Assembly: GCA_030147925.1 (NCBI GenBank)
Contig: JASBUK010000099.1
Span: 1-64,000 of the forward strand
Direction: 5' to 3'
DNA from: Trueperaceae bacterium
GTDB taxonomy: Bacteria; Deinococcota; Deinococci; Deinococcales; Trueperaceae
DNA length: 64,000 nucleotides
Under the pieces are notes generated by a model. It was not told the DNA's origin. It saw nothing but the letters and a program-made list of their open reading frames with translations, and made no database searches. Shown here in pieces: positions 1 through 64,000 of this stretch. The first letter of the stretch is position 1; every line of letters begins with the position of its first letter. A program made the position numbers and the translations under genes.

Positions 1-57
1 TTGTGAGAGCGTATCACTGATAATGCAGTAAGCCGTTACAATAAAGCTGTCGTCCAT
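1..57 (-). CDS. Transposase, N-terminal fragment (window edge)
   Basis: An open frame starts with ATG at 57 on the minus strand behind a good ribosome binding site (GGAGG, 7 bases upstream) and runs off the left edge. The 19 visible residues (MDDSFIVTAY then CIISDTLSQ) resemble the start of IS982-type transposases, which begin with a short hydrophobic stretch followed by acidic residues. Only 19 residues are visible, so the family call is tentative. A perfect 10-base inverted repeat (54-63 and 105-114) brackets the upstream region and may belong to the element end. Confidence 0.4.
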   Translation of the reverse strand, partial: MDDSFIVTAYCIISDTLSQ

Positions 58-134
58 AGGGATTCCTCCAAACTTGATGTCAATCAACACCAGTTTGAAC
101 GGTCATCCCTATGGATGGCAACTAGCAATTACGG

Positions 135-140
135 TATAAT
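135..140 (+). promoter_or_regulatory. -10 box of a leaderless promoter
   Basis: A consensus TATAAT lies 8 bases before an ATG at 149 that begins a signal-peptide-like frame. This is the spacing seen for leaderless genes elsewhere in the window. No convincing -35 box is visible. Confidence 0.5.
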
Positions 141-148
141 AACCTGAG

Positions 149-708
149 ATGCTGAAACTCCAGAGATTGGTTTTTGTAATCGTCGCTTTGTTCGCAAGTT
201 CGCAATCCCGGCAATGGCACCCCCGGGTTTGCATCCGCAGGTTGCGCATGCCCAAAGCGTAGCACCGCTCGATGATATGGTGACTCTGCTGCAAGATGAA
301 CAGAATACTATCCAGATTGTCGAGACCTACGGCACAAGTGTGGTCGCCCTCGAGACCTCCAGTGTAACCTTAGGCGTCAGTGTTCAGGCAGTGGACGCCT
401 ACCCCGAGAGTATCCGTCAAAACCTTAAATTGCCCGCAGCAAGCGTGGTTGTAACGGAGGTGCAGACTGACAGTCCAGTGGACGCGACGGGTCTGCACGG
501 TGCTCAGTTCACGCTCGTGTCTGAAGATGAGCGCCACACTGCCAGAGGTGACGTGATTTTGGCAGTGAACGGTGAGGACGTCGGCAGCGTTGAGACCTGC
601 CAGGAAGTGGTCGCAAGCTTTACAACCGGCGACAAGCTCGAGCTATACACCTGGCGCAGCGGTGAAGAGCAGACTTTAACACTCAGCCTCGCCGCGCTGC
701 AAGGGTAA
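149..708 (+). pseudogene. HtrA/DegP-like serine protease pseudogene (signal peptide plus PDZ, catalytic domain lost)
   Basis: The frame from ATG 149 encodes a signal-peptide-like start (basic residues, then LVFVIVALFASS). Around 195-215 the reading frame must shift to continue into the frame that runs to 708, which gives the usual HtrA entry segment (IVETYGTSVVALETSS). It then jumps straight to the linker (LGVSVQAVDAYPESI) and a PDZ domain (GDVILAVNGEDVGSVE). HtrA proteases have about 200 residues with the His-Asp-Ser triad between these segments; here they are absent, so no peptidase activity is expected. A shortened secreted protein starting at ATG 214 (164 residues) is possible but lacks a signal peptide. 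It heads a proteostasis cluster where an HtrA would be in place. The frameshift and deletion are seen directly; loss of function is inferred. Confidence 0.65.
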
Positions 709-713
709 AGCGC

Positions 714-1004
714 GTGGCCCGCTTCGCCAACGACATCGACATCACCCTATTGGCGCTGGTGAGCTATTTGCAACACCGCCTTTTTCTGCTCGAGGGTAAG
801 TCGCCCCCAAAAGCCGAACGGCTTACCCGCCGGGTGGTAACGCTCGCTTACCGTATGGCTTTTGGCGAAGCCTTGAGCGAAAAGACGCATGCTGCCATCG
901 ACCGCGCGGTGGAGCGGCTGGTGGACGCGGTTGCTGCGCTCGAGGTACTTATTGAGGAAGAAGAACAAGCGCTGGAGCGTGAAAAACCACCTTCGACGAA
1001 TTGA
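714..1004 (+). CDS. Hypothetical small helical protein
   Basis: A 96-residue protein starting at GTG, 5 bases after the HtrA pseudogene. It is predicted to be largely alpha-helical, with a basic middle (KAERLTRRVV) and a very acidic, coiled-coil-like C-terminus (LIEEEEQALEREK). No signal peptide, membrane segment or known motif is visible. Co-orientation and tight spacing with the following genes suggest it belongs to the stress cluster. Function unknown. Confidence 0.55.
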   Translation: MARFANDIDITLLALVSYLQHRLFLLEGKSPPKAERLTRRVVTLAYRMAFGEALSEKTHAAIDRAVERLVDAVAALEVLIEEEEQALEREKPPSTN

Positions 1005-1020
1005 GAAAGGAGGGAAGGTT

Positions 1021-1497
1021 ATGAACATGAAAGAGTGGGTTCGTTTAAATGACTGGGCTAAGGTTGCTCGTCACCTAAAAAAACGTCATCCCGGGGGCAT
1101 GGTCGGGGAGCGAGATGAACTGATCACCGAACTGGTCAATGTAGATAAGCTTTCTCACCAAGACGCTGTCAGGGCTGCCGTTGCCCTCGAGGAAGCGGGG
1201 CACGCCCACCACCTGCCCAGCGAACGCAGCTGCTGGCTATTTACCCGCCAGCCCGTCGCTTTGCGTAACCTGATGCAAGGGTTTGATGAGGAATACGCTG
1301 AGTTCGTGGGACACAGTGAGAACCCCAGAGAGGAAATGCTCGAGTTCATCGGCGCGCAACTGAACGTTGACGAGGATGTGGCTGAAGAAGTTCTTGCGGG
1401 TTTCGAGTCTGCAGGCTACAGTTCGGTCGTCTACGACCCGAACCTAACACGTGACCGCATGTTAATGAAGTTCCCTGAAGCCTTCCTGCCTATGTAG
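1021..1497 (+). CDS. Hypothetical cytoplasmic protein
   Basis: A 158-residue soluble protein. ATG 1021 is chosen over an upstream in-frame start because AAAGGAGGG lies at the right distance before it; the upstream extension only overlaps the previous gene. The N-terminus has the pattern of a small helical domain (DELITELVNVDKLSHQDAV), followed by an acidic helical C-terminal half with a repeated VDEDVAEEVLAGFES-type segment. No catalytic motif is recognised. It sits 8 bases ahead of the M50 protease gene and is probably co-transcribed with it. Confidence 0.65.
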   Translation: MNMKEWVRLNDWAKVARHLKKRHPGGMVGERDELITELVNVDKLSHQDAVRAAVALEEAGHAHHLPSERSCWLFTRQPVALRNLMQGFDEEYAEFVGHSENPREEMLEFIGAQLNVDEDVAEEVLAGFESAGYSSVVYDPNLTRDRMLMKFPEAFLPM

Positions 1498-1504
1498 CAG
1501 AACG

Positions 1505-2611
1505 ATGAGCTGGTCACTTAGAATCATCCGCGTCGCCGGAATCGACGTCAAAATCCATTTAACCTTCCTGCTGCTGTTGGCCTGGATCGGCTTCACCTAC
1601 TACCTGCAGGGAGGTGCAACAGTGGCCTTTCAGGGTGTGCTCTTTATCGTGCTGCTCTTCGCCTGCGTGCTGTTGCACGAGTTCGGGCACGCGCTGGCGG
1701 CGCGTCGTTACGGCATTCTCACGCCGGACATCACCTTGCTGCCTATCGGCGGGGTGGCGCGGCTGCAGCGGATGCCGGACAAACCGGGGCAAGAACTCGT
1801 GGTGGCGCTGGCCGGGCCGCTGGTGAATGTGCTCATCGCCCTGCTGCTTTTCCTCGTTTTAGGGCGGATGGCGGGGGTGGAGGAGCTGGCACAGCTCGAG
1901 GATCCGCGCGTCAGTCTGCTGGCGAAGCTGCTCTCGGTAAACATCGCGCTGGTGCTCTTTAACCTCATCCCTGCCTTCCCGATGGACGGCGGGCGGGTGC
2001 TGCGGGCGCTTTTAGCCATGCGCATGGATTACGTACGGGCGACACAAATCGCCGCCAGCACCGGGCAGGGCTTAGCCTTTCTGTTCGGTTTCTGGGGGCT
2101 ATTCAACAATCCCCTCTTGATTTTCATCGCGCTCTTTGTCTACTTGGGCGCAGCACAAGAGGCCAGCCTGGTGCAGATGCGCGACTTGGCCGAGGGCTTA
2201 CCCGTGTCATCAGCGATGGTGAGCGAGCTCAAAACCCTTCCGCTAGACGCCACCCTGAGTGACGCCGTGGACGCGCTTTTAAGCACCTCACAGCATGAGT
2301 TTCCGCTGGTCGATACGGTAGGCCGAGCGCACGGCATTTTGACCCGCGATCAACTCATTAAAGCGCTCCGCGAGAGCGGGCCGGAAGCAGCCGCCCTTAA
2401 GGTCATGCACAAGGATTTGCCCGAGGTGAGGCTGCGCACGCCCTTCGAGGAAGCGTTTACGCTCATGCAAGAAAGCGGCAGCCCGGCCTTGCCTGTGGTG
2501 GATGACCGGGGCCGTTTGGTCGGGCTCATCACACCTGAAAACGTCGGCGAGATGATGATGGTGCGCTCGGCACTGGGTCGCGGACCTTTGAGGGAGCGTG
2601 CCCTATCATGA
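1505..2611 (+). CDS. Site-2-type M50 zinc metalloprotease with CBS domains
   Basis: A 368-residue intramembrane protease of the SpoIVFB/Rip3 type. Zinc site: HEFGH at residues 58-62 within a membrane segment, with the third ligand in NLIPAFPMDGGR (about 153-164). Four to six hydrophobic segments cover residues 20-215, followed by two CBS motifs (about 225-360), which in this family bind adenine nucleotides and tune activity. Such enzymes clip membrane-bound substrates such as anti-sigma factors. Its stop overlaps the next ATG (ATGA), so the two genes are translationally coupled. Its place before ftsH suggests a role in membrane-protein quality control. Substrate unknown. Confidence 0.9.
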   Translation: MSWSLRIIRVAGIDVKIHLTFLLLLAWIGFTYYLQGGATVAFQGVLFIVLLFACVLLHEFGHALAARRYGILTPDITLLPIGGVARLQRMPDKPGQELVVALAGPLVNVLIALLLFLVLGRMAGVEELAQLEDPRVSLLAKLLSVNIALVLFNLIPAFPMDGGRVLRALLAMRMDYVRATQIAASTGQGLAFLFGFWGLFNNPLLIFIALFVYLGAAQEASLVQMRDLAEGLPVSSAMVSELKTLPLDATLSDAVDALLSTSQHEFPLVDTVGRAHGILTRDQLIKALRESGPEAAALKVMHKDLPEVRLRTPFEEAFTLMQESGSPALPVVDDRGRLVGLITPENVGEMMMVRSALGRGPLRERALS

Positions 2612-2889
2612 CGAAGCCCAAAGACCCCACCCTCTTCACGGTCATCCGGCAGCATGACGCCAGCGGCGTGAGCGGCACCGGGCGCGTTCTGGATGGCGTT
2701 ATCTTTCACACCGGACAGGTGGTGGTGTGTTGGCGCGCGGACGTCCGGGATGATGGGCGGGGCTACAGCAGCTTAGGTGTTTACCCGTCCTGGCGAGCCT
2801 TTAAGCACGTGCATATCGACTCGCACCCTGAAAACCGGACGCAAGTTATCTTCGGCAGCGAGCCGGGCTTTGAGGAAACCAAAGACTAA
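2608..2889 (+). CDS. Hypothetical protein coupled to M50 protease
   Basis: A 93-residue protein starting in a 4-base ATGA overlap with the protease gene. The sequence suggests a small beta-rich fold (TVIRQHDASGVSG, DGVIFHTGQVVVCWRAD), with several aromatic and histidine residues (YPSWRAFKHVHIDSH). No signal peptide or membrane segment. Similar short proteins that relate a value to a gene dosage or ligand were considered but no family is recognised. Position between two membrane proteases suggests an accessory role, by inference only. Confidence 0.7.
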   Translation: MTKPKDPTLFTVIRQHDASGVSGTGRVLDGVIFHTGQVVVCWRADVRDDGRGYSSLGVYPSWRAFKHVHIDSHPENRTQVIFGSEPGFEETKD

Positions 2890-2898
2890 GGAGGCCCC

Positions 2899-4752
2899 AT
2901 GAACCTGCGACAACGTCGTCAGACCCAATTTTCTTTTGTTTATGTTTTGGTTGCTATCGCCCTGATGTGGCTCTTTAACGAGTTTATCTTTCGTCCCTTT
3001 ATCATCCAGCGGACACAGGTGAGCTATGACCAGTTCCGCGAGGACTTAGAGCAGGGCCGCATCGACGAGGTGGTGCTCGGTGAAGACCTCATCATCTATG
3101 TTATGGGGGCCGAAGAGGGTGAAAGTCTGGAAGTCAGAAACACCGTACCCGTCGGGGACCGCGAGCTAATCAGCGATTTGCTGGCCCAGGGGGTGACCTT
3201 CCGGGCCAGAGCGCCCTCGAGCGGTCTCTTAACCACCTTACTCGGCTGGCTTATTCCCTTCATCCCCCTGCTGATTATCTGGTACCTGATCTTCCAGCGC
3301 ATGGGTGGGGGCGGCAACCTGCTCTCTTTCGGCAAGAGCCGCGCGCAAGAAATCTCAGGTGAGATGACGGGCGTCACCTTCGAAAACGTCGGCGGCATCA
3401 ATGAAGTTGAGGTGGAGCTCAAAGAAATTATCGACTTCTTAAAACACCCTGAGCGCTTTACCAAAATGGGCGCGAAGCTGCCCAAGGGCGTGCTGCTCGT
3501 CGGCCCGCCGGGAACGGGCAAGACGCTGGTTGCCAAGGCCACCGCAGGCGAGGCAGGAGTGCCCTTTTTCTCGCTCTCCGGCTCAGACTTTGTGGAGATG
3601 TTTGTGGGCGTCGGCGCAGCGCGGGTGCGCGACCTCTTCGAGCAGGCCAAAGAGAAAGCACCCTGTATCGTTTTTATTGACGAAATCGATGCCATCGGGC
3701 AGGCTCGAGCCCAGGCGGGTGTGGTTCAGATGCACGACGAACGCGAGCAGACCTTAAACCAGCTTTTAACCGAAATGGACGGTTTCGACCCCAACACGGG
3801 CGTCATCATCATGGCAGCGACCAACCGACCCGAGGTACTCGACAAGGCGCTGCTGCGTCCCGGACGCTTCGACCGGCAAATCCAGGTGACGCCGCCGAGT
3901 GAAGGGGGACGCCTGCAGATTTTGAAGATTCACATACGCGACGTTCCCTTAGCGGATGGGGTCGATTTAGAACGCTTAGCGCAAATCACTGCAGGCTTTA
4001 GCGGCGCGGATCTTGCCAACATCGTCAACGAGGCCGCACTCATGGCGGTCAGGCACGGGCATGATAAGGTCACGTCCGCCGATTTTGACTTAGCAATTGA
4101 GCGCGTGGTGGCTGGTCTCCAGCGTAAGGAGCCCTTAGGCGAAGAGCTGCGCCGCAAGGTAGCCTATCACGAGGGCGGTCACGCGCTCGTCGCGGCACTC
4201 TTGCCTCACACCGAGCCGGTACATAAAGTCAGCATCATCCCGACTACCAAGGGTGCACTAGGCTACACCCTGCAGATGCCTGACGAAGACCGGTACCTCA
4301 TGGGCGAGGCCACGCTCAAAGAACGCTTGGTGGTTCTCTTGGGCGGACGGGCCGCAGAGATGCTAGTTTTTGACGAGGTCTCCACGGGGGCGGCGAACGA
4401 CCTCGAGCGCGCCACCGACATCGCCAGACGTATGATCACCGAATTCGGCATGAGCGAGGTTTTGGGTCCGGTGCGCTACACGCCACCCGCAGGCTTCGGC
4501 TATCTGGGAACGCAAACCGGGCTTCGGCAAGACCTCAGCCCCGAGACGACGGCTAAGGTGGACAGCGAGGTGCGTAAAATTGTCAGCGAGGCACAGGGCA
4601 GGGCTTTGGAGTTGCTCAAAACGCACAGGGAGGGGCTCGAGCACTTAGCTCAGCTTTTGCAAGCAAACGAAGTGGTTACAGGCGAAGAAGTTTATGCCAC
4701 TTTAGATAGCGGCATAAAGCCTAAAATTGCAGCTAAACCAACATCTGCTTAA
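2899..4752 (+). CDS. ftsH: ATP-dependent zinc metalloprotease FtsH
   Basis: A 617-residue membrane-anchored AAA+ protease that extracts and degrades misfolded membrane and soluble proteins. Seen in order: membrane helix at about 12-32, extracytoplasmic domain, second helix at about 112-132, Walker A GPPGTGKT (202-209), Walker [10 protein letters not shown] (about 257-265), second region of homology ([19 protein letters not shown]), zinc motif HEGGH (424-428) and the third ligand Asp in [10 protein letters not shown] (501). The usual motif is HEAGH; the Ala-to-Gly change leaves the His and Glu residues intact. Full family length. A strong ribosome binding site (AAGGAGG) precedes the ATG. It sits centrally in the protease/chaperone cluster and is probably an extra, stress-related copy rather than the housekeeping one. 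Confidence 0.95.
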
Positions 4753-4769
4753 GTCTGAGAGGTGATGTC

Positions 4770-5354
4770 ATGCCAGGTGAGCTATTCAATCAGGACTTCA
4801 TCGATAAACGCGAAGTTAATGCTGAGGTCTTAAAGCAACTCAGCCTTTTAGCCATCGATATTGCCCGTGAAGGACGTGAGGGCAGAAAAATAGGTACGCT
4901 CTTTACACTAGGTGATAGTGACGCTGTTTTGGCGCTTTCACAACCACTAATTCTCGATCCCCTTTACGGACACGCTGACGACCTAAAATATATTGGCAAT
5001 CCTAATATGCGCGAAACGGTTAAAGAACTTGCCCAACTTGATGGAGCCTTTGTGGTATCTGAAGAGGGCACGGTTTTCTCAGCTTGCCGCTATCTTTTTA
5101 CCTCTCACGCTCAGCTTAAGCTGCCTTTAGGTTTTGGCGCGCGTCACATGGCAGCGGCATCTATCACCTACGCAACCAAAGCCGTTGCTGTGGTCGTGTC
5201 TGAAAGCGGGCTGGTTCGTCTTTTTGACGACGGTGAATTGATGGCCGAAATCATCCCTGAACTGTGGATGCTGCGCTCGCACCACAGTCACATTCGCGGT
5301 CCAACCTTACAGCATACTGACGAAGACTTAACGGTGGTTAATAAGCAGGACTAG
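4770..5354 (+). CDS. Stand-alone diadenylate cyclase (DAC/DisA_N domain) protein
   Basis: A 194-residue protein consisting of a DAC domain with no DNA-binding or membrane part. Signature segments: DGAFVVSEEG (91-100), where the canonical motif is DGA, and GARHMAAASI (about 123-132), where the canonical motif is G(T)RHRAA; then VVVSESG (about 141-147). DAC enzymes condense two ATP into c-di-AMP. The second Arg of RHR is Met here, as also happens in some archaeal-type DAC proteins, so activity is likely but unproven. The N-terminal part (FTLGDSDAVLALSQPLILDPLYGH) resembles the soluble DacZ-like group. It follows ftsH by 17 bases with GAGGTGATGTC before the ATG, linking a second messenger to the protease cluster. 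Confidence 0.8.
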   Translation: MPGELFNQDFIDKREVNAEVLKQLSLLAIDIAREGREGRKIGTLFTLGDSDAVLALSQPLILDPLYGHADDLKYIGNPNMRETVKELAQLDGAFVVSEEGTVFSACRYLFTSHAQLKLPLGFGARHMAAASITYATKAVAVVVSESGLVRLFDDGELMAEIIPELWMLRSHHSHIRGPTLQHTDEDLTVVNKQD

Positions 5355-5356
5355 GC

Positions 5357-5599
5357 TCACCGTCCGAAGCGATCGAGTACCTCAATCACTAGCGCCGCGC
5401 CGACGAGGTTTGCTCCCAGGTCACGGCGGATGCGCTCAGCTCTGAAGACTTTCTCGGTATCGTCATCACTCAGCCAGAGAGTGTCGTTGCGCCTTTCCAG
5501 CACGACAAAGCCGATTTTGGCGTAACTTAGAACAACGTCCCGGGAAATCCCCTCGCGCTCTAAGGTCTCGATTTGAACGCCCTGTATCCTGACGAGCAT
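5357..5599 (-). CDS. cbpM: Chaperone modulator CbpM (MerR-like)
   Basis: An 80-residue protein with the CbpM pattern: a MerR-like helix-turn-helix (IETLEREGISRDVVLSYAK), a short beta wing (GFVVLERRNDTLWLSDDD) and a C-terminal helix (RAERIRRDLGANLVGAALVIEVL). CbpM binds the J domain of CbpA and inhibits its co-chaperone activity. Its ATG overlaps the stop of the upstream dnaJ-like gene by one base (ATGA), so the two proteins are made together. It ends only 2 bases from the convergent DAC gene. Confidence 0.85.
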   Translation of the reverse strand: MLVRIQGVQIETLEREGISRDVVLSYAKIGFVVLERRNDTLWLSDDDTEKVFRAERIRRDLGANLVGAALVIEVLDRFGR

Positions 5600-6474
5600 C
5601 AGCTACCCCCTTTAAGTAAGTCAGCCAGCTCCTGGTAAAGCTTCTCTTCTTTTTCGCTGGGGTTTTTCGGTACGGTGAGGTTCAAAACGGCGTACTGGTT
5701 ACCCCTACCTCCTCCGGCTTTGGGCCAGCCTTTGCCGCGCAACCTGAGCCGATGTCCAGCCTTGGCGTGTTTTGGGATACTCAAATCCACGGGGCCGTCC
5801 AGGGTGGGAACCCGCACGTTGCCGCCTACTACCGCGATGGGTGCGGGCACGTCGAGGTTCACAGTAATGTCATCTCCCTTCAATCTAAAGATCGGGTGCT
5901 CGGCAAGGCGCACACTAAGGAGCAAGTCCCCTGGCGGGTCACCGAGGCCACCCATGCCCGGCACCCGAATGCGGCTGCCATCCCGTACGCCCGGCGGAAT
6001 ATCGACCTCCATCGGTTGATTTTGCAACCTGAGGTTTTGCCTGCCCCCTCGGTAGGCTGTCTCTACAGGCAAAACGATTTCTGCCTCGTAGGTCATGCCG
6101 CGCCTGGGGCCACGCCGCACCCTCGAGCTGTCCACCCTACCCCCAAAGCGTTTGTCCCCGAAGAGCGTCTGAAAAAAATCTGAGAAGGCTTCGGGGTCTA
6201 TGTTGCCGCTCGTTTCATAGGTCCAGCCACCCTGCGGCGCTTGCGGAGGCTTCTGCACCGTACCAAACTGGTCGTAAGCTTTGCGTTTCTCAGGGTCGGA
6301 CAAAACCGCGTACGCCTCGCCCACCTCTTTAAAGCGTTCTTCGGCGTCACTGTCTTTGTTGACGTCGGGGTGGTACTTACGCGCCAGCTTGCGATAAGCC
6401 GCCCGAATCTCGTCCTGAGGGGCGTTTTTGTTTACCCCTAAGATGTTGTAGTAATCCTTAAAGGTTACGCTCAT
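5599..6474 (-). CDS. cbpA: CbpA/DnaJ-type co-chaperone
   Basis: A 291-residue type II J-domain protein that stimulates the ATPase of DnaK. J domain at residues 1-70 with the HPD tripeptide (KYHPDVNK), a short Gly/Phe-containing linker, then two beta-sandwich substrate-binding domains ([17 protein letters not shown] and [14 protein letters not shown] segments). The Cys-rich zinc domain of DnaJ is missing, as in CbpA. The start is ATG 6474 because [14 protein letters not shown] is the conserved beginning; the long upstream in-frame extension is not conserved. Adjacent CbpM supports the assignment. Confidence 0.9.
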
Positions 6475-6764
6475 AATTTCCAAGTTTAGCCCCTCGGGCC
6501 GCCTACTGGCACGAGAGACGATGGTGCTGCATCTGCTTGTAAGCTGGCGGGCCACATTGCAGCCTGTTCCAACAAGGTCGCCGAGTGCTCCGGCACTGAT
6601 ATGCCTCGCGTTACACGGTAGGGTTTCATCTAGCACGTCTCAGCACGCTCGAGAGTACTCAGGCTTCCGCAACGGCGTCAATAGCTTCTGGACTCAGCCC
6701 TGTGTCAGCGTGTTCTTCAGCTTAGACCTGCTCTTGCCCGATTCACTCCTCAGCACTGCTGCGC
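6475..6764. other. Non-coding gap between cbpA and hsp20
   Basis: 290 bases lie between the cbpA start and the stop of the upstream Hsp20 gene. I see no convincing gene, CIRCE element or hairpin. A weak AT-rich stretch (CTAAACTTGGAAATTATG on the minus strand) just before cbpA could serve for initiation, so cbpA may be transcribed by read-through from the hsp20 genes or from its own weak promoter. Confidence 0.3.
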
Positions 6765-7187
6765 TCAGTCAGCTTCGACGATCTCAATTGTGTGTTTCTC
6801 GTGCTGCTCACGGGGCACGGTGACCTCTAAAACGCCGCGGCCCAGCCTGGTTTTAATGCCGTCAGGCTTAGCGTCTTCGGGCAGCGTCACGGCACGGTAC
6901 AGAGAACCGTAATAGACTTCGCTGACGCGGCGACGCTTGTGTTCTTCCTTGCGCTCGCCTTCGATGATAAGGGTGTTGCCCTCAAGCGTGACGCTCAAGT
7001 CTTCTTTCTTGAGGCCCGGCACGTCGACCTTTAAGGTGTAGTGGTCGTCGTGATCCTCGAGGTCGAGCGCGGGTTCGAACTCCGCCAGCGACCAGGGGTT
7101 GTCGAAAAAGCGCTCGAAGGCGCGTTCCATGTCCTGGCGCAGGCGCTGCCGCCGCGCCGGCAAAAAGCGTTCTAAGCGTTCTAACAT
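6765..7187 (-). CDS. Small heat shock protein Hsp20
   Basis: A 140-residue ATP-independent holdase. Alpha-crystallin domain from about residue 45 (ALDLEDHDDHYTLKVDVPG) to 135, including the LSVTLEGNTLIIEGER strand pair and the hallmark A-x-x-x-x-G-V-L motif variant (TRLGRGVLEVTVPR). The Arg-rich N-terminus (RLERFLPARRQRLRQDMERAF) is typical. ATG preceded by GAGGTGAG. Second gene of a two-Hsp20 unit, 27 bases after the first; the two proteins differ clearly, so they may form hetero-oligomers or have different clients. Confidence 0.93.
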   Translation of the reverse strand: MLERLERFLPARRQRLRQDMERAFERFFDNPWSLAEFEPALDLEDHDDHYTLKVDVPGLKKEDLSVTLEGNTLIIEGERKEEHKRRRVSEVYYGSLYRAVTLPEDAKPDGIKTRLGRGVLEVTVPREQHEKHTIEIVEAD

Positions 7188-7214
7188 GTCAACTCACCTC
7201 TCCGAAAATTGTGC

Positions 7215-7613
7215 TTAGCTCACGCTGATGTCGATCTTGCGCGGCTTACTGGCTTCGCTGCGCGGCACAAACAGATGCAAGACACCGTTTTTGTAGTTCG
7301 CCTCGGTCTTGTTCAGGTCGTAGGTCGAGGGCACGGTGAAGGTTCGGGCGAAGCTGCCGTAAGCACCTTCCATACGGTGGTAGGTGATATTTTCATCCCG
7401 CTCGAAGGGCCGCTCAGCGCGGATGCTTAAGCTGTTCTGCTCGCTGTTCACATAGACGTGCTCGGGGTCGACACCGGGTAAGTAAACCGACAGGTGAATG
7501 CCCGCCGCATCCTCGGTGATGTCAACTGGCGCGCGGTAGCTGCGGTCCGAGACTTCCGAGTGTGAGCGCTCACTCATGTCCTCAAAATCGGCAAATGGAT
7601 AAAAGCGTAACAT
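7215..7613 (-). CDS. Small heat shock protein Hsp20
   Basis: A 132-residue Hsp20 with an alpha-crystallin domain from about residue 28 (APVDITEDAAGIHLSVYLPG) and the motif NYKNGVLHLFVPR near the C-terminus. The short N-terminal arm is acidic and aromatic (YPFADFEDMSER). Ribosome binding site GGAAAGGAG precedes the ATG. First gene of the minus-strand chaperone unit (hsp20-hsp20-cbpA-cbpM), transcribed from a near-consensus promoter at 7670-7698 that overlaps a palindrome. Confidence 0.93.
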   Translation of the reverse strand: MLRFYPFADFEDMSERSHSEVSDRSYRAPVDITEDAAGIHLSVYLPGVDPEHVYVNSEQNSLSIRAERPFERDENITYHRMEGAYGSFARTFTVPSTYDLNKTEANYKNGVLHLFVPRSEASKPRKIDISVS

Positions 7614-7669
7614 CGTTACTCTCCTTTCCTTTGGCGAAGTCGAAATATCGTTTATCTATCGCCACTCAC

Positions 7670-7698
7670 AATATAATATATGAGTCTAATATTATCAA
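7670..7698 (-). promoter_or_regulatory. hsp20 promoter with overlapping palindrome
   Basis: On the minus strand TTGATA-N17-TATATT is a near-consensus housekeeping promoter, giving a 5' UTR of about 50 bases before hsp20 (ATG at 7613). The spacer holds an inverted repeat ATAATAT-N9-ATATTAT, positioned so that a bound repressor would block the polymerase. Which protein binds is unknown; neither a CIRCE nor a HAIR sequence is present. Confidence 0.6.
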
Positions 7699-7739
7699 GT
7701 ATTCTTACAATACAGATTAGGGCTTACGCATGTAGAACC

Positions 7740-7922
7740 TTAATCATCCCAGCCAGCTCTCACGCACTTGGCATTACTGTGGGCGTTCGTTTGGGTAGAA
7801 CCGACGTTGCGACTGTTTTTAAACCAGCTAGGGTCTTCGAGTGTGAGCACGAAAGTCAACACCGTCAAAGTCCCGACTCCACGCACGCGGGTAAGCAATT
7901 GAGTCTCGGGATAAGTCTCTTC
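7740..7922 (-). pseudogene. IS110-family transposase remnant
   Basis: Minus-strand translation of this otherwise empty gap gives YPETQLLTRVRGVG followed by TLTVLTFVLTLEDPSWF and KNSRNVG, which is the conserved transposase_20 region of IS110-type enzymes (usually YPEV.LL..VPGVG.LTAL.FVLTLEDP..F..SR.VG). After SRNVG the frame diverges and stops at 7740, and no N-terminal RuvC-like domain precedes it. It is therefore a degraded fragment. It starts 4 bases from the end of the neighbouring oxidoreductase gene and marks the right border of the chaperone cluster. Confidence 0.75.
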
Positions 7923-7925
7923 TGC

Positions 7926-8930
7926 TTATTTGAAATCTTTTAGCCTGATGGGTTCTTTACGCTGCGCCGACTCATAGCAGGCCAAAGCGACCTTGAGCGC
8001 CGCAAATCCGTCACTCCAACTGACTCTTGGCTCTCGTTTTTCTTTAATACTGGCAATAAATTCTTCTATCATCGTCTGGTTTGGGTCTGCACCCCAGGCG
8101 CTCCAGCTAGGATCACGAGGGGCAAGTTCACTGTAAACAGTAAGGTATTGCGCAAAAGCATCCACGGAAACAGCGCCCTTTTCTCCTATGAGTTCCATTT
8201 GCAGATGACCCCACCGAGGGTAATTGTTTGGCCGACTCCAGGAACAGTCAATTGACGCAAAAACGCCGTTCTCAAAAGTGACGGTGACAAGCCCTACAGT
8301 TTCTACGTCAACTTCGCCCGGATACAAAACATTGCTAATTTCGGCATAGACTTCGGTGATTTCGTGACCTGTGTACCAGCGCAAAAGGTCCACTAAGTGG
8401 ACGGTGTGATCCATGACAGCGCCGCCACCGGCTAAGGCTTTTTGGGTGAACCAGAGGCGGTGTTTTTTGGGAAGTTCGCTGTGATTAATACCGTTTACAG
8501 CATAGAGTTTACCGAGTTTTCCCTGCTCGAGCATTTCCTTTACGACAATGATGCTGGGGTCAAAACGCATTGGAAACGCCGTCATGAAATTAACCCCTGC
8601 CTTCTGGCAAGCGTCACGCATGATTTTGGCATCTTCGAGACTGACAGCAATTGGTTTTTCGCAAAGAACGTGCACGCCTTCTCTTGCCGCCATCACCACA
8701 TGTTCGCGGTGGTTAGCGTTTTCACTACAGATAATGACGGCGTCAGGCTTTGCATCAAGAAGGCCTTCATGGCTTTGAAAGCATTTGGTTTTAAAGACCT
8801 CACTGAAGTGCTCGCCGCGCTCTTGGTCAGTGTCGGAAAAACCGATCAGTTCAATATCTGAGAGCTTACGAATATTAGCTATGTAAGCTTCGGCATGTAA
8901 ATGCGCGAAACTCATAATGCCAATACGCAC
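7926..8930 (-). CDS. Gfo/Idh/MocA-family oxidoreductase
   Basis: A 334-residue NAD(P)-dependent sugar dehydrogenase-like protein. N-terminal Rossmann fold beginning MRIGIMSFAHLHAEAY, where the usual GxGxxG is replaced by a SFAH segment typical of a subset of the family; catalytic EKP motif (VHVLCEKPIAVS, about residues 89-100) and a C-terminal alpha/beta domain with HTVHLVDLLRW, containing the family His/Asp pair. The start lies 2 bases after the stop of the previous homologue, so both are in one operon. Context with NagB and NagR suggests amino-sugar or GlcNAc-derivative oxidation; exact substrate unknown. Confidence 0.88.
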   Translation of the reverse strand: MRIGIMSFAHLHAEAYIANIRKLSDIELIGFSDTDQERGEHFSEVFKTKCFQSHEGLLDAKPDAVIICSENANHREHVVMAAREGVHVLCEKPIAVSLEDAKIMRDACQKAGVNFMTAFPMRFDPSIIVVKEMLEQGKLGKLYAVNGINHSELPKKHRLWFTQKALAGGGAVMDHTVHLVDLLRWYTGHEITEVYAEISNVLYPGEVDVETVGLVTVTFENGVFASIDCSWSRPNNYPRWGHLQMELIGEKGAVSVDAFAQYLTVYSELAPRDPSWSAWGADPNQTMIEEFIASIKEKREPRVSWSDGFAALKVALACYESAQRKEPIRLKDFK

Positions 8931-8932
8931 GA

Positions 8933-9925
8933 CTAATCCCCCCCTTCGACATAGACGGGCTTGCCCGTTTTTAGGGAATCGCGCGCGGCTAAAGCTATTC
9001 GCACTGCTTCTAGGGCGTCTTGCGGAGTTACCGCAAACGGCTTGTTATTTTTAATGGCGTCAAACGCATGCTTGATTTCGCTGGTGTAGGGGTCTTCAGA
9101 CAGTACCGTCAAAGGGAGGCCGACACGGGCGACCTCGGGACTGGTAGATTCCAGGAAAGGATGAATTGTCTCGGTGCTGTCACTATTCCATTCAATAAGC
9201 CCCTTTCGGCCTGCAATGTCAAAGGCCGTACGAAACACGCCGAGTGGATAGGCCCATCCGCCCTCGATAAGCGCCATACAACCATTCTTAAAACGAAGCG
9301 TAACGAGGGCGTAATCACCCTGGGCATTCGGTTTTTTGCTGCGAACGGATTTTGCAAAAACACGTTCTACCTTGCCAGCGAGCCAGCTGGCATAGTCAAA
9401 ATCATGCACCATCAGGTCAAGAAGAAGCCCGCCGGAGCGTGCTTCATTTGCAAACCAGGCGTCATCACCGGAGGGTTGATAGGAAACTCGCTTTAAACGC
9501 AGCACGCCAAGGTCGCCTATTTGTCCGGCGACAACAGCTTTTTGGGCTGCCTGATACTGCGGAAAAAAGCGCAGCACCATGGCGATAAACAGACGCACGC
9601 CCGCTTCTTTGCAGGCATCAATCATCGCCTGTCCGTCTTTAATGGTTAAGGCCAGGGGTTTTTCACAGATTACATGCTTTCTTGCGGCGGCTGCTTGCAT
9701 CGTCATGGTTTTGTGCAGATCAGTAGGAACGCACAAATCTATAACATCTACCGCGGTGAGTAAGTCTTTGTAGCTATCGAATACCCGAGTGCCAAATTGC
9801 TCGGCAAGCACTGCGGCTGAGCTACGATGTTTGGCCACAATACCAACCAATTCGGCACCTGCTGCAATCCAGCCTGGGGCATGGGCTCTAGCCATGCTGC
9901 CTGCTCCGACTATGCCAATGCGCAT
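8933..9925 (-). CDS. Gfo/Idh/MocA-family oxidoreductase
   Basis: A 330-residue NAD(P)-dependent dehydrogenase-like protein with a classical Rossmann start (MRIGIVGAGSMARAH), the catalytic EKP motif (KHVICEKPLAL) and the C-terminal HDFDYASWL segment with the family His-Asp. ATG 9925 is preferred over the adjacent TTG because GGAGG lies 5 bases before it. It is related to its neighbour at 7926-8930 only at family level, so the pair may act on different positions or steps. It follows nagB by 65 bases. Confidence 0.88.
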   Translation of the reverse strand: MRIGIVGAGSMARAHAPGWIAAGAELVGIVAKHRSSAAVLAEQFGTRVFDSYKDLLTAVDVIDLCVPTDLHKTMTMQAAAARKHVICEKPLALTIKDGQAMIDACKEAGVRLFIAMVLRFFPQYQAAQKAVVAGQIGDLGVLRLKRVSYQPSGDDAWFANEARSGGLLLDLMVHDFDYASWLAGKVERVFAKSVRSKKPNAQGDYALVTLRFKNGCMALIEGGWAYPLGVFRTAFDIAGRKGLIEWNSDSTETIHPFLESTSPEVARVGLPLTVLSEDPYTSEIKHAFDAIKNNKPFAVTPQDALEAVRIALAARDSLKTGKPVYVEGGD

Positions 9926-9990
9926 CAATGCCTCCTTAAACTACTACTACTATAGACGGTATAAATTGCGCCAGAAACGGGAATTTACGA

Positions 9991-10779
9991 TTAACGATAT
10001 GCTTGCCATTCGGGTTCATGTTCATAAATCCAACGGTAATAGTCTTGGCCTTGCAAATGCTGGGCGGCTGCTTCGTCAACAATAACCTTGCAATTGCTGT
10101 GTAATTGCAAGGCGGTGGCGCTAATCATGGCGGTGATTGGCCCTTCGGTGGCCTTTGCTAGAATATCGGCCTTTTCTGCCCCGGTTACCACCATGAGAAT
10201 TTCCCGGGCCTCAAGAATCGTGCCTACACCTATAGTGAGTGCCCGCCTGGGAACTTTCTCAGGGTCGCCGCCAAAGAACCTGGCGTTTTGCTTAAGCGTT
10301 GTCGGGGTCAGCGCCTTGTCGCGGGTTCGTGACATCAACGAGGATAGCGGTTCGTTAAAGCCAATATGTCCGGATTCGCCAAGACCCAAAAGTTGTAGAT
10401 CTATTCCGTCCTGCTGGGCGATCTGCTGTTCATAGCGCCGAGCTTCCGCCTTGAGATCGGCGGCCAAGCCATTTGGCAAATGTGTATTTTGGAGGTCAAT
10501 ATTTACCTTCTGAAAAAGCTGTTGTCGCATGTAGTAATGGTAAGAACGCGCATCATCTGGCGCTAAGCCCACATACTCGTCAAGATTAAAACTGTGGCAG
10601 CGTGAGAAGTCAAGTTGTTTTTCGCGATACATTTGCACTAACTCACCATAGATCGCCTCCATGCTGCGACCGGTAGCGCAACCCAGCACCAGATCGGGTT
10701 TGGCAAGGAGTCTGTCGGCGATGATATTGGCGGCTAATTTGGACGCACGCTCTGCGTTTGCCTGAATCAGAATTTCCAC
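9991..10779 (-). CDS. nagB: Glucosamine-6-phosphate deaminase
   Basis: A 262-residue sugar isomerase-fold enzyme that converts glucosamine-6-phosphate to fructose-6-phosphate and ammonia, feeding amino-sugar carbon to glycolysis. Seen: phosphate-binding loop LVLGCATGRS (about 30-39), catalytic LDEYVGL (66-72) and GLGESGHIGFNEP (about 132-144), with the general-base Asp and ring-opening His. Start is GTG 10779; an AAGGAGGG lies some 14 bases upstream, rather far. A 41-codon reading frame overlaps this start and may couple its translation. Confidence 0.93.
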   Translation of the reverse strand: MEILIQANAERASKLAANIIADRLLAKPDLVLGCATGRSMEAIYGELVQMYREKQLDFSRCHSFNLDEYVGLAPDDARSYHYYMRQQLFQKVNIDLQNTHLPNGLAADLKAEARRYEQQIAQQDGIDLQLLGLGESGHIGFNEPLSSLMSRTRDKALTPTTLKQNARFFGGDPEKVPRRALTIGVGTILEAREILMVVTGAEKADILAKATEGPITAMISATALQLHSNCKVIVDEAAAQHLQGQDYYRWIYEHEPEWQAYR

Positions 10780-10892
10780 AAGGACCTAGGCTCCCTCCTT
10801 GTGTGAGGCTTCTCTGATAATGTTTGCAATTGACCGACCATAGGCCAAATATCAAATCTTTGCAGGTTCTCCCGAACAGCTTCGGTTGTCAC
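10767..10892 (-). CDS. Small open reading frame overlapping nagB start
   Basis: A 41-codon frame starts with GTG at 10892 behind a strong ribosome binding site (GGAGGTATAAG) and ends 13 bases inside nagB in another frame. The encoded peptide begins VTTEAVRENLQRFD and has no recognised motif; the strong initiation signal makes it more than chance. It could be a small protein, the truncated start of a lost gene, or a translated leader that delivers ribosomes to the weakly initiated nagB. Confidence 0.4.
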   Translation of the reverse strand: MTTEAVRENLQRFDIWPMVGQLQTLSEKPHTRREPRSLWKF

Positions 10893-10930
10893 CTTATACC
10901 TCCTATCAATTTGCTGCTTGGCGAGTTTTG

Positions 10931-11674
10931 TCAGGCACTTAAGTCAAGCAGCATCTTGTAACGGTCACTCCGATAGGTGCTTTGCACGTACTCAAAAGGA
11001 ACATGGTTCTCGGTAAATGTAATGCGCTCGAGCGCCAACACCGGCGTGATCTCAGAGATCGCTAAGAGTTCCAGCTCGCGCGCTGTTGGCAGCCGGGCGC
11101 TTACCGTTTGTTTGGCGCCTGTGGGGGTAATGCCGTATTGTTCATAGACCGCCTGATAGAGGCTACCTACGGCCTTGAGTTTTTCGATTGAGAGGTCTTT
11201 TAGAGAAGGGGCCAGGTGAGAAATCTGAATTGCCAGAGGTTCATCATCAGCGGTGCGCAAGCGACTGATTTTGAGAACAGTCTCACCCTCTTTAATCTGC
11301 AAAGCTTCGGCCACCTCCTCAGCCGCCATGACTTGTTTGGCCTCTAACAACACGCTTCCCGCCTTAAAACCTAAAACTTTCGCTTCGTCGCTAAAACCCA
11401 GCACCCTATCGACGGGTTGCTCGAGCCGCCGGGGCAACACATAGGTGCCTGAGCCCTGACGCTGTTTGATGTAACATGAAACGGCGAGTTCTTCTAGCGC
11501 GCGCCGTACGGTCATCCTGGAAAGACCCAGAGTTTCGGCCAGTTCACGCTCGGGCGGAAGGACACTGCCAGCAGGAAATTTGCCGCTCAAAATAGCTTTG
11601 CGAAGCTGCTCTTTAAGTTGCAAATAAGCGGGCATGGGTAGTGACTTATCAACTTTTAGCGTTGTTAGTTCCAT
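10931..11674 (-). CDS. nagR: GntR/HutC-family regulator (NagR-like)
   Basis: A 247-residue regulator. N-terminal winged helix (about 10-78) with PAGSVLPPERELAETLGLS and MTVRRALEELA; C-terminal UTRA effector domain (about 95-245) with the characteristic RLRTADDEPLAIQISHL strand and TARELELLAIS segment. NagR/YvoA/DasR members sense GlcNAc-6-P or GlcN-6-P and repress amino-sugar genes. ATG 11674 is preferred to an upstream TTG, with GAGG nearby. It is the first gene of a minus-strand operon with nagB and is divergent from nagA. Its own promoter carries the same direct repeat found before nagA and the transporter, arguing for autoregulation. Confidence 0.88.
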   Translation of the reverse strand: MELTTLKVDKSLPMPAYLQLKEQLRKAILSGKFPAGSVLPPERELAETLGLSRMTVRRALEELAVSCYIKQRQGSGTYVLPRRLEQPVDRVLGFSDEAKVLGFKAGSVLLEAKQVMAAEEVAEALQIKEGETVLKISRLRTADDEPLAIQISHLAPSLKDLSIEKLKAVGSLYQAVYEQYGITPTGAKQTVSARLPTARELELLAISEITPVLALERITFTENHVPFEYVQSTYRSDRYKMLLDLSA

Positions 11675-11692
11675 CAAAAACAACCTCGCTTA

Positions 11693-11709
11693 ACCAATGA
11701 TAGACCAAT
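11693..11709 (-). promoter_or_regulatory. Operator 1 of the nag regulon (nagR)
   Basis: Direct repeat ATTGGT-CTATC-ATTGGT (period 11 bases, one helical turn) at the nagR transcription start. The embedded TGGTCTA equals one half of the NagR/DasR-type site. The same arrangement lies before nagA and the sugar-binding protein gene. Confidence 0.65.
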
Positions 11710-11736
11710 AGTAGAGCACGTGCTGGTAGCTGTCAA
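11708..11736 (-). promoter_or_regulatory. nagR promoter
   Basis: TTGACA-N17-TACTAT on the minus strand, a near-consensus housekeeping promoter. The transcript would start near 11701, giving a 5' UTR of about 27 bases to ATG 11674. The -10 box overlaps the first ATTGGT of the operator at 11693-11709. Confidence 0.75.
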
Positions 11737-11889
11737 GCATCAGCCTGTTAGGTAGTCAGCCTTGACAAAAATCACCCTCTTCTCAATCCGCGAAGCCTGT
11801 ACGGCTTGGCCGTGATCAATATCAACTCCTATCCATATCACCACCGTGTCAACCCAAACCCCGATGGCGCGGTGGTCGCTCGGGATAGC

Positions 11890-11906
11890 TTTGGTATATA
11901 ATTGGT
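11890..11906 (+). promoter_or_regulatory. nagA -10 region and operator 2 of the nag regulon
   Basis: Direct repeat TTTGGT-ATATA-ATTGGT with an 11-base period. A consensus TATAAT (11897-11902) overlaps the second unit, so binding would occlude the promoter. The nagA ATG is 21 bases downstream of the -10 box. No good -35 box is visible. Confidence 0.65.
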
Positions 11907-11923
11907 TTGATGGGACGACTCTC

Positions 11924-13033
11924 ATGAGCCACAGCCTGTACGGAACCTTGATAACGCCCGCTGGTGCGGTTCAAGGGAATCTTGTCTTTGGGCAGACAAT
12001 TCACAGCATCACTACTACCTCAAAAACCGGGCCGCTGATCCTGCCAGGCTTTATAGATACGCATGTTCATGGTGGTGGCGGCGGCGACACCATGGATGGT
12101 GCTAAAGGCGTCAGGACCCTCGCTAAATATCACCTCCAGCATGGCAGCACTACCCTCTTCCCCACCACTATCACCAACCCCTGGGACAATATAATTAGCG
12201 CTTTGCTTGGTGTCCGCGAGGTGATGCGCGAGGCAGACCCACAGTTAGCCTCTATCCCAGGGGCACATCTTGAAGGCCCCTTTATCAGTGCCAAACGCTT
12301 AGGGGCACAACCACCTCAAACGCAAGTACCCGAAGCCGACAAACTTGAGGAATTGCTCGAGCTCGATGTGATTCGCCTCGTTACATTAGCCCCCGAAATC
12401 CCTCAAGCACTTCCTGCCGCCCGCAAATTTGCCAAGGCGGGCGTACGTGTCAGCATCGGCCATAGCGCGGCTTCTTTGGAAACGGTGCAAAAACTCATGC
12501 AGGCCGTGAAGGCTAAAGGAGGCGTGGTGGGCTTTACCCATCTCTACAATGCCATGGGCGTACTTAGTGGCCGTGAGCCGGGTATCATCGGGGCGGCTCT
12601 TTCCGCCCCTGAGAGCTTTGCCGAAATCATCTTAGACCTACACCACGTTCACCCTACAAGCTTCCTGGCGGCACTGGCCGCAAAACCTGACCATCTGCAC
12701 CTTATTACCGACGGAATCCGCGCCTGCGGCATGGTTACAGGGCAGACAGAATTGGGCGGCCAGACGGTTACGGTTAAGAACGGCACGGCCAGATTGGCCG
12801 ACGGTACCCTAGCAGGTAGTCTGCTCAGTCTCGATCAGGCCCTTAAAAATGCCGCCGCACTCGGGCTAAGCATTGAACAGGCCAGCCAACTTCTCTCGGC
12901 AGTACCAGCAAGCTATATGGGGCTTAAGGACAGGGGCATGTTAGCTGTGGGTAAACGTGCAGACTTAGTCGTTATTGATAAAGACCTGTCTGTGCTCAAA
13001 GTATATGTAGCCGGTAGGCGTGTGAATTTCTAG
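11924..13033 (+). CDS. nagA: N-acetylglucosamine-6-phosphate deacetylase
   Basis: A 369-residue amidohydrolase that removes acetate from GlcNAc-6-P to give the NagB substrate. Seen: metal-binding HVHGGGGGD (about 47-55), GAHLEGPFIS with the metal-ligand Glu, SIGHSAAS with a metal His, GFTHLYNAMG and LITDGIRACG with the catalytic Asp. ATG 11924 is chosen because homology and the promoter both start there; an upstream in-frame ATG would lie before the -10 box. Divergent from nagR and 380 bases ahead of the sugar ABC genes. Confidence 0.93.
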   Translation: MSHSLYGTLITPAGAVQGNLVFGQTIHSITTTSKTGPLILPGFIDTHVHGGGGGDTMDGAKGVRTLAKYHLQHGSTTLFPTTITNPWDNIISALLGVREVMREADPQLASIPGAHLEGPFISAKRLGAQPPQTQVPEADKLEELLELDVIRLVTLAPEIPQALPAARKFAKAGVRVSIGHSAASLETVQKLMQAVKAKGGVVGFTHLYNAMGVLSGREPGIIGAALSAPESFAEIILDLHHVHPTSFLAALAAKPDHLHLITDGIRACGMVTGQTELGGQTVTVKNGTARLADGTLAGSLLSLDQALKNAAALGLSIEQASQLLSAVPASYMGLKDRGMLAVGKRADLVVIDKDLSVLKVYVAGRRVNF

Positions 13034-13260
13034 GCAAACTGCCAGCAGTATATCATCCAAAACCTATTTAGTCCAATTAAATACCAATAATAGCTGCGTA
13101 CTTATTTTGTCAATCATAATGCAGAATCTCATGTAATAACCCATCAACATCCAGGAGCATTGTCCCTGGGCAATTTTATTACTCAGAACACGCATCAAGA
13201 CGGTATTTATTGCTATCTTACAAGTAAATTTCAAGACTTTCCATAGCAACAGCAATTACT
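13034..13260. other. AT-rich gap between nagA and the sugar-binding protein gene
   Basis: About 230 bases of AT-rich sequence. A 63-codon minus-strand frame exists (13064-13255) but has no ribosome binding site, no promoter and no recognisable product, so I do not call it. No terminator-type hairpin is seen after nagA. The promoter and operator of the next gene begin at 13261. Confidence 0.3.
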
Positions 13261-13293
13261 TTGACAAATTAGCAGTATTGGTCTACAATTGAT
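13261..13293 (+). promoter_or_regulatory. Promoter and operator 3 of the nag regulon (sugar ABC operon)
   Basis: TTGACA (13261-13266), 17-base spacer, TACAAT (13284-13289): close to consensus. Overlapping it is the direct repeat ATTGGT-CTACA-ATTGAT (13277-13293), the third copy of the nag operator. This ties the transporter to amino-sugar regulation. The start codon is 120 bases downstream, leaving a long leader. Confidence 0.75.
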
Positions 13294-13410
13294 AAACTCA
13301 AAACGGGCGTTACGGGAGGTGATGACAAGATCGTGTAGCTCGAGCCTGTTCTAAAAAATTACCGGGTCTAGATAAACCCAAAGAGTCAACTTATAAGGAG
13401 ACATAACATA

Positions 13411-14664
13411 ATGAGGCTTAAACATTTCCTACTATTAAGCGTTTTCCTGCTGACATCGCTGGTTATGGCACAACAGGCTACGCTCACCATAGAAAGTTGG
13501 CGCAATGATGACCTGAGAATCTGGCGCGACGTGATCATCCCGGTATTTAATGAACAGTACCCAGACATCGAGGTCATCTTTTCCCCCACAGCCCCCGCCG
13601 AATACAACGCCGTTTTAGCAAGCAAGCTCGAAGCGGGTACGGCGGGCGATCTAATCACCTGTCGCCCTTTTGATCAGTCCCTTAATCTTTTCAATGAAGG
13701 AAGGCTCGTTTCTCTCAATGACCTCCCCGGCCTAGAAAACTTCAGTGATGTCGCTAAGAGCGCCTGGATCACCGATGATGGCAGCGATGTTTTCTGTGTG
13801 CCCATGGCCTCGGTGATTCACGGCTTTATTTACAACAAAGACGCCTTTACAGAACTAGGCCTCTCAGAACCTGAGACCTACGAAGAGTTTCTGGCATTGC
13901 TGGAAACGATTAAGCAAAGCGGCGAATACGCTCCTCTGGTGATGGGCACCCAGGATCAGTGGGAAGCCGCTACCATGGGTTACCAAAATATCGGCCCTAA
14001 CTACTGGGCTGGTGAAAGTGGTCGTCTGGGCTTGATTGAAGGTAGCACCGGCTATGACGAAGGTGGCTTTCTTGAAGCATTTAGAGCCCTGGCCCAGTGG
14101 CAGCCTTATCTCATTAATGGTTATCAGGCCGTAGCGTATCCAGACGCGCAAAACCTCTTCACACTTGGTCAGGGTACTATTTACCCCAGCGGCTCCTGGG
14201 AAATTTCGGGCTTTAACGAGTTGGCCACCTTTGAAATGGGGGCCTTCCCACCTCCACCTCCTGCTGGTCAGGACACTTGCTACATAAGCGACCATACCGA
14301 CATTGCCATGGGTCTTAACACTGCCAGTCCTAACCAGGAGGCCGCTTTGACCTTCTTGGAGTGGATGACCAGTGCCGAGTTTGCAGAACTCTATTCCAAT
14401 GCACTACCTGGTTTCTTCTCGCTATCAAACCAAGAAATTACGCTGCAGGACCCTTTGGCGCAAGAGTTTCTTAGCTGGCGCAGTGAATGTGAGTCCACTA
14501 TTCGCTCGAGCTATCAGATTCTTTCACGCGGCGAACCCAACAATGAAAATGACCTCTGGAACGCCGCAGCCCAAGTCTTAAACGGCACCCTCACTCCAGA
14601 GGAAGCCGCCGCACAAGTGCAAAAAGGCCTGGAAAGCTGGTACGAACCACAGCAAAATCGCTAA
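13411..14664 (+). CDS. ABC transporter extracellular sugar-binding protein
   Basis: A 417-residue family 1 solute-binding protein. Signal peptide at 1-20 (MRLKHFLLLSVFLLTSLVMA), then a periplasmic-binding fold starting ATLTIESWRNDDLRIWRD with typical segments (ASVIHGFIYNKDAF, GTIYPSGSWEISGF, TDIAMGLNTASPNQEAALTF). A strong AAGGAG precedes the ATG. The shared operator with nagA/nagR suggests GlcNAc, chitobiose or a muropeptide sugar as ligand. A strong hairpin follows the gene before the permeases, which would raise binding-protein expression over the membrane parts. Confidence 0.9.
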   Translation: MRLKHFLLLSVFLLTSLVMAQQATLTIESWRNDDLRIWRDVIIPVFNEQYPDIEVIFSPTAPAEYNAVLASKLEAGTAGDLITCRPFDQSLNLFNEGRLVSLNDLPGLENFSDVAKSAWITDDGSDVFCVPMASVIHGFIYNKDAFTELGLSEPETYEEFLALLETIKQSGEYAPLVMGTQDQWEAATMGYQNIGPNYWAGESGRLGLIEGSTGYDEGGFLEAFRALAQWQPYLINGYQAVAYPDAQNLFTLGQGTIYPSGSWEISGFNELATFEMGAFPPPPPAGQDTCYISDHTDIAMGLNTASPNQEAALTFLEWMTSAEFAELYSNALPGFFSLSNQEITLQDPLAQEFLSWRSECESTIRSSYQILSRGEPNNENDLWNAAAQVLNGTLTPEEAAAQVQKGLESWYEPQQNR

Positions 14665-14669
14665 GGCCT

Positions 14670-14701
14670 AGCAGGGGCGGCAAAACAACACCGCCCCTGC
14701 T
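14670..14701 (+). terminator. Strong intra-operon hairpin after the sugar-binding protein gene
   Basis: Perfect 11-base stem AGCAGGGGCGG/CCGCCCCTGCT with a 10-base loop, 5 bases after the stop codon. The following sequence is only moderately T-rich (ATCTTGTAACTTTCTTCTT), so it may act as a partial terminator or as an mRNA-stabilising 3' hairpin. Confidence 0.7.
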
Positions 14702-14781
14702 ATCTTGTAACTTTCTTCTTATTAAACTAGCCCGTCTTTATTTCTTTTTTGGTCCAGTCCCGGCTAAGCCGCTAGCTCGCG

Positions 14782-14806
14782 GGTGTTGTTGACTTTTAAC
14801 AACACC
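14782..14806. repeat. Perfect inverted repeat before the permease genes
   Basis: GGTGTTGTT and AACAACACC separated by seven bases, 45 bases before the permease start. Not followed by a T tract in either direction. It could be an operator or an RNA hairpin between the binding-protein and permease genes. Confidence 0.5.
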
Positions 14807-14850
14807 AAAACACCCTTTATTTAACAGCAGAACGGACATTGGGCAACCGA

Positions 14851-15774
14851 ATGACAAAAAAAAGAAAACCCTTTCCTATACATATCTTCGTCTTTCTAGC
14901 GCCAGCATTTCTTGTCTATACGGTGTTTATGATCTATCCACTTATAGACTCATTACGCCTAAGCCTCTTTTCAACCGGTACTGCCGGCAGTGAGCTTTTT
15001 GTCGGCCTGGCAAACTACAAAACACTGCTGACCAGCAATAACTGGGCGCCGAGACTCTGGAACGCTATTAAAAACAACTTTATTTTCTTTGCCGTTCACA
15101 TGCTGGTGCAAAACCCCATAGGACTTCTTTTGGCAGCGCTGTTAAGTTCTAAAATCGTGCGTGGCAGCAGTGTTTATCGAACGCTGATTTTTACCCCCAC
15201 GGTACTTTCGATTGTATTGATCGGCTTTATCTGGCGACTTATTTTAAGCCCTATCTGGGGCATCTCCGAGGATTTTTTAAGCTTTCTGGGATTAGGAGTC
15301 TTAAACCAGCCCTGGCTAGGCCTGGAGTCTACGGCACTCTTTACGCTCTCGTTGGTGTCGGTATGGCAATATGTGGGTATCCCCATGCTGCTTTTCTCGG
15401 CGGCTTTAATAGGCCTTCCAGATGAGTTAATCGAAGCCGCTCAGGTAGACGGCGCAACTGCCTGGAGCGTTTTCTGGCGTATTAAGTTCCCGCTTATTTT
15501 ACCGACGGTGGGAATCGTTGCCGTGCTGACCTTCGTTGGCAACTTCAACGCCTTCGACCTCATTTACACTACCCAGGGCGCCCTGGCGGGGCCTAATTTC
15601 GCCACCGATATCTTAGGGACTTTCTTTTTCAGAACCTTTTTCGGTTTTCAGCTTCAGGCCGGCAATCCAACGATGGGAGCGACTATTGCTGGTGTCATGT
15701 TTGTAATCATCTTAAGCGGTGTGCTTCTTTACTTTTTTGGCTGGCAGCGCCGTTTGCAGAGGATTGAACTCTGA
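14851..15774 (+). CDS. Sugar ABC transporter permease (MalF/UgpA type)
   Basis: A 307-residue inner-membrane permease with six hydrophobic helices and the cytoplasmic EAA loop (EAAQVDGATAWSVFWRIKFPL, G at the usual place) that docks the ATPase. ATG 14851 is preferred; an in-frame TTG twelve bases upstream is possible, and neither has a strong ribosome binding site. Pairs with the next permease, whose ATG overlaps this stop (TGATG). Confidence 0.9.
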   Translation: MTKKRKPFPIHIFVFLAPAFLVYTVFMIYPLIDSLRLSLFSTGTAGSELFVGLANYKTLLTSNNWAPRLWNAIKNNFIFFAVHMLVQNPIGLLLAALLSSKIVRGSSVYRTLIFTPTVLSIVLIGFIWRLILSPIWGISEDFLSFLGLGVLNQPWLGLESTALFTLSLVSVWQYVGIPMLLFSAALIGLPDELIEAAQVDGATAWSVFWRIKFPLILPTVGIVAVLTFVGNFNAFDLIYTTQGALAGPNFATDILGTFFFRTFFGFQLQAGNPTMGATIAGVMFVIILSGVLLYFFGWQRRLQRIEL

Positions 15775-16652
15775 TGATCGCCACCAGTAATAATGCACAG
15801 CCCGCAGCGCAACGAACCGGGAAAAGCTGGGGACACTGGACTAAGCTACTGGGCACACATGCGGTTTTGCTCGCTTATACCATCTTTGCAACTTTTCCTA
15901 TCATCCTCATACTCATTAATTCGCTTAAGAGTCGTAGAGCTATCTTCAAGACGCCTTATGCTTTACCCACAACGGAAACTTGGGACTTAATCGGTTATCA
16001 AACCGTGTTTGAGGGTGCTAGCTTTGGCCGCTATTTTTTCAACAGCCTCTTTGTGACTCTTGCTTCGCTTGCACTCATTCTGTTCTTAAGCTCAATGGCG
16101 GCTCACGCACTAGCGGAGTATCGCTTTAGGGGTAATGTTTTCTTAGGGCTATTCTTTGCTCTGGGAATTATGATCCCGATACGCTTAGGCACTGTAAGTA
16201 TCTTGCGGCTCATGAAAGACCTGAATCTGATAGACAGCCCCTGGTCGCTTGTTCTCGTATACACTGCCTCGGGTATCCCCCTGGCTGTGTTTATCCTCAC
16301 GCAATTTATGGAGCAAGTACCCAGGGCCTTAAAAGATGCGGCCCGCATTGACGGGGCCAGCGAGTATCGCATTTACAGCCTGATTCTGCCCCTGGTGCGC
16401 CCCGCGCTGGGCACGGTGGCAGTTTTTAACATGATTCCCATCTGGAACGACCTGTGGTTTCCACTGGTATTGGCCTCATCGGAAAAATCTAAAACCATAA
16501 TCCTGGGTGCGCAAATCTTTTTAGGACAATATGTAAATGACTGGAATGCAGTCTTGGCGTCGCTTACGCTGGCGATGATACCGATTATTGTGCTTTACGT
16601 TATTTTTTCCCGGCAGCTCATTCGGGGTTTGACCTCGGGTGCAATCAAGTGA
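15774..16652 (+). CDS. Sugar ABC transporter permease (MalG/UgpE type)
   Basis: A 292-residue permease with six membrane segments and the EAA-type loop DAARIDGASEYRIYSLILPLV (about residue 187). It overlaps the preceding permease by one base. No ATP-binding subunit is encoded in this locus, so a shared MsmX/UgpC-like ATPase must be supplied from elsewhere, as is common in this transporter class. A MITE-like repeat end begins 3 bases after the stop. Confidence 0.9.
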   Translation: MIATSNNAQPAAQRTGKSWGHWTKLLGTHAVLLAYTIFATFPIILILINSLKSRRAIFKTPYALPTTETWDLIGYQTVFEGASFGRYFFNSLFVTLASLALILFLSSMAAHALAEYRFRGNVFLGLFFALGIMIPIRLGTVSILRLMKDLNLIDSPWSLVLVYTASGIPLAVFILTQFMEQVPRALKDAARIDGASEYRIYSLILPLVRPALGTVAVFNMIPIWNDLWFPLVLASSEKSKTIILGAQIFLGQYVNDWNAVLASLTLAMIPIIVLYVIFSRQLIRGLTSGAIK

Positions 16653-16654
16653 TA

Positions 16655-16671
16655 GAAGGTGTCCCAAATTG
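16655..16671 (+). repeat. MITE-like element end (partial copy)
   Basis: GAAGGTGTCCCAAATTG, identical to the right-hand terminus of the elements at 27142-27232 and 23776-23891, begins 3 bases after the permease stop codon. No partner end is found nearby, so this copy is truncated. Confidence 0.55.
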
Positions 16672-16768
16672 GGTGTTGTGTGGCGTGCTCTATAGGAAAG
16701 GCGTGTTTACCCTGACGTTCCGCTGACACAGTATCCCCATACTGGGGTCTATGTTAGGCTCGAGCCCT

Positions 16769-17407
16769 ATGGATACCCTCGAAAAACGTTTGCAGGATAT
16801 CAGCGCCAATACCGTTCGCATGCTCAGTTTGGTACGCGAATCGAGCGCCCTCGCCAAGCGTGCGCTTATCGACGAGGAAACCGAAGCCGCCGCGCTTTGT
16901 GTTGAAAATGACGGTCTGATAGACGACTTACAAGAACAGCTCGAGCAAAGCATCTTGACCGTCATTGCCCGGCGGCAACCTGCGGCGCGTGACCTGCGCT
17001 TTTTAGGGGCGATTCATAGGGCCTTAGCCGATATTGAGCGTGCCGGGGATTACGCAGAACATGTGGCTCGCACAGGCGCGGAATTAGCGCAAAAACCTCG
17101 GCTCAAAAAATACATCGACATGGAGCGCATTTTGGTCATCATCAGTGCCATGATCGAAAAAACCATCAAAGCCATTGCCGAAGCCGATGCTGAGGCGGCC
17201 CGGGAAGCGCTGGATATGGATAACGAGATCGACGAACTCTATCAGCAAATTCAGCGTGAACTACTGACTTATATGATGGAAGACCCCAAGAATATCAGCT
17301 CTGCCACCAAGCTCTTAAACGTGGGTCGCTATCTAGAGCGTCTGGGTGATCACATCGAAAACGTCAATGAGCACATTCTTTTTTGGCTTACCGGACAGAG
17401 AATTTAA
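16769..17407 (+). CDS. phoU: PhoU-family phosphate signalling regulator
   Basis: A 212-residue helical protein made of two PhoU three-helix bundles, each with a metal-binding signature (RDLRFLGAIHRALADIERAGDYAEHV, split by motif around 75-100; GRYLERLGDHIENVNEH around 192-208). PhoU damps the PhoR/Pst phosphate signal. ATG 16769 gives the conserved start MDTLEKRLQDI and lies 8 bases after TAGGCT, fitting a leaderless transcript. No pst genes or PhoBR are nearby, so it stands alone here. Confidence 0.9.
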   Translation: MDTLEKRLQDISANTVRMLSLVRESSALAKRALIDEETEAAALCVENDGLIDDLQEQLEQSILTVIARRQPAARDLRFLGAIHRALADIERAGDYAEHVARTGAELAQKPRLKKYIDMERILVIISAMIEKTIKAIAEADAEAAREALDMDNEIDELYQQIQRELLTYMMEDPKNISSATKLLNVGRYLERLGDHIENVNEHILFWLTGQRI

Positions 17408-17445
17408 GCACGCCGCCTAGGCTCTGCTCATGCTAATCTGGGGCC

Positions 17446-18300
17446 GTGCTTAAGCCCGCTACGCCTCTAAATGGGGATGGTAAACCTTCAAAACGCCGCA
17501 GATACCGTTGGCTGCTATTATCTTTACTGGGGCTAGCCGTTTTGCTACTTATCAGCTTGAGTTATAGCGACACGGCAACAAACAGTGTCAGCAATCTGGG
17601 CACAAGATTGCAAGACAGCGTCAACCGGCAATGGCAGAGCCTGGCCAATCAATTAAAAGGCCCCGTGAGGGTTGGCATTCAGATTGGTCATGAGGATGCC
17701 GCTAAACACCCCGAAGAGCTAGCCAATCTGCGTTTTAGCACCGGCGGACGGGCCGGCGGTGTCAACGAAGTGGTGATTAACCGCAAAATCGCCCGGGCGC
17801 TTAAAACCTTGCTAGAAGCCCAAGGAATTCTGGTCGATCTGATTCCGGCCACGCCACCGGTAGCCTATAAAGCTGATTTGTTTATCGCCCTTCATTCCGA
17901 TAGCAGCCCCAACCCCAAACGGCGTGGCTACAAATCCGCATATTTCGAACCAGCCCGCAACCGCTTTGAACCACTGCTCAAAAGCTATCTTGATAAAGCC
18001 TATATGACGCTCTCCAGATTGCCGAATGACGATAGAAACGTTTCGTCAAATATGCTTGCCTACTATGCTTTTAACAACAAATTCCGCTACAGTGTGCGGC
18101 GCTCGACTCCGGCAGTAATCGTGGAAATGGGTTATATCAGCAATGCGCGTGACCTGGCCTTTTTACAAGGTGTTCAGGCTCCCGCCAGGGCGCTCAGTGA
18201 AGGAGTCATCGCCTATTTGCTCGAGCGTGGCCGCTTACCTAGTGACGGCGCCAGGCTACTTAGTTTTCAGAATTTAGGCAATGAAGCCGCAGGCAAATAA
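17446..18300 (+). CDS. N-acetylmuramoyl-L-alanine amidase (Amidase_3), membrane anchored
   Basis: A 284-residue zinc amidase that cleaves the glycan-peptide bond of peptidoglycan. N-terminal anchor helix at about 22-40. Zinc ligands and catalytic residues are visible: H82 (VGIQIGH), E108 (GGVNE), H150 (ADLFIALHSDS) and E227 (PAVIVEMGYISN). GTG 17446 lies 6 bases after TAATCT without a ribosome binding site, fitting a leaderless start. Overlaps the next gene by 20 bases. Likely a daughter-cell separation or turnover enzyme facing outward. Confidence 0.88.
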   Translation: MLKPATPLNGDGKPSKRRRYRWLLLSLLGLAVLLLISLSYSDTATNSVSNLGTRLQDSVNRQWQSLANQLKGPVRVGIQIGHEDAAKHPEELANLRFSTGGRAGGVNEVVINRKIARALKTLLEAQGILVDLIPATPPVAYKADLFIALHSDSSPNPKRRGYKSAYFEPARNRFEPLLKSYLDKAYMTLSRLPNDDRNVSSNMLAYYAFNNKFRYSVRRSTPAVIVEMGYISNARDLAFLQGVQAPARALSEGVIAYLLERGRLPSDGARLLSFQNLGNEAAGK

Positions 18301-18907
18301 CAAGCTAAATGACCAGGTTCGCGCTTTTGTAGCCATCGAACTGCCTGCTGAACTTAAACAGAGCCTAGCAGCCCTGCAATCACAACTGCGTACAGCATTA
18401 CCCAAAAGCAGTGTACGCTGGAGCAATATCGCACAGGCTCACCTTACCTTGGTTTTTCTTGGCAATATTCCCATAGCACAAATTGCCGCTGCCAAAAAAG
18501 CCATAGAAACAGCCCGCCTAGAGCAAAGCAGCTTGCTACTCAGCACCGCTAAGCCGGGTTGTTTTCCAAATTGCCACCGCCCCAGAGTACTGTGGCTTGG
18601 TTTAGCTGGAGAACTCAGTGAGCTACACAAGCTGCAAGCAGCCCTGCAAAAGCATCTTGACCCTCTTGTGCCAGCTAAAGACAAGACGTCATTTAAACCA
18701 CATCTCACGCTGGGTCGCGTTAAATCCTCGGATAAAGACGTGCTGCACACCATCAGCCAAATCATGAACAGGCTCGAGCCCCCAAAACCGCTAAGTTGGC
18801 CCGTGAGAAGCCTGGTACTATTTAAGAGCGAGCTAACTCCTAAGGGCGCTCACTACAGCCGACTGCACAGCGTCGAACTGACGGCAAAAGATCAGTCAAA
18901 CAGCTAA
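18281..18907 (+). CDS. thpR: RNA 2',3'-cyclic phosphodiesterase (LigT/ThpR)
   Basis: A 208-residue 2H phosphoesterase with the two catalytic motifs HLTL (54-57) and HLTL (141-144), spaced as in ThpR. It opens 2',3'-cyclic phosphates on RNA ends. It overlaps the amidase gene by 20 bases and is therefore likely co-translated. In Deinococcus the homologue sits with cinA and recA; that operon is not present here. Two-domain symmetry and length match the family. Confidence 0.9.
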   Translation: MKPQANNKLNDQVRAFVAIELPAELKQSLAALQSQLRTALPKSSVRWSNIAQAHLTLVFLGNIPIAQIAAAKKAIETARLEQSSLLLSTAKPGCFPNCHRPRVLWLGLAGELSELHKLQAALQKHLDPLVPAKDKTSFKPHLTLGRVKSSDKDVLHTISQIMNRLEPPKPLSWPVRSLVLFKSELTPKGAHYSRLHSVELTAKDQSNS

Positions 18908-18922
18908 TATAAAGAGCGTTTC

Positions 18923-18950
18923 GGTGGTATTGACAGTTGTCAATACCACC
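18923..18950. repeat. Perfect 12-bp inverted repeat
   Basis: GGTGGTATTGAC-AGTT-GTCAATACCACC, 16 bases after the thpR stop. No T tract follows on either strand. It could be a 3' mRNA hairpin, a factor-independent terminator of unusual type, or a protein-binding palindrome. Confidence 0.6.
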
Positions 18951-19078
18951 CGAGCAGTGCCGACGCAGTTGAGACTGAATCGCGAGTAGAAAATTAGGCG
19001 GTCAGTCTACTGTCAACGAGAATGAAACGGACTATACACCCCCATCTTCTCAAACCATTTACGTGATAGCATGACCCG

Positions 19079-19486
19079 GTGAAACGAGTATATCTTTTTG
19101 GATTTTTGGCGCTCGCACTAGCGCTTGCCGCCTGTCGTTCGCCAGTTGACCAGAGTCAAGCACAGCTTGCAGCACCGCTGAACAACAAAGCCCAGGCCAT
19201 TCGCATTGAGCTAAGCGGTGAACCTCAAATAGCTGAAAGCGAAGTGCTGGTCTATGTTTTACAGACCGGTAACGGCGTAACCGGGGCCACGGTCAGCGTC
19301 AGTGGGCGCTTAGCAGCTAGTAACACAGTGCTGTTTAAGGCAAACGCTTTAGAGCAATACCCTGGTTTATACCGGGTGGAAGCTTTTGACTTTAGCCAGG
19401 CGGGAGACTGGATTTTAAGTGCTGAGGTGCAGTTCCCTAGCGGCAATAGTGGGCACCAGGAGCTAAGCGTAACGATTCCCGAGTAA
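19079..19486 (+). CDS. YtkA-like lipoprotein
   Basis: A 135-residue exported lipoprotein: signal peptide with lipobox LALAAC (Cys at about 19), followed by one beta-sandwich domain whose pattern (EVLVYVLQTGNGVTGATVSV ... YPGLYRVEAFDFSQAGDWIL) matches YtkA/FixH-like domains. These are often associated with copper or cytochrome oxidase assembly, but no metal ligands are obvious. GTG 19079 follows TAGCAT by 6 bases (leaderless). A heptad repeat array begins about 20 bases after the stop. Confidence 0.7.
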   Translation: MKRVYLFGFLALALALAACRSPVDQSQAQLAAPLNNKAQAIRIELSGEPQIAESEVLVYVLQTGNGVTGATVSVSGRLAASNTVLFKANALEQYPGLYRVEAFDFSQAGDWILSAEVQFPSGNSGHQELSVTIPE

Positions 19487-19504
19487 TTTTTCTAAGCTGT
19501 CTCA

Positions 19505-19695
19505 ATAAGTAGAAAGTGGAAAGTGGAAAGTAAAAATGAGGAACAGGGAAAAGAGGAGCAAGGATTGTGGAGAAATCTTTATCCCCTTATCCTCGTTCCT
19601 CGCTCCTGCTTTTGTAGGGAAAGTAGAAAGTTTTCCTACAAACTACAAACCACCTATCACTCACCACCAACCACACACTATCGACAACTAACACA
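19505..19695. repeat. Heptad repeat array 1 (fold-back)
   Basis: Starts with a clear 7-base tandem (GTAGAAA GTGGAAA GTGGAAA) and ends with the opposite-strand form (on the minus strand GTTTGTA GTTTGTA preceded by GTTGGTG GTGAGTG). A central purine/pyrimidine inverted segment (19538-19610) pairs imperfectly. The whole 190-base gap between the lipoprotein and VanY genes can fold on itself. Spurious open frames cross it. Confidence 0.75.
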
Positions 19696-19745
19696 ATCTA
19701 TGCTGCCCAAGCAGACTAGAGCTTTGCTATGTTTAAGGAAAAACA

Positions 19746-20459
19746 ATGCTGCCATATCTAAAAAAAAGCCAAGCCCTGGCCTTTTTATTCGCTTTATTGC
19801 TAGTGCCTGGGACGCTGCTAAGCCCTGCCAAGGCGCAAAAAGCAACCCTCCCTGACTGCCGCTACGATGACTTAGACAGCAAGTTGCAGGCCTATGAAGA
19901 CTGGCGCTACACTCTGCTCGACACCATTTACCGTCTCCCGGAAAGTTATATTCCACCGGATTTGGTCTCGGCGGCAGAGGCGGGTCTGACCAAGAACTAT
20001 CTACTGCGTTCTTTGATAGTTGAAGATCTTCAGGAAATGCTCGAGGCCGCTGTAACTGCTGCTGCGCCGCTCGAGCTGCAGTCGGCTTACCGCAGTTACA
20101 ACTATCAGGCGCGAACTTTTGACTACTGGGTCAGCCAGGAAGGCTACGTAGAAGCGCTAAAAAGCAGCGCCAGGGCCGGTCACTCCGAACACCAGCTCGG
20201 CACGGTGCTGGACTTTAGAAGCGCAGGTGGCCGCGCCCCCTGGGATTATAAAGATTGGGCCTTGACTCCGGCGGGCGAGTGGTTGGCAGAGAATGCCTGG
20301 CGTTACGGTTTTGTCATGAGTTATCCCAAGGGAAAAGAAGAGATCAGTTGTTATATCTACGAACCCTGGCACTACCGCTATATCGGGCGCGAGGCCGCTG
20401 CCGAGCTAAAGCAAAGTGGCTTGACTTTGCGCGAGTGGCTCTGGCTTAAGAACAACTAG
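19746..20459 (+). CDS. D-alanyl-D-alanine carboxypeptidase (VanY, M15B)
   Basis: A 237-residue secreted zinc peptidase that trims D-Ala from peptidoglycan stems. Signal peptide at about 1-30 (ending AKA). VanY motifs: LQSAYRSYNYQ (about 111-121), AGHSEHQLGTVLDF with zinc ligands H146 and D156, and IYEPWHYRYIG with catalytic Glu (206) and zinc His (209). Initiation signal is weak (AAGGAAAAACA). With the upstream amidase it adds to a small group of wall-remodelling enzymes. Confidence 0.88.
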   Translation: MLPYLKKSQALAFLFALLLVPGTLLSPAKAQKATLPDCRYDDLDSKLQAYEDWRYTLLDTIYRLPESYIPPDLVSAAEAGLTKNYLLRSLIVEDLQEMLEAAVTAAAPLELQSAYRSYNYQARTFDYWVSQEGYVEALKSSARAGHSEHQLGTVLDFRSAGGRAPWDYKDWALTPAGEWLAENAWRYGFVMSYPKGKEEISCYIYEPWHYRYIGREAAAELKQSGLTLREWLWLKNN

Positions 20460-20495
20460 CAAACAAGCTTTGGGCCTGCATGTTAGGCTGCCGCC

Positions 20496-21227
20496 ATGGG
20501 TTTTTACGAGCAGACCTCGGGCACCATCTGGAATATCGTCACGGTGTTGTTGGGCTCGAGCTTAGGCTTAGTTTTACGGGGCCGGCTACCCGAACACATC
20601 ATAAAAGTGGTCATGCAAGCCATTGGCTTAACCACTCTGTTCATCGGCATCGTCAATGCCTTTGATTTAAGCAAGGTCAGCACTCCGCCAGGCATCATCC
20701 TGGGTTTAGTAGCGCTGGCTACCGGCGGCGCACTGGGTGAATGGTGGCGCCTAGAAGAAGGGCTCGAATCCTTAGGGGCTTACTTAAAAAAGCGCTTTAA
20801 GGGCCAGGGACGCTTTACCGAAGGCTTTGTAACCGCCAGTCTGCTTTTTTGCGTAGGGCCACTAACCCTCATCGGCAGCATTCAAAACGGGCTGATTGGC
20901 GATAATTCCTTCCTACTGCTCAAAGCCGCCCTAGACGGTTTTGCCGCGCTGGCTCTAGCGGCTACCTTTGGCTTTGGCGTAATCTTCTCCACTTTGGTTA
21001 TTGCCGTTTATCAAGGCGGGCTTTCGCTTGGCGCCGGGCTATTTGCCAACTTAATCCCCGACCCGGTAAGCGACCCGCGCGTGCTCTTGGTCAATGGCGT
21101 TGGCGGCCTGATGATTATGGGGCTTGGCTTTGGCCTCTTGGAAATCAAGCGTTTACGCATCGCCAGCATGCTACCGGCGCTGTTTTTGGTAGTGGGGCTT
21201 TACTATCTGGGCTTGCTGTTTTATTAA
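20496..21227 (+). CDS. DUF554-family membrane protein (YdfK-like)
   Basis: A 243-residue integral membrane protein with six to seven hydrophobic helices and the family pattern GTIWNIVTVLLGSSLGLVL at the start, FVTASLLFCVGPLTLIGSIQNG in the middle and GVGGLMIMGLGFGLLEIKRLR near the end. Function unknown; a channel or transporter role is often suggested. ATG lies 6 bases after TAGGCT, again fitting a leaderless gene. Confidence 0.85.
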   Translation: MGFYEQTSGTIWNIVTVLLGSSLGLVLRGRLPEHIIKVVMQAIGLTTLFIGIVNAFDLSKVSTPPGIILGLVALATGGALGEWWRLEEGLESLGAYLKKRFKGQGRFTEGFVTASLLFCVGPLTLIGSIQNGLIGDNSFLLLKAALDGFAALALAATFGFGVIFSTLVIAVYQGGLSLGAGLFANLIPDPVSDPRVLLVNGVGGLMIMGLGFGLLEIKRLRIASMLPALFLVVGLYYLGLLFY

Positions 21228-21289
21228 CCCCGTTTCTCAAAACGCAAACCCCCACCCAACTCGCTTATCTCCTCTGTTAAACTTGTCTT

Positions 21290-21583
21290 ATGAGCATCAG
21301 CGACCAGGGCATGGAACATCTTAAGACCTTGGCCCGACTAAAGTTGGGCGATGAGGAAACCCAGGCACTAAAAGACGACCTCAACAAGATTCTTGCTTAT
21401 TTCGAGCAAATCCGTGACCTGGATACCGAAGGCGTAGAAGAACTTGCTCGGCCTATAGACAGCTTTAACGTGTTTCGCGAGGACATTCTTGAGCAGGGCT
21501 TAACGCAGCAAGAAGCCTTGGCCTTAGCCACCGAAGCCGAAGAAGGCTTTTTTAAAGTACCCCGGACTATAGACACCGATTGA
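21290..21583 (+). CDS. gatC: Aspartyl/glutamyl-tRNA amidotransferase subunit C
   Basis: A 97-residue protein with the GatC pattern: N-terminal helix (MEHLKTLARLKLGDEETQALKDDL, motif split), FEQIRDLDTEGVEELA and a C-terminal VPRTID tail. GatC stabilises GatA in the GatCAB complex that amidates Glu-tRNA(Gln) or Asp-tRNA(Asn). gatA and gatB are not adjacent here. ATG follows TAAACT by 6 bases without ribosome binding site. Ends 20 bases before the convergent serS. Confidence 0.88.
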   Translation: MSISDQGMEHLKTLARLKLGDEETQALKDDLNKILAYFEQIRDLDTEGVEELARPIDSFNVFREDILEQGLTQQEALALATEAEEGFFKVPRTIDTD

Positions 21584-21602
21584 TAGCAATTTCAAATATG
21601 GC

Positions 21603-22883
21603 TTATTCCATTAAAGCCTTACCGAAATAAGGCCTGACTACTTCCGGCACGGTGACTGTACCGTCGGCATTTTGATAGTTTTCCAGAATAGCCGCAACCG
21701 TGCGCGGCAAGGCCAAAGCACTGCCGTTTAGGGTGTGCACCAGTTCCGGTTTGGCTTTGCCGCTTACACCTCCGTCACGAAAACGCGTTTGTAGACGTCG
21801 CGCCTGGAAAGCCTCAATATTACTCACGCTGGAGACTTCCAGCCAGCGTCCCTGACCAACACTCCAAACTTCAAGATCATATTTTTTCGCCTGAGTAAAG
21901 CCCATGTCGCCGCTACACATAAGCAAGCGGCGATAAGGCAGACCCAGAGCTTCGAGCATTGCCTCGGAGGTTTCAGTCATCTGCTCGAGCGCTTCATAAC
22001 TCTTTGCTGGCTCCGTTAATTGCACCATCTCAACTTTGTCAAACTGGTGGACGCGGTTGATGCCGCGCACATCTTTGCCATAACTACCCGCCTCGCGGCG
22101 GAAGCAAGCACTATAAGCAGCATATTTAATGGGCAGGGTTTCGGTGGCGAGAATCTCATCTCGGTGCAAATTAGCCAGTACCAGCTCCGAGGTGGGTATC
22201 AGATAAAAACCGTCACTGACCTGATACATCTGCCCTTCTTTGTCCGGCAGTTGTCCGGTTGCCGTAGCACTCTCGGCATTGACCATAAGCGGCATCGCTA
22301 TCTCGGTATAACCCAAATCATTTAGCTTGTTAAGAAAATACTGGATCAGCGCACGCAGCAAGCGAGCACCCTCACCCTTAAAGACCGGAAAGCCCGCCCC
22401 GGTGGTCTTTACACCTGCCTCTAAATCAAACCAGCCGCGTGCTGTCGCTAATTCCCAGTGAGGTTTGGGTTGAAAGTCGAACTGCGGTTTTTCGCCATGC
22501 TCTTTGGCCACGACGTTATCCTGCGGCCCTTGGCCATAAGGCACACTCTGGTGCGGAATGTTGGGTAGCTCGAGCATCAACGTATTTATCTGGGCCTCTA
22601 AACTACGGCTCTTTTCTTCTAACTTTTTGACCTCGTTACTCAACCTGCCCATGTCCTGGATGAGCTCATCGGCATTTTCGCCCCGGCGCTTGAGTTCACC
22701 TATCTTTTTGCTGCTGGCGTTGCGCTTGGCCTGCTTTTCCTCTAGGTCACTGCGCAACAATCTAAATTCTTCGTCTAGCAAAAGCAGTTCATTGAGGCTT
22801 TTAAGCGATTCGCCCAGTTGTTTATCGGCTATGGCTTTGCGTACTATTTGCTGGTTTTCACGGATGAATTTTATGTCGAGCAT
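21603..22883 (-). CDS. serS: Seryl-tRNA synthetase
   Basis: A 426-residue class II synthetase charging tRNA(Ser). N-terminal coiled-coil arm (about 30-100, rich in Glu/Lys) that grips the long variable arm, followed by the catalytic domain with motif 2 (CFRREAGSYGKDVRGINRVH, region about 265-285) and motif 3 (NGSALALPRTVAAILEN). ATG 22883 is chosen because MLDIKFIREN is the conserved start; a 10-residue upstream extension is spurious. TAACCT lies 7 bases before this ATG (leaderless). Confidence 0.95.
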   Translation of the reverse strand: MLDIKFIRENQQIVRKAIADKQLGESLKSLNELLLLDEEFRLLRSDLEEKQAKRNASSKKIGELKRRGENADELIQDMGRLSNEVKKLEEKSRSLEAQINTLMLELPNIPHQSVPYGQGPQDNVVAKEHGEKPQFDFQPKPHWELATARGWFDLEAGVKTTGAGFPVFKGEGARLLRALIQYFLNKLNDLGYTEIAMPLMVNAESATATGQLPDKEGQMYQVSDGFYLIPTSELVLANLHRDEILATETLPIKYAAYSACFRREAGSYGKDVRGINRVHQFDKVEMVQLTEPAKSYEALEQMTETSEAMLEALGLPYRRLLMCSGDMGFTQAKKYDLEVWSVGQGRWLEVSSVSNIEAFQARRLQTRFRDGGVSGKAKPELVHTLNGSALALPRTVAAILENYQNADGTVTVPEVVRPYFGKALME

Positions 22884-22924
22884 AGTGAATAGGTTACCCG
22901 AAAACCCACCCAACTGCGTAGGGC

Positions 22925-23755
22925 TTATGAGCTTATAAACAAGCCCGTCTCTTTGCTGATGTGAATCTCACCCTGCTCGGCAAGTTGGCGCTCAAGCGAC
23001 TCTCTAAGCTCAGCCAGGCCTCTTTTAGTAAGTTCCGGGGGAACCTCTAAGGCTGTCACTAGATTTATCGAAAGCAGGTAATCGATGATGGGCTTTATCT
23101 CAGTGACTTTAAGAGCATCGGTAAAATGTTCACAGATAACGGTTGAAAAATGGCGGCCAAGCTGCTTTGCACCGTTATCCAGACTAAAACCCAGTGCACT
23201 GACAGCAGGCCCCGCTCCCGCTTTGCTCAGAAGCTCTGCGGGAAATACTTGCAGCAGCCAGTTTTTTAGCTCGCGTATATGCGCGCTACCGTTGGTAGCG
23301 GCATAAAGCCGTCCCCCCGGTTTTAGCACCCGGCGAATCTCGGCTAGGGCCTTGTTTCTATCGGCCACGTGATAGAGCATGTGATTGGCAATGACCGCGT
23401 CTAAGCTGGCATCGGCAAAAGGTATCTCCTGAGCGTCAATCTCTGCGTAGTTAAAAGGACGCTTAAGCGCAAATAATTTAGCCTGCGCCTCAGCCAGCAT
23501 CCCCAAAGAAAAATCGGATAAGCTGATGTCCCATGGGGGAATGCGCTCGGCATTTTCAAACCAGAGTTGGCCCGGGCCACAACCCAGCTCGAGCACTCTG
23601 CTAGCAGCAGGAATTTCAAAATGGTCAAAGACCCAGCGAAACCAGTTGAGCTTAGTTACGCTAAAACGCTGGTGTAAGGCTGCTCTGGCATTTAGCTTGT
23701 CGGCGTTATGGTATTGCTGCGTCTTTAGATAGTCCTGATCCGACCATTTGGGCAT
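22925..23755 (-). CDS. Class I SAM-dependent methyltransferase
   Basis: A 276-residue methyltransferase of the UbiE/Methyltransf_11 type. SAM-binding motif I VLELGCGPGQLW at about 56-67, acidic motif II in DISLSDFS, motif III-like SLDAVIANHMLYHV and the post-motif RRVLKPGGRLYAATNG. Substrate cannot be told from sequence; small molecules are common for this group. TAGTAT sits 6 bases before the ATG. A MITE-like element starts about 20 bases upstream of the start. Confidence 0.85.
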   Translation of the reverse strand: MPKWSDQDYLKTQQYHNADKLNARAALHQRFSVTKLNWFRWVFDHFEIPAASRVLELGCGPGQLWFENAERIPPWDISLSDFSLGMLAEAQAKLFALKRPFNYAEIDAQEIPFADASLDAVIANHMLYHVADRNKALAEIRRVLKPGGRLYAATNGSAHIRELKNWLLQVFPAELLSKAGAGPAVSALGFSLDNGAKQLGRHFSTVICEHFTDALKVTEIKPIIDYLLSINLVTALEVPPELTKRGLAELRESLERQLAEQGEIHISKETGLFISS

Positions 23756-23775
23756 AGGTTAATACTAGACAAATT

Positions 23776-23891
23776 GGTGATGTACCACAAATTGTGTAAA
23801 GAACTAAATAGTTTGTGGTTGGTAGTTTGTAGGAAAAAGCTTTTCTTTCTACTTTTTGCTGTCCTCTTTCCACACAATTTGGGACACCTTC
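23776..23891. repeat. MITE-like element containing heptad array 2
   Basis: Left end GGTGATGTACCACAAATTG and right end CAATTTGGGACACCTTC form imperfect terminal inverted repeats, matching elements at 27142-27232 and 37871-37958. The interior (23802-23875) is replaced by a heptad array: GTTTGTG GTTGGTA GTTTGTA on the plus strand, then GTGGAAA, GTAGAAA units on the minus strand. This is the only place where both repeat families are combined. Confidence 0.65.
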
Positions 23892-23931
23892 GACAAATTG
23901 ACAAGAAGCAGATGATGCCCCGCAATCAAAT

Positions 23932-24066
23932 TCAGATTGGCGGTTGACCCTGCCACTGCACCACGGTCCCGGAACCAGTACCACCATCATCAGGCACGGA
24001 AGGGCAAGCGGTAAGCAGTAGACCCAAAGCAAGAACCGTTAAAGCCAAAAATAATTTGCGGCGCAT
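23932..24066 (-). CDS. Small lipoprotein (44 residues)
   Basis: A short gene with an excellent ribosome binding site (GAGGAGGTCGAGG before ATG 24066). The product starts MRRKLFLALTVLALG and has the lipobox LLTAC (Cys 21), leaving a mature part of only 24 residues rich in Pro, Gly and Gln. The combination of initiation signal, signal peptide and lipobox makes it a real gene. Upstream (24085-24112) lies a palindrome (GGTGTT, TTTAGTTAAACTAAA, AACACC). Function unknown. Confidence 0.75.
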   Translation of the reverse strand: MRRKLFLALTVLALGLLLTACPSVPDDGGTGSGTVVQWQGQPPI

Positions 24067-24084
24067 CCTCGACCTCCTCTATAA

Positions 24085-24112
24085 ATTGGTGTTCTTTAGT
24101 TTAACTAAAACA
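24085..24112. promoter_or_regulatory. Palindrome upstream of the small lipoprotein gene
   Basis: The perfect palindrome TTTAGTTAAACTAAA is framed by GGTGTT and AACACC arms, giving a 26-28 base symmetrical site about 20 bases before the lipoprotein start. Its place suggests an operator or a leader hairpin; the binding factor is unknown. The core AGTTAAACTAA recurs near 38031. Confidence 0.45.
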
Positions 24113-24162
24113 CCAAGCCAAGTCTAAAAAAGTCTCCCTGACCGCGCTCTGACCGGTAAAGT

Positions 24163-26532
24163 TCAGGCGCGCCGCTCGTCAAACCAGCTTCGAAAATGCT
24201 CGGCCAGGTGGCTGTGTCCCGCCGTTCGCATGAGCCTCAGTGCTTCTTCTAAAGCGGCCTCGTCGTTATCAATATCCGCTAAGCTGGCCAAGACCACCGC
24301 CAACATCAAAGTCTCACCGGCTTCTTCGGCAAAGGCCAGTGCCTTCCTATAGGCGGTCTGTGCCTCGGTTAGTTGGTCTCGCCGATGCCAAATCGAAGCG
24401 ATATTATTCCAGGCTCGAGCAGCCGTAGCCACCACCCCGGAGCGCTCAGCCAAATCAGCCGCCTGCTCATAGTAGTCCATCGCTTCTGCAAATGCCTCGC
24501 GGCGCTCATAGCTAAGACCCAGATTGATGTAAACCCTGGCTTGCATCATGGGGTTGTCTCCGGCTGCAGCAATTGCCTCACGGAACAACGGCTCGGCGTC
24601 TTCACCAAGCCAGCCCCGAGCCACCGCCTCGTTATTGATGGCATCCACCCAGCGCATTTTGTCGCCAAGGGCCAGCCACAGGGCCGCCGCCCGACGGTAG
24701 TCGGTAGCGGCACGCTGATGTTCGCCCCGATAGCTGGCTAAGCTCGCCAAGGTGTTAAGCGCCTCGGCTCGAGCCGCTATCTCGCCGTTAAGCGCCGCCT
24801 TAGCGCTTTGCTCGGCGGCTTCCGGTTGGCCCAAACGGCGGTAGAGCGTGGCGCACAAGGCCTGAACTTCGGGCGTGGCGCTCAACTTAGAAGTCTTGTC
24901 AAAAGCCTCTTTGTAGCGTCCGGCACGCTCCAGGGCTCGGGCCTGTAAAAAGGTCACGGCAGGTGAATCGGGAGCTTCTGTCAGGGTCTGGTAAGCCTGT
25001 TGAGGAAAGCCCCGGCGCAATAATTCCTTAGCCCAAACAAGATAGGCTTCCATGGCTCTGGCTTCATCTTCGGCAGTCCATAGCGACCTGGTCTGCTGGT
25101 ACAGCGGGAAAGCCTCCACATCGCTTAAAAAACGAACCAGTTGCAGACAAAGCGAGGCCCGCAACTTAGGCTGTGTCTCCAGATAGGCTAAGGCGGCCTG
25201 TCTCACCCGCAACTGCCCCGAAGGCTCAATAAGTCGTAAGTTTAGCAGTTGTTCTAAGGCTGTGGCCATGCCTGTGGCTGTTAACCCCAAGGCCCGGCGA
25301 ACAAGTGCTAAGCCTGGTTTGTCGAGCAAGGCCAGGGACAAAAACACATTACGCGCCTCGGCAGAAAGAGCCACCAAGCGCTCTTTTAATATGTCCTGCA
25401 AAGATTCTCCGCGCACAAAAGCCTCGACAAAGGATGGCAAACCATGTGTTTTTTCCCAGGCGCCGGGATAGGGGCTGAGCATCTCAGGCGTAAGTGGGTT
25501 GAGCTCGAGCGCAAGGTCTACTGTAAAGGCAGCTTGCTCTCTGGAACTGATTACCACACGAGCGGCACAACCTAATTCACACAAACGTTTTAGTAAGTTC
25601 TGGCTTTCGGGGTCAATCCTCTCCCAGTTATCCAGCAGCCACAAGTCAGAGCGGTGACGCAGCGCCTGCAAAATACTGCTTGCGCCCTCGGCAATAAGCT
25701 CACCAACTAAGGGCTCGAGCGTGACATAGGGCAGGCCAAAACGACCCGGTAGATAGTTGCCGTTTAAGCTCTTAAGCAAAGCCGTCTTACCCATGCCGGC
25801 AGCCCCACGGACCCAGGCCCATTCACCGGGCGCAAGACTCAATAAGCGCTCTTGCTCGAGCTCACGTCCTATTAACGACTGCCTTAAACGCCTACGAGCT
25901 TCCTCAACCGAAACATCAAGAACAATGCCATATTCTGCGGCTTCCTCTCTAATGCGGTTTGCCCACAAGCTCTTGCCAGCTCTTAACAGCAGATACAAGC
26001 GTGTTAAGTCCTCGGGTTCAAAGACAGGTGCAGCAGGCAATTCACAGGCCGCCTCGGCATAGTGCCCTAGTTCGGCAAAGCGCCCTTGTGCCGCCAAGCT
26101 CTCCGCAAATTTAAGCATGCCCTGTCTTAACTGAGCAGCTAAGTCTTCGCGCCGGGCATAAAACCATTCTTCTAGTTCGACACTCCAATCCGGCAGATAA
26201 ACGGCTGCTAAAAACGGCCCTTGATAAAGCGTCAGGGCCTTATCAAGCACCCCCGTTGCTAAAGCCGCTTTAAAATCACCGATATCACTACTCACTGTGG
26301 CCCAGGCCCGCAACTCATCGGCGGCAACCGTTCCCGGCGCGGCTTTGCGCAGACGACTCAGCGCAGCCGAGAGGCTGTTCATGGGGTCATTAGCTTGAGG
26401 CCAGAAAAGCTCGGCTAAAAAGCGGCGTTCCTGTGGCCCTTCCAACGCCAAGTAGCTAAGCAACAACAACGGCTTGATACGTCGCAAGCTGTGACCTTCA
26501 AGATACAGGCCGCCAAAGTTGATAAGGCGCAT
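24163..26532 (-). CDS. BTAD-type transcriptional regulator with ATPase and TPR repeats
   Basis: A 789-residue regulator of the SARP/MalT-like STAND group. Order: N-terminal OmpR-like DNA-binding part (about 1-75, LINFGGLYLEGHSLRRIKPL ... SLSAALSRLRKA), bacterial transcriptional activator domain (about 85-190), P-loop ATPase with Walker A GAAGMGKT (about 243-250) and Walker B-like LWLLDNWER, then a long C-terminal TPR array (about 480-780; units such as YINLGLSYERREAFAEAMDYYEQAADLAERS, here split). TAGAAT is 5 bases before the ATG (leaderless). It is divergent from the hypothetical gene at 26645, a likely target. Confidence 0.85.
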   Translation of the reverse strand: MRLINFGGLYLEGHSLRRIKPLLLLSYLALEGPQERRFLAELFWPQANDPMNSLSAALSRLRKAAPGTVAADELRAWATVSSDIGDFKAALATGVLDKALTLYQGPFLAAVYLPDWSVELEEWFYARREDLAAQLRQGMLKFAESLAAQGRFAELGHYAEAACELPAAPVFEPEDLTRLYLLLRAGKSLWANRIREEAAEYGIVLDVSVEEARRRLRQSLIGRELEQERLLSLAPGEWAWVRGAAGMGKTALLKSLNGNYLPGRFGLPYVTLEPLVGELIAEGASSILQALRHRSDLWLLDNWERIDPESQNLLKRLCELGCAARVVISSREQAAFTVDLALELNPLTPEMLSPYPGAWEKTHGLPSFVEAFVRGESLQDILKERLVALSAEARNVFLSLALLDKPGLALVRRALGLTATGMATALEQLLNLRLIEPSGQLRVRQAALAYLETQPKLRASLCLQLVRFLSDVEAFPLYQQTRSLWTAEDEARAMEAYLVWAKELLRRGFPQQAYQTLTEAPDSPAVTFLQARALERAGRYKEAFDKTSKLSATPEVQALCATLYRRLGQPEAAEQSAKAALNGEIAARAEALNTLASLASYRGEHQRAATDYRRAAALWLALGDKMRWVDAINNEAVARGWLGEDAEPLFREAIAAAGDNPMMQARVYINLGLSYERREAFAEAMDYYEQAADLAERSGVVATAARAWNNIASIWHRRDQLTEAQTAYRKALAFAEEAGETLMLAVVLASLADIDNDEAALEEALRLMRTAGHSHLAEHFRSWFDERRA

Positions 26533-26644
26533 AAGTTATTCTAGCGCCCTTTTTTGTCCTGTAGAAGATTTAGGGGCTTAGCAGTCAGCCAGCGGTCAGG
26601 GTAAAAGACGCAAACTAGTTGTTAAGGAGGTGGCGTGAGTAGCT

Positions 26645-27124
26645 ATGAGTAGTTGTGGACCGGTAACTGCACTGGCAAGAAATATCTGGGATAACTATTT
26701 GCAATCCGCAGGGGAGAAAATTAAAACAAAAGAGACAGTGCTAGCATTCTGGCGACAGCATCAGGGCCCTGATGGTAACTGTCTGGTCTTGCAGGCCTTA
26801 GCATCGGGTAATGTTTTTAAGGGGCGAGTCAATGAATTGCACAGCCATCTTTACCTTGCGGCCAAACCACTTAATAGCGATAGTATAAACTTCGGCTTAA
26901 ACAGGCTCAGTGGCGGGGCCAGGGCTACGGTTGTTATCTGCAAGATCAACCGCAACGCTCAGGCCGACACGCTCTGGACCCTTGATCTTGTCGGTGGTGA
27001 CAGACGCCCTCAGCGTATCAACAAGCGCTTATACGGTCTAAAGGGGCAGCTTTTATCGATATATATAAAAGCCCAGGGTAACGCCCGGGATTTTCATTAT
27101 GAACTTTTTTTAAGCAAGCCCTAA
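26645..27124 (+). CDS. Hypothetical protein divergent from BTAD regulator
   Basis: A 159-residue soluble protein without signal peptide. The central part has a beta-rich pattern with several Asn and Gly residues (NSDSINFGLNRLSGGARATVVI), ending LYGLKGQLLSIYIKAQG. No family recognised. GGAGGTGGC lies about 15 bases before ATG 26645; a nearer GTG in another frame is closed at once. It faces away from the BTAD regulator with a 112-base gap, so it is a candidate for its control. Confidence 0.6.
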   Translation: MSSCGPVTALARNIWDNYLQSAGEKIKTKETVLAFWRQHQGPDGNCLVLQALASGNVFKGRVNELHSHLYLAAKPLNSDSINFGLNRLSGGARATVVICKINRNAQADTLWTLDLVGGDRRPQRINKRLYGLKGQLLSIYIKAQGNARDFHYELFLSKP

Positions 27125-27141
27125 GCACAAACGTCCCCACT

Positions 27142-27232
27142 GAAGGTGTCCCAAATTGTGTGTGTTGAAGCTGTCAACTAACTTCCCTGACATAATTCAC
27201 GAACCACGATACACAATTTGTGTTACACCGCC
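27142..27232. repeat. MITE-like element (91 bp)
   Basis: Ends GAAGGTGTCCCAAATTGTG (left) and ACACAATTTGTGTTACACC (right) are inverted relative to each other. Its reverse complement aligns along the full length with 37871-37958, with matching interior (GTGAATTATG versus ACGAATTACG; GACAGCTTCAACAC versus GGCAGTTTCAATAC). Located 18 bases after a stop codon. Confidence 0.75.
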
Positions 27233-27284
27233 AGTCAATTGACAAATTCCCTTTGTCTGAATGCCCCCTCTGAAAAAGTCCTGG

Positions 27285-27358
27285 TTTCTACCTCCTACTA
27301 ACTACTTTCCACTTACTTTTTACTGTGCCCCTACTTCCCCTCTCTCCTCACTTTGTAA
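27285..27358. repeat. Heptad repeat array 3
   Basis: On the minus strand GTAAAAA GTAAGTG GAAAGTA GTTAGTA GGAGGTA GAAA, with GTA/GTG triplets at 7-base steps. A pyrimidine-rich run (CTACTTCCCCTCTCTCCTCAC) flanks it. An apparent 102-codon frame through here is an artefact of the low complexity. Confidence 0.65.
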
Positions 27359-27419
27359 GAGCGCTTTTCAGAAACGCCGTAAAAGTATCAATATCCGCCT
27401 TTTACACAGCTCCGGTTTC

Positions 27420-27448
27420 TTTACAAGGTTTATTAGCACCCGTATGAT
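27420..27448 (+). promoter_or_regulatory. Putative promoter of the pyrimidine catabolism operon
   Basis: TTTACA-N17-TATGAT, followed by a leader of about 124 bases before the first gene. The leader contains a small hairpin (TACCG-TCATT-CGGTA, 27475-27489) and a run of T (27532-27537). No known riboswitch is recognised. Confidence 0.5.
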
Positions 27449-27578
27449 AGATGGACAAATAAACAAAATCTGCATACCGTCATTCGGTAGCTCTGGAGGT
27501 GGTAAAGACAGCAACCTTAAGCGAACTGCTATTTTTTTCAAGCGCCGTCACTCAAATGGTAGACACTAAAGGAGTTAT

Positions 27579-28445
27579 ATGGCACGAATTGTAAAAGGTG
27601 GGCTGATCCAGGCCTCAAACCCCATCCCCGGGGATAGCGATCTTTTAGCTATTAAAAAGGCCATGATTGACAAACATATCCCCATAATTGAAGAGGCAGG
27701 CAAGCAAGGTGTGCAGGCGCTGTGCTTGCAGGAAATCTTTTACGGGCCTTACTTCTGTCCCAGTCAAGACAGCAAGTGGTATGACACCGCCGAAGCCATT
27801 CCCGATGGCGAAACCACGCAAATGATGATGGAATTGGCCAAGCAGTACGGCATGGTCATCATCGTCCCTATCTATGAAGAGGCCATGACCGGAGTGTATT
27901 ACAACACTGCCGCAGTTATCGATGCCGATGGCAGCTACTTGGGTAAATACCGCAAAACCCACATTCCTCAGGTGGCCGGCTTTTATGAAAAGTTCTTTTT
28001 CCGACCCGGCAACTTAGGCTATCCGGTTTTTGAAACAGCAGTTGGCAAAATCGGCGTTTACATTTGCTATGACCGGCACTTCCCCGAAGGGGCTCGAGCC
28101 CTGGGTTTAAACGGCGCCGCAATCGTCTTTAACCCTTCGGCTACCGTGGCCGGTTTATCCGAATACCTCTGGAAGCTCGAGCAACCCGCCCACGCTGTAG
28201 CCAACGGTTATTTCGTAGGGGCCATAAACCGTGTTGGTCACGAGCAACCCTGGGATATTGGTGAGTTTTACGGCCAGTCTTACTTTGTCGATCCCCGGGG
28301 GCAGTTTGTAGCCATGGCCAGCCGCGACAAAGATGAATTGGTCGTAGCTGATCTGAACATGGACATGATCAAAGAAGTGCGTGATCTGTGGCAGTTTTAT
28401 CGGGATCGTCGGCCCGATATGTACGAGGAATTAGTGGAGTTATGA
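27579..28445 (+). CDS. Beta-ureidopropionase-like nitrilase-superfamily amidohydrolase
   Basis: A 288-residue carbon-nitrogen hydrolase with the Glu-Lys-Cys triad: E52 (LCLQEIFYGPYF), K126 (GKYRKTHIP) and C163 (VYICYDRHFPEGAR). This subgroup hydrolyses N-carbamoyl compounds (N-carbamoyl-beta-alanine or N-carbamoylputrescine). The adjacent PreT, PreA and dihydropyrimidinase genes favour N-carbamoyl-beta-alanine, the last step to beta-alanine. ATG with AAAGGAG upstream. First gene of the pyrimidine operon. Confidence 0.88.
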   Translation: MARIVKGGLIQASNPIPGDSDLLAIKKAMIDKHIPIIEEAGKQGVQALCLQEIFYGPYFCPSQDSKWYDTAEAIPDGETTQMMMELAKQYGMVIIVPIYEEAMTGVYYNTAAVIDADGSYLGKYRKTHIPQVAGFYEKFFFRPGNLGYPVFETAVGKIGVYICYDRHFPEGARALGLNGAAIVFNPSATVAGLSEYLWKLEQPAHAVANGYFVGAINRVGHEQPWDIGEFYGQSYFVDPRGQFVAMASRDKDELVVADLNMDMIKEVRDLWQFYRDRRPDMYEELVEL

Positions 28446-28524
28446 GGCAAATAAGCACCCAGTGTCTCAAGCGCTCGGTCAGAACAGCTGCTGGCATAAA
28501 AGACCGACGTCTTTAAGGGATTTT

Positions 28525-29886
28525 ATGGACGGAAGCAAACTATCCCTTGATGAATTAAAAGATCGCTTCAGCGAAATAAAGCCGGCACTTAGCAAACGCG
28601 AAGCAAGTATCGAGGCAAATCGCTGTCTTTATTGTTTTGATGCGCCCTGTATCGCCGCCTGCCCAACCAGCATAGACGTGCCTACCTTCATCCACAAAAT
28701 CTCCACTGATAACGTGCTGGGCGCGGCCACGACCATTCTTGAAGCCAATCTCTTGGCGGCGACTTGCAGCCGCGTTTGTCCAGTCGAGGAATTGTGTGAG
28801 GGCGCCTGCGTACTGGGTACGGATCACAAACCCATTGAAATTGGACGCTTACAACGCTACGCCATGGACTATCTCTATGACCGGGACCTCATGCCGCTGA
28901 CAACCGCTCCCCCAAACGGCAAAAAGGTGGCGGTGATAGGTGCAGGCCCCGCAGGCTTAAGCTGCGCCGGAGAGCTGGCCAAGCTCGGTTATCAGGTTAC
29001 GGTGCTGGAAAAACAAAACTTGCCCGGCGGGCTTTCCACTTATGGCATCGTGGTGATGCGCGAACCCATTCGCATAGCCCTAGAAGAAGTCGAGTTTGTC
29101 AAAAAGCTTGGCGTGGAAATAAAAACGGGCGTAGAAGTCGGCAAAGATATCAGCGCAAAGGACTTGCTCGAGCAATACGATGCGGTGTTTATCGCTACGG
29201 GCATGGGTAAAGTTCCCGACTTGGGCATTCCGGGTGAAGATTTAAGCGGTGTTAGCGAAGCTCTGTCCTTTATCGCCGAAACCAAACTGGCGGAAAAAGA
29301 AGGCTTAGAACGCCTTTCTAAGCTGCCTGTGGGTCGCCGCGTGGCTGTGATTGGTGCAGGTAATACCGCTATTGACGCAGCCACCATCGCCAAACGTCTT
29401 GGTGCAGACAACGTCACCATCGTCTACCGTCGCAGCGCTGAGGAAATGCCCGCTTATGATTTTGAATATGAATTCATTAAAAACGAAGGCGTAGAATTTC
29501 GTTTTTTAAGCCAACCGCTTGAAATCCTCGGTGAAAACGGCCAGGTTAGCGGCCTTAGATGCGACAAGATGCAGCTAGGTGAGCCCGGCGATGATGGTCG
29601 CCACCAGGTTAGCCCTGTTCCAAACAGCGAATTCACACTTGAATGCGATCAAGTCATCAAAGCCATCGGTCAGGAAAAACTTCTGGAGCTTTTTGCTGCT
29701 TTTGAGCTCGAGCTCAAGCGGGGTTATGTAAAAGTCGATGAGACGCTGCGCAGCTCAAACCCACAGGTCTTTGCCGGTGGAGATTGCATACGTGCAGGCG
29801 GCCTGGCCATGACGGTAACGGCCACAGAAGACGGCAAAATTGCCGCGAAAAGCATTCACAACTGGCTCTTAGAAACTACAAGCTGA
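28525..29886 (+). CDS. preT: NAD(P)-dependent dihydropyrimidine dehydrogenase subunit PreT
   Basis: A 453-residue flavoprotein that passes electrons from NAD(P)H to PreA. N-terminal Fe-S region with CLYCFDAPCIAACP and CSRVCPVEELCEGAC, FAD-binding VAVIGAGPAGLSCAGELA, NAD(P)-binding VAVIGAGNTAIDAATIA and a C-terminal FAD motif (VFAGGDCIRAG). ATG 28525 is preferred (AAGGGA close by, homology begins here); an in-frame GTG at 28462 would add 21 non-conserved residues. It resembles the glutamate synthase small subunit family, but the PreA partner identifies it. Confidence 0.9.
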   Translation: MDGSKLSLDELKDRFSEIKPALSKREASIEANRCLYCFDAPCIAACPTSIDVPTFIHKISTDNVLGAATTILEANLLAATCSRVCPVEELCEGACVLGTDHKPIEIGRLQRYAMDYLYDRDLMPLTTAPPNGKKVAVIGAGPAGLSCAGELAKLGYQVTVLEKQNLPGGLSTYGIVVMREPIRIALEEVEFVKKLGVEIKTGVEVGKDISAKDLLEQYDAVFIATGMGKVPDLGIPGEDLSGVSEALSFIAETKLAEKEGLERLSKLPVGRRVAVIGAGNTAIDAATIAKRLGADNVTIVYRRSAEEMPAYDFEYEFIKNEGVEFRFLSQPLEILGENGQVSGLRCDKMQLGEPGDDGRHQVSPVPNSEFTLECDQVIKAIGQEKLLELFAAFELELKRGYVKVDETLRSSNPQVFAGGDCIRAGGLAMTVTATEDGKIAAKSIHNWLLETTS

Positions 29887-29936
29887 AAAAGCATGCAAGG
29901 CTGTCTTTTTGGCCGCCCGAAATTTAAGGAGGATGA

Positions 29937-31289
29937 ATGGCTGATCTTAGCACCACTTTCGCGGGCATCAAGAGCCCTAATCCCTTCTGGCTGGCTTCGG
30001 CCCCGCCTACAAACAGCGCTTATCAGATCAACAAAGCCTTTGAGCAGGGTTGGGGCGGTGCGGTCTGGAAAACAATCGGTGCTCCGGTCTTGAATGTCAG
30101 CAGCCGCTATGGCGGCTACGAATACAAAGGCAATAAGCTGGTAGCCATAAATAACGTCGAACTCATTTCCGACCGGCCTCTAGAGGTGAATTTAAGGGAA
30201 ATCCGCGAAGTCAAAAAGCTCTGGAGCGGCCGAGCAGTGATTGTTTCGGCCATGGTCGAGTCCAAACCAGAGGCCTGGCATGATGTCGTCATGAAGATCG
30301 AGGACACGGGCGCCGATGGTATTGAACTCAACTATGGCTGCCCACACGGCATGAGCGAACGAGGTATGGGCGCAGCCGTGGGACAGGTGCCGGAATATTG
30401 CACCATGATTACCGAGTGGGTGACCAGCGTCGCCAGCATTCCGGTCATCGTAAAGCTAACCCCAAACGTCACCGATATCACCAAACCCGCTTTGGCGGCT
30501 GTGCAAGCCAAGGCCGACGCCCTCTCCCTTATCAATACGATCAATTCAATCATCGGGGTGGATTTGGATAATTTCCAACTCAAACCCAATGTAGGCGGCA
30601 AGGGTAGCCATGGTGGCTATGCCGGCCCGGCGGTCAAACCTGTGGCCCTGCACATGCTTTCTGCGGTAGCCCAAGAAGAGGCCGTGCAACGTGTCGGCCT
30701 GCCCATCTCCGGCATGGGTGGCATCCAGACCTGGCGCGACGCCGCCGAGTTTTTGCTGCTTGGAGCCACCAGTCTGCAAGTCTGCACTGCTGTTATGCAT
30801 TATGGCTTTCGCATCATCGAGGATCTCACCGAAGGCCTGTCAAATTGGCTGGATGAAAAGGGCATAAAGTCCGTGGGCGAAATCATCGGGGCGTCGGTAC
30901 CCCGGGTCTCAGATTTTGGAGATTTCGACCTGTCCTATAAGGTCGTGGCGCGCATCGATCCAGAGACCTGTACAAACTGCAACCTCTGTTATATCGCCTG
31001 CGACGAGGGCGCTCACCAATGCATCGACTTAACCGTCGATGGCCACAAGATAGACCCGGCAAGCTATGCCGGCAGCGTAAAACCCATACCCGTGGTACGC
31101 GAGGACGACTGTGTTGGCTGCAATCTCTGCTCGCTGGTTTGTCCGGTGGATAGCTGCATCACTATGCTGGAAGTGGATTCAGGCCGAGACAGCATCACCT
31201 GGAAAGAGCTAACCAGTCAAAAACCAGAAGTTCTCAACTGGGATGAAATGGAAAAATATCGCCGGGAAGTGGGCATCAAGATTCATTAA
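29937..31289 (+). CDS. preA: NAD-dependent dihydropyrimidine dehydrogenase subunit PreA
   Basis: A 450-residue catalytic subunit reducing uracil and thymine to the dihydro forms. FMN-binding dihydroorotate-dehydrogenase-like barrel at residues 1-330 (SPNPFWLASAPPTNS, ELNYGCPHGMSERGMGAAVGQ split here by motif, VIVKLTPNVTDI), with the active-site Cys in NYGCPHG-type context; two 4Fe-4S clusters at the C-terminus (CTNCNLCYIAC, CVGCNLCSLVCPVDSC). AAGGAGG before ATG. Forms the PreTA complex with the preceding gene. Confidence 0.93.
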   Translation: MADLSTTFAGIKSPNPFWLASAPPTNSAYQINKAFEQGWGGAVWKTIGAPVLNVSSRYGGYEYKGNKLVAINNVELISDRPLEVNLREIREVKKLWSGRAVIVSAMVESKPEAWHDVVMKIEDTGADGIELNYGCPHGMSERGMGAAVGQVPEYCTMITEWVTSVASIPVIVKLTPNVTDITKPALAAVQAKADALSLINTINSIIGVDLDNFQLKPNVGGKGSHGGYAGPAVKPVALHMLSAVAQEEAVQRVGLPISGMGGIQTWRDAAEFLLLGATSLQVCTAVMHYGFRIIEDLTEGLSNWLDEKGIKSVGEIIGASVPRVSDFGDFDLSYKVVARIDPETCTNCNLCYIACDEGAHQCIDLTVDGHKIDPASYAGSVKPIPVVREDDCVGCNLCSLVCPVDSCITMLEVDSGRDSITWKELTSQKPEVLNWDEMEKYRREVGIKIH

Positions 31290-31374
31290 GCGGCTGTTAT
31301 TGGGCAGCAGGGAAAAGCAAACTTCCCCGGCGAAGTTATAAGAGACACTGATCAGCGTAATTTTGGAGGTTGTT

Positions 31375-32760
31375 TTGAGCGGCTTGCTTATCAAAAACGG
31401 TGAAATCATCACCGCTGATACTCGTTACCAGGCAGACATCTACTGTCAGGACGAGCAGATCACGCAAATTGGGCAAAACCTCGAGGTTCCACCCGGCACG
31501 CAAATTATTGACGCCGCCGGAAAATACGTCTTCCCCGGCTTTATCGATCCTCATGTGCACATTTATTTGCCTTTTATGGGCACTGAAAGCAAAGACAGCC
31601 ATAGCAGCGGCAGCCAAGCGGCCTTAGTTGGCGGCACTACCACCTTTATTGAAATGTGTGCTCCCTCGCGCCTAGACGATGCGCTTGAGGGTTATGAACT
31701 CTGGAAGTCCAAAGCCGCTGGTAACAGTGCTTGTGATTATAGCTTTCACATGGCGGTGTCTAAATTCGAAGACAAGACCGAGGCTCAACTCAAAGAAATC
31801 ATCGCCGACGGCATAAGCTCATTTAAGGTATTCCTGGCCTACAAGGGCTTTTTTGGAGTCGAAGACGAAGAGCTCTATAAGACCCTGAATCTGGCGAAGC
31901 GCGAAGGCGTCATTGTTACGGCGCACTGCGAAAACGCTGAGCTGGTCGCACAGCTACAGGCCAAACTCTTAGCCGCAGGCAAGACCGGGCCTGAGTATCA
32001 CGAGCCAAGTCGTCCGGTCAGTGTTGAAGCGGAGGGTGTGCATCACTTTGCCACTTTCTTGGAGATGACCGGGGCGCATGGCTATGTTGTGCACTTAAGT
32101 TGCGCGGCGGCGCTAAGGGCTGCTATGGCTGCCAAATCGCGGGGCGTAAAGCTTGCCATTGAGTCTGTCATTCCGCATTTGATGCTGGACAAAACTTATG
32201 CCGAGCGCCCTAATTTTGAGGGCGCCAAGTACGTGATGTCTCCACCGCTGCGCGAAAAACGCAATCAGTTGGTGCTGTGGGAAGCCCTGCGCAACGGTTT
32301 TATCGACACCATCGGCACCGACCACGCCCCCTTTGACTTTGTCGGGCAAAAGGATATGGGTAAAGACGACTTCACCAAAATCCCCAACGGCATTCCCGCT
32401 ATTGAGGATCGGGTGAATTTGCTCTACACCTACGGTGTCAGTCGGGGCAATCTCGACATTCACCGTTTTGTGGACGCTGCCAGCACCAAGGCTGCCAAAC
32501 TCTTTGGTCTATTCCCCCGCAAGGGCAGTATCCAGCCAGGCAGCGACGCCGACTTAGTAATTTATGACCCCAGTTACCGTGGCAAATTATCGGCTGAATC
32601 ACAGGTCATGAATCTCGATTACAACGGCTTTGAAGGCATGGAAATTGATGGTCGACCCAGTGTCGTCACGGTGCGCGGCCAGGTGGCTGTACGCGACGGT
32701 AAGTTTGTAGGCGACCCCGGTCGGGGAAAGTTGCTCAAGCGGCAGCCTCAGCGCTTCTAA
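31375..32760 (+). CDS. hydA: Dihydropyrimidinase (hydantoinase)
   Basis: A 461-residue cyclic amidohydrolase opening dihydrouracil to N-carbamoyl-beta-alanine. Metal-binding HVH at about 60-62 (FPGFIDPHVHIYLP), the carboxylated Lys in FKVFLAYKG (about 150-157), metal His in VTAHCEN and VVHLSC, and the Asp of IGTDHAPF. TTG 31375 is chosen since GGAGG lies 5 bases before it; an upstream in-frame TTG overlaps that binding site. Middle step between PreTA and the nitrilase. Confidence 0.92.
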   Translation: MSGLLIKNGEIITADTRYQADIYCQDEQITQIGQNLEVPPGTQIIDAAGKYVFPGFIDPHVHIYLPFMGTESKDSHSSGSQAALVGGTTTFIEMCAPSRLDDALEGYELWKSKAAGNSACDYSFHMAVSKFEDKTEAQLKEIIADGISSFKVFLAYKGFFGVEDEELYKTLNLAKREGVIVTAHCENAELVAQLQAKLLAAGKTGPEYHEPSRPVSVEAEGVHHFATFLEMTGAHGYVVHLSCAAALRAAMAAKSRGVKLAIESVIPHLMLDKTYAERPNFEGAKYVMSPPLREKRNQLVLWEALRNGFIDTIGTDHAPFDFVGQKDMGKDDFTKIPNGIPAIEDRVNLLYTYGVSRGNLDIHRFVDAASTKAAKLFGLFPRKGSIQPGSDADLVIYDPSYRGKLSAESQVMNLDYNGFEGMEIDGRPSVVTVRGQVAVRDGKFVGDPGRGKLLKRQPQRF

Positions 32761-32802
32761 ATATCTAAATAAAAGCATCGTTTAAGCATCTGGAGACCCG
32801 CA

Positions 32803-33633
32803 TTGACCGTTCAAGCGCAAGCGCAAACCCCAAAACAAGCCGCCGCCACAAAACCCGTTATCGAGACAAAAGACTTAACTATGATTTACCGTGGGCGTGG
32901 CACGGAAACCATTGCGCTGCAAAACGCCAATCTAAGCATTAGAGCAGGCGAATTTATCAGCCTCATCGGACCTTCGGGCTGTGGCAAAACCACCCTGCTC
33001 AGACTGATTGCCAATCTTATCGAACCCAGTTCCGGAGAAATTAGCGTCGCCGGGAAAACTCCGCAGCAGGCCCGGCTTGACCGTGAATACGGCTATGTCT
33101 TTCAGTCGCCTGTTCTCTATGACTGGCGCAGCGTCGTTGCCAATGTGATGCTGCCCCTTGAAATCATGGGTTATAGCAAAAGTAAACGCCAAGAACGCGC
33201 CGTTAAACTGCTCAAGATGGTTGGGCTCGAGCACTTTCACAAGCAGTTTCCCTATCAGCTCTCGGGGGGAATGCAGCAACGTGTGTCCATTGCTCGGGCG
33301 CTGGCTTTTGACCCCAAACTCCTGCTGATGGACGAACCTTTTGGAGCACTCGACGAGATCACCCGCGAAAGCATGAATTTAGAGCTGTTGCGCATCTGGC
33401 AGGAAACCGGCAAGACCATTGTTTTTGTTACACATTCTATTCCCGAAGCTGTTTTCTTGAGCAGCCGCATCGTGGTTATGACCCCCAGACCCGGCAAAAT
33501 CGAACGGCTCATCGCGGTCGATCTCAGCTACCCGCGAGGCACAGAAACCAGGGAATCGGCTCGTTTTTTTGAATTGGCGACCCAGGTTCGTGAGGCCCTA
33601 AGACAGGGCCATTCTTACGACACGGAGACTTGA
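32803..33633 (+). CDS. ABC transporter ATP-binding protein (SsuB/ThiZ-like)
   Basis: A 276-residue ATPase: Walker A GPSGCGKTT, Q-loop YVFQSPVLYDW, signature LSGGMQQR, Walker B LLLMDEPFGALDE and the switch His (VTHSIPEAVFL). Start TTG 32803 follows CTGGAGAC. The sequence belongs to the nitrate/sulfonate/taurine/thiamine-precursor group. It overlaps the first permease gene (TGATG). Its place directly behind hydA suggests uptake of a pyrimidine or hydantoin-like compound. Confidence 0.93.
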   Translation: MTVQAQAQTPKQAAATKPVIETKDLTMIYRGRGTETIALQNANLSIRAGEFISLIGPSGCGKTTLLRLIANLIEPSSGEISVAGKTPQQARLDREYGYVFQSPVLYDWRSVVANVMLPLEIMGYSKSKRQERAVKLLKMVGLEHFHKQFPYQLSGGMQQRVSIARALAFDPKLLLMDEPFGALDEITRESMNLELLRIWQETGKTIVFVTHSIPEAVFLSSRIVVMTPRPGKIERLIAVDLSYPRGTETRESARFFELATQVREALRQGHSYDTET

Positions 33634-35480
33634 TGAGGCGTTTTTTGCCAATCCTGCTGGTACAAACGGCCATTATTTTGCTGCTCTATCCTCTGGCGCT
33701 GCTCTTTGGCCTGCCTTTAGCAAGGCGCGACATGCAGGATTTGCGCAAGTGGGAAAAAGAGACCATCGTTGCAGCCCCCGTCAATAACGCTGAAGCTACA
33801 AATGAGCTCAGTTTTGCCCGCACACCCCAAAACGGCATCCTGATAAAGGACGGACAGGTACTTAACTGGGAATACCAACAAAACGGCGACACCGTCAGCT
33901 TAACGCAAGCACCCGCTACCCCCCTGGTTAGCTGGAGCCAGAGGCTCGAGCCTGCCGGTCAGCCCAATATCTACAGTTTTGGCAAGAGCATTGCCAAGCT
34001 TGACTACAACCGAGCTGTTTATGTGGGCAACAAACTCATGCTTGAAGGGGCCACCCCCGCTAAAGAGCGTAGCGACGGCGAGCGCCGCAATTTTAGCTTT
34101 GGCAAGGCAACAGGCCCTGTTTTAGTTGCCAATAGAGTGCTTAGCGAAGGCCGGGATTACCAGCTTGACGGCAGAGGGGTAGTGCTTAGTCAAGCCCCCG
34201 CCTTTGGCAGCAGTGTGCGCCGATTAAATGCCGATTATGCCGTGCTTGACGCCAATGCGGGTACAATCATCTTTGCCGAGCTTCCCCGCGGCGAAGTGCG
34301 AGCCGCCGCGAGTGCCTTGCGCTTTGCCGAGCTATTGTCTGGCCCAACTGACGGCCAGAACCGCCTGTTTGCTTTTGAGCACACAAATCTAGTGCAGAGC
34401 GATAATAATCGTCAGGTTTTTGTAGATAATAACGCCTTGTCAGACAAGGCTGAAAGACCCCAGGAGCGCGTGGACGGCCAGCGCCAGGTTTTCACCTTTG
34501 AAGGCTCAAAAGGCATTGTCACAGTCGATGACAAGGCGCTAAGCGCCGAGCAAGATTACCGTCGGGATGGGCCAAGTGTTACTTTCATCAGAGTTCCGGC
34601 CCGCAATGCCAAATTGCGTCAATACCCGGACTTCTTTGTAGCCGACCCTGCGCAGGGCAAAATTCTGCTGGCCCAGGCCCCGACCCCGGGCTCGAGCGTG
34701 TGGAGCAGCCGTTACACGGTGTATTCACAACCCTCCTGTGGTAGCACAGCACTGGAATGCTTTTACGCGCTACCGCAGCAACCAGTACCCTTCCCCCACT
34801 GGATTGTGGCGCGAATTTTGCCGTTTTTTCAAAAATTCCCGCTCGGCGACGAACGCAACGTCATCAGGGCGACTCTCTACACCACTTTCGGTACCCTTGC
34901 CGCCCTGGCTTTAGGTGGTGCCATCGGCATAGTACTGGCGGTACTCTTTGTGCTCTTAAGACCGCTCGAGCGTGCGCTCTTACCCTGGGTTATCGCCTCA
35001 CAAACCGTGCCCATCATCGCGCTGGTACCCGTCTTGTTGCTGGTGCTGGGTAATTTCGGCATCACCATCCAGACCAGTCTCTTACCCACAGCAATCATCG
35101 GTGCCTATATTGCCTTTTTCCCGGTGGTGGTAGGAACCGTCAAGGGTCTGCGCTCAGTAGACCCGCTAGCGCTTGATCTCATGAAATCCTATGCCGCCAC
35201 GCCTTTGCAGGTCTTTATTAAGCTGCGCTTTCCAGCGGCGGCACCTTTTTTCTTCACCAGTCTCAAGCTTGGCACTGCCGCGGCGCTGGTGGGGGCGCTG
35301 GTAGCCGAAACAGAATCAAATAACCGCCGTGGTTTGGGCTTCCAGATTCTTGGTCAGGTGCAATCGGGCAATGTGGCGGATGTCTGGATTCTGCTCATCA
35401 TCTCCGGGTTGCTGGGCATAGGGTTAGTCGCACTTATTGGCAGTCTCGAACGGCTAAGCGCCCCCTGGGGAAGACGATGA
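33633..35480 (+). CDS. ABC transporter permease with large repetitive extracytoplasmic insertion
   Basis: A 615-residue protein, about 350 residues longer than a normal SsuC/ThiX permease. A first membrane helix (about 4-28) is followed by about 360 mostly polar, beta-rich residues and then the normal permease domain (about 405-610, EAA-type loop LDLMKSYAATPLQVFIKLRFP). The insertion holds a repeated module: DG-x-x-R-x-F-x-F, then V-x-V, L-S-x-x-x-D-Y-x-x-D-G, and A-P-x-x-G-S-S-V; clear copies are at about 148-215 and 281-360, with partial ones at 60-110 and 240-272. The module resembles beta-hairpin repeats of phage structural proteins. ATG 33633 overlaps the ATPase stop. The insertion may help receive the binding protein or substrate outside the membrane. 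Confidence 0.88.
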   Translation: MRRFLPILLVQTAIILLLYPLALLFGLPLARRDMQDLRKWEKETIVAAPVNNAEATNELSFARTPQNGILIKDGQVLNWEYQQNGDTVSLTQAPATPLVSWSQRLEPAGQPNIYSFGKSIAKLDYNRAVYVGNKLMLEGATPAKERSDGERRNFSFGKATGPVLVANRVLSEGRDYQLDGRGVVLSQAPAFGSSVRRLNADYAVLDANAGTIIFAELPRGEVRAAASALRFAELLSGPTDGQNRLFAFEHTNLVQSDNNRQVFVDNNALSDKAERPQERVDGQRQVFTFEGSKGIVTVDDKALSAEQDYRRDGPSVTFIRVPARNAKLRQYPDFFVADPAQGKILLAQAPTPGSSVWSSRYTVYSQPSCGSTALECFYALPQQPVPFPHWIVARILPFFQKFPLGDERNVIRATLYTTFGTLAALALGGAIGIVLAVLFVLLRPLERALLPWVIASQTVPIIALVPVLLLVLGNFGITIQTSLLPTAIIGAYIAFFPVVVGTVKGLRSVDPLALDLMKSYAATPLQVFIKLRFPAAAPFFFTSLKLGTAAALVGALVAETESNNRRGLGFQILGQVQSGNVADVWILLIISGLLGIGLVALIGSLERLSAPWGRR

Positions 35481-36598
35481 AACCTATCTGGACCGCTGTA
35501 ATTGCCGCCGGCTTAGCACTCTTAGGGCTTTTCGGCCCTTTCAGCACCGCCAATACCGATTCTGCCTTAGCAAAACTTGGCACGCCCTTTTTGCTACTGG
35601 GTCTTGCCGGGCTGGTCCTGGCTATAAGTGGACGTTTTCGGGCTGCCATGCTCTTAGTACCTACCGGATTGCTAGGGGCTTTTTTAGCACTCCAGAAACT
35701 CATGACTCAAGGCGCTGATGGTGCCTGGGGTTATTGGACAATCTTTTGGGCTTATCTGCTAATGGCTATGTCCGGCATCGGGCGCATCAGCCTTAGTGAA
35801 AGCAGCCCCGCTGCCAGCACTTTCGAAAAAAGGCTCAAAGGCTTGCTGCCCCCTGTTTTTATTCCTTTTTTCTTCTTGCTCATCTGGCAAGGCTTAGTCA
35901 GCGGCTATCAGGTGCCTAAGGGCATCTTCCCGGGTGTCAACGACACCTGGACTGCACTTGGCAGCTCAGGGCGGGTGCTGCTCCAGGACAGCTATGTAAC
36001 TTTTATAAAAGAAGTGCTTTTTGGCTTTGTGCTGGGTCTTGGCGCCGGGCTACTGACCGGCATTGCCATTGCCTACAGCATTTTCTTACAACGCGGTTTT
36101 CTACCTCTGGCCGCGGCTTTTGGTGCTGTGCCCATTGTGGGGCTCGCCCCGGTGCTCGGGCGCGCCTTTGGCGTCGATTGGGAATCAAAGGCTGCTGTGG
36201 TGGTTATCGTCACCTTCTTTCCTGTGGTGCTTAACACCGTCCAGGGACTTACTCTCATCGAGCCTCTTAAGCTCGAGCTACTCAAAGCCTATGCCGCTAA
36301 ACCCTGGGAGGTATTCCTAAAGCTAAGGCTACCTAACTCCCTGCCCTATTTGTTTAATGCCCTAAAGCTCGCCGCGGTCATTTCGGTCATCAGCGTAATC
36401 GTGGCGGAGTTTTTAATTCCCGGCCCCCCCGAAGGCCTGGGGCAAAGAATCAGCTTATCGGCTCGACGCGGCGCTTATGACATCGTGTTTGCCGCTATCA
36501 TCGTGTCCAGCACCATATCGATTGTTTTTTATGGCCTTTTGTCTGTGCTCGAGCGGCGGCTGACCGCCTGGCACGCATCGTTTCGAGAGGAGCCCTGA
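35477..36598 (+). CDS. ABC transporter permease (SsuC/ThiX-like)
   Basis: A 373-residue permease. An N-terminal block of three to four extra hydrophobic helices (about 5-105) precedes the usual transmembrane domain (about 130-365) with EAA-type loop LELLKAYAAKPWEVFLKLRLP. It overlaps the previous permease by 4 bases (ATGA), so both form one heterodimeric channel. The extra helices are unusual for this family. Confidence 0.9.
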   Translation: MKPIWTAVIAAGLALLGLFGPFSTANTDSALAKLGTPFLLLGLAGLVLAISGRFRAAMLLVPTGLLGAFLALQKLMTQGADGAWGYWTIFWAYLLMAMSGIGRISLSESSPAASTFEKRLKGLLPPVFIPFFFLLIWQGLVSGYQVPKGIFPGVNDTWTALGSSGRVLLQDSYVTFIKEVLFGFVLGLGAGLLTGIAIAYSIFLQRGFLPLAAAFGAVPIVGLAPVLGRAFGVDWESKAAVVVIVTFFPVVLNTVQGLTLIEPLKLELLKAYAAKPWEVFLKLRLPNSLPYLFNALKLAAVISVISVIVAEFLIPGPPEGLGQRISLSARRGAYDIVFAAIIVSSTISIVFYGLLSVLERRLTAWHASFREEP

Positions 36599-36636
36599 TG
36601 CGCCCACTGCGTTGGTTTCCAGCCCTGGGACCCTAA
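36598..36636 (+). other. Twelve-codon open frame after the permease
   Basis: ATG overlaps the permease stop (TGATG) behind GAGGAG and encodes 12 residues (MRPLRWFPALGP) before TAA. The frame ends where a repeat-like segment (TAATACCGATTTTG) begins, so it may be the stump of a gene cut by an insertion. Confidence 0.3.
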
Positions 36637-36664
36637 TACCGATTTTGTTTACGACCCAAGAAAT

Positions 36665-36681
36665 CAATTTGTGTTATACCG
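36665..36681 (-). repeat. MITE-like element end (partial copy)
   Basis: CGGTATAACACAAATTG on the minus strand matches the left end of the 91-bp element at 27142-27232. No opposite end follows within 200 bases, so this copy is partial or diverged. Confidence 0.4.
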
Positions 36682-36742
36682 AATCAGATTAATCTCTTAA
36701 CGCTATGAAAAACCACCCGTCTCATTCTTCTCGTTCTACTCG

Positions 36743-36777
36743 CATTTAAAAGCCGAATAGGATTCGACTTTTAAATG
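36743..36777. promoter_or_regulatory. Long palindrome before the NMT1-type binding protein gene
   Basis: CATTTAAAAG-C-CGAAT-AGG-ATTCG-A-CTTTTAAATG: 15 paired bases with symmetrical single mismatches, 25 bases before the ATG. It is not followed by a T tract. It may be an operator or a 5' hairpin that protects the binding-protein message, which would be needed in excess over the permeases. Confidence 0.55.
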
Positions 36778-36802
36778 GAATCGTTATTACAAGGAGGTAA
36801 AC

Positions 36803-37855
36803 ATGAAAAAGTTTGCTCTGGTTTTTTTCACAATGTTGTTTGTCTCACTGCCCTCAGCTTTCGCGCAGGAACTGGTTGACGTGTGCTTTCAGTCAAAATG
36901 GTTCCCTCAGGCTCAGTTCGCTGGCTATTTTGTAGCGCAGGAACAAGGTTTCTATGCTGAGGAGGGTCTTAATGTCACCATCTTAGATGGCGGTAACGTC
37001 AATCCAACCGTGCAGGTCGCTAGCGGCAACTGCGATTTTGGTACGGATTGGATTGCCAACATGCTGGTACAACGCGAACAGGGTCTTGAAGTTGTGCAGA
37101 TCGCTCAGATTTTCCAAAAAGCCGGTTATCGCATGGTGGCACTTAATGATTCAGGCATAGAAAGCTTTGCGGACATGGCCGGACGCACGGTAGGCGTCTG
37201 GGGTTTTGGCAATGAATTCGTGGCCCAAGCGGTCTTTGCGGTAGAAGACCTTGCCTCCAATCTCGACCCGACTGTGACCAATCCGGATGTCGATACAGTC
37301 GTCTACGCCTTTGACCCCTCGCTGGTCTTTCCCAACGAAGTTGATGTAGCCAGCGCCATGATCTATAACGAACTGGATCAGATCGTAGGGCTGGGTTTCC
37401 CACTGGATACCCTGTCAGTGCTCAACCCGGAGGATATCGGCGCTGATTTGCTCGAAGACTTGATCTTTACCACTCCGGAACTGTTGGCCAGCGACAACTT
37501 CAAGGGCTCCAACCTTAGCGGCATGGAGGTCGCCGAGCGCTTCCTTCGTGCCAGCATAAAAGGCTGGGAATACGCCGTTAACAATCAAGCTGATGCCGTT
37601 TCCATCGTCCTGAGTTTTTGCGGTGACACCTGCGCAGGCTCCGGCAGTACCCAAAGCCCTCTGATTCATCAGACCTGGCAAATGGCTCGAGTGGCGGAAC
37701 TTGTAAAACCCAGCCCCGATACCATCGTGGGTGCCATTGATCCCGAGGCCTTTGCTCGTTCCGTAGACCTGCTTATCCAGGTTGGACTGATTGATACCCC
37801 CGTCACTTTTGAAGAAATCGTCAACAGCAGCGCTTTTGAGGCGGCCACACGCTAA
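36803..37855 (+). CDS. NMT1/ThiY-like ABC transporter substrate-binding protein
   Basis: A 350-residue exported protein: signal peptide (cleaved after AFA, about residue 21), then the NMT1/THI5-like domain with FQSKWFPQAQFAGYFVAQEQGFYAEEGL (shown in part: WFPQAQFAGYFVA) and NPTVQVASGNCDFGTDWIAN. This family binds pyrimidine-like molecules such as HMP or N-formyl-aminopyrimidine, and riboflavin precursors. Together with the catabolic genes it suggests a pyrimidine or dihydropyrimidine ligand. AAGGAGG before ATG. Confidence 0.9.
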   Translation: MKKFALVFFTMLFVSLPSAFAQELVDVCFQSKWFPQAQFAGYFVAQEQGFYAEEGLNVTILDGGNVNPTVQVASGNCDFGTDWIANMLVQREQGLEVVQIAQIFQKAGYRMVALNDSGIESFADMAGRTVGVWGFGNEFVAQAVFAVEDLASNLDPTVTNPDVDTVVYAFDPSLVFPNEVDVASAMIYNELDQIVGLGFPLDTLSVLNPEDIGADLLEDLIFTTPELLASDNFKGSNLSGMEVAERFLRASIKGWEYAVNNQADAVSIVLSFCGDTCAGSGSTQSPLIHQTWQMARVAELVKPSPDTIVGAIDPEAFARSVDLLIQVGLIDTPVTFEEIVNSSAFEAATR

Positions 37856-37870
37856 GATTGCTTAATGAAA

Positions 37871-37958
37871 GGCGGTGTACCACAAATTATGTTTGCGGTA
37901 CACGAATTACGTAATAGACACTGTTTGGCAGTTTCAATACACACAATTTGACACCTTC
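37871..37958. repeat. MITE-like element (88 bp)
   Basis: Left end GGCGGTGTACCACAAATTA, right end ACACAATTTGACACCTTC. Full-length match to the reverse complement of 27142-27232. Inserted 16 bases after the binding-protein stop codon. Confidence 0.75.
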
Positions 37959-37965
37959 TAAAAAA

Positions 37966-38003
37966 TGGAGCGTGGCGACACACTATCACGCTCCAAAATA
38001 ATT
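37966..38003 (+). terminator. Terminator of the pyrimidine transport genes
   Basis: Nine-base stem TGGAGCGTG/CACGCTCCA with a 12-base loop, followed by AAATAATTTTTT. A standard factor-independent terminator shape; it separates the transporter from the aminotransferase gene. Confidence 0.7.
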
Positions 38004-38153
38004 TTTTACAAAATAAACAGACTTTTCAGTTAAACTAATTACTCAAACAACGGTCGGGCGTTTTTGACGTTTTTAGCTTAATTAGGAGCACCCAAGGATT
38101 TTTAGCCATTTGACATCTATAGGCCGCTAGTAATTTCGAGAAAAGAGGTTGAC

Positions 38154-39470
38154 ATGACCCCAACGCAATTAGCATCCAGCACCGAGGACCTTTTAAAAAG
38201 ACAGAAGGAGTATCTGTTTCCAGCAGTAAGCAAACTGCAGCTTTTCGGAGATGAGCCGCTGGCGGTGGCTCGAGCTAAAAACCAGCACCTGTGGGATGTC
38301 GACGGCAATAAATATCTCGACTTTTTTGGCGGCATCCTTACCGTAAGCGTAGGTCACTGCAACGATGAAGTAACCGCTGCCACTATCGAGCAACTCCAAA
38401 ATGTCCAGCACACCTCCACACTGTACATAAATGAAATCACCATCAAAACAGCGGAAAAAATCGCCGCACTGACCCCCGGACGCCTACAAAAATGCTTTTT
38501 CACCAACAGCGGCAGCGAAGCCGATGAAACCGCCATCATGGCCGCCCGCATGTATACCGGCAACACCGACATCATCGCCCTAAGACACGCCTATAGTGGC
38601 CGGACATTAAGCGCCATGAGCTTAACCGCGCACGCCCCCTGGCGACTGGGCGGCGTCTTTGATGGCACCATCAAACATGTGCGCAACCCCTATTACTACC
38701 GCTCTCCGGTTGCAATAAGCGAGGACGAGTTTTTAGACCTGTGCGTAAAAGACCTAGAAGAAATGATTGCCACTTGCACCAGCGGAAAGATCGCTGCATT
38801 TATGGCCGAGCCTATCCAGGGCGTCGGTGGCTTTATTGTTGCCCCACAAGATTATTTCAAGCGCATCCTCCCTATCGTCCGCGAAGCGGGCGGCCTGCTC
38901 ATCATCGACGAAGTGCAAACCGGCTGGGGCCGCACCGGTAAGCACATGTGCAGCATCGAACACTGGGGCGTTGACCCGGATATCATGACCTTTGCCAAAG
39001 GCATTGCCAACGGCTATCCAGTCGGCTGCACCATCACCACAGCCGAAGTCGCCGAAGCTGTCACCGGCTTAACCCTATCCACTTATGGTGGCAACCCCGT
39101 GGCCATGGCCACAACTCTGGCGACCATCGAATACATCGAGAAAAACAATCTGCCCCAAAATGCTGAGTTACAGGGCGCACGCTTATGCCAGCGCATGAAC
39201 GACATGAAATCACGCTATGACTTCATTGGCGACGTGCGGGGTATGGGTCTTATGCAAGCCTTTGAAATGGTTGTCCCCGACGGCAATAAAACCCCCGACC
39301 CGGACAAAGCTGCCGCCTTTGTAAACGCCAGTCGCAAGCACGGCTTGCTCGTCGGCAAAGGTGGGCTTTATGGCAACGTCATCCGTGTTGCGCCGCATCT
39401 CAATGTCAGCAAAGAAGATATTGATGCCGGTTGCGACCTGATGGAGCAAGCTCTGGCAACAATGGGCTAA
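38154..39470 (+). CDS. Class III aminotransferase (beta-alanine/AGXT2-like)
   Basis: A 438-residue PLP enzyme. Motifs: FTNSGSEADETAIMAAR (cofactor phosphate loop), AFMAEPIQGVGGFIV, LLIIDEVQTGWGRTG with the PLP-binding Asp, and the Schiff-base Lys in MTFAKGIANGYPVG (about residue 282). It resembles alanine-glyoxylate/beta-aminoisobutyrate aminotransferases. After uracil and thymine degradation the products are beta-alanine and beta-aminoisobutyrate, so this enzyme probably completes the pathway to the semialdehydes. Own promoter likely, since a terminator precedes it. Confidence 0.88.
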   Translation: MTPTQLASSTEDLLKRQKEYLFPAVSKLQLFGDEPLAVARAKNQHLWDVDGNKYLDFFGGILTVSVGHCNDEVTAATIEQLQNVQHTSTLYINEITIKTAEKIAALTPGRLQKCFFTNSGSEADETAIMAARMYTGNTDIIALRHAYSGRTLSAMSLTAHAPWRLGGVFDGTIKHVRNPYYYRSPVAISEDEFLDLCVKDLEEMIATCTSGKIAAFMAEPIQGVGGFIVAPQDYFKRILPIVREAGGLLIIDEVQTGWGRTGKHMCSIEHWGVDPDIMTFAKGIANGYPVGCTITTAEVAEAVTGLTLSTYGGNPVAMATTLATIEYIEKNNLPQNAELQGARLCQRMNDMKSRYDFIGDVRGMGLMQAFEMVVPDGNKTPDPDKAAAFVNASRKHGLLVGKGGLYGNVIRVAPHLNVSKEDIDAGCDLMEQALATMG

Positions 39471-39476
39471 TTACAA

Positions 39477-39501
39477 AGTGAGGCGTTAGGCGTGAGGGGT
39501 T
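39477..39501 (+). repeat. Heptad repeat array 4 (short)
   Basis: GTGAGGC GTTAGGC GTGAGGG GTTATGG: four units of 7 bases starting 7 bases after the aminotransferase stop. It lacks the complementary arm seen in the larger arrays. Confidence 0.6.
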
Positions 39502-39608
39502 ATGGCAATTCTGGATAGATAGCCTTAATCCCGGCCTTTGTCAATAAGGCTAAAGCCTCTAAGCAGACTTATAATGTAGGCTTTTGCTGACGCTGTCCTT
39601 ACTATTAA

Positions 39609-39998
39609 TTAGCTAGATAGCGGGTGCAAGCTCAGGCCAACCACCGCTTCAAAGTCTTGGGCATTGAAGGTGACAAGAGTGATGTTATGAATAAGAGCCG
39701 TTGCCGCAATGATGGCGTCAGGAACCGCTATCCCCGCACCCGCTTGCCTACCTTGATACACGAGTTCACCGGCTTTGTCTGCGACACGCTTATCTAGTTC
39801 GATATTGACAAATCGTGATAGAAGTTTCTGAGTGACGTACTGCTCATCGCTATGTGTTCCTGCTTGAACTTCTAATCGAGTAATTGTGGCAATACATAGC
39901 CGATTAGTTTTGCCCAACTCTCGCAAGAGTTGCACCGCAGTTTTCTGCCCTCGTAAATAACGAATAAGCAAGCCCGTATCAACCAGGTAGCGCAACAC
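39609..39998 (-). CDS. vapC: VapC-family PIN-domain toxin
   Basis: A 129-residue PIN ribonuclease. Acidic residues of the active site are visible: Asp in YLVDTGLLI (about 7), Glu in ITRLEVQAG (about 43), Asp in AVPDAIIAATAL (about 94) and NAQDFEAV near the C-terminus. Such toxins cleave tRNA or rRNA. Start GTG directly follows the antitoxin stop codon (TAAGTG), giving tight translational coupling. Complete length, probably active. Confidence 0.88.
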   Translation of the reverse strand: MLRYLVDTGLLIRYLRGQKTAVQLLRELGKTNRLCIATITRLEVQAGTHSDEQYVTQKLLSRFVNIELDKRVADKAGELVYQGRQAGAGIAVPDAIIAATALIHNITLVTFNAQDFEAVVGLSLHPLSS

Positions 39999-40250
39999 TT
40001 AGCTCCAGCCTCGCCGCAAATCTTTAAGCCATTTGTCTATGCCTTCATCATCCGGCATATCTGGGTGGTTCTCGTCTGACCACGCACCCACTGCCTCGTC
40101 AAGCGCTACATTTTGCTCTATAAGGTCTAGATGTTCCTCAATCGCCTCTGTGATAAAGAGGCTACGTTTGCGACTTGGTATGACATTATTCAATCTTTCT
40201 AGTAGTGGTTTGGGCAAAGTAACAGTGACTTTCTGTTGTTCTATAGCCAT
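39999..40250 (-). CDS. vapB: VapB-like ribbon-helix-helix antitoxin
   Basis: An 83-residue protein with an N-terminal ribbon-helix-helix (KVTVTLPKPLLERLNNVIPSRKRSLFITEAIEEHL, split; key strand VTVTLP) and a disordered acidic C-terminus (DENHPDMPDDEGIDKWLKDLRR) that should wrap the toxin. It would neutralise the adjacent VapC and autoregulate the operon. Ribosome binding site AAGGAAGGA before the ATG. Confidence 0.85.
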   Translation of the reverse strand: MAIEQQKVTVTLPKPLLERLNNVIPSRKRSLFITEAIEEHLDLIEQNVALDEAVGAWSDENHPDMPDDEGIDKWLKDLRRGWS

Positions 40251-40331
40251 CTAAGTATCCTTCCTTTTAGAGGTCTAGCTTAGCACAGAAACTGACGGGG
40301 TTACCTTTTTACATGGGCTAGGATATTTGCT

Positions 40332-41875
40332 ATGGACAGTCTTCCCTCTTCTCAGCCCGTGGCATTCTTACAGGCCGTCAGCAGCTTCCCTGATAAAGCA
40401 TTTATTCATTTCGAGGGGCAGACCTTCAGCTACCAAGACATCTATGAGCAGGTTTGCTACGTGGCGGCTTCGCTTAGTGCTTTTGGTCTAAAAAAGGGTG
40501 ATCGGGTAGCACTTTATCTGGAAAATTCCCCGAGTTTTATAAGCGCTTATCTGGGGGTCTTGTGGTTGGGTGGGGTGATAGTGCCGGTAAATACAGCTAT
40601 CAAGAGCTCGAGCTGCGGCATATGCTAAATGATTCCGTCGCGCGGCTTGTCATTAGCGACGCCGCAGGAATAAGCACGATAGAGCCTGTCTTAGCGAGTA
40701 CGCCGTCCGTGGAGAAAACACTGCAACTTGGTGACGGGCTCGAGCCCGATCTTAAAGTCTGGCAGGAATTGGCTGAGGCGAAACCAATCAAACAGCCAGT
40801 GGCTTTAAGTCCTAACGATACGGCGGTTATTGGCTACACCTCGGGCACTACAGGCCGCAGCAAGGGCGCTATGCTCAGCCACGGAAACTTTACAAGCAAT
40901 AGTCTCGCCGTGACTAAAGCCTGGCATTGGCGAGAGGAAGATCATCTGTTGTTGGTCTTACCGCTCTTTCACATGCATGGTCTGGCAGTGGGCTTGCACG
41001 GCACGCTCATGCGCGGTTCCACCATCAGCTTAAGGCGAAAGTTTGAGTTCAAGGACGTGTTTAACACCCTGCTTGAGGGCAAAGTGAGCATGTTTTTTGG
41101 CGTGCCGACTATGTATCAGCGTCTGCTGGCAGAAGCGCAAACACGAACCGAACGCCCACAAAGTCTGCGCCTGCTTGTCTCAGGTTCCGCGCCGCTCAGC
41201 CCACAAACCCACGCCGAAGTAAAGCAGGAGTTTGGCTTGCGTATTCTTGAGCGCTACGGCATGACCGAAACACTGATGAACTTAGGCAATCCCTATAAGG
41301 GCAAACGTAAGGCTGGTTCGGTAGGTTTGCCGTTTGAGGGTGTAAAGGTGCGCATTGCCCAGCCGGAAACCGGCAAAGTGCTCGCCACGGGTGGAACCGG
41401 TGAGTTGCAACTGCGCGGACCGAACATATGCAAGGGCTACTGGCAACAACCCGAAGCCAGCGCAAAGGTCTGGACAGCTGATGGTTGGTTCAAGACGGGT
41501 GACCTTGCTTATTGTGATCAGGACGGCTATTACTATCTAAACGGACGCGCCAAAGAGCTCATCATCTCAGGTGGTTTTAACGTCTACCCACGAGAAGTAG
41601 AGGAGTTGCTCGAGCAGCATCCCGGGGTAAAAGAAGTTGCCGTGTTGGGCCTAGCCGATGCCGATCTGGGCGAGCAGGTCACGGCGGTGGTGGTTACGCA
41701 AAATACAACTCTTAGCAAAGCCGAATTACAGGATTACTGTAAGGAGCATTTGGCCGATTTTAAAAAACCGCGTGAGGTCTATTTTGTCTCGTCATTACCG
41801 CGTAACGCCCTGGGTAAAGTGCAAAAGCATCTCCTGCGTGAGCAACTAGTCGACGGTCAGATTAACGGCGTCTAA
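40332..41875 (+). pseudogene. Long-chain acyl-CoA synthetase-like AMP-binding protein, frameshifted
   Basis: One acyl-CoA synthetase gene split over two frames. The N-terminal frame (40332-40628) gives FPDKAFIHFEGQTFSYQDIYEQV and reaches VPVNTA; the rest continues in another frame as YQELELRHMLNDSVARLV and runs to 41875. A single missing base at about 40598 (GCTATCAA where GCNTATCAA is expected) explains the break. The C-terminal part is intact: P-loop GYTSGTTGRSKGAML, motif ERYGMTETLM, KTGDLAYCDQDGY and the PRNALGKVQKHLL catalytic Lys. It is either a recent pseudogene or a sequencing error. TAGGAT sits 7 bases before the first ATG. Confidence 0.85.
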
Positions 41876-43341
41876 TCAATTTGCTTAAGCCATAGCTGCA
41901 AAAGTGATACCAGGGGGTTGTCTTCGGCGGCTGTTATGTCCAAATGTGTGAGTCCTGGTAGTACATAGCTAGAAAAAAGCGCGCCAGGGCGGGCATTGTT
42001 ATATGCCGAAAAACCTTCCAGCTCATCGATAAGACCCCGTCCGGCCCCCACGGCCAGGGTAGGAGTAGTTACCTCGGCATTGGGTACAAAACCCGGCTCA
42101 GCAGCAAGGTTAGCGTCCGGCGTGCTCATATCTATCAGCAAGCGCAAAGGAAAATACCACTCACTGTGATTGGTCTTTTTAGAAACAAAGCTGCGCGAAA
42201 AAGTCTCTAAATCTGTACGTTCCCATTTTGGATCACCACGTTGCCAATCTACGTAGTCATAGCCCTCGGCCACGCCTGCCACACTCTGACTGTAAACACC
42301 CGCCCGCCCGCCGGTCAAAACAGCGGTGAGATTGCCAGCTAAATCGGCACCTACTACTTCACCCAGAGACAAACTAAAAACCGTCGAGGGGCCGTATTGA
42401 TCGTCGAAGCGCAGGCCAAAAGCAGCGCGGTTGGTAATGGGAAAATCGACAAATCCACCAGGGGAAAGCTGCCCGGGTTGATAGTAAGCCAGCAAAGCGG
42501 CGACTTCACTGCGGGCAAAGTAGTTCGGACTGAGGCCAAAACGCAAATATGGGCTCCCCCGGCCTGCTTCTAATTCCTGACTATTGGGGATGACTTGCAC
42601 CGGTCCTATGCCAAGTCCCTGGTCTTCCAACTCAAAAGCACCCGTACGCCCCAGGGCGCCTTCGATGAGTAATAACCCGTCGATATATTGATAGCCGGGG
42701 TCGCTTTGACCCTTGCCAAAATCATAGGCGGCATAAAAACTAACCAGGCTCGCCCCCAGGGAATGCCCCCCCAAAATCACCCTGTCGGCAAGCCCCCGGG
42801 CAGTTTTGATAATCTCGTGCAAATCCCGCAAATGCACCTCTAGACCCCAAAAGGCCAAAAATCGCAACTCTTCTGGTGGTATTGGCCTAAAACCGCCTTC
42901 CTGACCGGCATTTTTAACGTAATAGTCATAGGCGATTAGAGGATTACTATTTCGGATACTTTCAAGTGCCGCCGAGCGATCTTCCAATAAATTGGCCCGG
43001 CGGTCCACCGCCCAGACCTCGAGCCCCGGCGTGCTGGCTACCAGTTGTCTGGCCAGTACATCCAAACTCATAGCGCCCCCAAAAATACCCGGCATCAGCA
43101 CGATGATTGTGTCGGCAGCTTCGGTGCCGATGTAGTAGCGCAGATACAGCGCCTTGTTGTAAACCTCCGGGGTATTAGGGGCGGCAAAACCTGCTAACTC
43201 AACATATTCGGTGCGCACCCGTTCAGGTGGCAAGCGATAAGTTACCGCAGGCAAACTCAGCTCTTGTCTGACCACCGGAATAGGTAAACAGGCCGGCAGT
43301 AGTAGCAAAAAAAACAGCGCCAGATAATAGCGAGAAATCAT
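41872..43341 (-). CDS. Alpha/beta-hydrolase lipoprotein
   Basis: A 489-residue exported protein with signal peptide and lipobox LLPAC (Cys about 18). Alpha/beta hydrolase fold: oxyanion strand DTIIVLMPGIFGGAMS, nucleophile elbow GHSLGAS (Ser about 195) and a likely catalytic His in LTHLDITAAEDNP near the C-terminus. An insertion of about 150 residues lies between nucleophile and C-terminal part. Substrate unknown (esterase or lipase-like). Its stop codon overlaps that of the convergent synthetase gene by 4 bases. Confidence 0.75.
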   Translation of the reverse strand: MISRYYLALFFLLLLPACLPIPVVRQELSLPAVTYRLPPERVRTEYVELAGFAAPNTPEVYNKALYLRYYIGTEAADTIIVLMPGIFGGAMSLDVLARQLVASTPGLEVWAVDRRANLLEDRSAALESIRNSNPLIAYDYYVKNAGQEGGFRPIPPEELRFLAFWGLEVHLRDLHEIIKTARGLADRVILGGHSLGASLVSFYAAYDFGKGQSDPGYQYIDGLLLIEGALGRTGAFELEDQGLGIGPVQVIPNSQELEAGRGSPYLRFGLSPNYFARSEVAALLAYYQPGQLSPGGFVDFPITNRAAFGLRFDDQYGPSTVFSLSLGEVVGADLAGNLTAVLTGGRAGVYSQSVAGVAEGYDYVDWQRGDPKWERTDLETFSRSFVSKKTNHSEWYFPLRLLIDMSTPDANLAAEPGFVPNAEVTTPTLAVGAGRGLIDELEGFSAYNNARPGALFSSYVLPGLTHLDITAAEDNPLVSLLQLWLKQID

Positions 43342-43458
43342 AACTAAATCATGCGCGTTTTGTATATTATATTTCTGTGTAACAACGATACCCTAAAAAC
43401 CAAAGTTAATTTCAGCATTTTTGGGGCAAGTAGCCCGAGAAATCAGGTCCACTCATTA

Positions 43459-44886
43459 TCAATTGCTGATGTTTTTACTCAGCTCTTCCGAGGTGTTAAG
43501 CAGACCGACTATCACCGAGATAATGCGGCGTTCGTCGGCTTCCTCGATTACAAACTGATAGTCGTTATAGTCAAGGCTTTCACCCGACCGGGGAATATAG
43601 CCAAATTTACTGATAAGAAAACCGGCCAGCGTGTCGTATTCGCCTTCTTCTTCAAAACCCAACTGAAACATCGTGCTTACTTCATCCATATGGGCCGAGC
43701 CCTGAACACGGTAACGCCCCTCACCAATAGCGAGAATCTCCTCGATTTCTTCCTCGTCGGTCTCGTCGTAAATCTCACCGGTGATTTCCTCGATGATATC
43801 CTCTAATGTCACTACGCCCGAGGTGCCGCCAAATTCATCGACCACCACCGCTAGATGGTTTTTACGCACCCGCATATCTCTTAGCAGGCTAAGAACACTG
43901 AGTGTTTCGGGTACATACTGTGGTGCAATCATCAGTTCAGCTACGCGGGTCGTATGGATGTCTTCGGCATGTTGTAAGTAGTCCAGCAAATCCCGAGCAT
44001 AGACGATGCCTTTAATATTGTCTATCGTTTCCGAATAGACCGGAAAGCGGCTGAGACCGTGCTCGGTAACTATCGCCAAAAGCTGATCCAGTGTGGCATC
44101 CTCGGCAATGGCTACCACGTCCACTCGGGGTGTCATCACCTCGCGCACCACCGTCTCCTCTAAGTCGATGACGCCTTTTATCATCGCCTGTTCCTGCGCC
44201 TCAATAACGCCGGATTCCTCGGCGCTACGCAGCATCAGGCGGAGTTCGTTTTCGGTAATCAGCGGGCTCGAGACCGGCTCAAGCCGAAAAAGCCGCAGCA
44301 CCGAGCTGGCAATAAAGGTGAAAAACAAGCCAATGGGATAAAGCACCACAGAAAACAGGTATACCGGTTTGATAACTACGCGCGACATGGCTACGGCATT
44401 ATGCACTGCAAAAGACTTGGGGGTAATCTCGCCAAAGACCAGCACAAGAAGCGTCATGATGCCGGTAGCATAGGCAATGGCAATAGATTCAGCGGTGCCC
44501 AATCTAGCCGCAAAATCCAGGGTCATTTGCGTAACCAGCGCCGTAGCGGCAATATTAACCAGATTGTTGCCAATTAACAGGGTGGTGATAAAACGCGTGG
44601 GGTCACGTTCTAACAAGGCAAATGCACCCGTAGGGTCTTGACCTTCTTCACGCAGCTGGCGAATCTTCCACTCGCTCACGGCAGTAAGCGCCGTCTCCGA
44701 GCCAGACATGAGGCCAGAGAGCAGCAGCAAAACCGCCAATAAGATGACGCGGCCAACGGGAATGCCATTCTCTGCTGCAGCCTCTTGCGCAAGCCCTAAA
44801 GATAAAACGGAATTAAAAGCAAGGAATATGAAAAATACAAAAACTGTCTGCAACAGCCTAGATCGTTCAGGTAGGTCGTCTGCCAT
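43459..44886 (-). CDS. CNNM/CorC (HlyC-CorC) family membrane protein with CBS pair
   Basis: A 475-residue protein: membrane DUF21 domain (about 45-200, with SGLMSGSETALTAVSEWKIRQL), two CBS domains (about 230-345, MTPRVDVVAIAEDATLDQLL) and a C-terminal transporter-associated FAD/CorC_HlyC domain (DEVSTMFQLGFEEEGEYDTLAGF). Relatives export or control Mg2+ and Co2+. ATG 44886 is chosen since TACAAT lies 10 bases before it and the shorter start fits the family; an extension of 11 residues is possible. Confidence 0.88.
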   Translation of the reverse strand: MADDLPERSRLLQTVFVFFIFLAFNSVLSLGLAQEAAAENGIPVGRVILLAVLLLLSGLMSGSETALTAVSEWKIRQLREEGQDPTGAFALLERDPTRFITTLLIGNNLVNIAATALVTQMTLDFAARLGTAESIAIAYATGIMTLLVLVFGEITPKSFAVHNAVAMSRVVIKPVYLFSVVLYPIGLFFTFIASSVLRLFRLEPVSSPLITENELRLMLRSAEESGVIEAQEQAMIKGVIDLEETVVREVMTPRVDVVAIAEDATLDQLLAIVTEHGLSRFPVYSETIDNIKGIVYARDLLDYLQHAEDIHTTRVAELMIAPQYVPETLSVLSLLRDMRVRKNHLAVVVDEFGGTSGVVTLEDIIEEITGEIYDETDEEEIEEILAIGEGRYRVQGSAHMDEVSTMFQLGFEEEGEYDTLAGFLISKFGYIPRSGESLDYNDYQFVIEEADERRIISVIVGLLNTSEELSKNISN

Positions 44887-44963
44887 TACTAAAGAAATTG
44901 TAGCATGGACGCGGCGCAAAGCTAAATCAGCTTAAGACCCTATCAAGAACATGAAGCAGATAT

Positions 44964-45281
44964 TCAAGCGTTGAGTGTGACATATTCTGCCTCACGGAGA
45001 ATCTGTGGCCCGAGGTAAGGGCTTAGTGCCTCAGTCGTCACAAGCTTGACGGAGCGCCCCAGTATTTGCTCGAGCAAGCAAACGAGTCGCATGTAGTTGT
45101 CAAAGCCTTTCCGGCCCAGCTCGAACTCAACAAGAATATCGACATCACTATTCGCATTCGCTTCATCACGAACAAAAGAGCCAAAAAGAGCAAGGCGCTT
45201 AACGCCGAGGGAGGAAAGTCTACTCTCGTGTTGATGCAACACCGTAACAACATCCTGTTTTGTTCTTACGACGTCAGCCAT
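44964..45281 (-). CDS. MNT-type nucleotidyltransferase (orphan)
   Basis: A 105-residue minimal nucleotidyltransferase. Signature GSFVRDEANANSDVDILVEF: Gly-Ser and two Asp metal ligands (about 34-52). Such MntA proteins normally neutralise a HEPN toxin encoded next door by adding AMP units to it. No HEPN frame is found on either side in the gaps 44887-44963 or 45282-45397, so this copy is unpaired here. The third acidic residue is in VKLVTTE-type context, less certain. Confidence 0.8.
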   Translation of the reverse strand: MADVVRTKQDVVTVLHQHESRLSSLGVKRLALFGSFVRDEANANSDVDILVEFELGRKGFDNYMRLVCLLEQILGRSVKLVTTEALSPYLGPQILREAEYVTLNA

Positions 45282-45397
45282 GCCCTATTCTACTTCTTTC
45301 TCGACAAGCCCCAGATGCCGATAGAGTATCCCTTAAACACCAGCAGTTGGGGCGGTATACTCTGTCAGTAAAGCCCAAGGGCTGTTGGAGGTAGCTG

Positions 45398-46000
45398 TTG
45401 TCTTACATTGTGGTGGAGGGGCCGATTGGGGCGGGAAAAACCAGCTTAAGCCGCTTGCTGGCCGAGGAGTTACAGGCCCGGCTTATGCTTGAGGTCGTCG
45501 AGGGAAACCCCTTTTTGGCGTCATTTTATGAAGACCCGGAGCGTTACAGCTTTAAGGTGCAGGTGTTTTTTCTGCTTTCGCGCTATAAGCAAATCCAGGA
45601 TTTGGGTCAGGGTGCGCTCTTTTATGAACATACCGTCAGCGACTATCTTTTTGACAAGGATTTCATCTTTGCTTCGCTCAACCTAAAAGGTGCCGAGTGG
45701 GAGCTTTATCAGGAACTTTATCAACAGTTAAAACCTAAACTTACTACGCCTGACCTGACTGTTTATCTGCGTGCTCAGCCGGACCTGTTGTTGCAGCGTA
45801 TTGCCCAGCGGGGCCGCTCTTTTGAGCGCAATATGGAAGCAAGCTATTTGTGGCGTTTGGGTAAAGCCTATGACGACTATTTCCAGCACTATCAGGGATC
45901 GCTGCACATCATTGAAGCGGCGGATTTCGATTTTGTCGGGAATTATCAACACCGCAAGCAGTTGGTAGCGGATATTTTGCAGTTGGCGAAAGCGGCTTGA
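45398..46000 (+). CDS. Deoxynucleoside kinase (dGK/dAK type)
   Basis: A 200-residue P-loop kinase phosphorylating deoxynucleosides with ATP. Walker A GPIGAGKT (8-15), substrate-site Glu in LEVVEGNPFL, YEHTVSDYLFDKD equivalent of the DRS motif, and the lid RIAQRGRSFERNM. TTG 45398 follows GGAGGTAGCTG. It is followed by a second, related kinase; in Deinococcus and lactobacilli such pairs are a deoxyguanosine and a deoxyadenosine kinase. Which one this is cannot be told. Confidence 0.88.
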   Translation: MSYIVVEGPIGAGKTSLSRLLAEELQARLMLEVVEGNPFLASFYEDPERYSFKVQVFFLLSRYKQIQDLGQGALFYEHTVSDYLFDKDFIFASLNLKGAEWELYQELYQQLKPKLTTPDLTVYLRAQPDLLLQRIAQRGRSFERNMEASYLWRLGKAYDDYFQHYQGSLHIIEAADFDFVGNYQHRKQLVADILQLAKAA

Positions 46001-46114
46001 ACAGGTTGGAAGTTTGAAAACAATAAAGGAAAACTGGCTAGCGCTTCTAAAAACGGCTGACTTTCGCTCTTTATTCTCGATACTTCCACTCTTGACAGGG
46101 AATCTTAAGGCCTT

Positions 46115-46738
46115 ATGTATTTAGCAATTGCCGGCAACATTGGAGCTGGTAAGTCCAGCCTCACCAAAATCTTAGCGGAACACTATGCCCTATCACCGGT
46201 TTATGAAGCGGTGGACGAAAACCCCTATCTCGAAGACTTCTACCGGGACATGCCTCGCTACGCCTTTCATTCGCAGATGTTTTTCTTGGCTAAGCGCTTA
46301 GAACAGCATTTGCGTTTGGTCAATCCAGGTAGCCGCATCATTCAGGATCGCACTATTTATGAAGACGCGGCCATCTTTGCCTGCAATCTTTACGAAGAAG
46401 GCACCATGGACGCCCGTGACTTTAAGAGCTATATGCAGATGTACGAGGCCATAAGGCTGGCGCTTAGGCCGCCCGATCTGCTCATCTATCTACAAGCTGA
46501 TTTGCCTACTTTACGTCGGCGCATCACACAACGTGGCCGGGCCTATGAAGCCGCGATCAGTGATGATTATTTGCTAAGGCTTAACAGTCTTTATGAACGC
46601 TGGATAGGCAAATATGACTTAAGCGCCAAACTGGTGATTGACGCCGACAGCCTGGATTTTGTGCATAACAGCAAGGACTTGGCAGCGCTTTTGGACCTGC
46701 TTAGGCCTTACGGTTTGAGTACTCCTATCCTGCCCTGA
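46115..46738 (+). CDS. Deoxynucleoside kinase (dGK/dAK type)
   Basis: A 207-residue kinase related to the preceding gene. Walker A GNIGAGKS (7-14), VYEAVDENPYLEDFY with the substrate-site Glu, IIQDRTIYEDA with the DR motif (catalytic Asp-Arg) and lid RRITQRGRAYEAAI. The intact DR motif is more canonical than in the upstream copy. It ends one base before murE. The pair probably salvages purine deoxynucleosides, in keeping with the pyrimidine phosphorylase two genes later. Confidence 0.9.
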   Translation: MYLAIAGNIGAGKSSLTKILAEHYALSPVYEAVDENPYLEDFYRDMPRYAFHSQMFFLAKRLEQHLRLVNPGSRIIQDRTIYEDAAIFACNLYEEGTMDARDFKSYMQMYEAIRLALRPPDLLIYLQADLPTLRRRITQRGRAYEAAISDDYLLRLNSLYERWIGKYDLSAKLVIDADSLDFVHNSKDLAALLDLLRPYGLSTPILP

Positions 46739-46739
46739 A

Positions 46740-48224
46740 ATGACCTTGAGTGAACTGCTAAAAAACGCCTTGGGGCAAAGTGATGTGCTTTTGCCTGAGT
46801 TAGAGGTAAAAGGTATCGCCCAGGACTCACGGCGGGTAAAGCCGGGTTTTGTCTTTGTGGCAAGGCGTGGTGAGTTTGTCAATGGCCACAGCTTTGTTGA
46901 GCAAGCTCGCCAGCAGGGAGCTATTGCCGTAGTTGGCGAAGCGACGGGGCTCGAGCTCCGCGCTTTTCCCTGGCATGGCCACATCCCTTATATCCAGGTA
47001 AGAAATGATAAAATCGCACTGGCTAAACTAGCTGCCAGCTTCTACAACCATCCTTCACGGGCGCTCTTTACCATTGGCGTTACCGGCACCGACGGCAAGA
47101 CCACCACCGCCTTTTTGCTCCACCACTTGCTCTTAAAGCACTATCCCAGCGGCCTCATATCCACTGCCGGTATAAAACTTGCTCAGTCCACCTTGGCTTT
47201 GGAGGGGCACTTCACCACCCCCGAAGCCCCGGAAATCCAGGGGTTTTTAGCACAATTTCGTGACCAGGGTCTAAGCCATGCCGTCATCGAATCCAGTTCT
47301 CACGGTTTTGCTCAACACCGCCTGGACGAAGTTGACTACGACCTGGCCGTGTGGACTAATCTAAGCCCCGAACATCTCGACTATCACGGCAGTCTCAAGG
47401 CTTATCGCGAGGCCAAGCTGACGCTGGTGCGCCGGGCCGGGCTAAGCATACTCAATGCCGACGACCCGGCCTTTGCACATTTTGCCGCCGCCTCAGAGCA
47501 AGTCATCAGCTACGGAATTGACAGCCCCAATGCCGACTGGCGGGCCACTGATATCCGGCAAGAAACCGGGCGACTAAGCTGGACGCTTCACGTCAAAACA
47601 GGCTCGGTAAGCAAAAGCAGCGTCACACTGCCCATGATTGGCGCCTATAACGTTTATAACGCCTTGGCGGCTCTGGCTGCCGCTCATGCCAGCGGTCTTG
47701 AACTTGAGGTTTTACTGGCAAGCTTGGCCGATTTTTCCGGCGTGCCCGGACGCATGCAGCTTTTACAAAGCGAACCCTTTGCCGTGGTAGTGGACTTTGC
47801 CCATACCGCCCCGGCGCTGGCCAAAGCGCTTGCGGCCCTGCGCCCACAGGCCAACAGGCGCATTATTCTGGTCGTTGGCGCAGCAGGCGAGCGCGACCCG
47901 GGCAAACGGGCACCCATAGGTCAAACCGCTACGCAATACGCGGACTTCAGCATCTTTACCGAGGAAGATCACCGTTCTGAGGATTTAAACGCCATTTTGG
48001 CGCAGCTGGCGGCGGGTGCGCAAGAGTCTGGCGGACGTAAAGGGCTTAGTTATGTGCTCGAGCCCGATAGGCGTAAAGCCATACGCAAAGCCATTGCCAT
48101 GGCCCAAACCGGCGACCTGGTTTTGCTGGTCGGCAAGGGTCACGAGCAGACGCTCGAGCGCGGCTATGAAACTCTCGCCTGGGATGAAGTGGCCGAAGCG
48201 CAGCAGGCCTTAAAGCAAAGATGA
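46740..48224 (+). CDS. murE: UDP-MurNAc-tripeptide synthetase MurE
   Basis: A 494-residue Mur ligase adding the third, dibasic residue to UDP-MurNAc-L-Ala-D-Glu. N-terminal UDP-binding domain (DSRRVKPGFVFVA), ATP loop VTGTDGKTTTA (about 116-126), central TNLSPEHLDYHGSLKAY with the carbamylated Lys further on (EAKLTLV), and a C-terminal domain with GERDPGKR. At the specificity loop the meso-DAP motif DNPR is replaced by EEDHRSED, so another diamino acid is expected; ornithine, used by Deinococcus and Thermus, is plausible. No other mur genes are adjacent. Confidence 0.9.
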   Translation: MTLSELLKNALGQSDVLLPELEVKGIAQDSRRVKPGFVFVARRGEFVNGHSFVEQARQQGAIAVVGEATGLELRAFPWHGHIPYIQVRNDKIALAKLAASFYNHPSRALFTIGVTGTDGKTTTAFLLHHLLLKHYPSGLISTAGIKLAQSTLALEGHFTTPEAPEIQGFLAQFRDQGLSHAVIESSSHGFAQHRLDEVDYDLAVWTNLSPEHLDYHGSLKAYREAKLTLVRRAGLSILNADDPAFAHFAAASEQVISYGIDSPNADWRATDIRQETGRLSWTLHVKTGSVSKSSVTLPMIGAYNVYNALAALAAAHASGLELEVLLASLADFSGVPGRMQLLQSEPFAVVVDFAHTAPALAKALAALRPQANRRIILVVGAAGERDPGKRAPIGQTATQYADFSIFTEEDHRSEDLNAILAQLAAGAQESGGRKGLSYVLEPDRRKAIRKAIAMAQTGDLVLLVGKGHEQTLERGYETLAWDEVAEAQQALKQR

Positions 48225-48277
48225 GCTTCATCAGAGCAAGCCGTTCTAAAAATCACAAAAGAAGCGTAAGATAGGTC

Positions 48278-49555
48278 ATGCACGCTGTAGATTTTATTGC
48301 TAAAAAGCGCAAGGGCGAACAGCACAGCCGCGAAGAATTAGAACAGTTCATCACAGGCTATGTTCGCAACGACATTCCCGACTATCAGGTAGCCGCCTGG
48401 CTCATGGCGGTCTGCTGGCAGGGCATGACTCCCCAAGAAGCAGCTGACTTGACCGACGTCATGGCCCAATCGGGTGACATGCTCGACCTCAGCGATTTTC
48501 CACAGGCTGTGGATAAGCACTCAACCGGTGGTGTGGGCGATAAAACCAGTCTGGTGCTGGGGCCGTTGCTGGCCGCTTGTGGCGCTACCGTGGCCAAAAT
48601 GAGTGGACGCGGCTTAGGTCATACCGGCGGTACCATCGACAAACTCGAAAGCATTCCCGGTTTTCGCGCCGCTTTAAGCGATGAGGCTTTTTTGGCACAG
48701 GCCCGTGATGTCGGCATTGTAATCACCGGACAATCTAAAGACTTGGCCCCGGCAGACGGCCTGCTCTATGCCTTGCGTGACGCCACTGCCACAGTGCAGT
48801 CACTGCCTCTTATTGCCAGCAGCATCATGAGCAAGAAGCTGGCCAGCGGTGCCAAATCTATTGTCTTAGACGTCAAGGTGGGCAATGGCGCTTTTATGAA
48901 AACGCTGGACGAGGCCCGTGAACTGGCCAGCGCCATGATCGATATAGGCAAACGCAATGGGCGCAACATGCGTGCTGTTTTAAGCAATATGGATCAACCG
49001 CTGGGCAAGGCTGTGGGTAACGCGCTTGAAGTGCAAGAAGCCATTGACTGCTTACGGGGTGGCGGCCCGGCAGAGCTGCGTGAACTTTGTCTTACTTTAG
49101 CCAGCGAAGTACTACCGGCAGCCGGGCTGAACTTAAGCACAGCAGAAATTACCCAGGCCCTGGATGATGGTCGCGCTTTTGAGGTGTTCAAGAGCTGGAT
49201 TGCCGCCCAGGGTGGTGATCTTAGTTATCTGGATAAGCTCGAGCTGGCCACAGAGTCCAGCCTAAGCGCCGAATGCGAAGGTTATCTCAGCGAGCTTGAC
49301 GCGCTGTTAGTCGGCCAGGTGGTCAAAGACTTAGGGGGTGGCCGCACCCAAAAGGGAGATGTGGTTGACCTTGGCGTGGGTGTAGTGCTACACGCAAAAA
49401 TTGGGGATTATCTTAAAGCTGGCGATCCGCTAGTGACAGTTTATCATCGCCAAGGGCGTGGTTTGGCTAAAGCTAAAGAGCTTTTGGGCAAGGCCATAAG
49501 TTTTTCGGATAAAAAGCCTGAGCTTAAACCGCTTATTTTTGAAACCCTGGCCTGA
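48278..49555 (+). CDS. Pyrimidine-nucleoside (thymidine) phosphorylase
   Basis: A 425-residue class II nucleoside phosphorylase. Phosphate/sugar-site motifs: [20 protein letters not shown] (about 79-98), [23 protein letters not shown] (split; about 107-129) and [10 protein letters not shown]. It splits thymidine or uridine-type nucleosides to base and (deoxy)ribose-1-phosphate; bases could then enter the pyrimidine catabolic cluster. TAAGAT lies 5 bases before ATG (leaderless). Its 3' end overlaps an extended form of the next gene. Confidence 0.9.
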
Positions 49556-49586
49556 GATTACACTACTGCAACCAAGCGGAGGTAAA

Positions 49587-50003
49587 GTGGCCTCGTTGAG
49601 CAAATCAGCACTTTATATTCCCCAGGCCATTGTCTCGGCTATGCTAGATCACGCCCGTAAAGAGACGCCGCAAGAGTGCGTAGGGCTGTTGTTTGGCAGC
49701 CAAAACCGTATTCGCAGACGCGTTGGCTGCCACAACGTCGCAATAGATGCAAAAACTGCATTTATGGCCAAGGCCGAAGAGGTCTTAGCAGCGCTTAAAG
49801 AGGCCGACGCCAATAATGAGGAGCTGTTAGCCATCTACCATTCGCACCCTCAAGGCCCGCAGACTCCTTCCGCCACGGATTTGCAAGAAGCGCATTACGA
49901 CGCGGCCAGCGTCATCATTGTGCCGGAACCAGCAATAGTAAGGGCGTTTTGGCTGCAAAGGCACGGTTATCAGGAGGTCGATCTGGTCATTGATCGCAAC
50001 TAG
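49587..50003 (+). CDS. JAMM/MPN+ metalloprotease (M67)
   Basis: A 138-residue peptidase with the complete JAMM motif: Glu in TPQECVGLLFG and HSHPQGPQTPSATD (zinc His, His, and Asp at the end). Bacterial stand-alone JAMM proteins cut ubiquitin-like sulfur carriers from their conjugates or process their tails. GTG 49587 is chosen because GGAGG lies just before it; an upstream ATG would overlap the phosphorylase gene. The E1-like gene 114 bases on suggests a shared role in a TtuB/ThiS-like system. Confidence 0.85.
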   Translation: MASLSKSALYIPQAIVSAMLDHARKETPQECVGLLFGSQNRIRRRVGCHNVAIDAKTAFMAKAEEVLAALKEADANNEELLAIYHSHPQGPQTPSATDLQEAHYDAASVIIVPEPAIVRAFWLQRHGYQEVDLVIDRN

Positions 50004-50116
50004 GTTGGGACTTGCCGAATTGGCTGCAAACACTTCACGCTTCCCTTAGGAGGCTGAGCCCAAAAAGCAAGCTCGTATGACGACACAGTTTAGCCAAGGG
50101 TCGTAAACTAAAACAA

Positions 50117-50929
50117 ATGTTTAGCAAAGAGCAACTAGACCGTTACGCCCGGCATATCATCCTGCCCGGAGTCGGGGCCGTCGGGCAAAAAAAACTTTTG
50201 GACTCCAGGGTCTTAGTCATCGGTGCGGGGGGACTGGGTTCGCCAGTGCTGCTCTACTTAGCTGCCGCGGGTGTGGGCCACCTGGGTGTAGTCGATTTTG
50301 ATGTAGTGGATGCCAGCAATTTACAAAGGCAAATCATCCACGCTAATTCGGTGATTGGCCAAACCAAAACAGAGTCCGCCAAGGCCCGAATTAACGATCT
50401 CAATCCCGATGTCAAGGTTATTATCCACGAAGGCAAACTGGGCTCTAAAGGGGCTCGAGCTACAATCCAGGACTATGACCTCATAATTGACGGCAGCGAT
50501 AATTTCCCTACGCGCTACCTGGTAAACGACGCCGCCGTTTTAGAAAACAAACCCTTGCTTTACGGGGCCATGGCGCAGTTTGAGGGTCAGATAAGCCTCT
50601 TTCATGCCACAACTGAACAAGGAGAAATGGGGCCTTGTTACCGTTGCCTCTTTCCCGAACCGCCCCCACCCGGCAGTGTGCCCAGTTGTGCCGAGGCCGG
50701 TGTCTTTGGAGCGCTCCCCGGTGTTATCGGCAGCTTAATGGCAGCAGAGGCGATCAAGTACTTGCTTAGCTTAGGCGAAAACATCAGCGGAAAATTAATC
50801 CATTATGATGCGCTCTACAGTGAATTTCGTGAATTAAAGTTAGAGCGCAATCCCAACTGCCCGGTTTGTGGTGAAAACCCCAGCGTGCTTAAGCTAATCG
50901 ATTACCAGGAGTTTTGCGGTCTCGCCTAA
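50117..50929 (+). CDS. E1-like adenylyltransferase (MoeB/ThiF/TtuC)
   Basis: A 270-residue ubiquitin-activating-like enzyme. ATP loop VLVIGAGGLGSPVLLYLA (about 32-49), DFDVVDASNLQRQ with the Arg finger, LIIDGSDNFPTRYLVND, and the zinc Cys pairs CYRC and CPVC. The catalytic Cys region PSCAEAGVFGALPGVIG is present. It adenylates the C-terminal Gly of a sulfur-carrier protein for molybdopterin, thiamine or 2-thiouridine synthesis; in Thermus one such protein (TtuC) serves all. No rhodanese domain. TAAACT lies 7 bases before ATG. Confidence 0.9.
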   Translation: MFSKEQLDRYARHIILPGVGAVGQKKLLDSRVLVIGAGGLGSPVLLYLAAAGVGHLGVVDFDVVDASNLQRQIIHANSVIGQTKTESAKARINDLNPDVKVIIHEGKLGSKGARATIQDYDLIIDGSDNFPTRYLVNDAAVLENKPLLYGAMAQFEGQISLFHATTEQGEMGPCYRCLFPEPPPPGSVPSCAEAGVFGALPGVIGSLMAAEAIKYLLSLGENISGKLIHYDALYSEFRELKLERNPNCPVCGENPSVLKLIDYQEFCGLA

Positions 50930-50935
50930 GAAAAT

Positions 50936-52033
50936 TCAAGCCAGACGCTCGGAGAGATTATGGCCACTGGAGACATTAAAGTCTCCGATGACTACACAAT
51001 TACGCCCATTTTGCTTGGCACCGTATAGCGACTGATCGGCCCGTTTGATCATCAGCGTCAGGGTGTCATCGGGCTGATAGCTGGCAATGCCAAAACTGGC
51101 GCTCAGCCAACCTGGACCCTTAAACGGCTCGGCATTAACAGCCTTGCGAATGCGCTCGGTTATATGACAGGCTTCTTCCGGACTCGTCTCCGGCAAGAGG
51201 ATGACAAATTCCTCACCGCCCCAGCGAATTAAGCGATCCGCCTTGCGCAAATACCCTTCTACTCGCTTAGCCAACTCACGCAATACGCCATCACCTACGT
51301 CGTGGCCGTGGTTATCATTGACTCGTTTGAAGTGATCAAGGTCAAAAACTACCACGGAAAAATCATGTTTGTAGCGCTCCACCCGCTCGATTTCATAGTT
51401 GATAAGCTCTTCACCTGCTCGCCGGTTTGGTAAGCCGGTAAGTGAGTCGGCGTGGGCTAAGTGGTGCATTCGGTAGTACTGCTGTCTGATGGTGGCAAAG
51501 CTAAAGATAAAGGCAATATAGGCCAGGCTGGAAATATAAAATTGCAAGACAAAACCTATAGCGTCGGGATCGACACCATTTGCTATTAGCACGGGCAGAC
51601 CTCGCCAGAAACCAAGCAGCAGCATGGCAACAAAGGTTGTGATAGAAACCCAAACAGCTACACGCAACTTCCAATTGGCAAAAGCGATCAGGTAAAGCAA
51701 TGAAAACCAGTAGGTAGCCTCGCTAAGGCCATGGTTGACCGGCAAATAAACACGAAACTGATATTCCAAAGATAGCAGCGCATAGCCAGCCAACACTACA
51801 TAGCCTGCACCCTGCGTAAAACTAAGGCTTTCAGGTCGCAACCACAAAATCAGGGTCAGGACCAAAAAGCTAACTCCCATAAGAGGCAAAGCCCAGGCAT
51901 CTAAAGGCTCAGGCGCACCCTGGCGTATTTGGACCAGACGTGCCAGCAACACCGCTACCGTGCCTACCGGCAAGAGCACCAGTGCAATACGGCGCTTAAG
52001 AGCGTTTAAAGGGTGGTCTAGTCCGCGAATCAT
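50936..52033 (-). CDS. Membrane-bound GGDEF diguanylate cyclase
   Basis: A 365-residue protein with six hydrophobic segments (about 15-190) and a C-terminal GGDEF domain (about 205-350). The active-site motif is GGEEF (RWGGEEFVILLPE) with an inhibitory RxxD site five residues before it (RKAD). Metal-site Asp in VVVFDLDHFKRVND. It should make c-di-GMP and be product-inhibited. The input region is a plain membrane sensor without a recognised ligand domain. Ends 6 bases after the convergent E1-like gene. Confidence 0.92.
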   Translation of the reverse strand: MIRGLDHPLNALKRRIALVLLPVGTVAVLLARLVQIRQGAPEPLDAWALPLMGVSFLVLTLILWLRPESLSFTQGAGYVVLAGYALLSLEYQFRVYLPVNHGLSEATYWFSLLYLIAFANWKLRVAVWVSITTFVAMLLLGFWRGLPVLIANGVDPDAIGFVLQFYISSLAYIAFIFSFATIRQQYYRMHHLAHADSLTGLPNRRAGEELINYEIERVERYKHDFSVVVFDLDHFKRVNDNHGHDVGDGVLRELAKRVEGYLRKADRLIRWGGEEFVILLPETSPEEACHITERIRKAVNAEPFKGPGWLSASFGIASYQPDDTLTLMIKRADQSLYGAKQNGRNCVVIGDFNVSSGHNLSERLA

Positions 52034-52171
52034 TAGATTATTTAAGCTCCTTTGTGAAGCCTAAGGGGAAACAATTTGATTATAACGGCAAAAGCGTTTT
52101 TTGCCATGGGCAAATACCCAAATCGTCAATCAAACTAAAGAAAATCGGTAAAACCTCGAATTTAAGGGAGT

Positions 52172-52369
52172 TTAATCTTCCTCTTGCAGTTCACGAGAAC
52201 GCTGCCAGTTTTTAGTAAATGTCTCCAAGCTAGGAAAGCCCGAAGCGCGCATAATACCTGCCGGCAAGCCACTATAGTCGCAGTTTGGACAGTTTATCTT
52301 CTCATCTTTATCGGCCTCTGAGGGGAAAACATGTCCGCAATTCCCACACATCACCTGGGGTTTGAGCAC
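52172..52369 (-). CDS. Small zinc-ribbon protein
   Basis: A 65-residue protein with two Cys pairs (CGNC at 8-11, CPNC at about 27-30) forming a zinc ribbon of the FmdB/hydrogenase-maturation-like size, followed by a short helical tail (TFTKNWQRSRELQEED). GTG 52369 follows AGGAGG. Eight bases after the RNase R stop, so likely co-transcribed with it; function unknown, RNA or protein contact possible. Confidence 0.75.
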   Translation of the reverse strand: MLKPQVMCGNCGHVFPSEADKDEKINCPNCDYSGLPAGIMRASGFPSLETFTKNWQRSRELQEED

Positions 52370-52377
52370 AAATCCTC

Positions 52378-54711
52378 CTATTTTTTGTGATGCTCGGCAA
52401 AGACCAACACGCGCCGCCTGCGTTTAACAGCTGTCACTTCTGTGGGGGCCTGCTGTTTTTCGGGTATGGCGCGGGACTTTTCGTTTGGCTCGAGCCCAAC
52501 CTGAGTCGAAGCTCGAGCGGCCTGCAAAGGGTTTTTTAGCTGCTTGGGCGCCGGGCTTAAATTCTTGACCGGCTCCTCTACTTCGGCTGGCAAATCCATG
52601 TGTCCAGGAATCAAGTCAATCTGACGAATCGTCGGATTGGCACTAAGAATCTTGACGCTGATGCGATCTCCCAATCTGAATTTGTTTCGACTGTGCTTAC
52701 CCATGAGCATCATGGCATCTTCAAGATAAACGTAATAGTCGTCTTCTAATTGTGAGACATGAATCAATCCCTCGACCCCGTTGGGCAAGCTGGCAAAGAT
52801 ACCAAAATTGGTGATGCCGGAAATGATCCCTGGGAAGGCCTCGCCACGGTGCTCTTTGGCCCAGCGGGCGTGATAATAGCGGGTGAGGTCACGCTCGGCG
52901 TCTTCGGCGTTGCGCTCACGCTCACTGGTATGCTCGGCCAGACCAGGAAAATCACCCTTCATACGCTCTTTTAAGGTCGGCGACAAGCGGTGTTGCAACA
53001 TGGCCCTCAGCGCCCGGTGCACCACCAGGTCAGGATAACGCCGGATGGGGCTGGTAAAGTGCAGATAGCTCTCAAAAGCCAGACCAAAATGCCCTAAGTC
53101 TTCGGCGCTATAACGCGCCTGCTTTAGCGAACGCAGCAGCAAGGTGTTAATCAATTGGGCTTCGGGTTTACCTGCCGCTTGGCGCAAAATCGTCTGTAAG
53201 TCCTGTGGTCCGGCACTTTCAAGGTCAAGTTTGTAACCAAGTTTGCCCAGAGCCTTTTGCAAGGTTTGAATCTTCTCGCGCGAGGGGTCTTCATGTACCC
53301 GAAAAAGCGCGGGGATATCACGTTTGCGCAATTCTTGCGCCACTAAGCGATTTGCCAGCAACATCAGCTCCTCGACTAGTTGCCGTGCGTCATTAGACCT
53401 AACCGGCATAACATGCAAAGCGCCTTCATCGTCAACATCGACCTTGGCCTCGGTAAAGTCAAATTCCAGTGCTCCGCTGCCGATACGCTGCTGGCGCAAG
53501 GTCTTGGTGAGTTTAAGCAGCAACTTAATATCGCGCTCGAGCTTACGTTTACCCTGGGGTAAGCGCCCACCATCGGCAAAAGCCTGCACTTGCTCATAGG
53601 TCAAGCGGGCATTGCTTTCGATAATCGTCTCTTTGAACTTAACTCCTTTAACTTCACCGCTGCGAGTTATGTCCACTGAGACCGATAAGGCTAATCTGGC
53701 CTCGGCTTCAACCAACGAACAAATACCGTTGCTCAGTTCCTCAGGAAGCATCGGCAAAACCCGCCCGGGCAGATAAACGCTGCTGGCCCGTTCCTTGGCC
53801 TCCTTGTCCAAACTGGTGCCTTCCGCCACATAGTAAGAGACATCGGCAATGTGCACACCAACGCGCAGCAAACCGTTTTTACCTTGACCTTTAAGGCGCT
53901 CTACAGAAATGGCATCGTCAAAGTCTTTGGCATCCACTCCATCTACGGTAAAGGTGGGAACGAGCCGCAAGTCGGTACGCCCCGCCATCATCTCACCGCT
54001 TACAGTTGGCGGTACGGCTTTGGCCTCAGCTAAGGTTTCCGGCTCAAAGACATCTTTTAGACCGTATTTAACGATTACCGCCCGGGTCTCAACCTCGGGG
54101 TTTTCACCTTCACCCAAATACTCTTCAACGGCAGCAAAAGGTTCTTTTTCACCAGAGGTTTCCGGCCAGACAATTTTGCCGACTATCCGCGAACCGGCCT
54201 CAAGTTTGCCCACCGACTCCGGCAAGAGCAAAATACGCTCGCGCAGTTTGGGCGAATCAGGGCGCAAGATAGCGTAGCCGCGAGCATACTCCAGCGTCCC
54301 TACCACACGAATATGCTTGCGCTCCAAAATGCGCACGATTTCGCCGCTGATGCGGCCATTATCACTTTTTAGCGGGTTGGGCCGCGCCATCACTTTATCG
54401 CCGTCCCAGGCACCGGCCAACCGGTCAGCGGGAATAAAGAGGTCTTTTTCCCCCTCTTGGTCCGGGATTACAAAACCATATCCCCCGGCTGTTACCTGCA
54501 AACGCCCCAGCATTAAGTTCATCTCCTGCGGCAGGCCATAGCTGCTCCGCCGCGTGCGCACCAGCCGCCCCTCATTAGCCAGGGCGCTAAGCTCACGGCG
54601 CAAGTTGGCGCGGTCACCTATTTTTAGCCGCTTTTGAATATCCTGGACATGCCAGGGTTTTTCAGGATGATCCTGAAAAAACTTAAAAAGCTCTTCTCTA
54701 TCTATCATCAT
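52378..54711 (-). CDS. rnr: Ribonuclease R
   Basis: A 777-residue 3'-5' exoribonuclease of the RNB family. N-terminal winged helix (about 1-60), cold-shock domains (about 65-230), RNB catalytic domain (about 245-580) with the metal-binding Asp cluster in DGVDAKDFDDAISV, S1 domain (about 625-710, FPGIISGITNFGIFASL) and a basic tail (KRRRRVLVFAEHHKK). Two adjacent ATGs exist; TAGACT is 4 or 7 bases upstream of them, and the second (54708) fits a leaderless start better. Confidence 0.93.
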   Translation of the reverse strand: MMIDREELFKFFQDHPEKPWHVQDIQKRLKIGDRANLRRELSALANEGRLVRTRRSSYGLPQEMNLMLGRLQVTAGGYGFVIPDQEGEKDLFIPADRLAGAWDGDKVMARPNPLKSDNGRISGEIVRILERKHIRVVGTLEYARGYAILRPDSPKLRERILLLPESVGKLEAGSRIVGKIVWPETSGEKEPFAAVEEYLGEGENPEVETRAVIVKYGLKDVFEPETLAEAKAVPPTVSGEMMAGRTDLRLVPTFTVDGVDAKDFDDAISVERLKGQGKNGLLRVGVHIADVSYYVAEGTSLDKEAKERASSVYLPGRVLPMLPEELSNGICSLVEAEARLALSVSVDITRSGEVKGVKFKETIIESNARLTYEQVQAFADGGRLPQGKRKLERDIKLLLKLTKTLRQQRIGSGALEFDFTEAKVDVDDEGALHVMPVRSNDARQLVEELMLLANRLVAQELRKRDIPALFRVHEDPSREKIQTLQKALGKLGYKLDLESAGPQDLQTILRQAAGKPEAQLINTLLLRSLKQARYSAEDLGHFGLAFESYLHFTSPIRRYPDLVVHRALRAMLQHRLSPTLKERMKGDFPGLAEHTSERERNAEDAERDLTRYYHARWAKEHRGEAFPGIISGITNFGIFASLPNGVEGLIHVSQLEDDYYVYLEDAMMLMGKHSRNKFRLGDRISVKILSANPTIRQIDLIPGHMDLPAEVEEPVKNLSPAPKQLKNPLQAARASTQVGLEPNEKSRAIPEKQQAPTEVTAVKRRRRVLVFAEHHKK

Positions 54712-54846
54712 GCTCAGTCTAGCGCTTTTTTGCTGGACTCAGCGCTAAGCGCTATCATGTGCGGTGGAAGTTTTGTACCGCCGGTTTAGGATATTTGCCA
54801 TGAATGTTCTGAGCTAAGATTTAGACAGCATAAGATTGGAGTTATA

Positions 54847-55002
54847 ATGAATCTACAATCTATCCTCAGTTTGATTGTGCTCATAGTCATACTGTATGTG
54901 GCTTTTCGAGTTGGCGCGTTTTTAATCAAGGTTTTACTTGGTCTGGCTGCTATTGGTTTAGTTATCTGGTTGGTGATGCAGCTATTTAACAGCAGTAGCT
55001 AG
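54847..55002 (+). CDS. Small membrane protein (51 residues)
   Basis: A short gene with GGAG five bases before ATG 54847. The product has two hydrophobic stretches (LSLIVLIVILYVAF and VLLGLAAIGLVIWLVM) joined by a short turn with Arg and Lys, then a polar tail. It looks like a hairpin membrane protein of unknown role. Divergent from rnr; followed within 10 bases by heptad array 5. Confidence 0.6.
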   Translation: MNLQSILSLIVLIVILYVAFRVGAFLIKVLLGLAAIGLVIWLVMQLFNSSS

Positions 55003-55006
55003 GTTT

Positions 55007-55135
55007 GAGTAAGTAGTTGGTAGTAAGTGGGAGGTAGAAATTTTATCCACCAACTACTGACTACCAACCACTTTGATAAAGCGCCGGTTTTGTGAGTTTT
55101 TGTTGCGTGAACAGCTCCTCACACCTCACAGCTTA
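55007..55135. repeat. Heptad repeat array 5 (fold-back)
   Basis: Left arm on plus strand GTAGTTG GTAGTAA GTGGGAG GTAG; right arm (55050-55075) is its near-complement, reading on the minus strand GTGGTTG GTAGTCA GTAGTTG GTGG. The two arms pair over about 27 bases with few mismatches. A further unit pair (GTGAGGT GTGAGGA on the minus strand) lies at 55112-55126. Confidence 0.75.
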
Positions 55136-55358
55136 TCCCTCTCGTTAGTAAGGTGAACTATCAACAAGGTCGGGTTGAATCGTAGCTAACTCGGTGCTCT
55201 ATTCATTTTTTTCATCAGTTTCCCAGCAAAAGCACCTATAACCTTGCCCTATAATTCATTGCAAGCGAAAGCTTACGTTTAAGAGTTGGGCAGTTATGTC
55301 GTGGTTTAGTAGCACAAATTTTGTCACGGCGAGGATGACAATTCAGTAAGGAGCATAT
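55136..55358. other. Upstream region of the cupredoxin gene
   Basis: About 220 bases without a gene. A consensus TATAAT at 55250-55255 could serve the cupredoxin gene (5' UTR of about 95 bases), but no matching -35 box is seen. A short inverted segment AAGCGAAAGCTT lies at 55263-55274. Confidence 0.35.
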
Positions 55359-55925
55359 ATGAAGCATATAAATCACAACTACGCCAAAAGATCAAAGCGA
55401 TTGCTGCTACCGTTATTTTTATTGTTGAGCGGCCTGGTATTAGCAGCCTGCAATCCTGCTAACAACGCGGATAATTCAGCGGCAAGTAGCGGCTCGAGCC
55501 CAGGCACAGAAAGCCCGGCAGCTACTACCCCGGCTTCTAGCCCAACCGAAGAAGTCATAACCATCACCATAGACAACGTTGGCGCCACTGCCTGGCTCGT
55601 CACCACAGTCGAAGGCGCTCAGGGTATAGCCGAGCTAAATACGCAGAACACAGCCATAACGCTCGAGCCTGGGCAGCGTTACCGTTTTATCAACAACGGT
55701 GGCGGCTTCCACCCACTGGATTTTCGCGATGCTAGCGGCAACTTTTTGCTCACGCAAAACAGCGTTCAGGGTTCATTTGAAAACGATACCGAAGTTAATT
55801 TCGAGTCCGATGCCACAGGTGTGACTTTTACACTTACACCAGCCTTGGCCGAACAAATGGCGACCTATTGGTGTAGCGTCCATCCGCCTATGACCGGAGC
55901 AATAAACATAGCCAGCGGCAACTAG
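55359..55925 (+). CDS. Cupredoxin (blue-copper) lipoprotein
   Basis: A 188-residue lipoprotein with lipobox VLAAC (Cys 31), a Ser/Pro/Thr-rich linker (about 32-65) and a cupredoxin domain. Type 1 copper ligands are all present: H118 (GGGFHPLDF), C172, H175 and M178 (YWCSVHPPMTG). It should carry single electrons at the outer face of the cytoplasmic membrane, or on the outer-membrane side. AAGGAG before ATG. Followed at once by heptad array 6. Confidence 0.85.
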   Translation: MKHINHNYAKRSKRLLLPLFLLLSGLVLAACNPANNADNSAASSGSSPGTESPAATTPASSPTEEVITITIDNVGATAWLVTTVEGAQGIAELNTQNTAITLEPGQRYRFINNGGGFHPLDFRDASGNFLLTQNSVQGSFENDTEVNFESDATGVTFTLTPALAEQMATYWCSVHPPMTGAINIASGN

Positions 55926-56106
55926 AGTAAAAAGTAGAAAGTAACAAGAGGAAAGTGGGGATTTTCTAGAGGTGGCAAGAATCAGACATTTGGAATTTGT
56001 CAATTGACCGCAAACCTCCAAATTAACTCGGTGAGGCGACTTTCTAGAAATGCGTTTCTACCCGCCACTCACTACAAACCACAAACTACTGACTACTAAC
56101 CACCTT
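55925..56106. repeat. Heptad repeat array 6 (fold-back)
   Basis: Left arm GTAAAAA GTAGAAA GTAACAA GAGGAAA GTGGGG directly at the cupredoxin stop. Right arm (56062-56106) on the minus strand GTGGTTA GTAGTCA GTAGTTT GTGGTTT GTAGTGA GTGG, six units. The centre contains two TTTCTAGA-like segments (TTTTCTAGAGG, TTTCTAGAAATG). Confidence 0.75.
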
Positions 56107-56115
56107 TTTAAAGAG

Positions 56116-56149
56116 CATCCTGGAGTACTCTCCAGGGTGTTTGCTTTGC
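56116..56149 (+). terminator. Terminator before the trpS leader
   Basis: Ten-base stem CATCCTGGAG/CTCCAGGGTG (one G-U pair) with a TACT loop, followed by TTTGCTTTGCT. It insulates the trpS promoter from the cupredoxin gene. Confidence 0.65.
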
Positions 56150-56151
56150 TC

Positions 56152-56180
56152 TTGCCCCAAAACTTTAATGGAGCTATATT
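56152..56180 (+). promoter_or_regulatory. trpS leader promoter
   Basis: TTGCCC-N17-TATATT. The transcript should begin near 56187-56190, at or just before the ATG of the leader peptide, so this message is leaderless. Confidence 0.65.
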
Positions 56181-56189
56181 TGTTTTTAG

Positions 56190-56276
56190 ATGAAGACTGT
56201 CATTTTCCATAGTCGAAGCTCAAACCTGGCTCTTGCCGTTTGGTGGCACTGTGGGCGATGGCGTCGTTTTGTTTAA
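56190..56276 (+). CDS. Trp leader peptide controlling trpS
   Basis: A 28-codon frame (starting MKTVIFHSRS) contains adjacent Trp codons 18-19 (56241-56246) and a third at codon 24 (56259-56261), against an average of about one Trp in 80 residues in proteins. It ends at TAA 56274-56276, 13 bases before a terminator hairpin. Three Trp codons in seven, the terminator and an alternative hairpin make this a classical attenuator leader. Stalling at codons 18-19 leaves 56259-56263 (TGGCG) free to pair with 56290-56294 (CGCCA) and so block the terminator. Confidence 0.8.
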   Translation: MKTVIFHSRSSNLALAVWWHCGRWRRFV

Positions 56277-56288
56277 TCTTGACGTCTT

Positions 56289-56316
56289 GCGCCAGCTAAA
56301 CTGCTGGCGTTTTTTT
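56289..56316 (+). terminator. Attenuator terminator of trpS
   Basis: Stem CGCCAGC (56290-56296) with GCTGGCG (56303-56309), loop of six bases, followed by seven T. The left arm can instead pair with the third-Trp-codon region of the leader peptide (56259-56263), giving mutually exclusive terminator and antiterminator structures. Confidence 0.8.
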
Positions 56317-56360
56317 ATTCACCCACAACAAGCGCAACAGCAGACTTCATAGGAGTTTTT

Positions 56361-57356
56361 ATGTTAAAACGCATTCTTACCGGTGACAGACCCACCGGCC
56401 AACTGCACATAGGTCATTACTTTGGCGCACTCACAGACCGGGTTGCTTTGCAAGATAAGTTTGAGACCTATGTACTCATTGCCGATGTTCAAGCACTAAC
56501 CGACAACTTCAACCACCCTGAGATTGTCCGCCAAAACGTTCTTGAGGTAGCTCTGGACAATCTAGCAGTGGGCATTGACCCGACCAAATCCACCTTTGCC
56601 ATTCAATCCCTCATACCCGAAATTGCCGAACTAACCGTGTTTTACTCAAACTTAGTCACTATTTCCAGACTTCAGCAAAATCCCACAGTTAAAAGCGAAA
56701 TCAAAGAAAAGCAATTGTTGTTTAAAAACTCAGTAACTTATGGTTTTCTAGGTTATCCAGTCAGTCAAGCTGCCGATATCACTATTTTTGAGGCCGATCT
56801 GGTACCAGTCGGTGCAGACCAACTGCCACAGCTCGAGCAAACCCGGGAAATCGTCAGAAAGTTCAACCAGATTTATGGCCTCATCCTAAAAGAGCCTCAG
56901 GCCAGACTCAGTAACTTTCCCCGAATAAAGGGTTTAGATGGCAATAAGAAAATGTCTAAGAGTTTGGCTAACGCTATCTACCTTGCTGATAATCCCAAGG
57001 TGATTCAAGAAAAGGTGATGTCTGCCGTTACCGATCCAGCTAAGGTGCGGCTTAGGGATAAAGGAAGGCCTGAGGTCTGCACCGCCTATGACTATCACAA
57101 GATGTTTAGTGGAGATGAGTTACGCACAATTACTCAAGAGTGTCGTGCTGGAAACAGAGGCTGCGTCTTTTGCAAAGAGCAATTATCGCAAAATATAAAC
57201 ACCAAGCTGGCTCCTATTCGCGAAAAGCGGCAGAGTTTCGCCAGCCAACCCAAGACCGTCAAAGAGATGTTGCTCAGTGGTACCGCCAAAGCACGAAGCG
57301 TCGCCCAAAAAACCATGTTACGGGTCAAAGAAAGCATGCTTTTGGTTTACCCTTAG
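56361..57356 (+). CDS. trpS: Tryptophanyl-tRNA synthetase
   Basis: A 331-residue class I synthetase. HIGH motif (PTGQLHIGHYFG, HIGH at 16-19), AADI-like segment QAADITIFEADLVPVGADQ and the KMSKS loop (GNKKMSKSLANA, about 195). Length matches bacterial TrpRS. AGGAG precedes the ATG. Expression is very likely controlled by tryptophan-sensitive attenuation through the leader peptide upstream: low charged tRNA(Trp) would raise synthetase output. Confidence 0.94.
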   Translation: MLKRILTGDRPTGQLHIGHYFGALTDRVALQDKFETYVLIADVQALTDNFNHPEIVRQNVLEVALDNLAVGIDPTKSTFAIQSLIPEIAELTVFYSNLVTISRLQQNPTVKSEIKEKQLLFKNSVTYGFLGYPVSQAADITIFEADLVPVGADQLPQLEQTREIVRKFNQIYGLILKEPQARLSNFPRIKGLDGNKKMSKSLANAIYLADNPKVIQEKVMSAVTDPAKVRLRDKGRPEVCTAYDYHKMFSGDELRTITQECRAGNRGCVFCKEQLSQNINTKLAPIREKRQSFASQPKTVKEMLLSGTAKARSVAQKTMLRVKESMLLVYP

Positions 57357-57571
57357 GCAAAAAACCTAGCCAGTCAAGTTGTTGTCAGGGTTAAGCTTGC
57401 ATGAAAAGTTGGTTGAGAAAAAAGAAATGGGTAAGAACGTAACAGTAAAGCATCACTAGACAGTATTGCCTCTTACCGTGAAAAAGTTCGATTATTACCT
57501 TATTTTTAGTATCACGCTTAGTTGTGTTGTTGCGGCAAGTCTTATTCGGGCATCAGTGAAATTTCCCCAAG

Positions 57572-57608
57572 TTTCAGTATTGACTGAAATTACTGAATGA
57601 TCTATACT
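57572..57608 (+). promoter_or_regulatory. Promoter and operator of the GbsR-like regulator
   Basis: TTGACT (57580-57585)-N17-TATACT (57603-57608). The -35 box lies inside the perfect inverted repeat TTTCAGT-ATTG-ACTGAAA (57572-57589), with a further half (TTACTGAA) just downstream. This arrangement fits autorepression by the encoded regulator. Confidence 0.65.
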
Positions 57609-57628
57609 CACAGGCATTGGAGGTGAAA

Positions 57629-58126
57629 ATGCCTCAAGTCACAGAAAAAAAGCTGGCCTTTATCGAGGAAATGGGGCTGGCACTTGAAGGCTTTGGTCTA
57701 TCTCGGATGGCTGGTCGAGTACTTGGCGCACTCCTAGTGGCCGACCCACCGGAACAATCTGCTGAAGAACTAGCCGAATTGCTACAAGCCAGTCGGGGGT
57801 CAATAAGTGGCAGCACCCGCATGCTAGAAACCCTGGGTATCATCGAGCGCATCAGCAAGCCAGGTGAACGACGGGACTATTTTCGCAACAAACCAAATGC
57901 CTGGTACGAAACCGCCAAAAAAGAATTTGCCGCCATCAGCCAGTTTCGTCAGCTCACCGAAAAAGGCATTGCACTCATTGATTCCAATGATCCGGAAGTG
58001 CTGCGAGGTTTGAATGACATGCGTGACTTTTTGATCTTTTGGGAACGCGAGTTTCCCAAGGTATTTGAGCGCTGGGAAAGCGAGTCTAAAGAGCGAAACA
58101 CTGAACTCCAGGCAAGTGTTTCTTGA
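57629..58126 (+). CDS. GbsR/MarR-family transcriptional regulator
   Basis: A 165-residue winged-helix regulator. The DNA-binding core (about 22-95) has RMAGRVLGALLVADPPEQSAEELAELLQAS and RGSISGSTRMLETLGIIERIS (both split here), typical of the GbsR branch, with the wing GERRDYFRNK. The C-terminal half is helical and probably dimerises. ATG 57629 is chosen because GGAGG lies just before it; an upstream TTG overlaps the binding site. It heads the export operon and probably represses it. Confidence 0.88.
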   Translation: MPQVTEKKLAFIEEMGLALEGFGLSRMAGRVLGALLVADPPEQSAEELAELLQASRGSISGSTRMLETLGIIERISKPGERRDYFRNKPNAWYETAKKEFAAISQFRQLTEKGIALIDSNDPEVLRGLNDMRDFLIFWEREFPKVFERWESESKERNTELQASVS

Positions 58127-58202
58127 CAGGCAAAGAGGGCCGGGATTAAAGTAAAATCATGGTTTTAGGTATCCCTAATATTTTTATAAGGAGTTCATAA
58201 AC

Positions 58203-58238
58203 ATGTTACAAGACCCCTTTGGGAAAGGAATAATATGA
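58203..58238 (+). CDS. Eleven-residue open frame coupled to the export permease
   Basis: ATG 58203 follows a strong AAGGAG; the frame encodes MLQDPFGKGII and its TGA overlaps the permease ATG (ATGA). Such a tiny, well-initiated frame could be a regulatory leader peptide or a translational re-initiation device for the permease, which also has its own AAAGGA. Confidence 0.35.
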   Translation: MLQDPFGKGII

Positions 58239-59515
58239 GCACCGCAACCAGCAGCCAAGCTGCCAGTGTCGCCGCTGCGCGGCAAAAAAGAGCCAGCACC
58301 GCACCGCTTTACCGGCTGGCCTGGCGCAATCTGTGGCGCAACAAACGGCGCACTACTTTGCTGATTATCGTCGTCGCCTACGCCACCTTGGCCATCATCT
58401 TTTTCTGGGGCTTTACCGATGGCTTTTTGGACTCGATCTTAAGCGGTCAGGCACGTTTTGTAAGTGCTCCCGCGATCATTAGCAACACGCAATACTTTGA
58501 AGACCCCGATCCGGAGAACGCCCTGGCAAACCTGGATTTTGTCGAAACAGCTTTAGCCACAAATCTGGTACGCGGGGTGGCCCCCAGGCTCGAATTTCCG
58601 GCCTTGCTGCGCTCGCCTTATGCTACCCAGGGCGCTCTGGTACGTGGAATAGAGCCAGGGCTCGAGCCACAAGTCAGCAATATCCCGGAGAATGTCACAG
58701 AGGGCCGTATGATTAGCGGCCCTGGTGAAGTCGTGTTGGGTAAGTCTCTGGCCGAAGATATCGACGTTAGGCTGGGCGAACGCCTGGCTATGGATGTCTC
58801 CTCGGTAGCTGGACCGCAGGCCGCTGGTCTTATCGTGGTGGGTTTGGTTGATTCTGGAATGTCAATCGTAGACGAAACTACCGTCTTAGTGAGCATCGAA
58901 GACGCTCGGCGTTTAACCGGTATCGAGACCGCCACGGGTATTGCTCTGGATATACCTTTTGGGCAAGAAGAAGCTGCCGCTAGGGCCCTAGCACCGCTCT
59001 TGCCGGAAGGCGTCAGGGCTTATCCGGTCACAGAACTACTGGGCAGCCTCCAACGCGGTCTGGCCTCGGAACGCCTGCAAATGATACCTCTGGGTCTGAT
59101 CTTCTCATTATTTGCAGCCATTACCGTCACCAGCACGGTGGTGGTCAGCGTCATGGAGCGCACCCGCGAATTTGGCGTAATCATCTCGCTGGGTTTGAGT
59201 CAATATGCCCTCTCCTGGCTGGTGACACTCGAAGCGATTTTTGCCACCTTTGTCGGCTGGCTGGCTGGTCTGGTACTGGGTTATGGCCTTAACTGGGCCT
59301 TAAACACCTGGAACATCTTAGGGCCGTTCTTGGGCAGAGTTTACGGAGATTTTCTCAGCGTTTTTGCGCTCTCTGACGAAATCTATGCCAAAGCAAGCCC
59401 CGAATACCTTATCTACGCCGGTATTACCATCGCCTTGGCAGCGCTGTTTGCTGCGCTGACCCCGGCCCGGCGGGTGCGCAACTTAAATCCTGCCGAAGCG
59501 ATGAGGTCAGAGTAA
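58235..59515 (+). CDS. FtsX/LolE-like ABC permease
   Basis: A 426-residue permease of the MacB/FtsX superfamily. A basic N-terminus and helix 1 (about 40-65), an extracytoplasmic domain of about 210 residues, then three helices at about 285-410 (LGLIFSLFAAITVTSTVVVS, LEAIFATFVGWLAGLVLGYG, YAGITIALAALFAALTPARR) and the C-terminal NPAEAMRSE. These transporters move lipids, lipoproteins or peptides by mechanotransmission rather than import. First structural gene of an operon with a LolA-like protein, a second permease and an ATPase. Confidence 0.85.
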   Translation: MSTATSSQAASVAAARQKRASTAPLYRLAWRNLWRNKRRTTLLIIVVAYATLAIIFFWGFTDGFLDSILSGQARFVSAPAIISNTQYFEDPDPENALANLDFVETALATNLVRGVAPRLEFPALLRSPYATQGALVRGIEPGLEPQVSNIPENVTEGRMISGPGEVVLGKSLAEDIDVRLGERLAMDVSSVAGPQAAGLIVVGLVDSGMSIVDETTVLVSIEDARRLTGIETATGIALDIPFGQEEAAARALAPLLPEGVRAYPVTELLGSLQRGLASERLQMIPLGLIFSLFAAITVTSTVVVSVMERTREFGVIISLGLSQYALSWLVTLEAIFATFVGWLAGLVLGYGLNWALNTWNILGPFLGRVYGDFLSVFALSDEIYAKASPEYLIYAGITIALAALFAALTPARRVRNLNPAEAMRSE

Positions 59516-59593
59516 TGCGCGCTCTTAAATTTCCAATCAGCAGAAAATCATGCGGGATTCCAAGCAGCTCCTACCAAACTACAAGAGGTAATC

Positions 59594-60343
59594 ATGTTAA
59601 GCAAAATTAAATTGATTTCGGCGCTGTTAATCACAAGCTTGCTGACGCTTGCCGCTGCGCAAGCTACAGAAGACGCCCAAAGCATCATGGACGCCATTAT
59701 CGAAAATCTGCGTGGCGAGAGCGTCGAGGCTACCATCATCATGACGGTGACCAAAGATGATCGTGTCACGAATTATGAATTAAAGATCTATAGCGCAGGC
59801 GAAGATAAAGCACTCATTCAGGTGATGGCTCCACCCCGCGACGCAGGTCAGGCCATTCTCAACGTCGAACAGAATCTCTTTATCTACAACCCGCGTCTAA
59901 AACGCACCTTGCGGTTGCCGCCCAGTGGACGCAGCGACAGCTTTTTGGGTTCGGACCTTTCCTATAATGACCTCTCCGGTGACGATTATCGCGAAGACTA
60001 CAGCTCGAGCATTATTGAACAAACCGATAGCACCATTACGCTTGAGCTCATCCCCGGCCCACAAGCACCCACCCCTTATGGCAAGCTGCTCTTTACCGCC
60101 GACGCTACGACCTATGCTCCACTGGAACTCGTCTTTTATGACCAACGCGAGCAGCAGGTTAAGCTCATAACCTTTTCAGAGATAGTGGAAGCAAACGGAA
60201 AATTTATCCCCACGCGTTTTGAAGTGCAGGACCTCTTAAAAGAAAACAGCAGCACGGTAGCCGTGTGGCAGGATTATCAATTTGATGTAGAAATTCCCGA
60301 ATCCTGCTTTAGCCAGCAGGCGCTTGAAAGGGGGTGCCGGTAA
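59594..60343 (+). CDS. LolA-like outer-membrane lipoprotein-sorting protein
   Basis: A 249-residue secreted protein with a signal peptide (about 1-23, ending AAAQA). The mature part has the LolA/LolB-like unclosed barrel pattern: VEATIIMTVTKDDRVTNYEL, ALIQVMAPPRDAGQAIL, NPRLKRTLRLPPSGRSDSFLG and FLGSDLSYNDLSGDDY. Two Cys near the end (SCFSQQALERGC) may form a disulfide. It may carry a lipid or lipoprotein from the neighbouring FtsX-type transporter to the outer membrane. Confidence 0.85.
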   Translation: MLSKIKLISALLITSLLTLAAAQATEDAQSIMDAIIENLRGESVEATIIMTVTKDDRVTNYELKIYSAGEDKALIQVMAPPRDAGQAILNVEQNLFIYNPRLKRTLRLPPSGRSDSFLGSDLSYNDLSGDDYREDYSSSIIEQTDSTITLELIPGPQAPTPYGKLLFTADATTYAPLELVFYDQREQQVKLITFSEIVEANGKFIPTRFEVQDLLKENSSTVAVWQDYQFDVEIPESCFSQQALERGCR

Positions 60344-61567
60344 ATGCTCACACTAGCCTGGCGCAATCTGTGGCGGCAGCGCCGTCGCAGCCTGGTCACT
60401 GCCGGAGCAGTGGGCGTCGTGGTATTTTTGTCAATCTGGTATTACAGCATTGGTGGCGCCTCGGTCAACAGCTTGTATCAAAACCTCACTGAAACCACCG
60501 GACACATCCAAGTACACGTACCTAATTATCGTGATCTGCGCGAATTTCAGACGCTGCTGATTCGCAACGAACAAAGCGTAAGAGAGCGAGTGAACGCAAC
60601 TGTTAATCAAGGCGAAGTCGTGGGTGTGCTCGAGGTCTCAGCTTTGTTATCGGGCGAAGACCGTTCACGCGGCATTGTCTTAGTTGGGCAGGATTGGCCC
60701 GAACAAATACGCAGGCGTTTTGTCGATCAGAATTTAAGCGCCGGACGTTTTCTGGAAGCTGATGAGCTTAGTGGCATCGTGCTGGGCGAATCGCTGGCTC
60801 GAGCCCTTAAAGTCGGTTTGGGAGACGAGGTCTATGCCTACGCCCCTGGTACCGACGGCTACGGAGCCGCCGCCTATACCGTAATTGGGCTTTTGGATCT
60901 GCTTGACGCCAATATAGAAGCGCGCAGCGCCTATATCTCGCTGCCTGCCGCCCAGGAGCTAGCCGCGCCGGACGCCGTCACGCGTTTTGAGGTACATTTC
61001 CCAGAAATTCGTCGGGTTGACGAAGACCAGGGCGTGCAGCTTATCAGCGCTGACTTAAAAGCCGCACTACCGGATTACAGCGTCGAGAGCTGGCGCGATC
61101 TCGACCCCACCTTAGTGCAGATGCTGGAAATTCTCGGGCCGATGATGAACATTGTCAACGTCATCTTCTTTGTCTTAGCAGGCCTGCTGGTAGTCAACAC
61201 CGTCTATTTGGGCTTGATGGAGCGCATCCATGAGTTTGGCGTCATCATCAGCTTAGGAGCCAGTGGCCGTAAGGTCATGGGCATGATCACGCTCGAAAGC
61301 GTCTTGCTCTGCATCACGGGAGCTGCCGTAGGCGCGGTGTCGGGGCTTGCACTTGTGGCCCGGCTGGCGCAGGGTTTTACCTTCCCAGGTTTACAGGAGT
61401 ATTACGCCAGCTTTGGCATGAACCCGATACTTTACGCCAGTATTACCCCACAACAAGTGTTTTTCTCCGTTGGTTTCGCCATTGCCACCGGCATCTTGGC
61501 CGCCCTGTGGCCCGCTAGTGTGGCCTCAAGGCTCGAGCCTGTCGAAGCAATGCGTTTTACCGCCTAG
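60344..61567 (+). CDS. FtsX/LolC-like ABC permease
   Basis: A 407-residue permease homologous in layout to that at 58235-59515: helix 1 at about 18-42, a large extracytoplasmic domain, three helices at about 265-400 and the C-terminal LEPVEAMRF. Its ATG follows the previous stop directly (TAAATG). It should pair with the other permease as a heterodimer, as LolC and LolE do. Confidence 0.87.
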   Translation: MLTLAWRNLWRQRRRSLVTAGAVGVVVFLSIWYYSIGGASVNSLYQNLTETTGHIQVHVPNYRDLREFQTLLIRNEQSVRERVNATVNQGEVVGVLEVSALLSGEDRSRGIVLVGQDWPEQIRRRFVDQNLSAGRFLEADELSGIVLGESLARALKVGLGDEVYAYAPGTDGYGAAAYTVIGLLDLLDANIEARSAYISLPAAQELAAPDAVTRFEVHFPEIRRVDEDQGVQLISADLKAALPDYSVESWRDLDPTLVQMLEILGPMMNIVNVIFFVLAGLLVVNTVYLGLMERIHEFGVIISLGASGRKVMGMITLESVLLCITGAAVGAVSGLALVARLAQGFTFPGLQEYYASFGMNPILYASITPQQVFFSVGFAIATGILAALWPASVASRLEPVEAMRFTA

Positions 61568-61583
61568 CAAAAAGGAGTAATCA

Positions 61584-62285
61584 ATGTCTCAAGGCAACGT
61601 TTATTCAGTCAAAAATCTTAAAAAAATCTATCACACCGGCGAAGTTAAAACCCAGGCTTTAAGCGGGGTGAACTTAGACATCCACCAGGGTGAATTCACC
61701 GCCATCGCCGGACCGTCTGGCAGCGGTAAGAGCACGCTGCTACACCTCATGGGTGCATTAGATGAACCCAGTGAAGGAGAAGTCTGGCTAAACAGCACTC
61801 GTATCGATAATTTGAACAAGGTTGACTCGGCACAACTTCGCTTGTGGAATATCGGCTTTGTCTTTCAGGCCTATAACTTAATACCGGTGCTGACCGCGCT
61901 GGAAAACGCCGCTTTTGTGCTCGAGCTGCGGGGTTTGAGCAAAAAAGAACGCGAAGCCAAAGCCCTTGAAGCGCTAAAAGCCCTGGATATGGCGGAATAC
62001 GCCGACCGCAAACCCAATCAGCTCTCCGGCGGACAGCAGCAGCGCGTCGCCGTGGCCCGGGCTCTGGCCGCCGACCCCAGAATCATTTTGGCCGATGAGC
62101 CTACCGCCAACTTAGACTCCAAAACCGGTCACGCGCTTATTGACCATATGCTGCGCTTAAATAAAGAGCAGGGCATCACCTTTGTCTTTTCTACTCACGA
62201 CCCGCGCTTATTAGAACATGTCAGCCGTCTGGTACAGCTTGAAGACGGGCAAATCGTGAGTGATGAAGTCTTGCAACTAGCATGA
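61584..62285 (+). CDS. LolD/MacB-like ABC ATPase
   Basis: A 233-residue ATPase: Walker [11 protein letters not shown]-loop [14 protein letters not shown], signature [16 protein letters not shown], Walker [17 protein letters not shown] and switch His in [10 protein letters not shown]. The ENAAF and N-L-I-P pattern is typical of the LolD/MacB/FtsE-related group. AAGGAG before ATG; overlaps the next gene by 4 bases. Drives the two FtsX-type permeases. Confidence 0.93.
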
Positions 62286-63220
62286 GACGCCTTTTGCTAA
62301 GCCTCGTTATCTTAAGTGGTCTAACGCCTGTCCTTGCCCAGCTTAGCTACCGTGGTGAAATCGAATTTACCAGCGAGATGACTTTAAGCGTCGATTTTCC
62401 TGCACAGCCCGCCTGGACTTTAGCTGCCCATCTTGAGGCAGATTACACGCTATCTGAACTTAGTTTTAGGCTGATGCTCGACCCCAGTCTGCGCCTTAGT
62501 CCAGACAATGAGGTTGCTAGCGAAGTCGGCCTGACTGAAGCCTATCTGCTTTACAGCCAGGGGGTCGTTGACATCAGCGCCGGGCTCGAGCGCTTACCCT
62601 TGGAATACGCCCGTTTGAGCCTACCGTTTAGCATAGAAAAGATTGATAGCCGGGGCATCCGCTCAGGGGTTCCCGGCCTGCGTCTAAGCTGGTTTCCAGG
62701 CGATTGGCGCCTCCTTGCTACCGCCTTTTATCAGGACGAAAGAGTCACGCCCCTGCTAAGCGTCCGACGCGGTTTTGAAGGTTTTGAACTTGAGGCCTTT
62801 GTTCTTTATCAGGATCAGCTGATAGCAGGTTTGGGCGGCAGCGGCTTAATTGGCGACATCATCATCTACGGCGAAGCCTGGCTGTTTACCGACCCACTTC
62901 AAGGGCGTGGCGCTTTGGGACTAAGCGGCTTTATCGAGGACGCCCTGTGGACGGTTGAAGGAGCCTACGCCCCGACACCATTCAATGCTAAGGCTGCTTT
63001 TCCTCAGTTGGCCGCGCAACTTAATTTACCGCAAAACGATGAAATCAATTGGACATTTGGCGCCGGGGCCGGTTTTCCCGACAGCGGCACGGTAGGGCAA
63101 GCCAATATCAGCTTTAACCGCTTTGTTGACGAGCGGGACGTTACGCTTGGTCTGGCCGGACAGTTTAGTTCGAGCAGTACTATTTGGAGAGCACAGCTAA
63201 ACGTCAAGGGTTACTTTTAA
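62282..63220 (+). CDS. Outer-membrane beta-barrel-like protein of the export operon
   Basis: A 312-residue secreted protein: signal peptide (about 1-19, ending VLA), then alternating hydrophobic/polar strands throughout (LSYRGEIEFTSEMTLSVDF, FRLMLDPSLRLSP, TVEGAYAPTPFNAK) and a final residue Phe (LNVKGYF), the usual outer-membrane insertion signal. No family recognised. ATGA overlap with the ATPase gene makes it part of the operon; it may be the outer-membrane end point of the transport route. Confidence 0.7.
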   Translation: MRRLLLSLVILSGLTPVLAQLSYRGEIEFTSEMTLSVDFPAQPAWTLAAHLEADYTLSELSFRLMLDPSLRLSPDNEVASEVGLTEAYLLYSQGVVDISAGLERLPLEYARLSLPFSIEKIDSRGIRSGVPGLRLSWFPGDWRLLATAFYQDERVTPLLSVRRGFEGFELEAFVLYQDQLIAGLGGSGLIGDIIIYGEAWLFTDPLQGRGALGLSGFIEDALWTVEGAYAPTPFNAKAAFPQLAAQLNLPQNDEINWTFGAGAGFPDSGTVGQANISFNRFVDERDVTLGLAGQFSSSSTIWRAQLNVKGYF

Positions 63221-63232
63221 TACCAAAGTGAC

Positions 63233-63261
63233 GTTTTAATGTCACAAGGTGACATTAAAAC
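63233..63261. repeat. Perfect 13-bp inverted repeat
   Basis: GTTTTAATGTCAC-AAG-GTGACATTAAAAC, 12 bases after the export operon. No T tract follows. Similar to the perfect inverted repeat at 18923-18950 in position (after a gene) and in carrying a TGTCA/TGACA core. Confidence 0.65.
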
Positions 63262-63527
63262 CGCTCGTGTTCACGGAGTACCGCGTAGCGTGAGCGTATC
63301 CTTAGATAATTCAAACTACGACACCGTTAAATCGATTTGGTATCAAGGGGTTGTAAAACTAACAAAAAATAAGCCCTGCGTGGGAAGCGCAAGGCCAGGG
63401 AAGAGAACTGGGAACGAGGTTCTGGGAGGTCACCTCAGGTCCACGTTTTTATGATAGTTACAAAGTCTTACAAAATTCTTACAAATACCATCTGCAGGAA
63501 CATTAAACCAGAGTGATCCAACACAGC
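63262..63527. other. Gap after the export operon
   Basis: About 265 bases without a credible gene. It holds several short hairpin-capable segments (AGAAC-N10-GTTCT at 63402-63421; GAGGT-C-ACCTC at 63427-63437) followed by CACGTTTTT, and three TTACAA units at 10-11 base steps (63459-63486). A small RNA is possible but nothing matches a known family. Confidence 0.25.
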
Positions 63528-63580
63528 AAACAAAAATGTGGCCGGAATTATGCGGCTCCCAACCACAAATTCCGGCCCAC
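63528..63580 (-). terminator. Terminator downstream of the nitroreductase gene
   Basis: Stem GGCCGGAATT (63540-63549) with AATTCCGGCC (63568-63577), 18-base loop, followed on the minus strand by CACATTTTTGTTTG. It faces the minus-strand nitroreductase gene, about 180 bases beyond its stop. Confidence 0.55.
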
Positions 63581-63679
63581 TCCCATTTTGTTCCTCTAAC
63601 ACTTCTCTTCCTGAACTGAGTCTAGCATAATTCGCACGGGCGTAATTTGCGAAAATTCTCACTGCTGTGTACCACAAGC

Positions 63680-63755
63680 AGTTGGTAGGTGGTTGGTGGT
63701 TTGTAGTTTGTGGGAAAATCTCTACTTCACGCCTCACACCTTAACTTTGTAGGAA
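63680..63755. repeat. Heptad repeat array 7
   Basis: Plus strand GTTGGTA GGTGGTTGGTGG TTTGTAG TTTGTGG, with GTG/GTA triplets at 7-base steps, then on the minus strand GTTAAGG TGTGAGG CGTGAAGTAG. It starts about 7 bases after the nitroreductase stop (minus strand), like the other arrays after gene ends. Confidence 0.7.
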
Positions 63756-63761
63756 CTCTGT

Positions 63762-64000
63762 TCAGATAAAGGTGGCAATCTCCGCTAAGGTTTTTTTCTC
63801 AATCATTGGAACACGTGCGTTTTGCGCGGGATAACCCACCACTAACAACAAAAATGGACGCTCATTTTCTGGCCTGTGCAAAATCCTGTTTAAGAATTTC
63901 ATCGGGCTGGGCGTGTGCGTCAAACAGACAAGCCCGGCATGGTGCAGCGCCGTGATGAGCAAGCCCGTGGCAATACCGACAGATTCGCTGACGTAATAGT
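63762..64000 (-). CDS. Nitroreductase-family protein, C-terminal part (window edge)
   Basis: The last 79 residues of a minus-strand gene that continues beyond the window. The sequence [20 protein letters not shown], then [14 protein letters not shown] and [17 protein letters not shown], is typical of the FMN-dependent nitroreductase fold near its C-terminus. These enzymes reduce nitro compounds, quinones or act in deiodination. Substrate cannot be judged from this fragment. Confidence 0.8.

Follow-up and report, generated by a model that had tools for sequence, protein, structure and literature searches.

A probable tryptophan-codon attenuator, apparently leaderless, before an auxiliary tryptophanyl-tRNA synthetase gene of Deinococcota

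The second tryptophanyl-tRNA synthetase gene (trpS2) of a Trueperaceae bacterium, located in the 64-kb stretch of DNA analyzed here (the window), lies behind a short open reading frame with clustered Trp codons and an intrinsic terminator, an architecture that recurs in front of related genes. These parts and their predicted folds make it very probable that the leader controls an auxiliary trpS by ribosome-mediated (trp-type) attenuation of transcription, a shortage of charged tryptophan tRNA probably being what turns the gene on. An initial annotation of this DNA had already proposed trp-type attenuation of trpS; our analysis supports that reading and refines it, the controlled gene being the second, auxiliary trpS of its genome.

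The leader locus

All parts of the locus lie on the forward strand, the leader region occupying the space between the terminator of the preceding gene (56113-56142) and trpS2. A consensus scan places a candidate sigma-70-like promoter at 56152-56180 (TTGCCC at 56152-56157, a 17-nt spacer, TATATT at 56175-56180), with one match at the locus compared with 0.4 in shuffled sequences, and the predicted transcription start is at about 56187-56190. The leader frame, MKTVIFHSRSSNLALAVWWHCGRWRRFV, extends from 56190 to the end of its stop codon (56274-56276); TGG occupies codons 18, 19 and 24 of its 28 codons, the tandem pair at 56241-56246 being the presumed site of ribosome stalling. Behind it comes the intrinsic terminator (56289-56316, -15.4 kcal/mol), which consists of an 8 bp stem, GCGCCAGC at 56289-56296 with GCTGGCGT at 56303-56310, and a run of seven T at 56310-56316. 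On re-reading, the frame, its three Trp codons and the terminator with seven T are all as the initial annotation had described them, and so is the spacing of 13 bases from leader stop to terminator: the stop codon ends 13 nt before 56290, where the hairpin had been taken to begin, and the full stem begins at 56289. The Shine-Dalgarno sequence of trpS2, AGGAG, is at 56351-56355 and the gene itself at 56361-57356. Further upstream, 56000-56105 is a dispersed intergenic repeat (CACTCACTACAAACCACAAACTACTGACTAC...) that recurs about 40 times elsewhere in the genome with 70-92% identity; a stretch resembling it also lies 5' of the same genome's trpE (L144).

The leader is apparently leaderless: TATATT stands 9 nt 5' of its ATG and an SD-like motif is absent, as had been claimed in placing the ATG at the predicted transcription start without a ribosome binding site. 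In Deinococcota, leaderless transcription from a -10 box adjoining the ATG is documented and common (PMC12340547). Among 13 elements of this kind that were examined closely, 11 have TANNNT 6-9 nt 5' of the leader ATG, against a background of 4.1% of all window ATGs, and only G095 shows an SD-like motif.

Short ORFs are abundant, and the amino-terminal part of the leader is not conserved between relatives; both points can be held to favor coincidence, that is, a short Trp-codon ORF that happens to lie between the upstream gene's terminator and trpS, next to an unrelated terminator. Scanning and shuffling argue otherwise. The two strands of the 64-kb window hold five ATG-initiated ORFs of 6-40 aa with tandem Trp codons (WW-ORFs), among which the trpS2 leader at 56190 alone has a terminator behind it and alone has TANNNT at 6-9 nt from its ATG on the 5' side, and no combination of WW-ORF and terminator arises in 20 dinucleotide shuffles of the whole 64 kb. 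With the architecture recurring in relatives and found at none of the housekeeping trpS genes, chance is a highly improbable explanation of this locus and is already refuted for the set of elements. The leader RNA as a whole (-49.8 kcal/mol) is also far more stable than its shuffles (z = -4.87).

T-boxes are the usual tRNA-dependent regulators of synthetase genes in Firmicutes, and on that precedent trpS2 might be controlled directly by a T-box or by some other RNA that binds tRNA(Trp). The leader is short, however, and occupied by its Trp-containing ORF, and no covariance model matches it: Rfam at gathering thresholds yields zero matches across the 64-kb window, and permissive scans find no T-box or Trp leader family at the locus, nothing at 12 proteobacterial loci and nothing relevant among other riboregulators. 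Direct tRNA binding of this sort is scarcely credible here.

Predicted folds and a model of attenuation

The predicted antiterminator (56254-56294) pairs GGCG (56254-56257) or TGGCG (56259-56263) with CGCC(A) in the left arm of the terminator and contains an inner stem, GGCGTC/GACGTC. In the predicted folds, a ribosome standing at codon 18 or at codon 19 lets the left arm of the terminator pair with free RNA, at -15.2 and -10.8 kcal/mol, respectively: with the A site at codon 18 the best fold joins GGCG with CGCC, and with the A site at codon 19 the RNA joins TGGCG with CGCCA, the pairing whose possibility had been noted at the outset. With the ribosome at codon 24 the antiterminator pairing is lost, with the ribosome at the stop codon the terminator forms, and the untranslated leader RNA is predicted to fold into a 1:2 structure plus the terminator. 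Since the third Trp codon lies within the antiterminator strand, a stall at codon 24 would mask the antiterminator.

These folds suggest the following sequence of events. Transcription would begin at the leader ATG or a few bases from it, and ribosomes would load straight onto the 5' end of the transcript. With ample Trp-tRNA, a ribosome would reach the stop codon and cover the antiterminator strand, and the terminator would end transcription before trpS2. With too little Trp-tRNA, whether through Trp shortage or because the housekeeping TrpRS is inhibited or damaged, the ribosome would stall at the tandem Trp codons, RNA from about 56254 would be free to pair with the left arm of the terminator, and trpS2 would be transcribed. 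In the event of no translation, the 1:2 fold would leave the terminator free.

The antiterminator of the window (-15.2 kcal/mol) does no more than equal the terminator (-15.4 kcal/mol), and equilibrium folds of the stalled state retain the terminator hairpin, shortened or whole; the co-transcriptional order of events would favor the antiterminator. When antiterminator strength is set against that of shuffles, p = 0.11 at the window locus alone and Fisher p = 5e-8 for 11 elements combined, a test that excluded L071 (from Rickettsiales, with no convincing terminator) and G095 (in which the automatic choice of terminator was wrong). The pairing evidence is convincing for the set of elements only, not for the single locus; the leaders of relatives are too divergent for base-pair covariation.

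The trpS2 gene and its kin

The 331-aa product of 56361-57356 is a tryptophanyl-tRNA synthetase (PF00579, TIGR00233) with HIGH and KMSKS motifs. Another trpS of the same genome (G000:C98) is 43% identical to trpS2, and inspection of the region upstream of it finds no Trp leader. The nearest solved enzyme is TrpRS II of D. radiodurans (PDB 2a4m and 1yi8), which resembles the trpS2 product in being an auxiliary TrpRS of the same phylum and differs from it in clade. In a tree of 60 TrpRS, the window gene, those of G017 and G047 and the copies in trpE operons form one Deinococcota clade (SH-aLRT 93), whereas Deinococcus TrpRS II clusters with the copies on proteobacterial plasmids, and the housekeeping copies are distant from both. 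The window gene is accordingly an auxiliary trpS of the TrpRS II-like type, and the separate clade rules out strict orthology with D. radiodurans TrpRS II.

Recurrence in Deinococcota

Ten of the 111 genomes of the order that were searched carry a TrpRS II-like trpS2, and in all ten it stands behind a Trp leader and a terminator. The leader directly precedes a freestanding trpS2 in four of these, including the window genome (G000), where it encodes MKTVIFHSRSSNLALAVWWHCGRWRRFV; the others encode MLFLTSLSWWHSSWRWRS (G017), MSNAVQYWWWPRLRWVALHCANLG (G047) and MSSRLVVWWPGSTSG (G043), and tandem Trp codons are found in these freestanding leaders as at codons 18-19 of the window. In the remaining six genomes, which belong to two families (G042, G050, G054, G082, G083 and G095; loci L138-L143), trpS2 is embedded in a trpE-trpS2-trpG operon and the leader lies before trpE, the peptides being MVRALTVKGWWWPR, MTCLLTAWGWWWPRKP, MVHFASVQGWWWPG, MSFRSVNTGWWWFR, MQMRTKSQQWWPS and MKRICANWWWQLV. 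The terminators were found computationally, with the one of G095 identified by eye. The plasmid trpS of Deinococcus sp. KNUC1210 likewise has a leader, MKGKHAPCQAWWPGS, and a terminator. Absence of conservation would have spoken against the initial annotation; what is found is that every Deinococcota trpS2 examined keeps the Trp leader and hairpin architecture, and that most proteobacterial plasmid copies have the Trp leader. Two WW ORFs, at L043 and L124, lie inside upstream coding sequence and were discarded as spurious, and a frame before trpS2 in the f5 genomes that by eye was suspected to be transposase-like has no Pfam match.

Leaders of this type are general before trpE in the order: of 25 loci with a placeable trpE, 23 have one, and in 20 of these TANNNT precedes the ATG by a few bases. 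The window genome's own trpE (L144, G000:C71) has a leaderless-looking leader, MFNSFSWTGVLGRWR, with TATACT 6 nt before its ATG and no U-run terminator; the trpE leaders at L163 and L168, in two other genomes of the same family as G000, are like it. A different output mechanism is possible at trpE leaders of the L144 type.

Other phyla and housekeeping genes

Proteobacterial plasmids carry trpS genes of the TrpRS II-like type, and in a non-random sample, compared chiefly for WW leaders, 12 of 14 (Burkholderia, Rhizobium, Variovorax, Aeromonas, Methylocystis, E. coli, Photobacterium, Bosea, Vibrio, Roseibium, Agrobacterium and Salinivibrio) have such a leader, its end lying about 105-145 nt from trpS. 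No WW leader was found at the copies of an Acinetobacter baumannii plasmid and one Rhizobium leguminosarum plasmid or at the Firmicutes and Bacteroides copies, and there is none before about 50 housekeeping or more distant trpS genes. TANNNT lies close before the ATG in about half of the proteobacterial leaders, and the E. coli plasmid leader carries an SD-like motif in its place; a leaderless start is thus not a constant feature. In a Spirochaetes MAG, trpS follows a leader with two Trp codons and a terminator; the Rickettsiales element L071, with a leader, a TATAAT box and no convincing terminator, is a weak case. A plasmid record labelled Streptomyces griseorubiginosus (L133, NZ_CP107771.1) is AT-rich, with the upstream region of its trpS nearly as in Staphylococcus plasmids; it is probably mislabelled or a contaminant.

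No obvious U-run terminator accompanies the Trp leader at several proteobacterial copies or at trpE of the window genome, which suggests that other modes of output are possible in the family. Taken with an antiterminator that is not energetically dominant in the window, this lends something to the view that the trpS2 leader acts mainly otherwise, through Rho-dependent or translational control or as a small peptide acting in trans, and that its hairpin is a plain terminator. We consider this unlikely in view of the strong hairpin and T-run that follow the leader in the window, as they do in the trpS2 elements of Deinococcota, and prefer trp-type attenuation.

Precedents and significance

The principle is already known: attenuation governs auxiliary trpS genes in Streptomyces, with a leaderless leader in S. 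lividans. The auxiliary trpS of S. coelicolor, for example, is reportedly under attenuation. The textbook arrangement is the leader of the E. coli trp operon, with tandem Trp codons and an antiterminator that excludes the terminator; the window leader shares the tandem codons and is predicted to form such alternative hairpins, but that of E. coli is SD-translated and controls biosynthesis. Sinorhizobium meliloti trpLE(G) has a leaderless Trp leader, the 5' end of the transcript coinciding with the leader ATG, and is subject to attenuation (PMC7298713); it shares with the window the consecutive Trp codons and an ATG at the 5' end, which in the window is a prediction, and differs in controlling a biosynthetic operon instead of a synthetase. 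In trpL2-trpS of S. lividans, a trpS follows a leaderless Trp-codon leader peptide with hairpins behind it (PMC8079986); that leader contains a single Trp and lacks a U-rich tract, in contrast to the tandem Trp codons and clear U-run of the window. Attenuation has also been predicted for S. avermitilis trpS2 (PMC1262725). The initial annotation had called ribosome-stalling control of trpS unusual; the Streptomyces auxiliary trpS genes, one even with a leaderless leader peptide, are precedents that make it less so (PMC8079986; PMC1262725).

What appears to be new is the phylum, with use of such leaders throughout Deinococcota; the placing of a trpE-trpS2-trpG operon behind a leaderless leader; and the repeated occurrence of WW leaders before genes of the TrpRS II-like type. 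None of these was found in the open-access literature searched, and they may be published elsewhere. A broader proposal, which we give an even chance of being right, is that auxiliary synthetases of the TrpRS II-like type serve several phyla as a conditional backup for restoring Trp-tRNA, repeatedly placed under a Trp-codon leader (often leaderless) that reads charging, either with a sensor of their own or within an attenuated trpE-trpS2-trpG operon. If so, the second TrpRS of Deinococcota would be primarily an enzyme of starvation or inhibitor resistance. D. radiodurans TrpRS II has been described as radiation-induced and NOS-interacting (reviewed in PMC9437257). A sensor of Trp-tRNA charging before trpS2, and the place of the gene in trpE-trpS2-trpG operons, would give a direct reason for when the second TrpRS is made, and the pattern points to leaderless leader peptides serving attenuation across the whole phylum, at trpE and trpS2 alike.

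The trpS2 protein has one further feature. Its cysteines 240, 261, 268 and 271 (window 57078-57173) form a C-x20-C-x6-C-x2-C pattern that the aligned D. radiodurans TrpRS II does not have and that is close to the [4Fe-4S] motif of T. maritima TrpRS, C-x22-C-x6-C-x2-C (PMC2954223).
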